Positions 1 to 45,751 of a stretch of 45,751 bases of DNA are shown in pieces. The translations under genes were made by a program, and so were the position numbers. The stretch is from Verrucomicrobiales bacterium. GTDB taxonomy: Bacteria; Verrucomicrobiota; Verrucomicrobiia; Limisphaerales; UBA9464. The DNA lies in NCBI GenBank assembly GCA_005793375.1, contig SXSK01000104.1, positions 1 through 45,751 of the forward strand, given 5' to 3'. Under the pieces are notes generated by a model, which saw only the letters and a list, made by a program, of their open reading frames with translations, searched no databases and was not told the origin of the DNA. The first letter of the stretch is position 1, and the number at the start of each line of letters is the position of its first letter.

Positions 1-1
1 C

Positions 2-88
2 CTCTTGTGCCTGGAAACCTTCTGGCGCAACCACCGCTGGCACGATCTCTTCCCACACGCCAAACCTCCCTCCCTCGCCAATAACTAA
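2..88 (+). CDS. C-terminal tail of an unidentified gene entering from the left (possibly a transposase)
   Basis: An open frame runs from the left edge to a TAA at 86-88 and ends in a tail rich in Trp, Arg and His ([18 protein letters not shown]). The composition resembles a true protein end, and the general look is like the last residues of some DDE-type transposases, but I cannot name a family. It is followed 45 bases later by a glmS fragment that has lost its 5' part, so a mobile element ending near here is a reasonable inference. Too little is visible to be sure. Confidence 0.3.
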
Positions 89-132
89 CCACAATCGCAG
101 CCCGCATCGCTACAACCTCGAAAAAAACTGAG

Positions 133-531
133 ATGCGCACATTGGAGGGTGCCCTTAAACTGAAGGAGATTTCATACATTCATGCCGAAGGGTATCCGGC
201 GGCAGAGATGAAACACGGTCCGATCGCCATGATCGACGAACGCACGCCCACGGTGGTTCTGGCGCCGACCGATATCCTCTATGACAAGACCCAGAGCAAT
301 CTGCAGGAAATCAAAGCGCGAAAAGGGCCGATCATTGCCGTGACGACCGAGGGCAACACCCGCTTGGCGGGTTCCGTTGACGACATCCTTTACGTCCCAG
401 CCACGGTGGACCCACTCTATCCGCTGCTAAACGTGATTCCACTGCAGTTGCTCGCCTATCATATCGCCGTGGCTCGCGGTTGTGATGTCGACAAGCCGAG
501 GAATCTGGCGAAAAGTGTCACTGTGGAGTGA
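133..531 (+). pseudogene. glmS: glmS 3' remnant (glucosamine-6-phosphate synthase, second SIS domain only)
   Basis: The 132 residues match the C-terminal end of glutamine:fructose-6-phosphate aminotransferase, which makes glucosamine-6-phosphate for cell-wall synthesis. Visible signatures are [17 protein letters not shown], the KHGPIAMID segment, [10 protein letters not shown] and the invariant ending AKSVTVE. A complete enzyme has about 600 residues; the glutamine amidotransferase domain with its N-terminal Cys, the first SIS domain and part of the second are all absent. Homology begins at about base 139, and an in-frame stop lies upstream at 82-84, so this is not simply a gene cut by the window edge. 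Because the enzyme is normally essential, an intact copy should exist elsewhere, or the first 130 bases are a misassembly. Confidence 0.85.
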
Positions 532-577
532 TCCTGGAAAGGCGAATTGAGCGCATTCGAGATGCGCCAAAGCGTGA

Positions 578-603
578 GTGTCGAAGGCATTCGGACACGT
601 TTT
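578..603 (+). terminator. Rho-independent-like terminator after the glmS remnant
   Basis: The arm GTGTC-GAA at 578-585 pairs with TTC-G-GACAC at 590-598 (one bulged G, loop GGCA), followed by GTTTT at 599-603. Just upstream a second perfect stem, GCGCAT at 551-556 with ATGCGC at 562-567, has a five-base loop. The position between convergent glmS and tadA ends suits a terminator acting on the plus strand. Confidence 0.55.
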
Positions 604-610
604 CCAAGTT

Positions 611-1150
611 CTAAGCGGTGTTCGTTTTTGAGGCCGTGCGTTGCTCCAGAAAGAAACTTTTTAGCAGGGCACGGCATTCTTCCTGTCGGACGCCCTGGGT
701 GATGGCGCACTGATGATTTAGGCCCGGGAATTGAAGCAGGTTGAGTGCACTGCCAGCAGCGCCTCCTTTGGAGTCCGAGGCTCCGAAGACCACGCGCTCG
801 AGCCGGCAGTGTACCAGGGCACCGGCGCACATTGGGCAGGGCTCTTTGGTGACATAAAGGGTACAGTCGGTGAGACGCCAATCCCCCACAGCGGATTGAG
901 CGGCGGTGAGCGCGATCATCTCGGCGTGCGCGGTCGCGTCTTTGAGCGTCTCAACTTGATTGAAAGCCCGTGCGATAATGCGCCCGTGGCGCACGACGAC
1001 GGCTCCCACTGGCACTTCTTCAAGGCCATAGGCCTTCACAGCCTGTCGAAGGGCTTCGCCCATAAAATAATGATCGCTCGTGAGGTCGATCAACGGTTCC
1101 GAGGCAGGCTCAGGATCCGGTTGAGGCGGAGTATCGTCTCGATCAGACAT
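611..1150 (-). CDS. tadA: tRNA-specific adenosine deaminase TadA
   Basis: TadA converts adenosine 34 to inosine in the anticodon of tRNA-Arg(ACG). The 179-residue product carries the zinc-dependent deaminase motifs: HAEM (zinc His plus the catalytic Glu) near residue 76, and PCPMC with the two zinc cysteines about 30 residues later. A roughly 28-residue acidic N-terminal extension precedes the core and is longer than in Escherichia coli TadA. The ATG start at 1150 overlaps the stop of the upstream Nudix gene by 8 bases, which suggests translational coupling at the end of a minus-strand operon. The family also contains cytosine and guanine deaminases, but the PCPMCAGALVH segment and size favour TadA. 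Confidence 0.9.
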   Translation of the reverse strand: MSDRDDTPPQPDPEPASEPLIDLTSDHYFMGEALRQAVKAYGLEEVPVGAVVVRHGRIIARAFNQVETLKDATAHAEMIALTAAQSAVGDWRLTDCTLYVTKEPCPMCAGALVHCRLERVVFGASDSKGGAAGSALNLLQFPGLNHQCAITQGVRQEECRALLKSFFLEQRTASKTNTA

Positions 1151-1658
1151 ACGGTCTCACGGTTTTTGGGCGGGATTCCTCCACAACCCAGTCATTGCGG
1201 TTCCTTGTGTGGCAATGGCAATGCGCGGCGAAAAAACCGCCCCGGTGCTGCCAGAAGAGCGGCCAGAGTTGTTCCCGATCCGAGTCCGGCAGTGGAAGCG
1301 TGTTGAGTGCCGTCCGGGCAAAAAACTGGAAGCGCCCCTCTTTCATTGGAGGTGGGAGTTGGGAAAGACGCGGCTGGAGTTCGTAGAGAAACATGAGCCA
1401 GTGGGTGGTTCCAAGATAGCCATGTTCACTCACAATTCCCGTGAGGTGCAATTCCCTGGGAGTTATCTGGAGGCCGATCTCTTCGAAGGTTTCACGACAG
1501 GCACAGGCGTAGGGGGATTCTCCGATGTCGGTGCGAAGTTTACCTCCGAATGGGCTCCAGAGTCCGCGATTCGGTTCTTGGGCTCTCTCCATCAACAGGA
1601 CCTCGTCCTGCGAGTTGAATCCGTAGATGAGCGTCGAGATTTTGTGGGGCAGGTTCAC
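1143..1658 (-). CDS. Nudix hydrolase
   Basis: Nudix enzymes hydrolyse nucleoside diphosphates linked to another moiety. The Nudix box is visible as GGKLRTDIGES, seven residues, then RETFEEIGL, giving the REx2EExG metal-binding core; the first spacer is two residues longer than the classical G-x5-E. The frame is open further upstream to a GTG at 1748, but that would overlap the preceding hydrolase gene by 46 bases and add a low-complexity leader. The GTG at 1658 gives a protein of about 171 residues starting directly at the domain (NLPHKIS), so I prefer it. The substrate cannot be told from sequence; oxidised nucleotides or nucleotide sugars are typical. It overlaps tadA by 8 bases. Confidence 0.85.
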   Translation of the reverse strand: MNLPHKISTLIYGFNSQDEVLLMERAQEPNRGLWSPFGGKLRTDIGESPYACACRETFEEIGLQITPRELHLTGIVSEHGYLGTTHWLMFLYELQPRLSQLPPPMKEGRFQFFARTALNTLPLPDSDREQLWPLFWQHRGGFFAAHCHCHTRNRNDWVVEESRPKTVRPYV

Positions 1659-1702
1659 TGAGCGAAATGAGCGAGGGCTGTCCGGGATGGACCGATGTGT
1701 TA

Positions 1703-2827
1703 CTAGGGGCTGAGGTATTGATCCATCCAAGCGAGCATCTGGGACCACATTTCCGGGGTGTATTCATGGCCGACCTCGCGAAAGAGTCGACTGCGGAAAA
1801 GAGATGCTTTGCCGTAACGTTCCCAGGCAGGGCTGGCAGCGGCTTCGATCTTAAGAATGCCGGCCTTGGGCGAACCGAGATCGCGATCCCCATTGAGGCA
1901 AAGCAGGGCTCTAGGGGCGCATAGGGCGATGACGGCCTCTGTGTCAAAATGTCGGAGCAACCCTGGGATGTAGTAATAGATACCGTGGTACTTGAGCCCC
2001 CGGGCATCAATGAGGTCCTGATAACGGGTCAGGCAGGCGACCGCGACGCCTGCCCGGACACGTTCGTCGAGTGCCATCAACCACCAGGAGCGTGTGGCTC
2101 CCATGCTGATGCCGGTGACGCCGATTCGTTGAGCGTCCACTTCGGAACGTGAGCTGAGATAATCCAGCGCCATGAGATCGTCGCGCAGGATCATGCTCCA
2201 GAGGTTGCGGCCGGCCCAAAGTTGGAATTTGGATGCAGTCAATTCGCCCGCGCCGCCACGTTCCTCGGGTCCACCGGGGCCGCGCCCGTTGCGTTCACCG
2301 AAGCAATAGGCATCGATGGCCAGAACGGCATAACCCTTCTCGACCAGGGTTGGGCCGGGTGGTTGGGGGGTGTGTTTGGACTCGAACAGTTCGACCTTTC
2401 CACCGTCGTATTCACCCCCGTGCCAATGGCAGTAGAGTATCCCCGGGACCTTGCCGGTGCGATTCTTAGGCAACAGCAGAACGCCTGGGACGCGCGCCCC
2501 GGCGCCGTTGTCGAACTCGAAGCGTTCGTGCCAACACGTCCCCCGATCCTCGCGGCTCAGAATGCGGACCATGGGCGTCGTCGGACGTGGAGGGAGGTCA
2601 CCCAGTAGATTGAGGAGCGTCTGTCGAATTTCGGAGCGTTGTTTTTCCCACTCAGGCAAGGCTGATGCCACCTGAAACGGTTGGGGCGGTGTGGTGGCGA
2701 CGGCCCAGGATTCCAGCGCCGCGGAGGGTGGGGATTGGGATAGTGCGGGGTACATGGTGACCAGCATCAGAGCGACGAATCGCAACGGACAGATCATGGC
2801 GGTAAAGGGGAGAGTTCCAGAGGACAC
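1703..2827 (-). CDS. secreted alpha/beta hydrolase (dienelactone hydrolase / acetyl esterase-like)
   Basis: The 374-residue protein has a hydrophobic signal-like N-terminus (from about residue 11, ending near ALSQS) and an alpha/beta-hydrolase core. The nucleophile elbow is GISMGA, the acidic residue probably lies in NGDRD, and the catalytic His in VGHEYT near the end. An HWHGG segment before the nucleophile fits an oxyanion region. Such exported hydrolases in this phylum usually act on acylated carbohydrates, but the substrate is unknown. The start is a GTG; an AGGA eight bases upstream lies inside the last codons of tsaD, whose stop is only three bases away, so the two genes are tightly coupled. 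An internal ATG at 2797 would also leave a signal peptide. Confidence 0.75.
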   Translation of the reverse strand: MSSGTLPFTAMICPLRFVALMLVTMYPALSQSPPSAALESWAVATTPPQPFQVASALPEWEKQRSEIRQTLLNLLGDLPPRPTTPMVRILSREDRGTCWHERFEFDNGAGARVPGVLLLPKNRTGKVPGILYCHWHGGEYDGGKVELFESKHTPQPPGPTLVEKGYAVLAIDAYCFGERNGRGPGGPEERGGAGELTASKFQLWAGRNLWSMILRDDLMALDYLSSRSEVDAQRIGVTGISMGATRSWWLMALDERVRAGVAVACLTRYQDLIDARGLKYHGIYYYIPGLLRHFDTEAVIALCAPRALLCLNGDRDLGSPKAGILKIEAAASPAWERYGKASLFRSRLFREVGHEYTPEMWSQMLAWMDQYLSP

Positions 2828-2830
2828 AAA

Positions 2831-3865
2831 TTAAGTCCTGAGACTGTCGAGTGTCCATCCGGGCAGGGGTTCCTCGTCGAGAGCCATTGAGACCGCGCCG
2901 CGTTGCCATTGGCGTTCTGCCAGGATGCCTACCATGGCGGCATTATCGGTGCAATAGGCCGGAGCGGCGAGTCGGAGTTGGATGGACCGACGAGAACAAG
3001 CAGCGGTAAGATCTCGGCGCAAGGCGCGATTGCAGGTCACGCCTCCCGAAGCGGTAATACAGGTGACACCCAGACGGCGGGCAGCTTTGAGAGTTTTGCT
3101 TACGAGAACTTCCACAATCGCGGCCCGGACACTGGCGCAGAGGTCGCGTAAGACAGCGGGGTCGTCGGCCAACCCGGGGCGTGCGGCCAGGAAATAGCGC
3201 ACGCTGGTCTTCAAGCCGCTAAAGCTGAAGTCGTCGCTGGAATCGCGGAGCATCGAGCGCGGGAAATCGTAGGCCGCTGGATTTCCTTGTTCGGCGAGTT
3301 GGTCTAGGACTGGGCCGCCTGGGTAGGGCAAGGCGAGCAACTTCGCGACTTTGTCGAAGCATTCCCCGGCGGCGTCGTCGAGGGTGGATCCGAGGACGAC
3401 AAGCTCCATTTCCCGCGGTACATGCACCAAGAGTGTGTGGCCACCACTGACGATCAGGGAGACATTAGGGACCCATTGATCGAAGCAGGATCTTCCTGTG
3501 GCCGGGTCCATCCAGGGTGAGTAGAGGTGCGCCTCATGATGGTGAATGCCGAGCAATGGGCGTTTCAGCGCGAATGCCATGGAGCGAGCCACGGTGAATC
3601 CCGCCATAAGCGCGGCTGGGAGTCCTGGACCCCGGGTGGCAGCGAGGACCTCCAGTTGATGAATCTCAATGCCTGCCTGGCTCAGTGCACTTCGGACAAC
3701 CGGCTGCAGATTGCGAAGATGCTCCCGGGTGGCGAGTTCAGGAACGACTCCACCGTATTCCGTGTGCAATCGAATTTGGGAGGACACCACCGTGCTGAGC
3801 ACCTGGCCCTGGTGGACGATGGCTGCGCTGGTTTCGTCGCACGAGGTTTCAATTGCGAGGAGCAT
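2831..3865 (-). CDS. tsaD: tRNA N6-adenosine threonylcarbamoyltransferase TsaD
   Basis: TsaD transfers the threonylcarbamoyl group to A37 of tRNAs that read ANN codons, together with TsaB and TsaE. The 344 residues match the family's usual length. The N-terminal ATPase-like phosphate motif AIETSCDETSAA is clear, and the metal-binding HHHEAHL lies near residue 108. SGGHTLL and ASGGVTCNRALR are further Kae1/Qri7-type signatures. The gene starts at an ATG and sits 120 bases downstream of the S41 protease gene on the same strand, followed at once by the secreted hydrolase. The family is strongly conserved, so the assignment is firm. Confidence 0.97.
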   Translation of the reverse strand: MLLAIETSCDETSAAIVHQGQVLSTVVSSQIRLHTEYGGVVPELATREHLRNLQPVVRSALSQAGIEIHQLEVLAATRGPGLPAALMAGFTVARSMAFALKRPLLGIHHHEAHLYSPWMDPATGRSCFDQWVPNVSLIVSGGHTLLVHVPREMELVVLGSTLDDAAGECFDKVAKLLALPYPGGPVLDQLAEQGNPAAYDFPRSMLRDSSDDFSFSGLKTSVRYFLAARPGLADDPAVLRDLCASVRAAIVEVLVSKTLKAARRLGVTCITASGGVTCNRALRRDLTAACSRRSIQLRLAAPAYCTDNAAMVGILAERQWQRGAVSMALDEEPLPGWTLDSLRT

Positions 3866-3984
3866 GCCAATAGGTGTTTGGGAGTCTGTCGATTTGGAGA
3901 GGGCGCCAAGTTCCTCCTCAATCAGGTGGCGATTGGAGATGTTAAGAGGACAAGGAAGCGATTGCCGGGGGTGAGGGTGTCACC

Positions 3985-5334
3985 TTATTGGGCGTCGGCG
4001 CGTTTCTTGTCGGTGCGGGATTGTTCGCGTTTGGTGAACAAGTGGATCCCTTTGAGCAGATCCATGCCGCGCTCGAGTTGCGCATCGCGGCCTTGAACGA
4101 CGAGGTCGCGAACGATGGAGCGACGCTCGGGTTCGAAAACCCGGAGGGCGTCGTCCAGATTGGTAAGTCCGCCGGGAAGGCGCCGCATGTAGATGGCGGT
4201 TTCTTCGTCGTCCGTCATGGGGACGATGATATCGGGGGTGATGCCCTTCTCGTGAATGACCTTGTGGCTCGGAGTGTAGTACTTGGCAGTGGTGAGTCGG
4301 AGTGCGGAACCATCGTTGAGGGGCAGGATGCTCTGAACGCTCCCTTTGCCGAAGGATTGTTCACCAATCACGACGGCGCGTTTCAGGTCTTGGAGGCATC
4401 CGGCGACGATCTCCGAGGCACTCGCGCTGCCGCCATTGACGAGCACGGCGATGGGGAACTTTCGGCTGCTGCCGGCGCCCGAGGCATGTTTGTCAATTTC
4501 GTTGGTGGGGCTTCGAGCTTCGGTGGAGACGATGCGCTGGCCTTTCTCCAGGAACATATCGCAGACGGCGATGGCTTGGTCGAGCAGGCCTCCGGGATTT
4601 CCACGGAGATCAAGTATCAGACTGGTCATGCCCTTGGACTCAAGGCTCTTCAAGGCGTTTTCGAGCTCGTCGGCAGTCTTTTCTCCAAACTGAGTGATAC
4701 GTAAGTAGCCAATTTTTTCCGAGCCCAACGGAAATTCACGCCGATTGTTGGAGTCTTTGACGCTAAACACTCGGATATCGGCTCGGGCGAGGGTGAATTC
4801 CCTGGGCTCAGGGAACGACGGTCGAGAAACGCTGAGCACGACTTTTGAACCGGCTTCACCGCGCAGCAGTTTGATGGCATCTCCCTGGGTCAATTTGTCC
4901 GTGGGTTTGCCGTCTATCTGAACGATCTTATCGCCAGCCATGATCCCCGCCTCGAAGGCCGGTGTGTCTTCCATGGGTGCGATGACCACCAGGGTGTTTT
5001 CGCGGGCACCGACCTGTAAGCCGACGCCGCCGTAGGTTCCTTCGGTATCTTGCTTAAGCTCCTCATACTTCGTGAGCTCCATGTATTCGCTGTGTGGGTC
5101 GAGGGTATTGAGCATGCCCTTCATCGCCCCTTGAACGAGGTCCTTGTAGGAAAGCTTTTCTCCATCGACGTAGTCTCGACGCACACGTTCGAGGACCCGA
5201 GCGAACAATTCGAGCTGCTGGTAGGCATCATCGTCTTTGGCGCCAGCAGCGTTGGCGTCGAAGATCCTGAACCCTGTGAGGAGAAAGGCTGTCAGGGCCG
5301 CGAAGTAGATTCCGTACGTTACCCGTTTCTTCAT
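3985..5334 (-). CDS. S41 family C-terminal processing peptidase (CtpA/Prc type)
   Basis: Carboxy-terminal processing proteases cleave periplasmic or cell-envelope proteins near their C-termini. From the ATG at 5334 the protein has about 449 residues: a membrane-spanning or signal segment at residues 4-22, a PDZ domain at roughly 95-185 (GGVGLQVG, then AGIMAGDKIVQIDG), then the protease domain. The serine/lysine dyad is readable: the middle Ser of NGGSASASEI (about residue 305) and the Lys of SFGKGSVQ (about 330), 25 residues apart as in Prc. LDLRGNPGGLL is the conserved substrate-strand motif. An upstream start at 5382 would put 16 polar residues before the signal segment and is less likely. 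First gene of the minus-strand run down to tadA. Confidence 0.93.
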   Translation of the reverse strand: MKKRVTYGIYFAALTAFLLTGFRIFDANAAGAKDDDAYQQLELFARVLERVRRDYVDGEKLSYKDLVQGAMKGMLNTLDPHSEYMELTKYEELKQDTEGTYGGVGLQVGARENTLVVIAPMEDTPAFEAGIMAGDKIVQIDGKPTDKLTQGDAIKLLRGEAGSKVVLSVSRPSFPEPREFTLARADIRVFSVKDSNNRREFPLGSEKIGYLRITQFGEKTADELENALKSLESKGMTSLILDLRGNPGGLLDQAIAVCDMFLEKGQRIVSTEARSPTNEIDKHASGAGSSRKFPIAVLVNGGSASASEIVAGCLQDLKRAVVIGEQSFGKGSVQSILPLNDGSALRLTTAKYYTPSHKVIHEKGITPDIIVPMTDDEETAIYMRRLPGGLTNLDDALRVFEPERRSIVRDLVVQGRDAQLERGMDLLKGIHLFTKREQSRTDKKRADAQ

Positions 5335-5531
5335 AATGCCAGTAACCGACGTCAGCCTAGGGACGATCCTGGGTTCCTGCAAGTGAACCGGGGGATGTTC
5401 TGTTGCGGGTTGTGAGTTGTGGACTCGGAGGAGTTGGGCTTGGATTAATTGAATAAGACCCTTTCAAACGAATCGATAGGGCTTTAGGCTTTTGAACATT
5501 CAGTCCAGGTTTCCGTCGAGAAAGACTCATC

Positions 5532-6401
5532 ATGGCACGAGCGGTACACGTCGACAGTCCCGCGGGGCAATCCGTACGGTCGAATCCCTCGTTTACCAGA
5601 CTTGCTAGTGGCGATTCTGGAAATGGAAGGGCTCATCTACCAGCGCCCAACCTATGGATTCGCGACCGTGCGCAGTGGCGTGCATTCACGCTGATCGAGT
5701 TGCTGGTCGTTATTGCGATCATTGCAATACTGGCGTCCATGTTGTTGCCGGCCCTGGCGACCGCTAAGGAGAAGGCGTTTCGAACGGCATGCGTCAACAA
5801 CAACAAGCAGTTGGCATTGGCGATGCAGATGTATGCCCATGACAATGCGGACTACATGCCTTTCCCGAATTGGGGCAACGATTATGGCCCGGGCTGGCTT
5901 TATAAACCAGTGAATGGCCGGGCGCCTGATCCGCTGAAAACCAATGAGCTTCAGCATATCGAAGCCGGGCTTTATTGGCCTTATATCCGTGAACGAAAGG
6001 CTTACAACTGTCCGCTTGACCGGACCAGCGACATCACCTGGCAAAAGCGACAGCAGCGGATCTCCAGTTACATCATGAACGGGGCGGTGGGAGGCTACGG
6101 TAAACTAGAAGCGGCTGCGATTAAGACTTACAAACTCGGTGCCTTCAATCCGGCCGCCTACGCCATGTGGGAACCTGAGATCAAGAACTTCGGAGGTGTC
6201 TGGGGCCCTAATGTGGGACATGATGCCAGTCAGTATCCGGATCGAGGGGAGGGGATTGGGCGCCGCCACAAGAAGGGAGCGGTGATTACCGGGTTTAGCG
6301 GCCAGGTCCATTTCATTGCGTTCGAGACCTTCGATCGGGAGCAGCAGCGCAATCGGCCGGGATTGCTCTGGTGCGTGCCTGGATCGCCGACGGGGCAATA
6401 G
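5532..6401 (+). CDS. type IV pilin-like / pseudopilin with N-terminal methylation motif
   Basis: The protein contains the prepilin class III signature [26 protein letters not shown] at about residues 52-77, with the conserved Glu at position 5 of the predicted mature form. The residue before the cleavage site is Ala rather than Gly, and the leader is unusually long, about 52 residues; no closer in-frame start was seen. The C-terminal part resembles the H-X9-DG region common in planctomycete and verrucomicrobial pseudopilins, but reads H-X9-SG ([14 protein letters not shown]). These proteins are often present in many copies, with roles in secretion or surface structures that are mostly unproven. 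It is transcribed away from the S41 protease gene across a gap of about 200 bases. Confidence 0.85.
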
Positions 6402-6442
6402 TGTCCTGTCGGAACCACGTCGTTGCTGGGATCACCGCGGGT

Positions 6443-7546
6443 TTAGCGCCGACCGGCGAGGAGAGCGACCAAGCCAAGGACGCACAAGATGGTGATTACC
6501 AGGAAGAAAATTTTCCAGAAACTCTTGGGATATTTTCCGGCGATCTCACCGGTGTAGCCATTGATGAGCACCTGGAATCGTCGGGTACTGTAATTGTAGG
6601 TGAGCAACCAGATTGGGGCCAGGATATGCTTAAATGTCTGGTTGGAAAAGTGGACTTGAACTCGCAGGTTGCGGTGGGTGTCACCGGGTACTTGCGATGC
6701 GCAGAGTTGTTCCGTGGCAGATTCCATACGTGTGCGTGAGGCCTGTGCTGCGGCGACTAAATCGACTTGATAACGTTCCACAACCCAGCCGGACAGGTAC
6801 CCGGAGTCGTAGGGGATGAGTTCCTTGGTCGGGAAGTTTTCGATGCGTGGTAGCAGGTCGGGGTCGACGCCTTTGGATGCGCAGATCAGTTCGTCATCGA
6901 AGAAGTGCGAGACGTGACCGGCGCTGGATTGCCATCGGGTTTTTCGTACCTGTCGGGTTTGAGTGTTGCCTTGTGCATCGCGATAGGACTCTGAAACGTA
7001 GTAATAATAACCCGACTCGGCTTGCCAGTCGGCCTCCACCTGGGCATCGAAGGTCCAGTACGGAATGTAAATGCCATGAATGGTGTCGGTCATGGCTTTG
7101 GTGCCGAGTGCACTGGGAGCGAACCAACGGGACTGGTACCATTTGCGGATGCTGTCGCGGACCTGGGTCTCACCGACCTTCATTGGCAGGAGGCTTTCTG
7201 GTCGAAAGCTCTCCTTGATTTCCTCATAGGGGACGAGCGACGCGGCACCGCAGAAGTCGCAGCGTTTGCCAACTTTGTTCGGGTCCAACACGGAGATGGC
7301 GTTACAACTTTGACAACGGACGCTGGTCTTTTGTGCCTGCCACCCGCGTGATTCGTCCATGCCACGGAGCGCTTGAGCGAGGTCATATTCGACGATTTGC
7401 TCGTCGCCATTGTCCTGCACCTCGAGATGTGCGGGCGAGACGGTGTCACAATACCCACAAACGAGTGCTTGTTTGGAAGGGTTCCAAGTCGCCTCAGCGC
7501 CACAGGCCGGACAATGGTATTTGTTTTGTGCGCGAACTTCGCTCAT
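6443..7546 (-). CDS. YdjG-like zinc-ribbon membrane protein
   Basis: The 367-residue protein starts with two zinc ribbons: CPAC...CGYC at residues 13-35 and CQSC...CDFC at about 78-100. A beta-rich middle follows, with aromatic segments such as YIPYWTFDAQVEADW and an internal YYYYV, and a single C-terminal transmembrane helix (IFFLVITILCVLGLVALL) ends in Arg-Arg. This is the architecture of Bacillus YdjG-type proteins, which sit beside SPFH proteins of the YdjI type, exactly as here: the SPFH gene lies 76 bases upstream on the same strand. In Bacillus these proteins are linked to PspA recruitment at the membrane; that role is inferred here. Database annotations as a helicase or primosomal protein would come from the zinc ribbons only. 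Confidence 0.75.
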   Translation of the reverse strand: MSEVRAQNKYHCPACGAEATWNPSKQALVCGYCDTVSPAHLEVQDNGDEQIVEYDLAQALRGMDESRGWQAQKTSVRCQSCNAISVLDPNKVGKRCDFCGAASLVPYEEIKESFRPESLLPMKVGETQVRDSIRKWYQSRWFAPSALGTKAMTDTIHGIYIPYWTFDAQVEADWQAESGYYYYVSESYRDAQGNTQTRQVRKTRWQSSAGHVSHFFDDELICASKGVDPDLLPRIENFPTKELIPYDSGYLSGWVVERYQVDLVAAAQASRTRMESATEQLCASQVPGDTHRNLRVQVHFSNQTFKHILAPIWLLTYNYSTRRFQVLINGYTGEIAGKYPKSFWKIFFLVITILCVLGLVALLAGRR

Positions 7547-7622
7547 GGGGGGAGGATGCCCGGTCCAGGGATGAGATGGGGCCTGGATCCGGGCAGGGGG
7601 TATTGTCAGGTGACCCGGCCGA

Positions 7623-8705
7623 TCAGTGCTTCAGGAATTCCTCGAATGCGGATTTGGTAATGCGCCAGGCGGACCCGATTTTTTTCCCTTTCAGCGAGCC
7701 ATCACCGAGGGCTTCGAGGACATCGGCTTCGGTAACTCCGAGAGCCTTTGCGGCATCGGCTGGGGTCATGAGCTCTGGTAGACCGCCAGGGGAAGCGGCA
7801 GGCAACGGGGGCGGAACAGCGCCAGCCGGTGGAGTCGATTGATTCAAAATCCCGCCGGCCTGCTGGGCCATCTGCTGGGCCATGGCGATTCCCATGGCAA
7901 ATTGGGTCATCTGACCGCCCACGCCACCACCCGCCTCGCCCTTGGCGAGACCTTCGGCCATCTGGAGTTTGACGTAATCGTTGAGATTGCCGATAGCGGC
8001 CATGCTCGAACGTTTGTCAATTGCCTGTTCCACCTCGGGCGGCAGGCTGACGTTCTCGACGATGAAACTACCCAACTCAAGGCCGTACTTCTGGAGAAGT
8101 GTTGGGTTTAGAACGGGCAACAACGCTTCGCCCAACTCGGCGTACCGCGTGGCCACATCCAGCACGGGCACTTTGCTCGATGCCAGGGCATCGGTGAACG
8201 CGCTCACCAACCGCGACCGCATCGTGTCGGCGAACTCGTCGAGACGGAAATGGTGGTCCGTTCCGGCCACTTCGCGGAGGAACGTTTTCACGTCAGCCAC
8301 CCGGAAGTCGTAAGTGCCGAAGGCGCGCGCGCGGACGATCCCAAAATCAGGGTCGCGCATCATGATGGGGTTGGAGGTGCCCCACTTGTTGCCGGTGAAA
8401 AGTCGGGTGTTAACGAAGTAAACGTCTGCTTTGAATGGGGATTCGAATCCGTACTTCCAACCTTTGAGGGTGCTTAGGATCGGGATATTTTCCGTGACCA
8501 GGGTGTGTTTGCCTGGGCCGAAGGTGTCTCCATACTGGCCCAGGTAGACGAACTGGCAGGTTTGGGATTCGCGCACAATGAGTTGTGCGCCGCGTTTGAT
8601 CTCCTTGTCGTCATCAGGAAATCGCCAAGAAATGGTGTCGCGCGAGTCATCCTCCCACTGGATAATTTCGAGGAACTGCGTTTTCAGATAATCCATCAAG
8701 CCCAT
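7623..8705 (-). CDS. YdjI-like SPFH / virion-core-type protein with C-terminal HTH-like domain
   Basis: The N-terminal 250 residues match the YdjI group of SPFH proteins (start MGLMDYLKTQFLEIIQW, then DVYFVNTRLFTGNKWGT and the FGTYDFRV...FLREVAGT stretch). A Gly/Met/Gln-rich linker of about 50 residues and a Pro-rich segment lead to a 50-residue C-terminal unit (PADAAKALGVTEADVLEALG, then GKKIGSAWRITKSAFEEFL) that looks like an excisionase/MerR-type helix-turn-helix. No transmembrane segment is seen, so it is probably a peripheral membrane scaffold. The ATG at 8705 has a GGAG about ten bases upstream. It is cotranscribed with the YdjG-like gene. The SPFH assignment is good; a DNA-binding role for the tail is only a possibility. 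Confidence 0.8.
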   Translation of the reverse strand: MGLMDYLKTQFLEIIQWEDDSRDTISWRFPDDDKEIKRGAQLIVRESQTCQFVYLGQYGDTFGPGKHTLVTENIPILSTLKGWKYGFESPFKADVYFVNTRLFTGNKWGTSNPIMMRDPDFGIVRARAFGTYDFRVADVKTFLREVAGTDHHFRLDEFADTMRSRLVSAFTDALASSKVPVLDVATRYAELGEALLPVLNPTLLQKYGLELGSFIVENVSLPPEVEQAIDKRSSMAAIGNLNDYVKLQMAEGLAKGEAGGGVGGQMTQFAMGIAMAQQMAQQAGGILNQSTPPAGAVPPPLPAASPGGLPELMTPADAAKALGVTEADVLEALGDGSLKGKKIGSAWRITKSAFEEFLKH

Positions 8706-8901
8706 GGCAATGTCTCCAAAATGAACGTTGTTATCGTTGTTACAGGCGCACTGACGGTGCGTTCAATGGCATTAACGGTTTCTGATCCCAGAAGGAACAG
8801 AAAATATGCAGGGCAATTCGATAACCCCCATTGGTGAGACGCGACAATTGAATGCCTTAACCGACAAGGACCTTCTGCGTCGGTGACGAGAGCCAAGGGT
8901 G

Positions 8902-10350
8902 TCAGCTAACTTCCTTGACCAAGGGATCCCGGCCGCTGTGACCGATGATGCGCACGGGCCGATCTTTCTCCACCAGTTCGCCTCGGGTGATGACATCGAC
9001 GATTTCCTCATCAAACTTGGCTTTGCCACCTGGGGACAGGCGAACGATGGTTCTGCCGGTCCTTCCGAGGTGTGCGGTCTGTTGGGCCTCCAATTCGGCC
9101 ACAAACTGAACTCCACTGGCGGTTTGCGAGACGAGTTGGCGGAAGAGGGGAGTTTTTGGAAGAAAGCGCGCCAAGATCAGAACCAGCACTACCGCTATGG
9201 TGAGTGCGGCACTGAGATCGCGCAGTGGTAATTCCAGTTGGCCTATCGTGGGAAAGACTGGTGAGTCGGGATACGTGTCCACCATGCCCATCACTAAGGC
9301 GACCAAGATCAAGGTGGCTCCAGCAATACCGGCGACAAACGTCCCTGGGAAAACGAACAACTCCAGTCCGATGAGGACTAATCCCAAGAGAAACGCGATC
9401 ATCCAGCCCGCTGCCGAAAGTCCTGCGACATAACCGCCCAGAAAATAGATGGCGAAGGCCGCGATCCCGACGATGCCAGGCAATCCAAAACCTGGGGTTT
9501 TGAATTCGATGTAAATTCCCACAACGCCGATGACCAGCAACACCGGGGCAATGGCATTGATCCAAAGGCCTAGTTTTTCGGCGCCAGTCGGCTTTATTTC
9601 GAATCGTTGAGCGTTGGAATATCCCAGTTGGGTGATCAAAGCGTCCAAAGATTCCACAGTGCCCGAGGAGAGCAGGGGTTTGCCGGGCTCTCCGTAAAGT
9701 TTGGATGCCTGTCGGTCTGTCAATGTGAGGATATTTCCTTCTTTGTTCAGGATATCTCCCTCGATGACTAACGATTTGCTCTTGTCGATCATGGCCTCGA
9801 TGACATCGATGTTGTGGCCATTCTTTTCGGCTTGGGCGCGGACGAGTGCCCGGATGGCGGAAGTCATTTTGGCCTCGACGGTGTCCGGCATTTTTTCCAC
9901 CCCGGTGCCTCCTGGAGACATCATGATGGGTGCTGCTGCTCCGATGACACTTTGAGGAGCCATGTAGATTTTCTGAGTGGCGATGGAGATAAAGGCGCCA
10001 GCGGAAAAGGCTTGATCGTGGACATAAGTGACGGTTGTTCCCTTGAATTTGCTGATGATCTGAATGAGTTCTTCCGTGACATCAACGCGACCGCCGTCCG
10101 TGTTCATGTCGAAGATGATGGCGTCGGCGTTGGCTTCCATGGCTTCCTTGACGCCTCGGCGAACCACGTAGACTAGGGGTGGCATAATTGGTTCCCGGAC
10201 GGGAATGATGAAAATTTTGCCTGCTGATCTGAGGGCGGGAGTGCTGGGGGCAGCAGGGAGTGATTGGGGTTGACCCAAGGCTTCGCGGTGGGGCAGAAGG
10301 TATCCCAAGGCAATTCCGATCAAAGCCAACCGTAATCGACCGAATTTCAT
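8902..10350 (-). CDS. nfeD: long NfeD: membrane-bound ClpP-class serine protease
   Basis: From the ATG at 10350 the product has about 482 residues. A signal sequence is followed by a ClpP/crotonase-like protease domain (IFDMNTDGGRVD; the candidate nucleophile is in FSAGAFIS; PQSVIGAAAP). Then come four to five transmembrane helices at roughly 255-395 and a C-terminal OB-fold NfeD domain (LGRTGRTIVRLSPGGKAKF...VDVITRGELVE). Long NfeD proteins are genetically linked to flotillins, and here the gene is divergent from floA, with the intergenic region probably carrying both promoters. The longer frame to 10368 starts with TTG and is less likely. The family is thought to cut membrane proteins such as stomatins; the substrate here is unknown. 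Confidence 0.9.
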   Translation of the reverse strand: MKFGRLRLALIGIALGYLLPHREALGQPQSLPAAPSTPALRSAGKIFIIPVREPIMPPLVYVVRRGVKEAMEANADAIIFDMNTDGGRVDVTEELIQIISKFKGTTVTYVHDQAFSAGAFISIATQKIYMAPQSVIGAAAPIMMSPGGTGVEKMPDTVEAKMTSAIRALVRAQAEKNGHNIDVIEAMIDKSKSLVIEGDILNKEGNILTLTDRQASKLYGEPGKPLLSSGTVESLDALITQLGYSNAQRFEIKPTGAEKLGLWINAIAPVLLVIGVVGIYIEFKTPGFGLPGIVGIAAFAIYFLGGYVAGLSAAGWMIAFLLGLVLIGLELFVFPGTFVAGIAGATLILVALVMGMVDTYPDSPVFPTIGQLELPLRDLSAALTIAVVLVLILARFLPKTPLFRQLVSQTASGVQFVAELEAQQTAHLGRTGRTIVRLSPGGKAKFDEEIVDVITRGELVEKDRPVRIIGHSGRDPLVKEVS

Positions 10351-10488
10351 GGCGGACAATAGCCCCAAAGACGTTGCGTCACAATGTCGAAACGGGGCCT
10401 GTGGAAGCGCGGTGTCCGCGGATTCGTGCCATTCAAAATCCCCTGTGTAATTGCTTGTTTACAGAGGTGTTTAAGTTCAAGGTGAGCC

Positions 10489-11550
10489 ATGACTTCTATC
10501 ATTGCTCAATCGGGAATTCCGCTCCCGTTGAATCTGATTTTCTACTCGGTTGGAGGTGTGGTGCTCCTGGTGGCTGGAATTCTCGTGCTGAACTTCGGCA
10601 TGATTTATATCCGGGCGCTTTTTTCCGGGGCGAAAGTCACGATCACAGAACTAATTGCCCTACGGCTTCGACGAATCCCGGTGGGTTTGATTGTGGACGG
10701 TCGCATCACGGCGGTGAAATCGGGCTTGCCGATTTCGATTGATGATCTCTCCACACATTTTCTGGCGGGTGGCAATGTTCAGATGGTGGTTCTAGCGCTG
10801 GTGGCTGCAAAGAAGGCCGGCATCAATCTGGTGTTTGATCGCGCGTGTGCGATTGATCTGGCCACCAAGGGCACTGGCAAGACGGTCCTCGAGGCAGTGA
10901 AAACCTCGGTGAATCCGAAGGTGATTGATTGCCCGGCACCGAGTGCAGGTAAAACGACCATTGATGCGGTGGCAAAAGATGGAATTGTGATCCGGGCCAA
11001 GGCGCGCGTGACCGTACGAACCAATTTGGATCGATTTGTCGGCGGCGCGACCGAGGAGACGATCATTGCACGAGTGGGTGAGGGGATCGTTTCGACGATT
11101 GGTTCGGCGAGCAGTTACAAGGAAGTGCTCGAGAATCCGGACCGCATCTCGAAGACGGTCTTGGACAAGGCGCTCGACAGCAATACGGCCTTTGAAATCC
11201 TATCGATCGACATTGCGGATGTGGATGTGGGTGAGAATGTGGGTGCCAAACTTCAAGCGGAACAGGCGGAGGCGAACAAGCTCATCGCGCAAGCTCAGGC
11301 AGAGGTGCGCCGTGCGGCGGCGGTGGCTACAGAACAGGAAATGGTGGCGCGAGTGTCTGAGATGCGAGCCCGAGTGGTTGAAGCCGAAGCACAGATTCCC
11401 ATTGCTATCGCCGGAGCCTTTGAACGTGGAAACCTCGGCATCATGGACTATTATCGCATGAAGAATGTGCAGGCAGACACGGCCATGCGTGAAAGCATTG
11501 GCGGCGATATTCCCGATTCGGCTGCGGGTGGTTCATCCCCCAAGAAATAA
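10489..11550 (+). CDS. floA: flotillin-like protein FloA
   Basis: FloA is a bacterial flotillin that organises lipid-ordered membrane domains. The 353 residues begin with a membrane hairpin (about residues 15-45), followed by the SPFH domain, then an Ala/Glu-rich coiled coil ([31 protein letters not shown]) and the conserved MDYYRMKN near the C-terminus. Segments typical of FloA include [18 protein letters not shown] and [11 protein letters not shown]. The ATG has a good ribosome-binding site (AAGGTGA, about four bases upstream). It heads a plus-strand operon with a small membrane protein and a short NfeD, opposite to the long nfeD gene. Confidence 0.95.
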
Positions 11551-11566
11551 CTACGGAGGCCCAATC

Positions 11567-12187
11567 ATGAACTGGATTTTTGGGGCAGGCTTTTTTGACA
11601 ATCCTTGGATTGTGGTGGCGTTCTTTGTCGGCAGCGCTCTGGTGAACTGGATCTCTCAACAACGTCAGCAGCGGCGCCGTCAGGAAAACCAAATTCCAAA
11701 GGAGTCTTCCCCGCAGACTCAGCCATCCGCGGCCGAGTTTGACCCGGAGGAGTTGGTGCGGCGGTTGTTCGGAGAAGGTGATCGACCCGAATCCCCTCCG
11801 CCGCTGCCGGAGCCTCCATCTGAACCGCGTCCTCGTCGGCGCAGTCGGGAGGTGACAACGCTGCCGTCAACCACGCCGGCACTCGTGTTGGGGGAAGGGG
11901 TGCCTGAGATGGATTTGCGAATGCCACCAGAACTTCTTTCACCGAGTGGTGGAATGGGCCGATCCACTGTCCGATTTGCCGAATCAGGTGAAACTGCCCA
12001 GTCACAATTTCCTCGTTTGAGTTCATCTAATTCGCTGTGGGTACCCAAGGTGAGAGCGGTGGATCAGCGGGACAAGCACACAGTTCCGATGGGGGGGCGA
12101 TCGAACCGGTGGCGTGACCGGCGCGCACTTCGTGGGGCGTTTGTCGCGTCGCTCCTCTTCTCAACTCCCAAGGGGTTGGAACCCTGA
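11567..12187 (+). CDS. small single-pass membrane protein in the floA operon, function unknown
   Basis: I do not recognise a named family. The ATG at 11567 is fixed by a strong CGGAGG ribosome-binding site and lies 16 bases after floA. The 206 residues have one N-terminal transmembrane segment (PWIVVAFFVGSALVNWI), then a cytoplasmic Arg/Gln-rich stretch, a Pro/Ser/Arg-rich low-complexity middle, and a C-terminal element (DRRALRGAFVASLLFSTPKGLEP) that looks helical and could be a conserved docking segment. Position between floA and the short nfeD suggests a role in the flotillin assembly, for example as an adaptor; this is inference only. Confidence 0.7.
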   Translation: MNWIFGAGFFDNPWIVVAFFVGSALVNWISQQRQQRRRQENQIPKESSPQTQPSAAEFDPEELVRRLFGEGDRPESPPPLPEPPSEPRPRRRSREVTTLPSTTPALVLGEGVPEMDLRMPPELLSPSGGMGRSTVRFAESGETAQSQFPRLSSSNSLWVPKVRAVDQRDKHTVPMGGRSNRWRDRRALRGAFVASLLFSTPKGLEP

Positions 12188-12221
12188 TTCTGCGAACCTT
12201 GGGTTATATAAGAAGCCGCCT

Positions 12222-12677
12222 ATGACATGGATTGTCATCCTCTTGATCATTGGAGCCCTTTTGTTGTTTTTGGAAACCCTTTTGCCCGGAATGATCGCTG
12301 GAACGATCGGAGCTCTTTGCCTGATCGTTGCGGTGGCCCTTGGCTATCGCGATTTCGGGATGGCCACGGGCAATGGCCTGCTAGTGGCTGTCATTCTGGG
12401 GCTGGCGCTTGGTATGTATGGCTGGTTGAAGTATTTCCCGGAGAGCCGCATCGCCAAACGCTTCATCTCGAAGAGCGCGGTGGGTGATTTGGGGGTGGAT
12501 CGACCCGATCTATTGAATTGTACAGGCGCGACCCTGACTGCGCTGCGCCCCTCGGGCATTGCGACAATCCAGAATCAACGCGTGGATGTCGTCACGGAGG
12601 GTGGATTCATTGAACGCGGCTCGGCCATCAAGGTGGTAGCCGTTGAGGGTTCGCGGGTCGTGGTTCGGGGGATTTGA
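12222..12677 (+). CDS. short NfeD-like membrane protein
   Basis: The product of about 151 residues has two N-terminal transmembrane regions (MTWIVILLIIGALLLFLETLLPG and IAGTIGALCLIVAVALGY, then a third near LLVAVILGLALGMYGW) and a C-terminal NfeD OB-fold (TGATLTALRPSGIATIQNQRVDVVTEGGFIERG, then IKVVAVEGSRVVVR). It lacks the protease domain, so it is the short NfeD type that often travels with SPFH proteins. A longer frame begins at 12114, but that overlaps the previous gene and has no signal; the ATG at 12222 is preferred. It closes the floA operon and ends five bases before the convergent aldolase gene. Confidence 0.85.
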   Translation: MTWIVILLIIGALLLFLETLLPGMIAGTIGALCLIVAVALGYRDFGMATGNGLLVAVILGLALGMYGWLKYFPESRIAKRFISKSAVGDLGVDRPDLLNCTGATLTALRPSGIATIQNQRVDVVTEGGFIERGSAIKVVAVEGSRVVVRGI

Positions 12678-12682
12678 TGATG

Positions 12683-13321
12683 TCACGCCTGTTTGAAGGC
12701 TTGAGCGAATCGCTCAGCTTGAATGCGGAACCAATCCCAATTCTCAGCAGCGACCTGTTTGGGATCGAATAGTGGGCTTCCAACACCAAACGCGTCCGCC
12801 CCCGCTCGTTTGAAGTCCTGGAGTGTTGCCACGGAGACCCCTCCGGTTGGCATGAGCGGGATGTGAGGTAGCGGCGCCTTAACGGCTTTGATATAGCCAG
12901 GACCTAACGCCTCGGCGGGAAAGAGTTTCACGATGGTTGCTCCCAGGTCCCAAGCTTCTGCAATTTCAGTTGGGCTGAGGGCTCCGGGCATTACTGGAAT
13001 GCCACGAAGGACACACGCTTCAATCACTTCGGGAACTAGCGTGGGTGTTACAATGAAGGAGGCCCCAGCAGTCAGGGCACGCTCCAAAAGCGGGATGCTG
13101 GTGACGGTGCCGGCGCCAACATTGGCTTGATCTCCAACCAGGGTGCAGGCTCTGGAAATCAACTCCTCGGCACCTTCGGAGTTCATGGTGATCTCGATGT
13201 TTCGCAATCCGCCCGCGATGGATGCTGGTACCAGGCGCTCGATATCGGCGAGCTTGAAGGAGCGCAGGATACCAACCACTGGCAGTTGTCGAAACCAATC
13301 GTGGTTAAAGGGGTGGCTCAT
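12683..13321 (-). CDS. KDPG/KDPGal-type aldolase
   Basis: The 212-residue protein is a class I 2-keto-3-deoxy-6-phosphogluconate or -galactonate aldolase, which splits the sugar acid phosphate into pyruvate and glyceraldehyde-3-phosphate. The Schiff-base lysine is in the ATIVKLFPAE motif near residue 136, and the catalytic Glu in EITMNSE near 47. GAGTVTS and MPTGGVS are further family markers. Because the 2-keto-3-deoxygalactonate kinase gene lies 70 bases upstream on the same strand, the galactonate role (DgoA) is more likely than Eda, but sequence alone does not separate them. Confidence 0.88.
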   Translation of the reverse strand: MSHPFNHDWFRQLPVVGILRSFKLADIERLVPASIAGGLRNIEITMNSEGAEELISRACTLVGDQANVGAGTVTSIPLLERALTAGASFIVTPTLVPEVIEACVLRGIPVMPGALSPTEIAEAWDLGATIVKLFPAEALGPGYIKAVKAPLPHIPLMPTGGVSVATLQDFKRAGADAFGVGSPLFDPKQVAAENWDWFRIQAERFAQAFKQA

Positions 13322-13390
13322 GAGTGACGATTGACAAAGTTTGACCGCTCGCGATGGCCTTGAACTCGGCGACGAAGCATAACCCGGGCC

Positions 13391-14317
13391 TTAAATCGAC
13401 GGCGGAAAGCCAGGCGAACAATCGCCAGACTTTAGGAGGTTTTGGAGAACCACGGCCTGTCCCCGCGGGCAGAGGTCTTCTGAATCGATGGTGCGCAGTT
13501 GGGATTCCAGACCGATGGCTTTGGCCGAGAGTTCATAAACGGTGCGAAGCCGATCCCCAGCGGCCACCCAGATAGGTATCGATTCCCGGGCAAGTGACGT
13601 GAGTTCGGATCCAATCAAAAGACCGCTGAGAAACGAGGTGTTGGCGGGGGCGTCTTGCTTTTGAAGCACTTGCCGAGTGCGCACTTGAAAGAGGGCTGCA
13701 AGCAGGGGTGTCGTTTGCACGGCGGACACTCCTTCCATGAATGCATTGACATCAAGATCTGCCGTGGGATCCGTGGAGTGTCGTAAGACGCTCTGCCGTG
13801 CCAGGACGTCAAACACCTCCCCAGTCATGAAGGTACGGAAGTTCTTCACGGCCCCGCAGTCGACATCGACATGCTTGGAATGGGTGCCGGGAAGGACGAC
13901 GACACAGCGGGAGGGGAGTTCGAAACCTAGTTTTTCGAACAATCCGAGAACCTGGGTTTCCTCTCCGCGCATGACATCGGTTTCGGTGCGGAGCCCCGAC
14001 AACAGCCATGTACGTTCATCGAGTGGCGCAGAAATGACGTCGCGCCCATCGACGCGGAACGGCGTTCTGGCATAAGGGAGCTCTTTCCAACCACTCGTTG
14101 AGCTGGCCATGCCGGAGATGACGACGGGTAGATGAGGCGGCGCTCGCAGTTGCTCTAAGCCTGTGACCAGAGTCGTTCGGAAAGTTTCGGCGCGATCTCC
14201 GCCGACAGTGGCGAGTTTGGCCGTGCCGTCGTCGGAGCGAAACTCGGCTTTGTCTGCCGCGCCGACGAGGCGCAGCCGGAAGGTTGAGGTACCCCAGTCA
14301 CAGCTGATGAACGTCAT
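13391..14317 (-). CDS. dgoK: 2-dehydro-3-deoxygalactonokinase
   Basis: DgoK phosphorylates 2-keto-3-deoxygalactonate at O6 in the De Ley-Doudoroff route for galactose and galactonate. The N-terminal phosphate loop ISCDWGTSTFRLRLV is characteristic, and VISGMASSTSGWKELPYA and VVLPGTHSKHVDV are further conserved segments. The ATG at 14317 puts the phosphate loop at the extreme N-terminus, as usual, and gives about 308 residues; a longer frame to 14362 adds 15 residues without a motif. It forms a pair with the downstream aldolase. The two genes supply the last two steps only; the dehydrogenase and dehydratase are not in the window. Confidence 0.9.
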   Translation of the reverse strand: MTFISCDWGTSTFRLRLVGAADKAEFRSDDGTAKLATVGGDRAETFRTTLVTGLEQLRAPPHLPVVISGMASSTSGWKELPYARTPFRVDGRDVISAPLDERTWLLSGLRTETDVMRGEETQVLGLFEKLGFELPSRCVVVLPGTHSKHVDVDCGAVKNFRTFMTGEVFDVLARQSVLRHSTDPTADLDVNAFMEGVSAVQTTPLLAALFQVRTRQVLQKQDAPANTSFLSGLLIGSELTSLARESIPIWVAAGDRLRTVYELSAKAIGLESQLRTIDSEDLCPRGQAVVLQNLLKSGDCSPGFPPSI

Positions 14318-14402
14318 GGTGTCGGACCAGTTCAACGCGGGCGGCCTGGCGCTGCAACTCAAACCTGGAGTGGTTGAGGCAAATGCCCACTTATGTTCAG
14401 AA

Positions 14403-15479
14403 TCAACGGGTCAAGGTGCCACCGCAGCTGGAACCGCTGCCGGCGGCGCAACCGAAGCAGTGATCCGCGGTGAGGATAGGGCGCCCCTCGAGTTTTTGGT
14501 GATCCAGATCCCAGATGTAAAGAGGTTGGTCTGCCATCCACTGCAGGTCCAGCATTTGGTTGAAATCGCAGTCGTACACCTCGCCTTGCCAACCGACGCT
14601 GAGAGTGGTGCGGCACATCAACCCCTCGATGGTTTGCGGATTAAAGGCCTGCACCAGAAGATTCATGTATTCCTGGAGCCGGTTCTGACGCTTGAGGTCG
14701 GCGGCAAAACGCGCGATAGGCATATTGGTGATGGCATAAAGCCGGTTAAACTCGATGCCGAACTCTGACCTTAAGGCGCGTCTGTAATCGGACTCTAGTT
14801 CGGCTTGCGGGCCCGGCAGGAACGCCCCGTTTGGGTTGTAGACTAAGTGCAGCGGCAGTGAGGATTGGATGCCGTAACCCAAGGCATTGAGCCGGTGTAA
14901 GGCGTGTATGCTGGAGTCAAAAACACCGTCGCCGCGTTGCTCATTGACGTTTTTTGCGGAGTAACACGGTAGGGAAGCGATGATCTCTACCTGGTATTGT
15001 GCCAGGAACTCGGGCAGCGTTTCATAGCCCGGTTCGAGCAGGATGGTGAGATTACAGCGGTCCATAACATGTCGAGAAGGGCTCATCGCCTTGACGCGCT
15101 GGATGAGGTGGCGGAAATCCGGGAGCATCTCAGGAGCGCCACCCGTGATATCAACGGTGGGAATGTCCGTGGGTGCCAACCAATCGAGAATCCGATTCAA
15201 CGTGGTCCGAGTCATCAACTCTTTTCGGCCCGGTCCTGCGTTCACATGGCAGTGGGTACAGGTCAGGTTGCAGCGTTTGCCAACATTGAGTTGCAGCACT
15301 TGTGTGCGGTTGCGGCGCAGCTCGAGTTGATGCTTCGCGAGAGTCTGAGCGAATCGATCCACAACGCCAAGTTGCGCGGACCTGCCTGTGGCTGCAAGCA
15401 TCCGGTTCGTGGAAGCCTTTGCGGGCGGTCCCGCCTCCGAGCGTGGTGGCAGTTTCTCGAACCGCACAAGAGTCTCCAT
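14403..15479 (-). CDS. arsS: arsenosugar biosynthesis radical SAM protein ArsS
   Basis: ArsS is a radical S-adenosylmethionine enzyme that adds a deoxyadenosyl group to dimethylarsenite on the way to arsenosugars. The [4Fe-4S] motif CNLTCTHCH lies about 70 residues from the ATG at 15479, and the C-terminal cysteine cluster C-F-G-C-AAGSGSSC, typical of the family, is at the end. TGGAPEM and LPLHLVYNP are further signatures. Some relatives carry selenocysteine in the C-terminal cluster; here all positions are Cys codons. It is divergent from arsR, with the operator candidate between them. The arsenite methyltransferase that normally precedes this step is not in the window. Confidence 0.88.
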   Translation of the reverse strand: METLVRFEKLPPRSEAGPPAKASTNRMLAATGRSAQLGVVDRFAQTLAKHQLELRRNRTQVLQLNVGKRCNLTCTHCHVNAGPGRKELMTRTTLNRILDWLAPTDIPTVDITGGAPEMLPDFRHLIQRVKAMSPSRHVMDRCNLTILLEPGYETLPEFLAQYQVEIIASLPCYSAKNVNEQRGDGVFDSSIHALHRLNALGYGIQSSLPLHLVYNPNGAFLPGPQAELESDYRRALRSEFGIEFNRLYAITNMPIARFAADLKRQNRLQEYMNLLVQAFNPQTIEGLMCRTTLSVGWQGEVYDCDFNQMLDLQWMADQPLYIWDLDHQKLEGRPILTADHCFGCAAGSGSSCGGTLTR

Positions 15480-15523
15480 GGAGATCGTGAAAAAGCAACC
15501 CAAGCCCCCGATCACATTGTGGT

Positions 15524-15549
15524 TGCGGTATATACTTATGCGGTTATAT
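15524..15549. promoter_or_regulatory. candidate ArsR operator between arsS and arsR
   Basis: An imperfect direct repeat, TGCGGTATATA at 15524 and TGCGGTTATAT at 15539 (period 15), contains a dyad ATATA (15530-15534) and TATAT (15545-15549) with a ten-base spacer. It lies 13 bases upstream of the arsR ATG and about 45 bases from the arsS start. ArsR/SmtB repressors usually bind AT-rich dyads overlapping the promoter of their own operon, so one site could control both divergent units. Inference from position and symmetry. Confidence 0.45.
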
Positions 15550-15561
15550 TGGATGAGTTAA

Positions 15562-15933
15562 ATGGACTTGATAGCGATCTACAAGTGTTTGTGTGACCAG
15601 ACCCGGCTGCGGTTGGTGCATTTGCTGACACAGGGGCCGCTGTGCGTGTGTCATTTGCAATCCATCTTGGGTGCCCCTCAGGTCGCCGTTTCCAAGCATC
15701 TGGCCTACTTGCGCGAGCGTGGGGTGGTGGAGTCGCAGCGTCATGAGCAGTGGATGATTTACCGATTGCCGAACAAGCCTCAACCGGAGCTCGAGATGCA
15801 GCTGCGGTGTCTTCAAGATTGTGTGCAGACCCATTTGGTTTTTCGCGAGGATTTGAAGAAGCTCAAGAAGATCCGAAGCGACTGTGATTGGCTGGAAGAT
15901 GTCGTTGCAACCCAGCGAACCGCTCGAAAGTGA
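15562..15933 (+). CDS. arsR: ArsR/SmtB family metalloregulator
   Basis: This 123-residue winged-helix repressor has the metal-sensing segment GPLCVCHLQ (Cys28 and Cys30) in the position of the ELCVCDLC motif of arsenic sensors; the third Cys of the classical trio is replaced, but Cys9 and Cys11 lie near the N-terminus and could supply another ligand. The recognition helix region reads APQVAVSKHLAYLRERGVV. It lies between arsS and an aquaporin gene, which supports arsenite as the signal. It probably represses its own operon and perhaps arsS. Confidence 0.9.
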   Translation: MDLIAIYKCLCDQTRLRLVHLLTQGPLCVCHLQSILGAPQVAVSKHLAYLRERGVVESQRHEQWMIYRLPNKPQPELEMQLRCLQDCVQTHLVFREDLKKLKKIRSDCDWLEDVVATQRTARK

Positions 15934-16004
15934 ACCGCTTCATTGAGCTATTGGGATGATCAGCTCGGTTTGAACCCATGGGGTGCGACTTTGGTGACCC
16001 ACGT

Positions 16005-16685
16005 ATGAACAAGTTTTTTGCCGAGTTTTTTGGCACGTTCGCATTGGTCTTTGCGGGCACCGGCGCCATTGTGATCAACCAAGTGAGCCATGGAGCGATC
16101 AGTCATGTCGGCATTGCGCTCACGTTTGGGTTGATCGTGCTGGCGATGATTTACACGGTTGGAGACATTTCCGGTGCGCACTTGAATCCGGCGGTAACTC
16201 TGGGGTTTTGGGTTGCCGGGCGATTTCCGGGCAAATCGATCCTGGGGTATGTGGTTAGCCAGACGGTGGGGGCTGTGTTAGCGAGTGGAATCCTTCGATG
16301 GTTGTTTCCAGGGAACCAGTTCTTGGGCGGCACACAGCCGGCGGGGTCCGCATCTCAATCCTTCGTTTTGGAAGTGATGCTGACAGCGATGCTCATGTTC
16401 GTGATCTTGAATGTGTCCACGGGGGCCAAGGAGAAGGGGATTACCGCGGGTATTGCGGTGGGTGCTGTGATCGCGTTGGAGGCGATGTTCGCAGGTCCGA
16501 TTTGTGGTGCCTCCATGAATCCGGTGCGGTCACTCGCGCCCGCGCTGGTGTCGGGACACTTGGAGAACTTATGGATTTATTTGGTGGCACCGTGTGTCGG
16601 GGCATTAGCGGGGTTGGGCGCCTTTCGATGTGTGCGGATGGAGCGGGCTGAGGAGCCAAACCACGGTTCGTCGTTGAGCGAATAG
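16005..16685 (+). CDS. aquaporin / NIP-like metalloid channel
   Basis: The 226-residue product is a six-helix MIP-family channel. The first pore motif is SGAHLNPAVT (Asn61); the second reads GASMNPVRSLAPAL (Asn172), so Ala of the second NPA is replaced by Val, as in some plant NIP channels for boric and arsenous acid. Residues aligned with the aromatic/arginine filter appear small (Ala near 160 and 169, with Arg175), which suggests a wide pore; this alignment is by eye. Position next to arsR and arsS indicates an arsenite channel. The ATG at 16005 places the membrane helix right at the N-terminus; an in-frame ATG at 15978 adds nine residues. Confidence 0.88.
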   Translation: MNKFFAEFFGTFALVFAGTGAIVINQVSHGAISHVGIALTFGLIVLAMIYTVGDISGAHLNPAVTLGFWVAGRFPGKSILGYVVSQTVGAVLASGILRWLFPGNQFLGGTQPAGSASQSFVLEVMLTAMLMFVILNVSTGAKEKGITAGIAVGAVIALEAMFAGPICGASMNPVRSLAPALVSGHLENLWIYLVAPCVGALAGLGAFRCVRMERAEEPNHGSSLSE

Positions 16686-16952
16686 TCCGGTGGTGTGGGA
16701 CGAGGTGATGGAGCACTTCGGCTGGGACGCGGGCGCCGCTCCCGCGGCCTTGCATGATCCCAACTCTGGCTCCCACTTCAGATGAGTCTTATCGCCTCAA
16801 CCTTTCCCTCATGTCTCTCAGCCATTGGCCGCTGTACGCATCACCCTTCAAATTCTCGGTGACCGCCTGTCCGACCGCCTCGGATTGTAGGGGCATGTCT
16901 CAATGTACTAATGTCTGAATCGCAGTGATGGCACACTCGTGGGATAGACAAG

Positions 16953-16978
16953 TGGGGTCATGGCATGCTACGACCCCA
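16953..16978. promoter_or_regulatory. 26-bp palindrome, candidate antitoxin autoregulation operator
   Basis: Arms TGGGGTC (16953-16959) and GACCCCA (16972-16978) flank the centre GCATGC; 11 of the 13 base pairs are symmetrical. It ends two bases before the ATG at 16981 of an AbrB-type antitoxin gene. VapB/MazE-like proteins bind palindromes over their own promoter, so this is a convincing operator, and it argues for the start at 16981 rather than 16960. Confidence 0.6.
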
Positions 16979-16980
16979 TT

Positions 16981-17256
16981 ATGGTATTGCGCTCGACCAT
17001 AGATAAAGCGGGACGCGTGGTGATCCCCAAGGAACTGCGCGAGGCCCTGCATTTGGAGGCCGGAGACCTGATCGAGGTCGAAGGTTCTGGAGAGAGCATT
17101 ACTCTGCGCCCGGCGCGAAATGACACGCCGCTGGTCAAACGCGAGGGAGTTTGGGTTCACCGGGGTGGGGGAACGCTTTCAATCGAGGAGGTCAATGAAT
17201 CGATTGCGCATAACCGTAATGAACGGGAACGGCGCTTGACCGGCTCCACGGAATGA
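16981..17256 (+). CDS. AbrB/SpoVT-type antitoxin (VapB-like), now without a working partner
   Basis: The 91-residue protein has an N-terminal swapped-hairpin AbrB domain (STIDKAGRVVIPKELREALHLEAGDLIEVEG), followed by a tail (LVKREGVWVHRGGG...IEEVNESIAHNRNERERR) of the type that neutralises PIN toxins. Its stop overlaps the ATG of the adjacent PIN gene in an ATGA, the usual coupling in vapBC modules. That toxin gene has lost its catalytic middle, so the antitoxin is an orphan here, though it may still bind the palindrome or act on other toxins. Confidence 0.85.
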   Translation: MVLRSTIDKAGRVVIPKELREALHLEAGDLIEVEGSGESITLRPARNDTPLVKREGVWVHRGGGTLSIEEVNESIAHNRNERERRLTGSTE

Positions 17257-17375
17257 GGGCATTTCTTGATACGTCGGTGCTGGTGGCGGTCTTCCAGGAA
17301 ACCCTCTACACGTGGAACTCGCGGCATTGGCAGCAACTCGGCCCCGCCGTTAGCAGTCGGGTGCGAACGCCCTGA
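17253..17375 (+). pseudogene. PIN-domain toxin (VapC-like) with internal deletion
   Basis: The frame starts at an ATG overlapping the antitoxin stop and reads MRAFLDTSVLVAVFQE, the canonical PIN start with its first acidic residue. It then passes directly into TLYTWNSRHWQQLGP and ends VRTP, which looks like the C-terminal end of the same family. The product has 40 residues, against about 130-140 for an intact toxin, so roughly 90-100 residues with most catalytic acids are missing. Start and stop share one frame, meaning the deletion was in frame. No nuclease activity is expected. Confidence 0.75.
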
Positions 17376-17559
17376 AGCACCCGAACACTTACGCTGATCC
17401 CCAACCCGTGATCTACGCGAGGAATCGTTTCCAGTTCATTGCGCCGGAAAATGGTGCAAGAGCAGGATCGTATGTCACCACAGGGACGGTCCGAAACGAT
17501 TGCGGATCAGCGAATTCGAAAACTGTTACCTTACGGGTTCCACTTTCACCTCCATAAAC

Positions 17560-19050
17560 TCACGTCAGGATGGGGCTGACGAGTTCCCCATGGACGTCGG
17601 TGAGTCGGCGGTTGATGCCATTGTGGTAGTAGGTGAGCTTGGTGTGATCCAAGCCGAGGAGGTGGAGGATCGTGGCGTGGAAGTCTGGAATAATGACTTT
17701 ATTCTGATCCACGAAATAACCCACGTCATCGGTGGTCCCGTGGTGGAATCCTTTCTTCAGGCCGGCTCCCGCCATGAAACAGGTGAACGCGGTGGGGTGA
17801 TGATCGCGTCCTGGTGAACCGATTCCCTGGGTGGAAGGGCTGCGTCCAAACTCAGTGTTCCACACGAACAACGTGTCCTCGAGCATGCCGCGTTGTTTGA
17901 GATCCTGAATCAGGCCGGCCACGGGTTTATCCATGGTGGCAGCCTGAGTGTTGTGATTTTCGCGGAGATTCTCGTGGCCATCCCAGTTGATGCGCGGGCT
18001 GCCGAAAGCGCCGCCGTTGAAAATTTGGACGAATCGGACGCCACGTTCCAGGAGGCGTCGCGCCATGAGGCAGTTGCGAGCGAACCCTCGGTTGGACTCA
18101 TCGTTCAAACCATAGAGGCGTTTGGTGGCTTCGTTTTCGCTGTCGAGATCGGTGGCTTCAGGGATGCTGACCTGCATACGAGCGGCCAATTCATAGGAGC
18201 GGAGGCGGGCTGCAAAGGCGGAATCTCCGGCATTGGCTTCGGCGAAATCACGGTTCATGGAGGCGAGAAGATCCATGTCGGACTGGCGGTTTTGAGGCGG
18301 GATGTGGGCCGGAGTACTGAGATCTAGCACGGGCTCACGGGCGTTGGTACGGAAGGGGACGCCTTGGTAGTTGGCTGGTAGGAAACCTGAGGTCCAATTA
18401 ATGGAACCACCGGCCATCAACCCTCGTGGGTCGGGTAGGACCACAAATGCCGGGAGATTATCAGTCACTGATCCCAAGCCGTACGACAGCCAAGCGCCCA
18501 TGGAGGGGAATCCATTGAGCGTGAAGCCGCTATTCATCTGGAACGTGGCGGGCGTGTGGTTGTTACTCTTGGCATACATGGAGTGGATGAAACACAGGTC
18601 ATCCACACAGTTGGCGAGATTGGGCAGGAGGCTGCTGACCCAGGATCCACTCTGACCTTGCTGCCTAAAATCGTAAACGCTCTTCATGACGCGCCCGGGT
18701 TGGCCGAAGAACCCAAGATTCTCGCCTTTGCCTTCCAAGGTTTTCCCGTCGAGCCGTTCGAGTTGCGGTTTGTAGTCGAAGGTGTCGAGGTGGCTGACAC
18801 CGCCGCAGCAGAAGACCTGGACGATGCGTTTGGCTTTGGGGGTGAAGTGAGCAAGTCGGGCGCTGGAGCTACTTGCGCTGGCGAGGTTCGCGCTGGCGGT
18901 GGCACGCTCTCGGTCGAGTATCCAAGCGAGAGCGATTCCACCGAGGCCGCCGCAGGTGTTCCAAAGAAAATGACGCCGGGACAAGAGCGGTGGTTGGGCT
19001 GAGGCTGCGGACGTCGTCGATGTCCGCAGCGAGTTCGAGTTATCGGACAT
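17560..19050 (-). CDS. DUF1501 secreted protein (Tat signal)
   Basis: The protein of about 496 residues has a twin-arginine-like signal (LSRRHFLWNTCGGLGGIALAW) and the DUF1501 fold, related to sulfatases/alkaline phosphatases. Typical segments are VFCCGGVSHLDTFDYKP, GSWVSSLLPNLA, LFVWNTEFGRSPSTQG and GRDHHPTAFTCFMAGAGLKKG. These proteins come in pairs with DUF1549/DUF1553 proteins in planctomycetes and Verrucomicrobiota, often for sulfated or complex polysaccharide use, but the activity is unproven. The ATG at 19050 overlaps the stop of the upstream partner by 11 bases; the longer frame starts with TTG. Confidence 0.9.
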   Translation of the reverse strand: MSDNSNSLRTSTTSAASAQPPLLSRRHFLWNTCGGLGGIALAWILDRERATASANLASASSSSARLAHFTPKAKRIVQVFCCGGVSHLDTFDYKPQLERLDGKTLEGKGENLGFFGQPGRVMKSVYDFRQQGQSGSWVSSLLPNLANCVDDLCFIHSMYAKSNNHTPATFQMNSGFTLNGFPSMGAWLSYGLGSVTDNLPAFVVLPDPRGLMAGGSINWTSGFLPANYQGVPFRTNAREPVLDLSTPAHIPPQNRQSDMDLLASMNRDFAEANAGDSAFAARLRSYELAARMQVSIPEATDLDSENEATKRLYGLNDESNRGFARNCLMARRLLERGVRFVQIFNGGAFGSPRINWDGHENLRENHNTQAATMDKPVAGLIQDLKQRGMLEDTLFVWNTEFGRSPSTQGIGSPGRDHHPTAFTCFMAGAGLKKGFHHGTTDDVGYFVDQNKVIIPDFHATILHLLGLDHTKLTYYHNGINRRLTDVHGELVSPILT

Positions 19051-21784
19051 ACACAAATTCGGTGGAGTTCAACAGCGCCCAGCAAATGCTGTCCAGGCCG
19101 CGTTGGCGGGATGCTGGGAGGGCGCGTGCGAGTTCGCTGGCGTTGGGTGGGCGGCCCAGGGCTAACTGATAGGCGGCCTGGATGGCCTTGGAATCCTCGT
19201 CGCCAGCGGTTCGCCGCGCGGACTCCGCCAGATGCCTGGCCATCCGTTGGACGAAGGCGTTATTCATCAAGCCCAAAGCTTGAAGGGGGGTTGTGGTGAC
19301 GCCTCGACGTGGGGTTTTGACGGCTGGATCCGGGCAATCGAAGGCGTCCATCAGCGGTTCCTTCCCCGAATTGACGTTCATGCGGTAAAGGGAGCGACGA
19401 TGGAATTCGGGGCCAATCTTGTCGACAGGTACATAGGCATTGGCAGGGAATTTGAGGATATCAAAGGGCCGGTAGCTGGGGCCTCCCATGGTGCGATTGA
19501 GTTGTCCACTGATAGCCAGCATGGCGTCACGGACGGCTTCCGCTTCAAGGCGTCGGGGTGGAAACCGCCAGAGCCACTGATCGTCGGCGTCCAAAGCGCC
19601 GGCTTTCTCGTTCATGATCGACGATTGCCGATAGGTGTCGGACGTCACGATTAGGCGATGGAGGGTTTTGATACTCCAACCGCTGGCGATGAAACGATCC
19701 GCGAGCCAATCGAGCAGCTCCGGATGGGTTGGTCGCGCTCCGTTGGCGCCGAAGTCGTTGGGCGTCGACACAAGCCCCTGCCCGAAATGGAAATGCCAAA
19801 CCCGGTTGGCCATGACGCGGGCTGGGAGCGGATTTCGAGGGTCCGCCAACCAGTCAGCGAATTTCAGCCGGCGCTGAGCTTCGGGGGCGTCGGGGGCCAA
19901 ATCGAATTCGGCACTGAGTTGACGGAGAGCGGACAAGGCGCCAGGGGCGACAACGGCCTCGGGGGTTTTGACGTCGCCCCGCCGCAACCGTTGAGTGGGT
20001 TTGGGTTGGACTCGAGTGCCTGCGTACGAGACCGGTACGGGCGGGATGGCATCCAGTTCGGCTTGAGTTCGCCGGGCTTGTGCCAGTGAGGTGTCATGGG
20101 CCACTCGTTCGTCGGCGGTGAGATTTGCCAGGACCTCTGCCTGGGGACTGGCCAATCCGCTGGCGCGGTAAGACGCTGCGACATCGTCCGGAGTCAGGGC
20201 ACGATCATAAAGCGATGCGCGACGGATCTGGCCGGTCAGCCAGGGGCGCCCACCCCCCGTGTGGCGCATCCCTAAGAGTATCCGGGCGCCGCCGGCCGTG
20301 AAGGTTTGGAGAGTGCCGGCAGAGTAAGGTTTGCCGTAGGCTTCACCATTTCGGAACAGGGCAATGCTGTTGTCTGCACGATACACGATGGCCACCTGGA
20401 CAACCTCCCCCGCTGTGGCGGTTTCCTCCGGGGCATCGAGGTCGCGGGTACGTTCGAATCCACTGCTGCCGGCTATCCATTTGCGCGGCTGACGTTCCCC
20501 GAAAACGATGGCATCGAAGTTTCGTCCGTCAGCGCTTTCCAGAGAAATGGCCGCACCACCGCCTTGTTTGAGATCCGCCAAAGAAACCCAGGCTTCGAGC
20601 GTCTTCTCGCGGATATCTTTGGTGAGCGGCGCGCTCTGGTAGTAAGCGCCGTCTTGGGGTAGGACCAATCGGCCGTTTTCGACGCGAGCACTCCCATGAG
20701 TGGAACCGGGTAAGGCGGGGGCGTCTGGGCGATCGAACGACCAATGAGTATAAGGTGTAGGACCGGGCGCCTCCGAGACCTCTTTCCTGCCAGCGGCTGC
20801 CCTGGACCGGCCCAGACGTTCCAAGCGAGCCGTTTCCTCGCGTGCGGTTGAGAGCCCCTGGCGAAGCGATTGGATGCGCGCGTCGCGCTGGGTGGTTTCC
20901 TCAGACCCGGCGATGCCGCGTTCGCCGTGTTTCACGCCATCGAACACCGACTTGATGCGGTAATACTCGTCGAGGGAGATGGGATCGAACTTATGAGAAT
21001 GGCAGCGAGCGCAGTTGACGGTGAGGCCGAGGAATGTCTGTCCGACGACGCCAATGGTGTCCTCGAGCTCATCCTCGCGGGTGATCATGCGTTGAGTGGT
21101 GTTGGCCTGGGCATTGCCGGCTTCGTCCCAAGGGCCGCAGATTAACAGACTCGCGCTGACGATGCCGTCGGTGGTGACGGGTTCCAAAACGTCGCCGGCC
21201 ACCTGTTCCCGCATGAACTGCTGGTAGGATTTGTCCGAGTTAAAACTCCGCACGACATAATCGCGATAATGCCACGCGTTGTCCCGGAGTTTGTCGTACT
21301 CGAATCCCTGACTTTCCGTGTAGCGGACGACATCCAACCAATGGCGGGCCCAGCGTTCGCCGTAATGAGGTGACGCCAGGAGTCGTTCGACGACCGTGTG
21401 GTAGGCGTTGGGGGATGGGTCTTGAGAGAATTGTTCGACCTCAGTGGGTGTTGGGGGAAGGCCGGTGAGATCAAACGTCAAGCGGCGGATGAGCGTGACG
21501 CGGTCTGTGGCAGGGGACAACTGGAGTCCCTGGGCAGCGAGTTTGGTCAGGATGAACCCATCGATTTCATTGGCAACTGTGGCTCTGGGTTTTGACGTGT
21601 CGGGAATGGTTGCGGCGCGGATGGGTTCAAAGGACCAATGATTGGTGGTTGGGGCTGAACCCGATGCGCCTGAAGCGGCGAGAGCCGCCCAGAAGAGGCA
21701 TGCCGTCACCGATAGGATTGATGCGCGGCGAGCCCACAGGCGCTCATCTGGCCTGAGATCGACCGAAGACGATCCAGAGCTCAT
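19040..21784 (-). CDS. DUF1549 / LamG-like / DUF1553 secreted protein (PSCyt2-PSD1 type)
   Basis: This is a large exported protein of about 914 residues. After a signal-like segment (ILSVTACLFWAALAASGA) comes DUF1549 (LIRRLTFDLTGLPPTPTEV, HYGERWARHWLDVVRYTES), then one CARCH haem-type motif near residue 260, and a LamG/concanavalin-like domain at roughly 350-510 (GDVVQVAIVYRADNSIALF-like; here GEVVQVAIVY). DUF1553 follows (ADWLADPRNPLPARVMANRVWHFHFGQGLV, then TTPLQALGLMNNAFV). The N-terminal PSCyt1 cytochrome domain found in many relatives is absent. It is coupled to the DUF1501 gene, so the two probably act together at the cell surface. Confidence 0.9.
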   Translation of the reverse strand: MSSGSSSVDLRPDERLWARRASILSVTACLFWAALAASGASGSAPTTNHWSFEPIRAATIPDTSKPRATVANEIDGFILTKLAAQGLQLSPATDRVTLIRRLTFDLTGLPPTPTEVEQFSQDPSPNAYHTVVERLLASPHYGERWARHWLDVVRYTESQGFEYDKLRDNAWHYRDYVVRSFNSDKSYQQFMREQVAGDVLEPVTTDGIVSASLLICGPWDEAGNAQANTTQRMITREDELEDTIGVVGQTFLGLTVNCARCHSHKFDPISLDEYYRIKSVFDGVKHGERGIAGSEETTQRDARIQSLRQGLSTAREETARLERLGRSRAAAGRKEVSEAPGPTPYTHWSFDRPDAPALPGSTHGSARVENGRLVLPQDGAYYQSAPLTKDIREKTLEAWVSLADLKQGGGAAISLESADGRNFDAIVFGERQPRKWIAGSSGFERTRDLDAPEETATAGEVVQVAIVYRADNSIALFRNGEAYGKPYSAGTLQTFTAGGARILLGMRHTGGGRPWLTGQIRRASLYDRALTPDDVAASYRASGLASPQAEVLANLTADERVAHDTSLAQARRTQAELDAIPPVPVSYAGTRVQPKPTQRLRRGDVKTPEAVVAPGALSALRQLSAEFDLAPDAPEAQRRLKFADWLADPRNPLPARVMANRVWHFHFGQGLVSTPNDFGANGARPTHPELLDWLADRFIASGWSIKTLHRLIVTSDTYRQSSIMNEKAGALDADDQWLWRFPPRRLEAEAVRDAMLAISGQLNRTMGGPSYRPFDILKFPANAYVPVDKIGPEFHRRSLYRMNVNSGKEPLMDAFDCPDPAVKTPRRGVTTTPLQALGLMNNAFVQRMARHLAESARRTAGDEDSKAIQAAYQLALGRPPNASELARALPASRQRGLDSICWALLNSTEFVYVR

Positions 21785-21902
21785 GACAATGATTGCGGTT
21801 TGGGTTCCATTCGCACCCATCCATACTCAAGCCGACCCGTTTGGATCAAGTGTTGTGGTGAGTAGATTGCGTCCTCGGCTCTTGAATCCCGGTCGCGGTA
21901 CT

Positions 21903-21929
21903 CCCATCGCTTGGACATGTCGCGATGGG
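21903..21929. other. perfect 8-bp stem-loop
   Basis: CCCATCGC (21903-21910) pairs fully with GCGATGGG (21922-21929) around an 11-base loop. It lies 46 bases after the stop of the lipoprotein gene and about 120 bases before the start of the DUF1549/DUF1553 gene. There is no T-run on either strand, so it may be a factor-dependent terminator, an mRNA end or a protein-binding site. Confidence 0.4.
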
Positions 21930-21975
21930 GATTCGAGTGGGGCGGGAATTCAAGCTGAATTGGACGGTGTGGCCT

Positions 21976-22455
21976 TTAGGGGACCACGTTGCCGATATCC
22001 AAAATGACGCGCCACGCGCCGCCGACCTGTCGCCGCCAGATTGAGACATAACGGCCGCGGGTGATTTGGGCTCGCCCCCCGGAGGGCTCGGGAGTGCGAG
22101 ATTCATACGACCCCCAGGACCATCCGGCGTCTCCGGACATTGCCGCTTCCGCATGTTCAGGTCGCCACTGGAGTGTCGAATTCGGCGCACCCGCCATAAA
22201 TTGACTGATGGCTTGGTTGCCGATGATGGGAGGACCCGACGGTGGCAGATGAGCGGACCGTGTGAGGGTAAAGGCTGCGAATGCCGCCGCTGGACCTTGT
22301 TCTGAGGACATTCGTGCGAAGGCAATGTCCGACTCGAAAATCTCGCGAGCCAAGCGGTCGGGATGCGTGAGGGTCTGACTGGTCTTAGATTTTGAGGCGC
22401 ACCCGACGGCCAGAAACCAAAGGAGCGCCAGGGTTAGTCCGAGGGGGATTTTCAT
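21976..22455 (-). CDS. lipoprotein with NTF2/DUF4440-like domain
   Basis: The 159-residue product has a lipoprotein signal with lipobox LAVGC (Cys19). The remainder (EIFESDIAFARMSSEQGPAAAFAAF, then ISQFMAGAP, WSWGSYESRT, GRYVSIWRRQVGGAWRVILDIGN) fits the SnoaL/DUF4440 cone-shaped fold, which includes enzymes and small-ligand binding proteins. The substrate is unknown. It lies between the zinc dehydrogenase and the DUF1549/DUF1553 gene on the same strand. Confidence 0.75.
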   Translation of the reverse strand: MKIPLGLTLALLWFLAVGCASKSKTSQTLTHPDRLAREIFESDIAFARMSSEQGPAAAFAAFTLTRSAHLPPSGPPIIGNQAISQFMAGAPNSTLQWRPEHAEAAMSGDAGWSWGSYESRTPEPSGGRAQITRGRYVSIWRRQVGGAWRVILDIGNVVP

Positions 22456-22489
22456 TGTGTTTGGTGAGAGGATGTGGGCTGAGACACAC

Positions 22490-23626
22490 TCATGAGGCGT
22501 CGTTGGACTTAAAGTGTTCGGAATGGTCGAACAGAATCACTGACTTGGAACTCCGTCCATCGAGCATCTCCTGGAGAGCGGTGGGGAGTTGTCGAATCGA
22601 GTAAGTGGCGGTGACCAATTCATCGAGTTTGAGTTCTCCTTTCCGATAGAGTTCAAAGATCCGTGGGAAATCGATTTCCGGGTTGCAGTTGCCGTAGAGC
22701 GGGGCGAGGTATGTTTTGTTCCACATGAAGGCCTGCATGTCGACACTGACAGGGTCATGAATGCCGCTGAGTTGGAGGGCTACTCCGCCGTCTCGGATCA
22801 GGCGCAAGGGAGCGAAGGCGAGTTCGGGGATGGCGGTGGCCTCGAAGGCGTAATCGGCGCCGCGACCGCTGGTAAGCAACCGCACCTCTTCGGCAGCCCG
22901 TTCTAATTTGGGATCGTCACGTCCCACTTGGATGGTATGGGTTGCGCCGAAGCGTTTGGCGGTTTCGAGACGCGCGGATTTGCGTGCGATGGCGATGATT
23001 TTGCTGGCGCCAGCAATGCGGGCTCCTTGGATGACATTCAAGCCGACGCCGCCGACGCCCAGTACGGCCACGCTACTGCCCTGTTTGACCTTGGCCGAGT
23101 TCATGACCGAACCGAATCCAGTCATGACCCCACAGCCGACGATGCAGGCACTAGAGAATGGGACAAAGTCTGGCAGTGGAGAGAGGGCTTCCTGCCGAAC
23201 CAGGGTGAGGCCGGCAAGAGTGCCGAGGTTAAATGATCGATCGACGGGGACTCCCCGGAGGGTTGTGCCTTGGCGATGGGCGTGCGCGCAACTGGGCGCT
23301 AGGACATGCGCGGGTTTACTCCATTCACACAGCGATGGGCTCTGGTCGCGACATTGGAAGCAGTTACCGCAAGGGATGGCCCAATTGAGCAGAACGCGGT
23401 CTCCAGGCATGAATCGGGTGACGCCGGCTCCAACGGCTTTCACGATACCCGCGCCTTCATGGCCCATGATCAGAGGACGTTTCCACCAGAGCGATGCATG
23501 ATCGGTGTGGCAGATGCCTGCGGCGAGGATCTGTACCAAGACTTCGAGCGGTTGAGGATGAGATACCTCGATTTCCTCGACGGCGAATCCTCCCGACCCG
23601 TTTGCGATGGCTGCCAGCGTTTTCAT
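22490..23626 (-). CDS. zinc-dependent alcohol dehydrogenase (MDR family)
   Basis: The 378-residue enzyme is a medium-chain dehydrogenase. The catalytic zinc ligands are visible in AGICHTDH and GHEGAG plus a later Cys in IVGCGVMTG, and the structural zinc site in CGNCFQCRDQSPSLC (four Cys). The nucleotide-binding motif is AVLGVGGVGLNVIQGA. Length and the SSACIVGCGVMTGFGSV segment suit class III-like or mycothiol/glutathione-independent dehydrogenases; the natural alcohol or aldehyde cannot be given. It is divergent from mogA, with a gap of 125 bases. Confidence 0.88.
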   Translation of the reverse strand: MKTLAAIANGSGGFAVEEIEVSHPQPLEVLVQILAAGICHTDHASLWWKRPLIMGHEGAGIVKAVGAGVTRFMPGDRVLLNWAIPCGNCFQCRDQSPSLCEWSKPAHVLAPSCAHAHRQGTTLRGVPVDRSFNLGTLAGLTLVRQEALSPLPDFVPFSSACIVGCGVMTGFGSVMNSAKVKQGSSVAVLGVGGVGLNVIQGARIAGASKIIAIARKSARLETAKRFGATHTIQVGRDDPKLERAAEEVRLLTSGRGADYAFEATAIPELAFAPLRLIRDGGVALQLSGIHDPVSVDMQAFMWNKTYLAPLYGNCNPEIDFPRIFELYRKGELKLDELVTATYSIRQLPTALQEMLDGRSSKSVILFDHSEHFKSNDAS

Positions 23627-23751
23627 GGTTGCAACGCGATCAAAGTTGAAATGAGCCGATTGAAAAGTGCGATTACCGAAAAGTCATTGGCCTGGGTGGA
23701 GGTCATTCTCCGGGATTGTGCCATCGACCGGCCCTCGCCAAACTCGGGCGC

Positions 23752-24234
23752 ATGCAATTGACTGTAGGAATTATCACGATCTCCGACCGGGCGTCTCGTG
23801 GTTTGTACGATGATTTGGGGGGGCCGGCATTAAAAAAGGCCGCGGAAGGGTATGGTTGGAATGTGCTCGGGGACATGTTGGTTCCGGATGAACGGCGGGA
23901 CATCCAGCGAGCCGTCCGTGAATTGATCGGTAAAGGCTGCCAGTTGGTGCTGACCACCGGTGGGACGGGAGTGGCATTGCGAGATGTGACCCCGGAAGCC
24001 GTGCGAGAGATTGCGGTTCGGGAACTGCCTGGGTTTGGGGAACTCATGCGGATGGAAAGCCTGAAGATTACCAAGAATGCCATTCTCAGCCGCAATCTCG
24101 CGGCGGTGGTGGATAAAGCGCTGGTGATTTGTCTGCCTGGCAAACCCAGTGGAGCGGTTGAGTGCCTTAGTTTCGTGGTGGGTGCAATTCCGCATTGTGT
24201 GGAAGTTCTGCAAGAGGTTCCCACCAGTTGTTGA
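23752..24234 (+). CDS. mogA: molybdopterin adenylyltransferase MogA/MoaB
   Basis: This 160-residue protein adenylates molybdopterin before molybdate insertion. Family markers are ITISDRASRGLYDDLGGPAL at the N-terminus, the TTGGTGVALRDVTPEA motif and LPGKPSGAVECLSF near the end. The ATG at 23752 puts the first strand at the N-terminus as in homologues; a frame open to 23716 only adds a poor leader. It is a single gene, convergent with ung. Confidence 0.92.
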   Translation: MQLTVGIITISDRASRGLYDDLGGPALKKAAEGYGWNVLGDMLVPDERRDIQRAVRELIGKGCQLVLTTGGTGVALRDVTPEAVREIAVRELPGFGELMRMESLKITKNAILSRNLAAVVDKALVICLPGKPSGAVECLSFVVGAIPHCVEVLQEVPTSC

Positions 24235-24268
24235 TGGGTTGGGGTGCAGGCGGGTCTGGAAATCAATT

Positions 24269-24949
24269 TCAGAGGTCGGGGAGCTGCCAGTGGATCGGCG
24301 GCAGACCGGCTTCGATGAGATGGGTGTTGGTTTTTGAGAAGCAACGGCAGCCGAAGAATTTCCGGGCGGAGAGTGGCGAGGGGTGGGCGGCTTCCAGCAC
24401 CACATGCTGTGGCGCCGTGATCTGTTGGCGCTTTTTTTGAGCCTCCTTGCCCCACAGCAAGAATACCACTCGGCGCGGCTGTGCATTGACCAATTCCAGG
24501 ATACTCGTGGTGAATTCCTCCCAGCCTTTGCCTTTGTGTGAATTGGGCTCTCCGGCGCGGACGGTCAGGACGGTGTTCAGCAAGAGAACGCCCTGTCGTG
24601 CCCAGGATTCCAGAAAACCATGGTTGGGGATTCGAAATCCGAGGTCGTCCCGCAATTCCTTGAAGATATTTTGCAGCGAACGCGCAAGCGGCTTTACGTG
24701 GGGCAACACCGAAAAGCAGAGCCCGTGAGCGTGGCCTGGCGTGGGGTAAGGATCCTGTCCCAACAAAACCACCCGCACGGAAGCCAATGGCGTGAGCTTC
24801 AAAGCGTTCAAAATGTCGGACGATGCGGGCAGGATGGTTTTGCCTCCGGCGGCATCTTGGGCGAGATGCGCATCGAGCCGCCGATAGGACTCCCTCTGAG
24901 TCGCGGGTAGGAGCCAAGGCTGCCAGCCCTGGGGAATGGGAGGTATCAT
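24269..24949 (-). CDS. ung: uracil-DNA glycosylase
   Basis: Ung removes uracil from DNA in base-excision repair. The water-activating Asp is in LLGQDPYPTPGHAHGL, the uracil-contacting segment is LLLNTVLTV and the C-terminal loop is AAHPSPLSARKFFGCRCF. From the ATG at 24949 (MIPPIPQGW) the protein has 226 residues, the normal size; the frame continues to 25039 without recognised sequence. Confidence 0.97.
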   Translation of the reverse strand: MIPPIPQGWQPWLLPATQRESYRRLDAHLAQDAAGGKTILPASSDILNALKLTPLASVRVVLLGQDPYPTPGHAHGLCFSVLPHVKPLARSLQNIFKELRDDLGFRIPNHGFLESWARQGVLLLNTVLTVRAGEPNSHKGKGWEEFTTSILELVNAQPRRVVFLLWGKEAQKKRQQITAPQHVVLEAAHPSPLSARKFFGCRCFSKTNTHLIEAGLPPIHWQLPDL

Positions 24950-25176
24950 GTGGGAGTTGTGGTCGATCCGTTGCCGAGGCTGTTTAGGGAGATGGCTTGA
25001 GTTCTGCAAGGATGGAGGCGCGTTTAAACAATTCAACACTACTCATTTTATGGGATGCGCAAAGGCCTAGCCGTAAGCGCCTGAACTATGGTTACATCCA
25101 TTGGCTCTAAACGTTTCCCGCTAGGCTGTCCGCCTGGACTCCTTGAGACGGAATCGGGGCGAGCCATAGGAATGCT

Positions 25177-26418
25177 ATGAACGTTAAGATGCGCGGCTGG
25201 ATTGGACGATGGACCTCGGCAGGCATGGGACTGGCACTCGCCATTCCTCCGAGCTTGGGTGCGGATGGGCAGCCTGGGACGGAACCGCTTCCAATCAAGC
25301 GATTCGAGTGCGGCATGGCGGTCGCTACCTGCTTTTCTCGCGGTCAAGTTCTCAATGATGGCAACACGGCTCAATGCCTCCCACGACCGAGCCTGCCTGA
25401 AGGCTACGTGGTCGGGATCATGGATCTGAGAAATCCGGTTGGGAACGGAGCGACGCCATTGGCGAACTGGCTACCGTCGATGACCCACAATGAAACAGGG
25501 GCGCCGCCGCACCAGTGGCGGGCGTCGAATTTGGGCGAAGTGTTCGGCATTGCGCTCGACAACCAATCGCCGCCCAACATTTATGTGGCGGCGACGTCCA
25601 TTTATCCCGGGGAGTATTATCCTTCCACGGGTGGGCCAGGTAGCGTTTACCGGATTGATGGCACCACCTTTCAGATTTCGACGCTCATCACCTTTAAGAA
25701 TGTTGGCAGCATCTCTTTGGGAAATTTATGCTTCGATCCGGACCACAATCAGTTGCTTGTGGCAGACCTCGACAACGGTCTTGTCCGACGGGTGAGTATG
25801 GCCGGTGTGGAGTTGTCCACGTTCGACCATGGGGTGAGCGGTCGCGCTTCGGCCTCGTTGCCGGTAATTCCCGATAGCAGCCCGTTCCAGCGGTTGACGG
25901 ACGCGGGACGGCGCGTGTTCGCCGTCCAGTATCATCAGGGTCGATTATATTATTCGGTCTGGGGCAATGTCACGGGTGCCGGGCCTGGCCCGGGAGCGAA
26001 CACGATCTGGTCGGTGGCCTTGCTTCCGAACGGAGATTTCGCCACGGGTCCCAATGCGGCTCGGGTTGAAGTGACACCGGCTCAACTGGCCTGGAATCCT
26101 AGCACGGGCGTCACCCTGGCGCCGAATCCTGCGATACAGGCCTCGGTAGTGACCGACATCGCGTTTTCTGCCGATGGCCGTATGGGGACCGCTGAACGCG
26201 GGCTGTGTTTCGATGACACGCGTAATCTGAATACCTTTGCGCATTACTCGCCCGCGAGGGAATTTGTCCCTGCGGGGACGGGTTGGACGGATGTGACCGC
26301 CCCAAATGGTATGCGAATTGGCAACTCGAACCCCGGCCATAATTCGGAAGGTGGTCTCGACTACGATTGCCTCCACCAACCTTTGTCCCCAGGTATGCTT
26401 CCGGGTTTCACTACATGA
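25177..26418 (+). CDS. secreted beta-propeller-like protein, N-terminal part of a likely frameshifted gene
   Basis: I do not recognise a named family. A signal peptide (about residues 1-29, ending ALG/ADG) precedes about 380 residues with propeller-like repeats: FGIALDNQSPPNIYVAATSIY, LGNLCFDPDHNQLLVADLDNGLVRRV and VVTDIAFSADGRMGTAERGL. These look like NHL/gluconolactonase-type blades. An AGGA lies about six bases before the ATG. The last 20 or so residues (CLHQPLSPGMLPGFTT) look out of character. A frame shifted by one base opens just there and continues with convincing protein, so the natural product is probably one chain of about 610 residues. Whether this is a real mutation or a sequencing error cannot be decided here. 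Confidence 0.65.
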   Translation: MNVKMRGWIGRWTSAGMGLALAIPPSLGADGQPGTEPLPIKRFECGMAVATCFSRGQVLNDGNTAQCLPRPSLPEGYVVGIMDLRNPVGNGATPLANWLPSMTHNETGAPPHQWRASNLGEVFGIALDNQSPPNIYVAATSIYPGEYYPSTGGPGSVYRIDGTTFQISTLITFKNVGSISLGNLCFDPDHNQLLVADLDNGLVRRVSMAGVELSTFDHGVSGRASASLPVIPDSSPFQRLTDAGRRVFAVQYHQGRLYYSVWGNVTGAGPGPGANTIWSVALLPNGDFATGPNAARVEVTPAQLAWNPSTGVTLAPNPAIQASVVTDIAFSADGRMGTAERGLCFDDTRNLNTFAHYSPAREFVPAGTGWTDVTAPNGMRIGNSNPGHNSEGGLDYDCLHQPLSPGMLPGFTT

Positions 26419-27004
26419 CTCCAATATTGTGAACTGCTGCACGTTCCGGCATTGCATCAAACTGCCGGATTGTGTCGGGGTGATCGATGTCGTGAAGCCA
26501 GTCGACTTGCTGCCAGACGAACTCAAGATTTCCCCGGATAGTCCGACGATTCTGACCACGTTGGCTCCTATGAATATTCCATTGTCGCTATTGCCGTCCC
26601 AGGTCGATGTGCAAGAAGTGGCGTTGCTGGTGGATGGCGTCCGCGTCGCGCAGACAGCAACACCTGCGAAGAGTCTCCGCCTGGGGACACTTCGACCGGG
26701 CGCTTATGAATTGAGCTTGGAAACCACCGACAGTTCGGGCGCGATCAGGTTGTCTGCGCCTATGATGCTTCTGGTTCAACCGGAATTGACTCCGGGCATC
26801 TTGGAAGCCGAGTCGGTAACCGGAGGGGTTGAGTTGCGCATCCAGACCATTGCTGGCGAGAAGTGTTGGGTGGAGAGCGCCACGTCACTCGACCCGGAGA
26901 ATTGGAAGACCGAAGAGACGCTGACGGGCGACGGGAAGGTACGGCGCCAGAAGGTTCCGTTGAGTGATGGAAAAGCGCGCTTCTTCCGAGTTCGAATGCA
27001 ATAG
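26306..27004 (+). CDS. C-terminal part of the same secreted protein, in the +1 frame
   Basis: The frame opens at an ATG at 26306 inside the previous gene, but real protein sequence probably starts near 26360. It contains a Cys-rich stretch (CPQVCFRVSLHDSNIVNCC, then CIKLPDC), an Ig/cadherin-like region (VDVQEVALLVDGVRVAQTATPAKSLRLGTLRPGAYELSLETTDSSG) and a C-terminal module (EKCWVESATSLDPENWKTEETLTGDG...RFFRVRMQ) of a type common at the end of verrucomicrobial secreted proteins. There is no signal peptide of its own, which supports a continuation of the upstream frame. Confidence 0.55.
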   Translation: MVCELATRTPAIIRKVVSTTIASTNLCPQVCFRVSLHDSNIVNCCTFRHCIKLPDCVGVIDVVKPVDLLPDELKISPDSPTILTTLAPMNIPLSLLPSQVDVQEVALLVDGVRVAQTATPAKSLRLGTLRPGAYELSLETTDSSGAIRLSAPMMLLVQPELTPGILEAESVTGGVELRIQTIAGEKCWVESATSLDPENWKTEETLTGDGKVRRQKVPLSDGKARFFRVRMQ

Positions 27005-27018
27005 AGAATCGCACGCTA

Positions 27019-28056
27019 CTAGGACCGTTGCTTCCATCGAAGCCGGCGCCAACGGCGTCGCCGCAGATCGCGTTGGGCGTCGGTCACTACCTTGTCCCAT
27101 TGAAACGCCGGGCCGGGGTCGTGCTTCTCTTTTTGAATGTGGAAATGCCCGAGAAGCCCGGTGTACTGGGTGAGTTGGTTTTCGGACAGTTTACCGAGGA
27201 CCAACTTCCCCGACTCGTCGCGAGGGTAATCGCATCGAAGTTTTGGAAAGACTCGGCAGAGACTGGCTGTAAGTTTGGTCAGCGCTGCGTATTGTTCCGG
27301 AGTGAAATCATATTGCACCAGTGTCTCGCCATGGATGTGGCCGACGATAGGGTTCGGTCTTGCGGGGCGGCCTACAAAATTTGGAGTGCGCACCCCGGTT
27401 GGACTGACAAATTCTGGAATGGTGAGCCGCGTGGCGCCTTCGAGCTGAGTGTACCAAAGGTCGAGTTTTTTTCGCTGGGCCATAGGGACAGCGCCGATTT
27501 GGGCGATCTCGATACCGATAGCGCGGGTGTTGGCTGTCGTGGCGTGCCAGGCGCGCTCCTTCAGGTCCAACGTCTGATAGATCGTGCCATCGACATCGAG
27601 GAGAAAATGGACACTCAAGCCCCGGCGATCATGCAGCGTTTCAAAACACCGTCGACTTGTGCCGCTGACGTCGTAATGGAGGACAAAAAGGTCGATGACT
27701 TTTCGAAGGGAATCGAGATCCCATCCTTGGGTTCGAACTCGTTCCAGGTCGTTTGAGGAGAGTTGGCTGGATTGACGAAATCCGTAGCGGTTGGGAGTCT
27801 CGAGTTGGGAATTCTCCGTTTTAGTGGTTTTCCAGTCGGCTCTATCGGCGGGGACAAACTTCCTCTCCACGCGGTAGGCGTCGTAACCACCGGGTTCCAT
27901 CCAATTGACCACGCGCGTTCCTGAGTGGAACGGTTCACCGCACACCAGGATCTCGTCTCCTCCGCGGAGTGAGTGTTCACCGTACTTGGGAACGATTCGG
28001 CAACCGGTAATCAGTTCAGCCATCAGGAGGGCGATAAATACGGTCGCGGGACGCAT
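27019..28056 (-). CDS. lipoprotein N-acetylmuramoyl-L-alanine amidase (Amidase_2 type)
   Basis: The enzyme cuts the bond between muramic acid and L-alanine in peptidoglycan or its fragments. From the ATG at 28056 there is a lipoprotein signal with lipobox LITGC, then a roughly 100-residue leader region, then the amidase domain. The domain shows LHYDVSG with a zinc His, VHFLLDVDGTIYQTLDLKERAWHATTANTRAIGIEI, and KHDPGPAFQWDKV with the second zinc His and the catalytic region. The very basic C-terminus (RRRRWRRLRW) is unusual and may bind wall or nucleic acid. ATGs at 28065 and 28056 are both possible; the open frame to 28188 is not needed. Confidence 0.85.
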   Translation of the reverse strand: MRPATVFIALLMAELITGCRIVPKYGEHSLRGGDEILVCGEPFHSGTRVVNWMEPGGYDAYRVERKFVPADRADWKTTKTENSQLETPNRYGFRQSSQLSSNDLERVRTQGWDLDSLRKVIDLFVLHYDVSGTSRRCFETLHDRRGLSVHFLLDVDGTIYQTLDLKERAWHATTANTRAIGIEIAQIGAVPMAQRKKLDLWYTQLEGATRLTIPEFVSPTGVRTPNFVGRPARPNPIVGHIHGETLVQYDFTPEQYAALTKLTASLCRVFPKLRCDYPRDESGKLVLGKLSENQLTQYTGLLGHFHIQKEKHDPGPAFQWDKVVTDAQRDLRRRRWRRLRWKQRS

Positions 28057-28195
28057 GGCTGCCATTGCCGCCAAGGTGTGACCCCTGGTCAAGGGAGAGT
28101 TCGGTTCGGCCGATGGTTTATTGCGATTGGGTGGGTGTGTTTCAAGATTGAACGAGGGCTTAGGCAGGAGATAGGAGAGCGGCCACAAACTTGAA

Positions 28196-28225
28196 AAATG
28201 TATCCTCTTAAAATGTATCCTCTTA
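28196..28225. repeat. tandem 15-bp direct repeat, two perfect copies
   Basis: The unit AAATGTATCCTCTTA occurs at 28196-28210 and again at 28211-28225. It lies between the PIN toxin stop and the amidase gene; on the minus strand each unit reads TAAGAGGATACATTT, which contains TACATT, the same -10-like hexamer as in the nearby antitoxin promoter. It may carry amidase promoter or operator sites, or be a simple duplication. Confidence 0.7.
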
Positions 28226-28238
28226 TTGTCTGAACATC

Positions 28239-28643
28239 TTACCTCATAGTTTGTTCGAACCTGAAGAAATCACCAGGCCTGACCACCTTTATTCCCTGGA
28301 ACCGGCCAAGTACCAAAAGGTCTTTGTCGAGCGTCACGAGAAACAGGGCGTGAGCCGCAATCGCGGTTCCAAGGATCGGCAGGTCAGTCTCGTCACGGCA
28401 CAGTCCTTTTTCGACCGTGACTGGCTCTACGAGACTCGAAACACGCCGAAGCCTTGTCATGACCTTCAGGATCTCGTCTTCGCTGAATCCAGCCTTCTCT
28501 CGGAGCTTTCTCTGCACTTCATTCAAGATGAATTCTGATATCACCAATTCGTGACGCTCGGCCACTGCATCCAGAAGCTGCGTGCAAACGCCAGGGAAGG
28601 CGGTCGCGGCGATGAGGACCGACGAATCAATCGTTACGCGCAC
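28239..28643 (-). CDS. PIN-domain toxin (COG1569-type)
   Basis: The 134-residue protein is a PIN ribonuclease of the 'putative toxin-antitoxin component' group. Acidic residues are in place: Asp in VTIDSSVLI, Glu in ILNEVQRKL, and Asp in DETDLPILGTA and TLDKDLL. The start is a GTG at 28643 that overlaps the antitoxin stop by ten bases, giving translational coupling. Length and all motif spacing are normal, so it is likely active. Confidence 0.88.
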   Translation of the reverse strand: MRVTIDSSVLIAATAFPGVCTQLLDAVAERHELVISEFILNEVQRKLREKAGFSEDEILKVMTRLRRVSSLVEPVTVEKGLCRDETDLPILGTAIAAHALFLVTLDKDLLVLGRFQGIKVVRPGDFFRFEQTMR

Positions 28644-28864
28644 GGGTCTTCGCCAATGGCTTTGAGTACATCGGCCTCGGTGAAAATTCCGCGACGCTCG
28701 AAAAGAGGCATCACTTCAGTCCGAAGAGCCTTCCATTCTTCGACCCGAAGAAGCCGTTCAATGGCTTCCCTCGCCAAGTCGCTTTTGGACACGCCACGAG
28801 ACTTGGCCTTATCCTCAAGCCTCGCTTCCAGCAGGTCGTCGATTCGGAGAGTCAGTGTAGCCAC
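28634..28864 (-). CDS. ribbon-helix-helix antitoxin
   Basis: The protein from the GTG at 28864 has 76 residues: an RHH/CopG-type N-terminus (ATLTLRIDDLLEARLEDKAKSRGVSKSDLAREAIERLLR) and a C-terminal tail (FERRGIFTEADVLKAIGEDP) for toxin binding. A TTG at 28900 would extend the frame, but that TTG is part of a -35 hexamer. The predicted transcript start falls within a base or so of the GTG, so the message is probably leaderless. It is coupled to the PIN toxin gene. Confidence 0.82.
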   Translation of the reverse strand: MATLTLRIDDLLEARLEDKAKSRGVSKSDLAREAIERLLRVEEWKALRTEVMPLFERRGIFTEADVLKAIGEDPCA

Positions 28865-28871
28865 GTAATAC

Positions 28872-28900
28872 AATGTAGCACGCTTGGAGATTCTGGTCAA
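28872..28900 (-). promoter_or_regulatory. promoter of the RHH-PIN toxin-antitoxin operon
   Basis: On the minus strand, TTGACC (28900-28895) and TACATT (28877-28872) are separated by exactly 17 bases, matching a housekeeping sigma-factor promoter well. Transcription would start near 28865, next to the GTG start codon at 28864. Confidence 0.6.
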
Positions 28901-29097
28901 CGAGTTAGAAAAGGGTGGAGCGGAGAGCGGTTATCCACAGCACTCGCCGTCCGGGGAGAGCGGGAAAAACCGGGGGCTGGCGTTGTTGCTCAAGCGAATT
29001 CCAATCTCTTGAATCTGAGTTGTCTCGGCCGTTTGTTGGCACCGACCACTGCTCCTTCGCAGAGCTTCCAGCTTCAGCCCCTGGTTTTTCTCGCTCT

Positions 29098-29227
29098 CAT
29101 CGTGTTTCCGAAAACGGAGATTGAGCAACGATCCCGCAGTGATCGTTCTTTAATGCCTGAAGGGCTTTTGGAGTCCCTAGGGGATCGGGAGCGGATTGAG
29201 TTGTTGAAGTATTTGACCTCGAACTAA
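29098..29227 (+). pseudogene. C-terminal remnant of a haem-binding-domain protein
   Basis: The frame ending at the TAA at 29225-29227 reads KTEIEQRSRSDRSLMPEGLLES, followed by LGDRERIELLKYLTSN. This pattern closely resembles the end of the PVC-type 'putative haem-binding domain' proteins, where SLMPEGLL and a short closing helix follow the cytochrome c domain. No CxxCH or other part is present upstream in any frame. The bases from 28901 to 29097 show no gene that I can support. It is probably the decayed end of a deleted gene. Confidence 0.5.
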
Positions 29228-29237
29228 TGGCACTCCC

Positions 29238-29594
29238 TCAATGCAATACCCGCTCGCTGGACTTCATGACTCCATCGGGACGGAATACCAATCGATGATA
29301 TTCGTTGCCCCCGCGCCAGGAACCGATTTGTTGACCGACACCGACGCCACTATGGCGTGAGTAGCTGCCGAGGCCGAAGCTCAGATTCACACCGCCGCGT
29401 TCGCGCAAGTGCCATTCGGCAACTCGGGTTCCTTCCGACAATTTGCTTTCCCTATCGGGCGGTCCCAGTTCGCTCACCGCCTGGTCATAAGTGAACACGC
29501 CGACGCGAGCCTGCCAGTCAATGGCTCCCTTCTTTGAGGCGCAGCCCGACCCCAGCAACATCCACAGCAGCGACAGCACACATAACCATTTCAT
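29238..29594 (-). CDS. small lipoprotein (SmpA/OmlA-like fold suspected)
   Basis: From the ATG at 29594 the product has 118 residues with lipobox LGSGC. The mature part (TYDQAVSELGPPDRESKLSEGTRVAEWHL, then a Gly-rich central stretch and EYHRLVFRPDGVM) resembles short outer-membrane lipoproteins that recognise a 'GxPD' turn, as in SmpA/BamE relatives, but the similarity is weak. Function unknown. Confidence 0.65.
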   Translation of the reverse strand: MKWLCVLSLLWMLLGSGCASKKGAIDWQARVGVFTYDQAVSELGPPDRESKLSEGTRVAEWHLRERGGVNLSFGLGSYSRHSGVGVGQQIGSWRGGNEYHRLVFRPDGVMKSSERVLH

Positions 29595-29938
29595 GTCGCG
29601 ATTGTACTGATGTGGTTGGGCAGAGCAATCCTGACAGCGTGTTTCGCTCAACTTGCGAAACGTCCTGAGTCACTTCGAGTTGGTGACATTTTTGGTGGTT
29701 CAAGTCGTTGCTTCGCAAAAAAAGTCTGGGTCATCCCACATCGGAGCGATCCAGGGTGGGCTCACTCGTCCTATGGAGAGGCCCACCCGTTTGGAGTCAC
29801 GGCTGTTGCCCTTTGAGATTGTGGATATCGAGAAGATCTTGTGGCTTCGGAGAGGCCAAGCTGAGCGCGGCCGGCGTACGGAATAATCGGCTGAATTCCT
29901 CATTCGCCTGGCGCTCGAAGTCGTTTACAGTCAGGCCT
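29595..29938. other. intergenic region of 344 bases, nothing recognised
   Basis: The interval lies between divergent genes. The frame of the next gene stays open through most of it (back to 29708), but without motif, start signal or protein-like composition. It contains an A-rich tract near 29718-29725. It should carry the promoters for the lipoprotein and the CNNM operon; I could not identify them. Confidence 0.4.
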
Positions 29939-31192
29939 GTGAACCTGCCAGTCACAATCGTTGTTCCCGCGCTGCTCCTGTGCGTCGCGGGCAGCGCCTT
30001 CTTTGCCCTGGCGGAGACCGCCCTGTTTTCTTTGGGACTGTGGCGGGCGCGGGTGTTGGCGGAAAAAGATCCAGCTAGAGGCCAAGTATTGGTGCGGCTG
30101 CTAAGTCATCCGGACGATCTCCTGGCGACGATTGTTTTCGGGAACACGTTTTTTAATGGGTTTGTCGTCGCGCTGAGTTTGCTCCTGGCATTCGCCCATG
30201 GATGGCCATGGTGGATGGTGAGTTTGGCACTGTTGTTGGTATTGGTACTTTTTTGCGAAGTGACGCCCAAGGCGTTTGCGGTTCGAAGCCCGGACCGGTG
30301 GGCGTTGCGGTTGGCGGTGCCGATGGCGCTGATTCAGAGCGCCACCCGATGGTTTCAACGCATGGCGCAACGGGTGGTGGACACCCTAATCCAGTGGATG
30401 GTCCCGAAGTCAATTGTGCCGGCGGCATCAAATCACGATGAGGAGAACTCGGATCTCATCGAGCTGGCGGCACAACAGGGAGCGCTGGGAATGCGTGAGA
30501 AGGAACTGATCCTTCAGATTCTCTCGCTGGATCGCCGCAACGCGAGAGACGTCATGAAGCCTCGAGCTCAGATGGTAGCGCTGCCCGATGACCTGCCGCA
30601 GGAAGAGCTGGTGGCGGCGTCGCGCAAGGCACGGCACCATCGAATCCCGCTCTACGACGAAACCCCGGATACGATTGTCGGTGTGTTGAATACGCGCACG
30701 CTGCTGCTTTCTCCCGAGGGGGATCTCGCCGAGGCGATTGAGTTTCCTTCATTTGTTCCGGCAACCATGAATTTACTGCAACTCTTTGAGTCGTTGCAGC
30801 GGCAGCAGCGGGGATTGGCAATCGTTCTGGATGAATTTGGCGGAACTGCTGGATTGGTGACCTTGCAGGACATTTTGGAGGCGGTCATTGGCCGCATTCG
30901 CGGGGAAGGGGAGACGGAAGGTTTTATCATGGAGCGCCTGGGGGCGGGTCGGTGGCGAGTGAGTGGCACCATGAGGTTGGATGATTTCCGCCGTGAACAC
31001 CCGTCACTACCGGATGAACCGGATGTCGACACGGTTGCGGGTTTGGTGTTGAAACTGGCCGAAGTGGTGCCTTGCGCTGGGGATACCTTTTCGCACCGAG
31101 GGCTGCGCTGGACGGTTCGATCTGCGGATGAGCGACGGATACGTGAAGTGGAGATCGAGCGAATTGAAAGCCGCGGAGGGCTTTTGGGATGA
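29939..31192 (+). CDS. CNNM/CorC-family membrane protein (DUF21-CBS-CorC_HlyC)
   Basis: The protein from the GTG at 29939 has 417 residues. DUF21 transmembrane domain, residues 1-190: VTIVVPALLLCVAGSAFFALAETALFSL, then FGNTFFNGFVVALSLLLAF; the usual GELxPK motif reads CEVTPKAFAV. A CBS pair follows (VMKPRAQMVALPDDLPQEELVAASRKARHHRIPLYD, GLAIVLDEFGGTAGLVTLQDILEAVIG), and a CorC_HlyC domain closes it (MRLDDFRREHPSLPDEPDVDTVAGLVL...VVPCAGD). The family is linked to magnesium or cobalt efflux and to membrane stress. It is first of three related genes in a row. Confidence 0.85.
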   Translation: MNLPVTIVVPALLLCVAGSAFFALAETALFSLGLWRARVLAEKDPARGQVLVRLLSHPDDLLATIVFGNTFFNGFVVALSLLLAFAHGWPWWMVSLALLLVLVLFCEVTPKAFAVRSPDRWALRLAVPMALIQSATRWFQRMAQRVVDTLIQWMVPKSIVPAASNHDEENSDLIELAAQQGALGMREKELILQILSLDRRNARDVMKPRAQMVALPDDLPQEELVAASRKARHHRIPLYDETPDTIVGVLNTRTLLLSPEGDLAEAIEFPSFVPATMNLLQLFESLQRQQRGLAIVLDEFGGTAGLVTLQDILEAVIGRIRGEGETEGFIMERLGAGRWRVSGTMRLDDFRREHPSLPDEPDVDTVAGLVLKLAEVVPCAGDTFSHRGLRWTVRSADERRIREVEIERIESRGGLLG

Positions 31193-32217
31193 ACGCCAGT
31201 CTGGTTCCCTTAGGTGTTTTCGTCGCCGCGTTGGCTGTCTCGTTCTTCATGTCGGGCTTTGAGGCGGGGGTTTTTGCGCTCAATCGTCTGCGCGTCCGGC
31301 AACTCATGCGCGAGGGCAATGCGTCGGCGCGGCGATTGCATGGCTATTTAGAAAGATCGGAGAACTTTCTCTGGACGATTTTTCTGGGGAACACGATCAG
31401 TAATTTCGTCGCTGTCACGGTGTTTGTGATTCAGCTGCAGCAGGTGGTGGGGGATCGTCCTTGGCTTTTCTGGATCGCCTTCATGATAGGCGGTTTCGCG
31501 CTGTACATCGCGGGAGAGTTGGTGCCGAAGACCTTGTTTCGAAAATTCCCGAACCGGATTTGCCTTCGGCTGGTGCGCCCATTCCAAGTGTTCCATATCG
31601 TATTATCGCCACTGGTCAGCGTCGTGGAGCGGTTTGCAAAATTCCTTTTGCGATGGTCCGGGGGGGCTTCCTATACGGGCAGTCTCTTTGCCAACCGGGA
31701 GGAATTTCGGCAATTGATCCGTGAACGAGGCGAGGCCCTCTCGGGAACGGAGCGGCGCCTGATCAATCGAATTCTTGATCTGCAAAACGTCACCGTCGCT
31801 CAGGTGGCACGACCCTTGCATAGTGCCACCACGGTGGATGCGGATACGACCGTCTCCGAAGTGATTGATCGCTGTCGCGAATGCAATCTCACCCGCCTGC
31901 CCGTCTGGAGTGGCGTTGGACGTCTCCGGCGCATCGTAGGCATCGTCAGCCTCAAAACAATTTTGCATTCTCAGACGGTCCCGCCTGGGGCCAAAGCGCG
32001 CGATGTACTGAGGCCGGCGCTATTTCTGGATGAAGCCACTCGTCTTGAGGATGCTCTGAGGCGACTTCAGCGCAGCGGACACCATTTCGCGATCGTCTTG
32101 GGAGCGGATCGGAAGGAGCACGGACTGGTGACGTTGTGGGATATTTTACGGGTTGTCTTTGGTGAGGCCAATACGGGATTGGTTGGGCGTCCTGTGGAAA
32201 AGGAGGAATCCCGATGA
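31189..32217 (+). CDS. CNNM-type membrane protein (DUF21-CBS, no CorC domain)
   Basis: The ATG overlaps the previous stop (ATGA), so the two are translationally coupled. The 342 residues have the DUF21 membrane domain with GNTISNFVAVTVFVIQLQ and the classical motif GELVPKTLFRK, then two CBS repeats (QVARPLHSATTVDADTTVSEVIDRCRECNLTRLPVWSG, and HHFAIVLGADRKEHGLVTLWDILRVVFGE). The C-terminal CorC_HlyC domain is missing. It could form hetero-oligomers with its two full-length neighbours. Confidence 0.85.
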   Translation: MNASLVPLGVFVAALAVSFFMSGFEAGVFALNRLRVRQLMREGNASARRLHGYLERSENFLWTIFLGNTISNFVAVTVFVIQLQQVVGDRPWLFWIAFMIGGFALYIAGELVPKTLFRKFPNRICLRLVRPFQVFHIVLSPLVSVVERFAKFLLRWSGGASYTGSLFANREEFRQLIRERGEALSGTERRLINRILDLQNVTVAQVARPLHSATTVDADTTVSEVIDRCRECNLTRLPVWSGVGRLRRIVGIVSLKTILHSQTVPPGAKARDVLRPALFLDEATRLEDALRRLQRSGHHFAIVLGADRKEHGLVTLWDILRVVFGEANTGLVGRPVEKEESR

Positions 32218-32260
32218 ACCGCGGAGGTGAGTTTTGGTCTCGGGGGTGGGGGGCTGAATT

Positions 32261-33631
32261 GTGAACGAGTTGATGTCCATACTGGTCCAGTCCGTAGCGA
32301 CGGTTTTGATCATCTTGATCAATGGATTCTTTGTGGCTGCCGAGTTCGCTTTGGTAAAGATTCGCGACACTCAACTGCAACCGTTCGTCGCCAAGGGCCA
32401 TCGTCGCGCCCGTTTGGCCAAGAATATCTTGTCGAACCTGGATAGTTATCTGAGCGCCTGCCAGCTTGGCATTACGCTGGCCAGCCTGGGTTTGATGAAG
32501 GTGGGTGACCCATTGTTTGAGAGATTATTACACCCGGTGTTGGTCTGGGTGGGGATCCAATCGGTCCAGTGGCAGCATGCGATTTCCTTTAGTGTTGGCT
32601 ACACGTTGCTGACGTTTCTTCACATTATTGTGGGCGAGCAGGGCCCCAAGTTTTTGGCCATCAAACGGCCGCTCGAAACCTCGCTGCAAATCGCCTTTCC
32701 GCTCAAATGGTTCTTCTATGCCACGTATCCGTTCATCTGGTTCCTCAATGTCTCGTCGCTTTGGTTTCTCCGGCAATTTGGCATTGAAACTGGAGGTGAG
32801 CACGATGTCGAACACAGTTCAGACGAATTGCGCTTGATGGTCGCGGCCCGACAGCGTGAACCCGGTGAAGGCGCTCTCGGCCAGGAAATTGTTCTCAACG
32901 CCTTCGACTTGAGGCATCGGACCGTCCGCGATGTCATGCGACCGCGCCATGAAATCGTCGCACTCGATACGTCGGCCCTCATCCAGGAATGCCTGGAGGT
33001 GGCGGACCGAACGAGATACTCGCGCTTTCCGCTGGCGGAAGAGGGCAATCTTGACCGAACGGTGGGTGTCGTGCATTTCAAGGATCTGTTCGCACAACGG
33101 AATACCGCCAAGTCGGGTAATGATCTTCGGGCGGTCGCCCGCAAACTGATCTATGTGCCGGAGAGCGCCCGTCTCGAAAAAGTTCTGGGTCTGTTTCTCG
33201 AACGTAAACTGCACTTCGCCATCGTGGTCGATGAGTACGGTGGTTCTACGGGGATTGTCACTTTGGAGAATTGCCTCGAACAGTTGGTGGGAGAAATTCA
33301 GGATGAGTTTGATCAGGAAAAACCTCGACTGGTCGCCAAAGGAGAGAACGAGTGGGAGTTGGAGGGGACGCTGCCGTTGTTCGAGATCACCGAACTCATC
33401 GGTCAACCATTGGTTGCCGATGGAGTCACCAGTGTGGGTGGTTGGTTGACTCAGCGGTTGGGAGGATTCCCCAAGCGTGGAGATCGGGTGAGCGTCGGGG
33501 ACTACGATTTTGTCGTCGAAGAACTCGCTGGACTACGCGTGGCGCGTATCAGTCTGGTGCCGCGCCCACTCCTTTCGGGAGACACTGGATTCTTCAAGTC
33601 ATCCAAGCCCTCAAATTCCGCAACTCATTAA
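32261..33631 (+). CDS. CNNM/CorC-family membrane protein (hemolysin-type)
   Basis: This third family member starts at a GTG and has 456 residues: DUF21 (VLIILINGFFVAAEFALVKIRDTQL), a CBS pair (VMRPRHEIVALDTSALIQECLEVADRTRYSRFPLAEEG; HFAIVVDEYGGSTGIVTLENCLEQLVGEIQDEFD) and a CorC_HlyC domain (ELEGTLPLFEITELIG, then SVGGWLTQRLGGFPKRGDRV). The GELxPK motif here reads VGEQGPKFLAI. It is a more typical member than the first, from which it differs widely. Confidence 0.88.
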   Translation: MNELMSILVQSVATVLIILINGFFVAAEFALVKIRDTQLQPFVAKGHRRARLAKNILSNLDSYLSACQLGITLASLGLMKVGDPLFERLLHPVLVWVGIQSVQWQHAISFSVGYTLLTFLHIIVGEQGPKFLAIKRPLETSLQIAFPLKWFFYATYPFIWFLNVSSLWFLRQFGIETGGEHDVEHSSDELRLMVAARQREPGEGALGQEIVLNAFDLRHRTVRDVMRPRHEIVALDTSALIQECLEVADRTRYSRFPLAEEGNLDRTVGVVHFKDLFAQRNTAKSGNDLRAVARKLIYVPESARLEKVLGLFLERKLHFAIVVDEYGGSTGIVTLENCLEQLVGEIQDEFDQEKPRLVAKGENEWELEGTLPLFEITELIGQPLVADGVTSVGGWLTQRLGGFPKRGDRVSVGDYDFVVEELAGLRVARISLVPRPLLSGDTGFFKSSKPSNSATH

Positions 33632-33643
33632 CCAGACCTCAGT

Positions 33644-34927
33644 ATGAAACCATCTGCGATATCATTGGTAGCCTCTCTGGCATTGGTAATCACCCTGGAT
33701 CCAGCAATCGGTGCACCACCGAAGGACTCATCCAATTGGCCGCGGTGGAGGGGGCCCAATGACAGCGGGAGCAACACCCAGGGAACTTATCCCAGTCGAT
33801 TTTCAGCAGACCAAGGCATCCTTTGGAAGGCCGTTCTACCGGAGAAGGGTTGTTCGACGCCGATCGTCTGGAATCAACAGATCTATCTGACGACACCTTC
33901 AGCCGGACAGGACGCGGTGATGGCGCTGGACTGGCAGGGTAAACAGCTCTGGCTCTCGACCGTGGGCCCTGAATCAGCCGGTCGCCATCGCAACGGTTCC
34001 GGCAGCAATCCATCCCCGGTCACTGATGGCGACGCGATATTTGTTCTCTTCAAGAGTGGAAATCTGGCAGCCGTGGATTTGAACGGTCGCGTTCTCTGGA
34101 AAAAGAACCTGATCGAAGCCTATGGCAAGAGTACCTTGTACTGGGATTATGGTTCGTCGCCGGTGCTCACGGAAAAGGCGGTCGTGGTCTCGACATTGCA
34201 CCAAGGTGAATCCTATCTCGCGGCGTTCGACAAACGCTCCGGAGAACTCCAGTGGAAGGTGGCTCGGAATTATCCGACACCCGTTGAAAACGACCACAGT
34301 TATGCGACCCCAATTTCGATCCGCCATGCCGGTCGGGAAGCCTTGCTGGTTTGGGGTGCTGAGCATCTCACGGCTCACGACGCGTCGTCGGGGCAGGTGG
34401 TCTGGACCTGCGGTGCCTTTAATCCTGAAGGCAAGGCCAATTGGGTGGCCGTGTCCTCGCCGGTCGTGGTGGGAGATATTGCAGTGGTTCCATTTGGGCG
34501 CGGGTCACGGTTGCATGGAATCAAATTGGGTGGGTCCGGCGATGTGACAACCTCACATCGGGCCTGGCTCCGAGAAGGGACCGGAACATTTGTGCCGTCT
34601 CCCGTCGAGTATCGCGGCAAGGTGTACATGGTCCGGGATCGGGGCGAGGTGGAATGCGTGGACCCGGTAACTGGACAATCGTTATGGACAGCTGAGTTCC
34701 CCAAGGGCAGTGCCAGCTTCTATGCGTCGCCTGCCGTTGCAGACGGCAAGATCTATGCGCCGCGCGAAGATGGCGTGGTCTTCGTGGGTCGGGTGGATGG
34801 GAAATTTGAGATGCTCGCTGAGAATGTCATGGGCGAGCGAGTCATTGCGTCACCGGTGCCGGTCGCTGGACGGATCTTGTTGCGCGGCGAGAAGACTTTG
34901 TTTTGTGTTGGGTCCAATCGCCCATGA
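33644..34927 (+). CDS. secreted PQQ-like beta-propeller protein
   Basis: The 427-residue protein has a signal peptide (MKPSAISLVASLALVITLDPAIGA) and repeating propeller blades of the PQQ type: VMALDWQGKQLWLSTVG, LAAVDLNGRVLWKKNLIEAY, LAAFDKRSGELQWKVAR, VECVDPVTGQSLWTAEFPKGSASF. The opening NWPRWRGPNDSG is typical of PVC outer-membrane-associated propellers. No dehydrogenase catalytic motif is evident, so a structural or binding role is as likely as PQQ-dependent catalysis. It starts 12 bases after the CNNM gene and its stop overlaps the next start (ATGA). Confidence 0.87.
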   Translation: MKPSAISLVASLALVITLDPAIGAPPKDSSNWPRWRGPNDSGSNTQGTYPSRFSADQGILWKAVLPEKGCSTPIVWNQQIYLTTPSAGQDAVMALDWQGKQLWLSTVGPESAGRHRNGSGSNPSPVTDGDAIFVLFKSGNLAAVDLNGRVLWKKNLIEAYGKSTLYWDYGSSPVLTEKAVVVSTLHQGESYLAAFDKRSGELQWKVARNYPTPVENDHSYATPISIRHAGREALLVWGAEHLTAHDASSGQVVWTCGAFNPEGKANWVAVSSPVVVGDIAVVPFGRGSRLHGIKLGGSGDVTTSHRAWLREGTGTFVPSPVEYRGKVYMVRDRGEVECVDPVTGQSLWTAEFPKGSASFYASPAVADGKIYAPREDGVVFVGRVDGKFEMLAENVMGERVIASPVPVAGRILLRGEKTLFCVGSNRP

Positions 34928-36912
34928 AGATCAAATTCTGCTCAGCGCCTCGTTCAGTGTCTGCCGTTCGTTTCGCACCAAGAGCCATTCGAACGTCGTT
35001 TGCTCGTGTACTGGCCCTTTGCCTTGGCATGGATTGGATGGGTACTTCTGGGCGGGCGGCGACGTCGCTTCAAGTTCTGGGGCCGATGGAGTATCAGGTG
35101 ATACAGCGAGGCTCCCCTACGCAGGGCACGATTCATGTGCGCGGGATTTTGGCGACGGATGGCAAGCCGCCGGACTTGGTCGAGGTTCGCTGGGTCGGAG
35201 CGACCACACAGAGCGAATGGCAAACGGCGAGGTCTCGCGGGGGCGCATCCTTCGTTGCCGCTCTGAGTGCGCCTGCGGGTGGGTGGTACCAAGTGGAGGT
35301 GCGGGCGCGAGACGCCGATCAAGTGGTTGCTGAGGGGTCCGTGGCCCGCGTCGGTATCGGCGAAGTGTTTGTGATTTCCGGTCAGTCGAATTCCGCCAAC
35401 TACGGGGAAGAGCGGCTGAAATCCGAAAGCGGCATGGTTTCAGCATTTGATGGTCGGGGTTGGCAACTCGCGTCGGACCCTCAGCCCGGTGCCACGGGTG
35501 GTGGCGGAAGTTTCATCCCCCCTTTGGGTGATGCTCTGGCGAAACGATGGCAAGTGCCCATTGGTTTTGTGGCAACGGGAGTCGGCGCGACCAGTGTCCG
35601 CGAATGGCTGCCCACCGGGATCCAATTCACCAATCCTCCAACCCTGACAGGCAATGTCCGCCAATTGACGAGCGGTTTGTGGGAGAGCAAGGGGGATTTA
35701 TTCCAACGATTGATCGCACCCATGAAGACCCTGGGGTCTCGCGGGTTTCGCGCGGTACTTTGGCATCAAGGGGAGTCCGACGCGAACCAGACGGATACCA
35801 CACGAACTTTGGCGGGGGCACACTATCGCCGTTTCCTGGAACGGTTGATTCAGGAATCTCGCCGTGAAGCCGGTTGGGAGTTTCCTTGGATGGTGGCGTT
35901 GGTGAGCTATCACACGCCGGAGGACACGGGGTCGCCGAACATCAGGTCGGCTCAGAAATCGCTTTGGGATGACGGTATCGCCATCGAAGGGCCTGATTCG
36001 GATGCCCTGGTGGGAGATCACCGGGATGGAGGTGGAAAGGGAGTCCATTTTAGTGGCAAAGGTCAGCGGGAGCACGCGTCGCGTTGGGCCCAGAAAGTGG
36101 AGGCATGGTTGGAGTCGCAGCCTGGATATGGAATCGCCAGCCAACCGAAGGCCGCCGCGAAATCCCAGGCACCTCCAGGCAAACTTATCTTGCCCGGGTA
36201 TGAAGCCTTCAAGGTCGCCGACCGGCCAGCTTTCGTCTTCTTGCCGCCAGAGTTCATGCGCAAGCAGCCGCAGCCATGGGTATTCTATGCACCGACGCTT
36301 CCGGCCTATCCCGACGAGGCCGAACGATGGATGCACGAACAGTTTCTGGCGGCGGGCGTTGCGGTTGCCGGTGTGGATGTGGGTGAAGCCTACGGCAGCC
36401 CATCCAGCCACGTTGCCTTCGATGCGTTATACCAGGAACTGACCGAGAAACGTGGATTCGCCCGAAAGCCATGTCTCTTTGGGCGCAGTCGCGGCGGGCT
36501 GTGGGTATCCAGTTGGGCGATCGCCAATCCGTCACGAACGGCTGGTTTGATCGGCATTTATCCGGTGTATGATTTTCGGACTTATCCTGGCATCGAAAAG
36601 GCGGCGTCAGCGTATGGGCTGACGGTGGACGAACTTCGTGATCGGAATGCTGTACTGAACCCGATTGAACGTATTGGAGTGCTGGCTCAAGCCAGAGTTC
36701 CGGCAGCGTTGATCCACGGCGATGTGGATCGCGTGGTTCCGCTGACGGAAAATTCCGGGCGGTTTGTGCGGCAATACGAAGATGCCGGCGTCGGTTCGTT
36801 GGTCCAGCTGATCGTGCTTCGGGGTCAGGGGCATAGCTTCTTCGAAGGTTTTTTCCGTTCCCAGGAACTGGTCGATTTCGCGATCGCGCAGGCGCGGGCG
36901 GGGGCAAAGTGA
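34924..36912 (+). CDS. two-domain esterase: SASA (sialate O-acetylesterase-like) plus alpha/beta hydrolase
   Basis: The ATG at 34924 overlaps the stop of the propeller gene. The 662 residues hold an N-terminal SASA/SGNH domain: the serine is in VFVISGQSNSANYGEE, the conserved block is LWHQGESDAN and the His is in GVHFSGKGQ. It is preceded by an Ig-like domain near residues 60-130. A linker with Pro/Ala/Lys leads to an alpha/beta-hydrolase domain with nucleophile GRSRGG, acid in HGDVDRVVP and His in RGQGHSFF. Both domains look catalytically complete. This combination would allow two ester bonds of a polysaccharide to be cut by one exported enzyme. Confidence 0.85.
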   Translation: MKIKFCSAPRSVSAVRFAPRAIRTSFARVLALCLGMDWMGTSGRAATSLQVLGPMEYQVIQRGSPTQGTIHVRGILATDGKPPDLVEVRWVGATTQSEWQTARSRGGASFVAALSAPAGGWYQVEVRARDADQVVAEGSVARVGIGEVFVISGQSNSANYGEERLKSESGMVSAFDGRGWQLASDPQPGATGGGGSFIPPLGDALAKRWQVPIGFVATGVGATSVREWLPTGIQFTNPPTLTGNVRQLTSGLWESKGDLFQRLIAPMKTLGSRGFRAVLWHQGESDANQTDTTRTLAGAHYRRFLERLIQESRREAGWEFPWMVALVSYHTPEDTGSPNIRSAQKSLWDDGIAIEGPDSDALVGDHRDGGGKGVHFSGKGQREHASRWAQKVEAWLESQPGYGIASQPKAAAKSQAPPGKLILPGYEAFKVADRPAFVFLPPEFMRKQPQPWVFYAPTLPAYPDEAERWMHEQFLAAGVAVAGVDVGEAYGSPSSHVAFDALYQELTEKRGFARKPCLFGRSRGGLWVSSWAIANPSRTAGLIGIYPVYDFRTYPGIEKAASAYGLTVDELRDRNAVLNPIERIGVLAQARVPAALIHGDVDRVVPLTENSGRFVRQYEDAGVGSLVQLIVLRGQGHSFFEGFFRSQELVDFAIAQARAGAK

Positions 36913-36957
36913 TTTCGGTGCAGAAGACGACAGGGTGAGCTCAAATCTGGCGGCAGT

Positions 36958-36975
36958 GTTACAATTTGCTGACAT
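36958..36975 (+). promoter_or_regulatory. weak Pho-box-like repeat upstream of the phosphate operon
   Basis: GTTACAA (36958) and CTGACAT (36969) are spaced with the 11-base period of Pho boxes; the second matches CTGTCAT at six of seven positions, the first only at three. It lies 45 bases before the first DUF47 gene of a phosphate transport operon. Confidence 0.2.
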
Positions 36976-37019
36976 TTCCTGGTTCTCAGTGGCTGAGTTT
37001 TCTGCGAGAACTCGGTTCG

Positions 37020-37655
37020 ATGTTTTCACTGCAACGTTTTTTTGGGACTAAAGATGTCTTCATCGATCTGCTGGAGCAGAGCGCCAATGAAGCACGCAAA
37101 AGCGTCCAGGCGTTGAACCGTGTCCTGACCCAGCCGGATCGCCATCCGAGCCTCGAAGAATTTCGGCGCACGAAGGAAACCGATAAACAGATTACGGAGC
37201 AAATTGGTGAAGCCTTAGTGAAGACGTTCGTTACGACCCTCGAGCGGGAGGACATCGAGGTGTTGAGCGCATCCCTTTACAAGATTCCTAAGACCGTCGA
37301 GAAATTTGCGGAGCGATTCCTCATCAGTGCTCCATTGGTCCGAGGAACAGACTTTACCAAGCAGGTGGCATTGTTGGATGGCGCGACCAACCAAGTGGTT
37401 GCCATGGTGCAACTGCTTCGGGATCTCGGAGCGGGTCGCCTGGACCAGGCCAAGGAGATGAACATCGCACTCCAAACCATCGAGGGCGATGCGGATAAGC
37501 TGATTCTGGACGTGTTGCGGGACTTGTACTCTGGACGGCACGATGCCACCAAAGTGATGGCCATGAAAGATCTCTACGAACTGATCGAAAAGGTCATCGA
37601 TCAATGTCGCGATGCTGGAAATGTTGTGACGCATATCGTGCTCAAGAATTCCTGA
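37020..37655 (+). CDS. DUF47 (PhoU-like) phosphate transport regulator, copy 1
   Basis: The 211-residue all-helical protein from the ATG at 37020 starts MFSLQRFFGTKDVFIDLLEQSANEA, the usual opening of DUF47 proteins, and has the segments EREDIEVLSASLYKIPKTVEKFAERF and DLYELIEKVIDQCRDAGNVVTHIVLKNS. DUF47 proteins sit next to PiT permeases and are thought to control their activity, as PhoU does with Pst. The frame is open to 36966, but the start at 37020 is better. Confidence 0.88.
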   Translation: MFSLQRFFGTKDVFIDLLEQSANEARKSVQALNRVLTQPDRHPSLEEFRRTKETDKQITEQIGEALVKTFVTTLEREDIEVLSASLYKIPKTVEKFAERFLISAPLVRGTDFTKQVALLDGATNQVVAMVQLLRDLGAGRLDQAKEMNIALQTIEGDADKLILDVLRDLYSGRHDATKVMAMKDLYELIEKVIDQCRDAGNVVTHIVLKNS

Positions 37656-37680
37656 ACGGACCATCGGGTTTTTGAGATTT

Positions 37681-38310
37681 ATGATTTCCTTCCAACGACT
37701 TCTGGGGCGCGAAAGCGAGTTCTTTGGCCTGTTAGAGGCCAGTGCTGAGCAAGGGGCGTGTGCCGTGGCCGCGCTCAAGAGCATTACATCCTTCGATCGA
37801 CAAGCCCCTCCTGAGTTGGATGACTTCGTTGCGGCGCGTCGACGGGACAAGGAAGTGACGAATGAATTGACCAAACTGCTGATCCACACGTTCGTGACGC
37901 CGATTGAGCGGGAGGACCTGGAGTCGTTGGCCGACCGACTCTACAAGATTCCCAAGGTGGTTGAGAAGTTTGCGGAACGGTATCAATTGGTCTGGGAACA
38001 TGTTCGGGATGTTGAATTTACGGCCCAGGTAGTGCTGCTCGAAGAAGCCATGGATTTGGTCCGCGAAATGATTCGGGGATTGCGGGCTGCCGATTTCTCC
38101 GGGATCAAAACCAGTCAGAAGAGGCTCCAGGCATTGGAGCGTCGAGCGGATGACGTACTCCTCGACAAGATTCGACGGCTCTACGATCCCGGATTTCCTG
38201 CCCTCAAGGCGGTCATCCTTCGGGATCTGTTCGATCTGATCGAAAAGGCCATCGATCGTTGCCGTGATGTCGGCAATGTCGTCTCTCAAATTTTGCTTAA
38301 GAACACCTAA
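37681..38310 (+). CDS. DUF47 (PhoU-like) phosphate transport regulator, copy 2
   Basis: This 209-residue paralogue of the preceding gene shares its architecture and key stretches (MISFQRLLGRESEFFGLLEASAEQ; EREDLESLADRLYKIPKVVEKFAERY; DLFDLIEKAIDRCRDVGNVVSQILLKNT). The two copies have diverged clearly, so they are an old duplication and could form a heterodimer. It lies 9 bases before the permease gene. Confidence 0.88.
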   Translation: MISFQRLLGRESEFFGLLEASAEQGACAVAALKSITSFDRQAPPELDDFVAARRRDKEVTNELTKLLIHTFVTPIEREDLESLADRLYKIPKVVEKFAERYQLVWEHVRDVEFTAQVVLLEEAMDLVREMIRGLRAADFSGIKTSQKRLQALERRADDVLLDKIRRLYDPGFPALKAVILRDLFDLIEKAIDRCRDVGNVVSQILLKNT

Positions 38311-38319
38311 GGCAGCTGC

Positions 38320-39714
38320 ATGGAACTGATTCTTGTTTTTGTCGTGATTCTGGTGGCGTTGATTTTCACCTACACCAATGGATTTCATGACACCGCCAAC
38401 GCCATAGCGACGGTGGTGGGCACAAAAGTCCTCACACCGAGACAGGCCATCCTGTTGGCTGCCGTCACCAACCTTTTTGGTTCATTCTTTGGGTTGGCGG
38501 TCGCAAAAACTATTTCCTCCGGGTTGGTAGAGCCGAGTTTCGTCACTCAGGGAGTTCTGGTTTGCGCCTTGGTTTCGGCGATTTTTTGGAACTTGCTCAC
38601 CTGGTGGTTTGGGTTGCCATCGAGTTCGAGTCACGCCTTGGTGGGAAGTCTTGTTGGAGCGGCGCTGGCGTCTGCGGTTAGCATGAACGCGGTCAAACCT
38701 CTCATGGACAAGCAAGGCAATCCCGCTTCCGTATGGTCCTCCATCAAGTGGAAAGAGCAGAAGGTTAAACTGGAGCAGACACTCGTGCCCATGACCCCCG
38801 AGATCTCCGATGCCTTAGGGGATCGACTCCGGACCAATGGCACTCATTTCATCAAATTGGGGACGAGTTCGGTACCTGTGGTGGTGTTCTCTGGTCGTGC
38901 CCAAATGACGGTCGAGAAGGCCAAGCAGGAGAAAGGTGGGCTATTTTACAAAGTGGTCATCCCCATGGTAACGTCGCCTCTTTGCGGATTTCTTGGAGGC
39001 TTGGTGGTCATGGGACTCTTGTACTTTGGCCTGCGAGGGTGGCGACCAGTCACGGTGAACCGGGTATTTGGTAAATTGCAATTGGCCAGTTCGGCTTACA
39101 TGGGATTCAGCCATGGCATGAATGACGCCACCAAATGCATGGGGATCATTACGCTGGCGTTGGTGGCAGCGACCAAGGGCGGTCTTTTTGAAGGACTACC
39201 GGATTGGGCGCTATTCCTCAAAACGCCCGAGGGAACGGATCCGATTAAACTGAATCTCGGCGATCATCTGGTGGAGTGGCTGCCAGGGCCGCTTCAGTTT
39301 GGATACATGCCGGTGCCAGCGGACATCAAGAGTCAGGGTGTGCCCAACTGGGTGGTCGTGGTGTGCGCGTTGACCATGGCATTGGGAACTGCGGCGGGTG
39401 GGTGGCGGATCATCCGGACCCTTGGTCACAAGATGGTCAAGCTACAGCCGGTTCATGGGTTCGCCGCGGAGACCACCGCCGCCACCGTTCTCGCCATCAC
39501 TGGCACACTCGGAATGCCCGTATCGACCACCCACGCTATCACAACCTCCATCATGGGTGTGGGCTGCGCCAAGCGATTCAGTGCACTGAAGCTAAAGGTG
39601 GTGGAGCGGATTCTTTGGGCTTGGGTACTGACTATTCCTTCGACCGCGGGCGTTGCCTTTGGCTTGGTTTGGGGGTTGAGCCAACTTGGATTTTTAAAAT
39701 TCGGAAGTCCGTGA
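38320..39714 (+). CDS. PiT-family inorganic phosphate permease
   Basis: The 464-residue protein has 10 or more transmembrane helices and both PiT signature motifs: FTYTNGFHDTANAIATVVGT near the N-terminus, and FSHGMNDATKCMGIITLALVA in the second half. The central cytoplasmic loop of about 90 residues (SSIKWKEQKVKLEQTLVP...EKAKQEKGGLFYKVV) is larger than in short bacterial PiTs. It transports phosphate with a cation, probably under control of the two DUF47 proteins encoded just upstream. Confidence 0.93.
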   Translation: MELILVFVVILVALIFTYTNGFHDTANAIATVVGTKVLTPRQAILLAAVTNLFGSFFGLAVAKTISSGLVEPSFVTQGVLVCALVSAIFWNLLTWWFGLPSSSSHALVGSLVGAALASAVSMNAVKPLMDKQGNPASVWSSIKWKEQKVKLEQTLVPMTPEISDALGDRLRTNGTHFIKLGTSSVPVVVFSGRAQMTVEKAKQEKGGLFYKVVIPMVTSPLCGFLGGLVVMGLLYFGLRGWRPVTVNRVFGKLQLASSAYMGFSHGMNDATKCMGIITLALVAATKGGLFEGLPDWALFLKTPEGTDPIKLNLGDHLVEWLPGPLQFGYMPVPADIKSQGVPNWVVVVCALTMALGTAAGGWRIIRTLGHKMVKLQPVHGFAAETTAATVLAITGTLGMPVSTTHAITTSIMGVGCAKRFSALKLKVVERILWAWVLTIPSTAGVAFGLVWGLSQLGFLKFGSP

Positions 39715-39816
39715 GTTCAAAGCCTAGACGCAGAGGCAGTGGAAGCGCGTTAAAACAAAGGTAGATTCTCCACTTGAACCAGAAGCAGGTTCGGGGCGTC
39801 CTTTGCGGAGTTCATC

Positions 39817-42579
39817 ATGGCTGCCACTCAAATACTCAGGAATCTCGTTGCCGGAATCTGCCTGGTGTCCGCTAGGCTCATGGCGGACATTCATCCGCCC
39901 ACCTTGGTCTTGCCGCGCACGGTGGATGCCGGAGAACAACTCTTAAGCGCACTCGCTTGCGCGGATTGTCATCAGGCGTCCCCCGGCGCCCAAGTTCGAC
40001 TGATGCCTCGCACTGGGCCGCGTTTGGGCGCTGATGGGCCTCGATTGACGTCACAGTTCCTTCGACAGTGGCTCCAGAATCCCCAAGCAATCAAGCCGGG
40101 GACGAGCATGCCGGATTCATTGCATGGATTGCCGGTGGTTGAGCGGGCTGATGCGATTGAGGATCTCACTCATTTCCTCATGGCTGCCCAGGGAGCCAAT
40201 ACCAACAGTGCTGTCGCTGCGGATCCCTTCAAGATCGCCCAGGGACGAAAGTTATATCACGAAATAGGCTGCGTGGCGTGTCACTCGCCGGTGGATGATC
40301 GTGACGGGGTGTCAGCTTCTGAGGCGGCCCGATTGAGGCAGATGTCGGTTCCTCTGGGTGATTTATCACGCAAAATGAGCGTTCCTGCCCTGGCGCAGTT
40401 CCTACGCGATCCACTAAAGTCGCGACCGAATGGTCGGATGCCGTCCTTTAACCTGACACCGCGAGACGCTGAAGCCATCGCCATGTATCTGCTACGAGCG
40501 CAGGCGATCGGTCTGGAGGATCCCTCCAAGGCGCAAAAGTTTCCTGGCGTTCGGTACCAATATTTCGAAGCCAACCTCCGAGACGAGGCTGACTTCGATA
40601 AGGTGGTGCCGACCATTTCTGGAGTCCTGGACGACTTCCGCCTGAAGCCGCGCAGTCGCGAAGATGAGGTCGGCTACCGGTTTACAGGGTTCATCCGGGT
40701 GACCGAGCCTGGCGAGTACACCCTTTATACTCGATCGGACGATGGTTCGCGCCTTCGAATTGGTTCGCAACTAGTGGTGGACAACTGGGGAGAACATGGA
40801 ACGGCGGAAAAGAGTGGCGGTTTGGTTTTAGCAGCTGGAGACCATGCATTTCAGCTCACCTGGTATAATGGAGGTGGTGAATCCTCCTTGGAAGTGCTGT
40901 GGCAAGGCCCTGGAATTGCCAAGCAGCGTCTTCCGAAATCAGCGTTGTTCCAGATGAGCGCGCCCATGGAACCATTGGGAGGAGAAAACTTCACTCTAGA
41001 TGCGACTCGAACTTCTCGTGGTCGCGAACGATTTGCCTCAGTCGGTTGTGCTTCCTGTCATGAAGTGCGGGATAGCACCGGTTTGGTTGCCTCCCGGTGG
41101 ACAGGTAAACCGCTCAACGATTTGAAGGGGCAAGCGGACCAAGGTTGTTTGGCGACAAGCGTGAAAGCGGGTCTTCCGAAATACGCATTGAGTCCCGAAC
41201 AACGGTTGGCCTTGCAAGAGACACTGCGACGTGTTGAACAACTCTCCCAACTGCTCGAACCCGCCCAGCAAATCGACCACACTTTGGCACGCTTGAATTG
41301 TCTTGCCTGCCATTCTAGAGATTCGATGGGTGGACCAGAAATCACCGGCAAATCGCCGTGGTTTGCCGTGGTGGGTGACGCCGATCTGGGTGACGAAGGC
41401 CGCATCCCGCCTCACCTGACCCAGGTCGGTGGCAAACTGAATTCCAATTGGCTGACCAACGTACTCCAACGAGGTGTCAAGACTCGCCCCTATATGGCGA
41501 CCAAAATGCCCGTTTTTGGGAACGCCAATGTGGGAGCGCTCCCTGCGCTTCTTGAGAAAGTCGATGCCACACAGCCCGCCCCGGTGGATCCAACATTTTC
41601 CAACCGCGACGTGAAAGCGGGCTGGAAGTTGGTTGGGGCGGAAGGTCTCTCCTGCATCGCCTGCCACACCTTTGGTCGGCACAAGTCATTGGGTATCCCT
41701 GCCATGGATCTGACCCAGATGCACCAGCGCCTCCGCAGCGATTGGTTTCAAAAGTACTTGGTGGATCCTGCAGCGCTCCGTCCTGGGACGCGCATGCCCA
41801 CCTTCTGGCCGGAAGGCCGCGCGGTCAATCGGGACATTCTCAATGGCGAGACTGCGGCACAAATCCAGGCCATCTGGGCGTTTCTATCTCGCGGGGCAAA
41901 GGCGGATGTCCCCGCGGGGCTGATTCGGGCGAGCAAAGAAATCGTCGTGGGCAAGGAGCCCGTCATCTACCGCAACTTCATCGAAGGCGCCGGTTCGCGC
42001 GCCATTGGCGTGGGTTATCCCGAGCGAACCCATCTGGCTTTTGATGCCAATGACCTGCGGTTGGCATTGATTTGGCAGGGATCCTTCATCGATATGGCCC
42101 GCCATAGCACGGATCGCGGTGTGGGATTCGAGCCTCCGCTCGGGGATCATATTTACAAACTCCCTGTGGGACCCTCGTTTGCGGTGTTGAACCTTCCGGA
42201 CGCACCGTGGCCCACCGAATCTGCCAAGGCAATGGGTGGGAAATTCTTGGGTTACACGCTCGATGCCAAACGGCGTCCGGTATTCCACTATCGACTCGGA
42301 GATGTCTTAATCGAAGATTTGCCCGAGCCTAAAGCCGCCGAATTTGAGGTTTCCCTGCAACGCACCATTACCCTCAAGGGCAGTCACCCTGGCACCCTTT
42401 ATTTTCGAGCCGCTGTGGGCGACATCAAGCCTCGGCCGGGTGGGGGGTGGTTGGTCGACGGTGAGGTGAAATTGTCCATTCGCGGTGGTGCAACGCCCCA
42501 GTTGGTTGGCAAGGAACTTCGAGTGCCGATCTTATTCCGGGAAAATCAGGCCGTCTTGATCGAGGAATTTGTCTGGTGA
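39817..42579 (+). CDS. five-haem c-type cytochrome with embedded PA14 domain
   Basis: The 920-residue exported protein has five CxxCH haem sites: CADCH (residue 48), CVACH (152), CASCH (411), CLACH (495) and CIACH (613). A PA14 domain sits between haems two and three at about 285-370 ([35 protein letters not shown]...[18 protein letters not shown]), a module that often binds carbohydrate. The C-terminal 250 residues are beta-rich and not recognised ([21 protein letters not shown]). A signal segment opens the protein. Members of this type occur in PVC bacteria, with unknown electron partners. Its stop overlaps the start of the secreted propeller gene. Confidence 0.88.
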
Positions 42580-44180
42580 AGAAGCCTGTGGCTACTGCAA
42601 ACATGAACACGATCTCAACCCGAAAGCACTTAATGAAACTTTGGAGCGCACATCCAATTTCGGCGAGTCCGACAACTCGGAAGGCAGTGGCGGCTGTCGG
42701 CCTAACATTGCAAGTCGCGTTGGCGCTCGCGATGGGATCCATGGCGACAGCCTCGATACGTGCCGCCAGTGCGGACGACGAGGCCGCCTATTATCCCATG
42801 GTCACGATTCCCATACCTCAGGGCGTCGTGCTTGAAGCGGGTGGGATCCAGGTGATGCCCGACCAGCGGGTGGCGGTGAGCACCCGTTTAGGCGATATTT
42901 ATTTGGTCGAAGGCGCCTTCCAGAATCCACCATCCAACGTCAAGTTTCATCATTATGCTCGCGGATTGCATGAAGTGTTGGGGCTGACGACCCGAGGTGA
43001 CGGGTGGCTCTACGCAACGCAACGGGGTGAACTCACTCGCATGAAGGATGTCGATGGTGATTTGCGAGCCGACCTGTTTGAGACCGTGAACGACAGTTGG
43101 GGAATCACTGGCGACTATCACGAGTATGCGTTTGGTTCGAAATTGGATCCCGACGGCAATATTTGGGTGGTGCTTTGCCTGACGGGCTCCTTCAGCAGTG
43201 AAATTGATTACCGAGGTTGGTGTTTGCGAATAACGCCCGAAGGCATGGCGATTCCAACGTGCAGCGGCATCCGGTCGCCAGGCGGGATCGGCACCAACTC
43301 GTTGGGAGATATGTTTTACACGGACAACCAAGGTCCCTGGAATGGGTCCTGTGGGTTGAAACATTTGAAGCCGGGTACGTTCATGGGCCATCCGGGTGGC
43401 AACAAATGGTTTGGCCTGGCACCGAATCTCGGCAAACCGAGTGCCGAGCCGGTGAGCAACAGTCGTTGGCATATTGAAGCCAAGAGGATCCCGGAGTATT
43501 TGCCCGCTGCAGTAATCTTCCCCTACAACAAAATGGGTCAGAGTGCTTCCGGGATCGCCACTGACGGAACCAGCGGAAAATTTGGCCCATTCGCCAATCA
43601 ATTATTCGTCGGTGACCAGACCCAAAGCACCGTGATGCGAGTCTACCTCGAGAAGGTGAACGACCGTTACCAGGGCGCTTGTTTCCCATTCCGAGAGGGA
43701 TTTGCGTCCGGATGTTTAAGTGTGGAGATGATGCCCGACGGGTCGATGTTTGTCGGGGGTACGGACCGGGGATGGGGAGCTCGCGGTGGAAAACCCTTCG
43801 CGTTACAGCGGTTGCTCTGGAACGGCCGGGTACCATTTGAGATTCACGAGATGCGTGCGCGTTCCGATGGTTTTGAACTCACGTTTACTCAGCCTGTCGA
43901 TGCGGCAACCGTCGCGGATGTCGCCTCGTACAAACTCTCCACCTATACCTATCTCTACCGCGCGGAGTATGGGAGTCCGGAAGTGGATGCCACGAAGCCC
44001 GTTATCCGGTTGGCGGTCGTCGGGGCGGACGGCAAGAGTGTTCGAATCGTGGTGGATGGGCTTCAGGAAGGTCACATCCATGAGTTGCATCTGCCTGGGG
44101 TGCGTTCGACCCAAGGCAAGCCCTTGCTACACGCGGTGGGGTATTACACGATGAATCAAATTCCCAGCGGCACACGCTAG
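42576..44180 (+). CDS. secreted propeller-type protein (DUF7133/glucose-sorbosone-like)
   Basis: The GTG start overlaps the stop of the cytochrome gene (GTGA). The frame has a long N-terminal segment; a signal-like helix appears at about residues 38-62 ([18 protein letters not shown]), so an internal ATG may be the true start. The body reads as a beta-propeller ([89 protein letters not shown]), and the end has an Ig-like domain. It is usually annotated as a glucose-sorbosone dehydrogenase relative or DUF7133; catalytic residues cannot be assigned. Coupling to the cytochrome suggests an oxidation system. Confidence 0.8.
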
Positions 44181-44188
44181 GTTTGGCC

Positions 44189-44839
44189 ATGCGACCTGCT
44201 GCTCCCATGCAATACCGTATCGTGCTTACCGGCGGGCCCGGTGGTGGAAAGACCACGGCGGCGGATTTGTTTCGACGCGAAATCGGTGACCGAGTGGTGA
44301 TCGTTCCTGAAACCGCGACGATTCTGTTTCAGGGTGGGTTTCCCCGATCTAAGGATCCCAAGGCGTTGAAATATGCGCAGACGGCCATTTACCAAGTGCA
44401 ACGCCGTTTGGAGGACGTTCAGGCCGCCCTTTTTCCCGGTCGAACCCTGCTCTGCGATCGAGGCACAGTCGACGGAGCCGTCTATTGGCCAGGGCCTCCA
44501 CAGGAATACTTCAGATCTGTCGGCTCATCTCTCGAGACAGAACTCGCGCGTTATGATGCGGTCATTTTCTTTGAGACGGCGGCGTTGGGCGGTGTATCCA
44601 TAGAAGGGGGGAATCCGGTCCGCAATGAGACCATGGACGAGGCTGTTGATCTGGATACGCGGTTGCGGGCCATTTGGTCTAAGCACCCTCGCTTTATCCT
44701 GGTCCCGCACAATCCGTCGTTTTTTAAGAAGATCAGTTTTGGACTGGCAGCACTGGAAGGGCTCGTGGCCCAGTTGAATGGAAGTAAACCGACAAAGGCT
44801 GCCAGGACACCGGTTCGCCGTGGCGGGCGGAAACCGTAG
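44189..44839 (+). CDS. AAA-domain ATPase/kinase-like protein
   Basis: The 216-residue protein has a P-loop GGPGGGKTT at residues 15-23, with VPETATILFQGGFPR and LCDRGTVDGAVYWPG as the second nucleotide-contacting and Walker-B-like elements. This is the AAA_28 group, whose members resemble nucleoside kinases and NadR. The function is unknown; substrates could be a nucleotide or phosphoinositide-like alcohol. A second ATG at 44207 would place the P-loop even closer to the N-terminus. The Arg/Lys-rich C-terminus is not conserved-looking. Confidence 0.82.
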   Translation: MRPAAPMQYRIVLTGGPGGGKTTAADLFRREIGDRVVIVPETATILFQGGFPRSKDPKALKYAQTAIYQVQRRLEDVQAALFPGRTLLCDRGTVDGAVYWPGPPQEYFRSVGSSLETELARYDAVIFFETAALGGVSIEGGNPVRNETMDEAVDLDTRLRAIWSKHPRFILVPHNPSFFKKISFGLAALEGLVAQLNGSKPTKAARTPVRRGGRKP

Positions 44840-44856
44840 CGTTCGTTGAGAAACGC
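44839..44856. other. small stem-loop between convergent genes
   Basis: GCGTT (44839-44843) pairs with AACGC (44852-44856) around eight bases, right at the end of the ATPase gene and ten bases before the end of the convergent gene. No T-run follows; it may act as a weak terminator for either gene. Confidence 0.25.
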
Positions 44857-44865
44857 GATCGAGCG

Positions 44866-45318
44866 CTAATTCTTCCGTTGTTTTGGCATTTCGTCGACAA
44901 AGCGGACTCGGACTTTCTGTTCCTGGCGCGGAGAGGGCCCCCTGGCGGGGGAAGAACGATTCGGCGAGACGGATTCCCGTCGAGTGCTGCTCCGCGAGCC
45001 GAGTACTGTGGCCACAATTCCTAGTGAGCCCCCGACGAGCACCAACAGAACACCGGCGATCACTTTGGCGGCGGGCGATTGAGAAAGAAACAAAACCAAG
45101 CCATCGATTACCAACACGGCATCGGCGCCAAGCAAGCTTGGCACCAACCATGGGTTCAATGCGGTTATTGAAGGGGCCAATTCAGACTCGCCATCGCGAC
45201 CGTGCAAGAGCAAGTTGACCCCCCCATTCGGCGGGGCATCGGAACTGGATTCGATCGTCGGGGCGGGCTCGCTTTTCAGCAGGCTTCCCAGACCCCGACC
45301 CAGTGCTGGTTTCGACAT
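44866..45318 (-). CDS. small membrane protein with ParB-like N-terminal motif
   Basis: The 150-residue protein begins MSKPALGRGLGSLL, the N-terminal motif by which ParB/Noc proteins bind the ParA ATPase, but nothing of the ParB DNA-binding or CTPase core follows. Instead there is a Pro/Ser-rich linker, two transmembrane segments at about residues 60-105 (LVPSLLGADAVLVIDGLVLFL and AAKVIAGVLLVLVGGSLGIVATVLG) and a basic tail. The motif could be a docking peptide for a ParA-type or related ATPase at the membrane. The gene lies alone on the minus strand. Confidence 0.75.
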   Translation of the reverse strand: MSKPALGRGLGSLLKSEPAPTIESSSDAPPNGGVNLLLHGRDGESELAPSITALNPWLVPSLLGADAVLVIDGLVLFLSQSPAAKVIAGVLLVLVGGSLGIVATVLGSRSSTRRESVSPNRSSPARGPSPRQEQKVRVRFVDEMPKQRKN

Positions 45319-45459
45319 AAGAAATTAAAGGTGCGCAGAGTCGACGCCTTGGGCCGACAGAGCAACGTCAAATTGTTTCTAATCCGCACCCGCGCATCCG
45401 CATCGCGGTATCGCAATCAGTGCTTTTCCAATTCCGTCATGAAGGGTTAGTTTCGCGGG

Positions 45460-45751
45460 ATGCGATGGGTTTGGCTGTTTTGCTTTTGGGTTGGGAGTGC
45501 GTTTGCGGGTCCATTGGACGAATTTGTGGACGCCGCACGCCAGCGCCATGGGGAATCGGGTGCCGTTGCGGCGCGTTTTTTGGTGGATCATATGCCGCCC
45601 AAGGATCGTGAGGCCTTGTCGGCGTCATTCCTGATCGAGAATCTCGACCTAGCCTTTCGCGCTCGAAGCGAGTTTGAATGGGCCAAGAATGTTCCGGAAG
45701 CCCTGTTTCACAACGATGTCCTGCCCTATGCGGTTTTTGATGAAACTCGCG
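45460..45751 (+). CDS. secreted transglutaminase-like protein (5' part, runs off the window)
   Basis: The ATG at 45460 begins a signal peptide (MRWVWLFCFWVGSAFAGPL), and the open frame continues to the window edge. The next 80 residues (SASFLIENLDLAFRARSEFEWAKNVPEALFHNDVLPYAVFDETR) resemble the region preceding a transglutaminase-like cysteine peptidase domain in Bacteroidota and PVC proteins; the catalytic Cys-His-Asp would lie beyond the edge. Confidence 0.7.
   Translation, partial: MRWVWLFCFWVGSAFAGPLDEFVDAARQRHGESGAVAARFLVDHMPPKDREALSASFLIENLDLAFRARSEFEWAKNVPEALFHNDVLPYAVFDETR

Follow-up and report, generated by a model that had tools for sequence, protein, structure and literature searches.

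A ParB-type N-terminal motif ahead of a predicted membrane hairpin: a candidate membrane-anchored partner of ParA in Verrucomicrobiota

A gene near the end of the window (the whole 45,751-nt stretch of DNA analysed here) encodes a protein of 150 amino acids that joins the N-terminal ParA-docking motif of the partition protein ParB to a predicted transmembrane hairpin. The gene occupies positions 44866..45318 on the minus strand, stop codon included, and homologues of it occur in 43 of the 50 genomes analysed from the window's family. The protein is fairly likely to be a small membrane-anchored ParA-docking and ATPase-activating protein that presents a ParB-type peptide on a flexible tether. 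ParA activators and ParA's polar partners are already known, as is the docking peptide; new, among the literature matches listed, is ParB's own motif joined to a transmembrane hairpin alongside an ordinary ParB, since those matches include no transmembrane protein of this kind. To our knowledge, none of HubP, DivIVA/Wag31, Scy, PadC, and PopZ has ParB's N-terminal motif on a membrane hairpin.

Three parts make up the protein: an N-terminal motif, then a loose linker, then a hairpin of two membrane helices. The ORF translation begins MSKPALGRGLGSLL; the whole conserved N-terminus spans residues 1-14 (45277-45318, minus strand) and includes motif 1, LGRGLGSLL (residues 6-14; 45277..45303, minus strand), which holds invariant columns in aligned members. 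A second short linear motif, GVNLLLHG (residues 33-40; 45199..45222, minus strand), lies in the linker. Transmembrane helix 1, with the invariant Asp66, covers residues 58-78 (45085..45147, minus strand) and transmembrane helix 2 residues 82-107 (44998..45075, minus strand). A C-terminal tail, KVRVRFVDEMPKQR (residues 135-148; 44875..44916, minus strand), is conserved in members of genera g1, g3, g4, g5, and g7 and is absent from the aligned g6/g8 members and from 21 aligned members of the order. AlphaFold2, run on a 25-sequence alignment, places helices at residues 58-78 and 82-115 with a three-residue turn between them. The mean pLDDT of the model is 66.3, with block means of 70-89 across residues 51-110 and 48-61 elsewhere, linker included; a short helix at residues 10-14 is of low confidence (motif pLDDT about 60). 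Both ends of the protein are probably cytoplasmic, an orientation favoured by the distribution of charges (K+R/D+E of 3/0 in residues 1-16 and 12/4 in residues 108-150) and by the short loop. No Pfam family reaches its cut-off for the protein (best E 0.068), NCBIfam gives no match, and the best E-values against solved structures and PHROGs are only 0.33 and 0.63.

The ParB of the same genome (G000:C278) starts MSKPALGRGLGALLGG and matches HTH_ParB, ParB_N, and ParB_C in Pfam. Thirteen of the 14 N-terminal residues are identical in this ParB and the window protein, leaving one position different, and motif 1 scores 23.5 with a matrix derived from ParB. Together with the ORF and the AlphaFold2 hairpin, this bears out the sequence-only reading, which had placed a ParB-type motif ahead of two membrane helices. 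Specificity was counted in DNA with a strict pattern, [start]-x-K-x-x-L-G-R-G-L-x-x-L, and the same pattern read backwards as control; the strict form was adopted because a looser one did no better than its reversed control and was useless (90+62=152 matches in the own genome vs 87+97=184 reversed). The own genome contains exactly two strict matches, parB and the membrane-protein gene. Across the 50 family genomes there are 73, vs 2 for the reversed pattern; by position and translation 41 are parB and 32 the membrane-protein gene, with none elsewhere (four of the parB assignments, in G030, G062, G063, and G070, being made from only the N-terminus and ORF length or from a contig-end fragment).

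A profile search of the 50 family genomes recovered 32 strong members and seven divergent short members of the membrane-protein family; four further members (G005, G019, G022, and G058) were noticed ahead of mnmG and picked up by the following profile. A single-sequence search gave a match in 18 of 58 genomes, the own genome included, its loci L017, L019, and L020 being non-homologues by translation and L018 ParB itself. The motif core of the 43 family members is GRGL in 38, GKGL in four (G005, G019, G022, and G030), and degenerate in G017, the sole g9 genome with the gene, which reads LGKSLETLM. No copy was detected in seven of the 50 genomes (three g2, three g9, and one g3), so that the gene seems dispensable. 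Residues invariant among 22 aligned members are M1, K3, L6, G7, R8, G9, L10, L13, D66, L92, G96, R137, and R148, eight of these 13 columns falling within the first 13 residues; M1, L6, G7, G9, L10, and L13 are also invariant in 25 members that include divergent genera, as is Asp66 of helix 1 in alignments A2-A5. Far from being lost in homologues of the membrane protein, the outcome that had been proposed as a refutation, the motif is better conserved than any other stretch in the family and the order members fetched.

Beyond the family, 320 genomes of the order were searched with at most 11 candidates scored per genome, and 40 of the about 52 near full-length matches listed outside the family, from 21 other families, were taken for comparison. 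An N-terminal [LM]G[RK]-x-[LI]-x-x-[LI] motif can be recognised in every one of the 40, in 39 of them by pattern and in one (L297) upstream of the ORF cut, where it was seen separately; all 40 also have a linker followed by two hydrophobic peaks. G9 is replaced in several. Among 387 genomes of the phylum (own included), 58 have a match, and outside the order none covers motif and hairpin together; since at most 11 candidates were scored per genome here as well, divergent members may be missed. Matches outside the order cover either the hairpin, in most cases within a longer ORF (a few of them interrupted by a stop), or the N-terminus of ParB-sized ORFs. A combination of motif and membrane helices, which the sequence-only reading had proposed to look for in other Verrucomicrobiota, is present in 22 families of the order and in none of the matches scored outside it.

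Several known systems resemble the window protein in part. Like ParB (Spo0J), it has an LGRGLxxLL ParA-binding motif followed by a flexible linker, but it lacks ParB_N, HTH_ParB, and ParB_C and has a membrane hairpin instead. ParZ of Borrelia burgdorferi is likewise a non-ParB protein with a ParB-like N-terminal peptide, through which it controls ParA and its localisation, according to the part of the source drawn on (PMC9712426). ParZ is described there as centromere-binding, whereas the window protein has a predicted hairpin and no match to a DNA-binding family, and coexists with an ordinary ParB. Activators of ParA/MinD ATPases (AAPs) are described, in the portion of the account used here, as diverse interaction domains that each carry a charged stretch at the N-terminus (PMC7993993); PomX, MinE, ParG, TlpT, and McdB all carry such a positively charged stretch on an unrelated interaction module. 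These proteins are characterised in that portion by charge rather than by an LGRGL motif, none is described there as an integral membrane hairpin, and MinE alone among them is tied to a membrane-bound ATPase (PMC7993993). Pole or envelope partners of ParA or ParB include HubP, DivIVA/Wag31, Scy, PadC, and PopZ, which connect the partition machinery to the cell pole and, unlike the window protein, are described in the sections consulted as hub, scaffold, coiled-coil, or ParB-like proteins (PMC9927451). A link between partition and the cell pole or envelope, for which the sequence-only reading knew of no precedent, is therefore not new in itself, HubP, DivIVA, Scy, and PadC being named as ParA or ParB partners in the same sections (PMC9927451). 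The window protein shares the AAP layout, with three K/R and no D/E in residues 1-16 joined to a membrane hairpin, and has no match above cut-off to the MinE family in Pfam or NCBIfam.

Matches of ParA type that reach 160 bits, counted as strong, occur in 54 of the 58 sampled genomes. For mapping of ParA residues, chain 8ray_B was used, which we take to be the Myxococcus xanthus D60A variant. The ParA of a relative keeps the residues mapped to M. xanthus Y81, D110, and E117, which make up three of the four residues proposed as contacts; judged by pattern, the Y site fits in 27 of 30 ParAs of the order and the D/E site in 27 of 30. The fourth, E82, is likewise a proposed contact of ParB's arginine; at the site mapped to it, 23 of 27 order ParAs (loci L092-L121) have R.

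A membrane-anchored activator is the simplest reading, because the contact residues are mostly kept, AAPs graft N-terminal stretches onto other modules, and ParZ provides a precedent. The N-terminal peptide would most likely bind the chromosomal ParA-ATP dimer at the pocket used by ParB's peptide and, since the central arginine R8 is kept, would probably stimulate ATP hydrolysis by ParA. The membrane would then be a second site, besides ParB-parS complexes, that captures ParA and releases it from DNA, and this capture would shape the distribution of ParA near the envelope. Such recruiting or switching of ParA at the membrane is what we infer from the near identity to the ParB peptide, the restriction of the motif to parB and the membrane-protein gene in the family, and published work on that peptide. 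Also in favour of this reading are the concentration of invariant columns in the motif, its retention through the order members, the mostly synonymous codon changes within it, the strong ParA-type match in most sampled genomes, and the position of the gene near mnmG or parB in part of the family (both detailed below). Counting against ParA docking are the failure to find ParA in the own assembly, the lack of an operon with parA, the apparent dispensability of the gene, the degenerate motif of G017, the replacement of G9 in several order members, the less one-sided codon counts of smaller groups, the change at the E82 site, and the low pLDDT of the motif. If the reading is true, membrane and ParB are rivals for ParA throughout a large group of bacteria, partition and envelope are linked in a direct and genetically simple way in a phylum whose cell biology is little studied, and the docking peptide of ParB can be transferred as a module to a membrane anchor, much as a similar peptide is found on another DNA-binding protein in Borrelia. 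A defined peptide, partner, and pocket would then be at hand for testing.

The linker motif of the window protein belongs to a wider pattern, G-[VLIMF]-x-x-[LFV]-[LIMV], usually followed by x-G, with the core form G-[VL]-x-x-L-L. All 25 family sequences tested and 35 of the 40 from the order contain the pattern, compared with a mean of 0.8-0.9 and a maximum of 5 in shuffled linkers, controls that ignore relatedness (the L297 linker being shortened in this count); it is absent from 12 of 12 long-linker g3 members. Likeness to ParB was scored with a matrix from ParB peptides only, at p<0.05 against each linker's own shuffles. By this measure the second motif is ParB-like in 18 of the 40 linkers from the order, where 2 would be expected (IGRGLGTLIKG and VGRGVGSLLQG are examples), and in only five of 25 family linkers. 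In part of the order it therefore resembles a duplicate of the docking motif that in most cases lacks the arginine. GVNLLLHG of the window protein is not significantly ParB-like with this matrix, and for that reason an origin as a copy of the ParB motif is not claimed for it; it may have drifted or may be something else. In most members the second motif may add a further contact. On a bolder and rather unlikely reading, the two would be tandem docking motifs on each tether, the first, with its arginine, binding and triggering hydrolysis and the second, with the arginine usually replaced, binding without triggering. One chain could then fill both ParB-peptide sites of the ParA dimer and hold or switch ParA at the membrane, and the proteins would form, through much of the order, a family of membrane receptors for the chromosomal ParA on a verrucomicrobial hairpin anchor that is used elsewhere for coiled-coil proteins.

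Elsewhere in the phylum, longer proteins that resemble coiled coils have an N-terminal hairpin, which the hairpin profile also picks up. The own genome encodes one with the same type of hairpin followed by a coiled-coil-like stretch (L336, 2082-2921 of G000:C89); it has 275 amino acids from the first ATG and a weak GrpE-like match (E 3e-4) below the Pfam cut-off. This distribution suggests that the hairpin is an older verrucomicrobial membrane module onto which a ParA-docking peptide was placed in the window's order. Eight of the 40 order members (L272, L273, L287, L290, L292, L294, L299, and L300, by eye) extend at the C-terminus into an additional domain; this is related (hhalign probability 93%, E 2.9e-7) to a protein of about 93 amino acids that is encoded on its own, one example of which has no Pfam match. 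The fusion hints at a shared function. Genes for the 93-residue protein (HFLRIERE...VVH..DP+FS.EL) also lie, by pattern, near a hairpin-plus-coiled-coil gene in eight of 30 loci of the phylum search (L307, L309, L313, L320, L321, L322, L326, and L329).

Whatever probability is not assigned to the activator falls mainly to a role as cargo, to a different ATPase partner, or to a function not thought of. A cargo role, unlikely but deserving some weight, would have ParA move or space the membrane protein and its attachments along the nucleoid, as with chemoreceptor clusters or carboxysomes. TlpT and McdB, which are tied to the positioning of protein cargo, have a charged N-terminal extension in the portion of the review used here (PMC7993993), and the extra C-terminal domain in eight of 40 order members makes an attached partner possible because it also exists as a free-standing protein. 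The short form of the membrane protein, however, is almost nothing beyond motif, linker, and hairpin, and its gene has no dedicated ParA-like neighbour in the window, nor did patterns show one in the order loci. The latter objection is weakened by additional ParA-like matches elsewhere in the genomes of several relatives.

That the motif of the membrane protein docks another P-loop ATPase, such as a BY-kinase or Mrp, is distinctly improbable. ParA was not found in the own assembly, though ParB is present, and the AAA_31/CbiA matches there read as a tyrosine-kinase-like ORF of 750 amino acids, an Mrp-type protein, and other P-loop enzymes. The absence is weak evidence because the assembly is a MAG, 94% complete and in 426 contigs, and ParA is probably missing from the contigs rather than from the genome. 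Against such a partner stand the identity of 13 of 14 residues to the ParB of the same genome and the strong ParA-type match in 54 of 58 genomes.

A further explanation, with still less in its favour, is that the N-terminus is a functionless remnant of the 5' end of parB fused to a membrane gene. Within the family both genes share the start MSKPALGRGL, and the membrane-protein gene lies near parB or mnmG in some genomes. The classical gene order close to the replication origin is mnmG-rsmG-parA-parB. The next gene downstream on the same strand is mnmG in ten genomes from g6, g8, and g9, within 0.3 kb in eight and at about 0.75 kb in G026 and G058, with no other gene identified in the intervening ~0.75 kb; in an eleventh (G033) the contig ends about 320 nt on. 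In five g3 genomes (G024, G028, G059, G062, and G069) parB is 7-14 kb away on the same strand. Sequence patterns in the flanks of the 40 order loci revealed no parA, no mnmG, and one parB, 2.5 kb from L291 on the opposite strand. An operon conserved across the whole family was not found. Clustering of neighbours at 22 loci yielded partial clusters only, a weak negative because the ORF calls were crude and included many shadow ORFs. A functionless remnant would decay, yet the motif persists in 22 families while the linker diverges, and codon changes within it are mostly synonymous. Over the 14 N-terminal codons of 12 g3 members (66 pairs) there are 104 synonymous vs 0 non-synonymous differences, these and the following counts being pairwise with pairs that are not independent; codons 6-10 in 25 members give 1063 vs 24, and smaller groups over 14 codons give 32/8, 20/9, and 30/5, with 2/4 in one group of three. 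Gene conversion, or recent copying from parB, is excluded by the identity of only 26 of the first 38 nt to parB and by position 12, which is Ala in 15 of 16 distinct ParB 11-mers collected but in the membrane proteins usually some different residue, Ser in many cases (G019, G022, and L294 do have Ala). A chance resemblance, which the shortness of the motif might invite, is ruled out for practical purposes by the 73 strict matches vs 2 reversed in 50 genomes, all in two gene families, and by retention of the motif in order members.

In the family genomes compared (for example G003, G004, G009, G020, and G022), parA, parB, and mnmG are on different contigs, and the three genes are likewise separated at L093-L121 and L053. 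The gene that often adjoins parA in the family resembles, we presume, a CBS-DHH phosphoesterase. In the window, the membrane-protein gene is flanked by a divergent gene cut off by the contig end and by a convergent gene for an AAA_28 P-loop protein (44183-44839; Pfam E 8e-20), to which no link was found. A scan of named genomes gave 17 loci, of which 16 are members and one is ParB (L091); they are titled Verrucomicrobia or Verrucomicrobiales bacteria apart from five titled Akkermansia muciniphila, which may be mislabelled.
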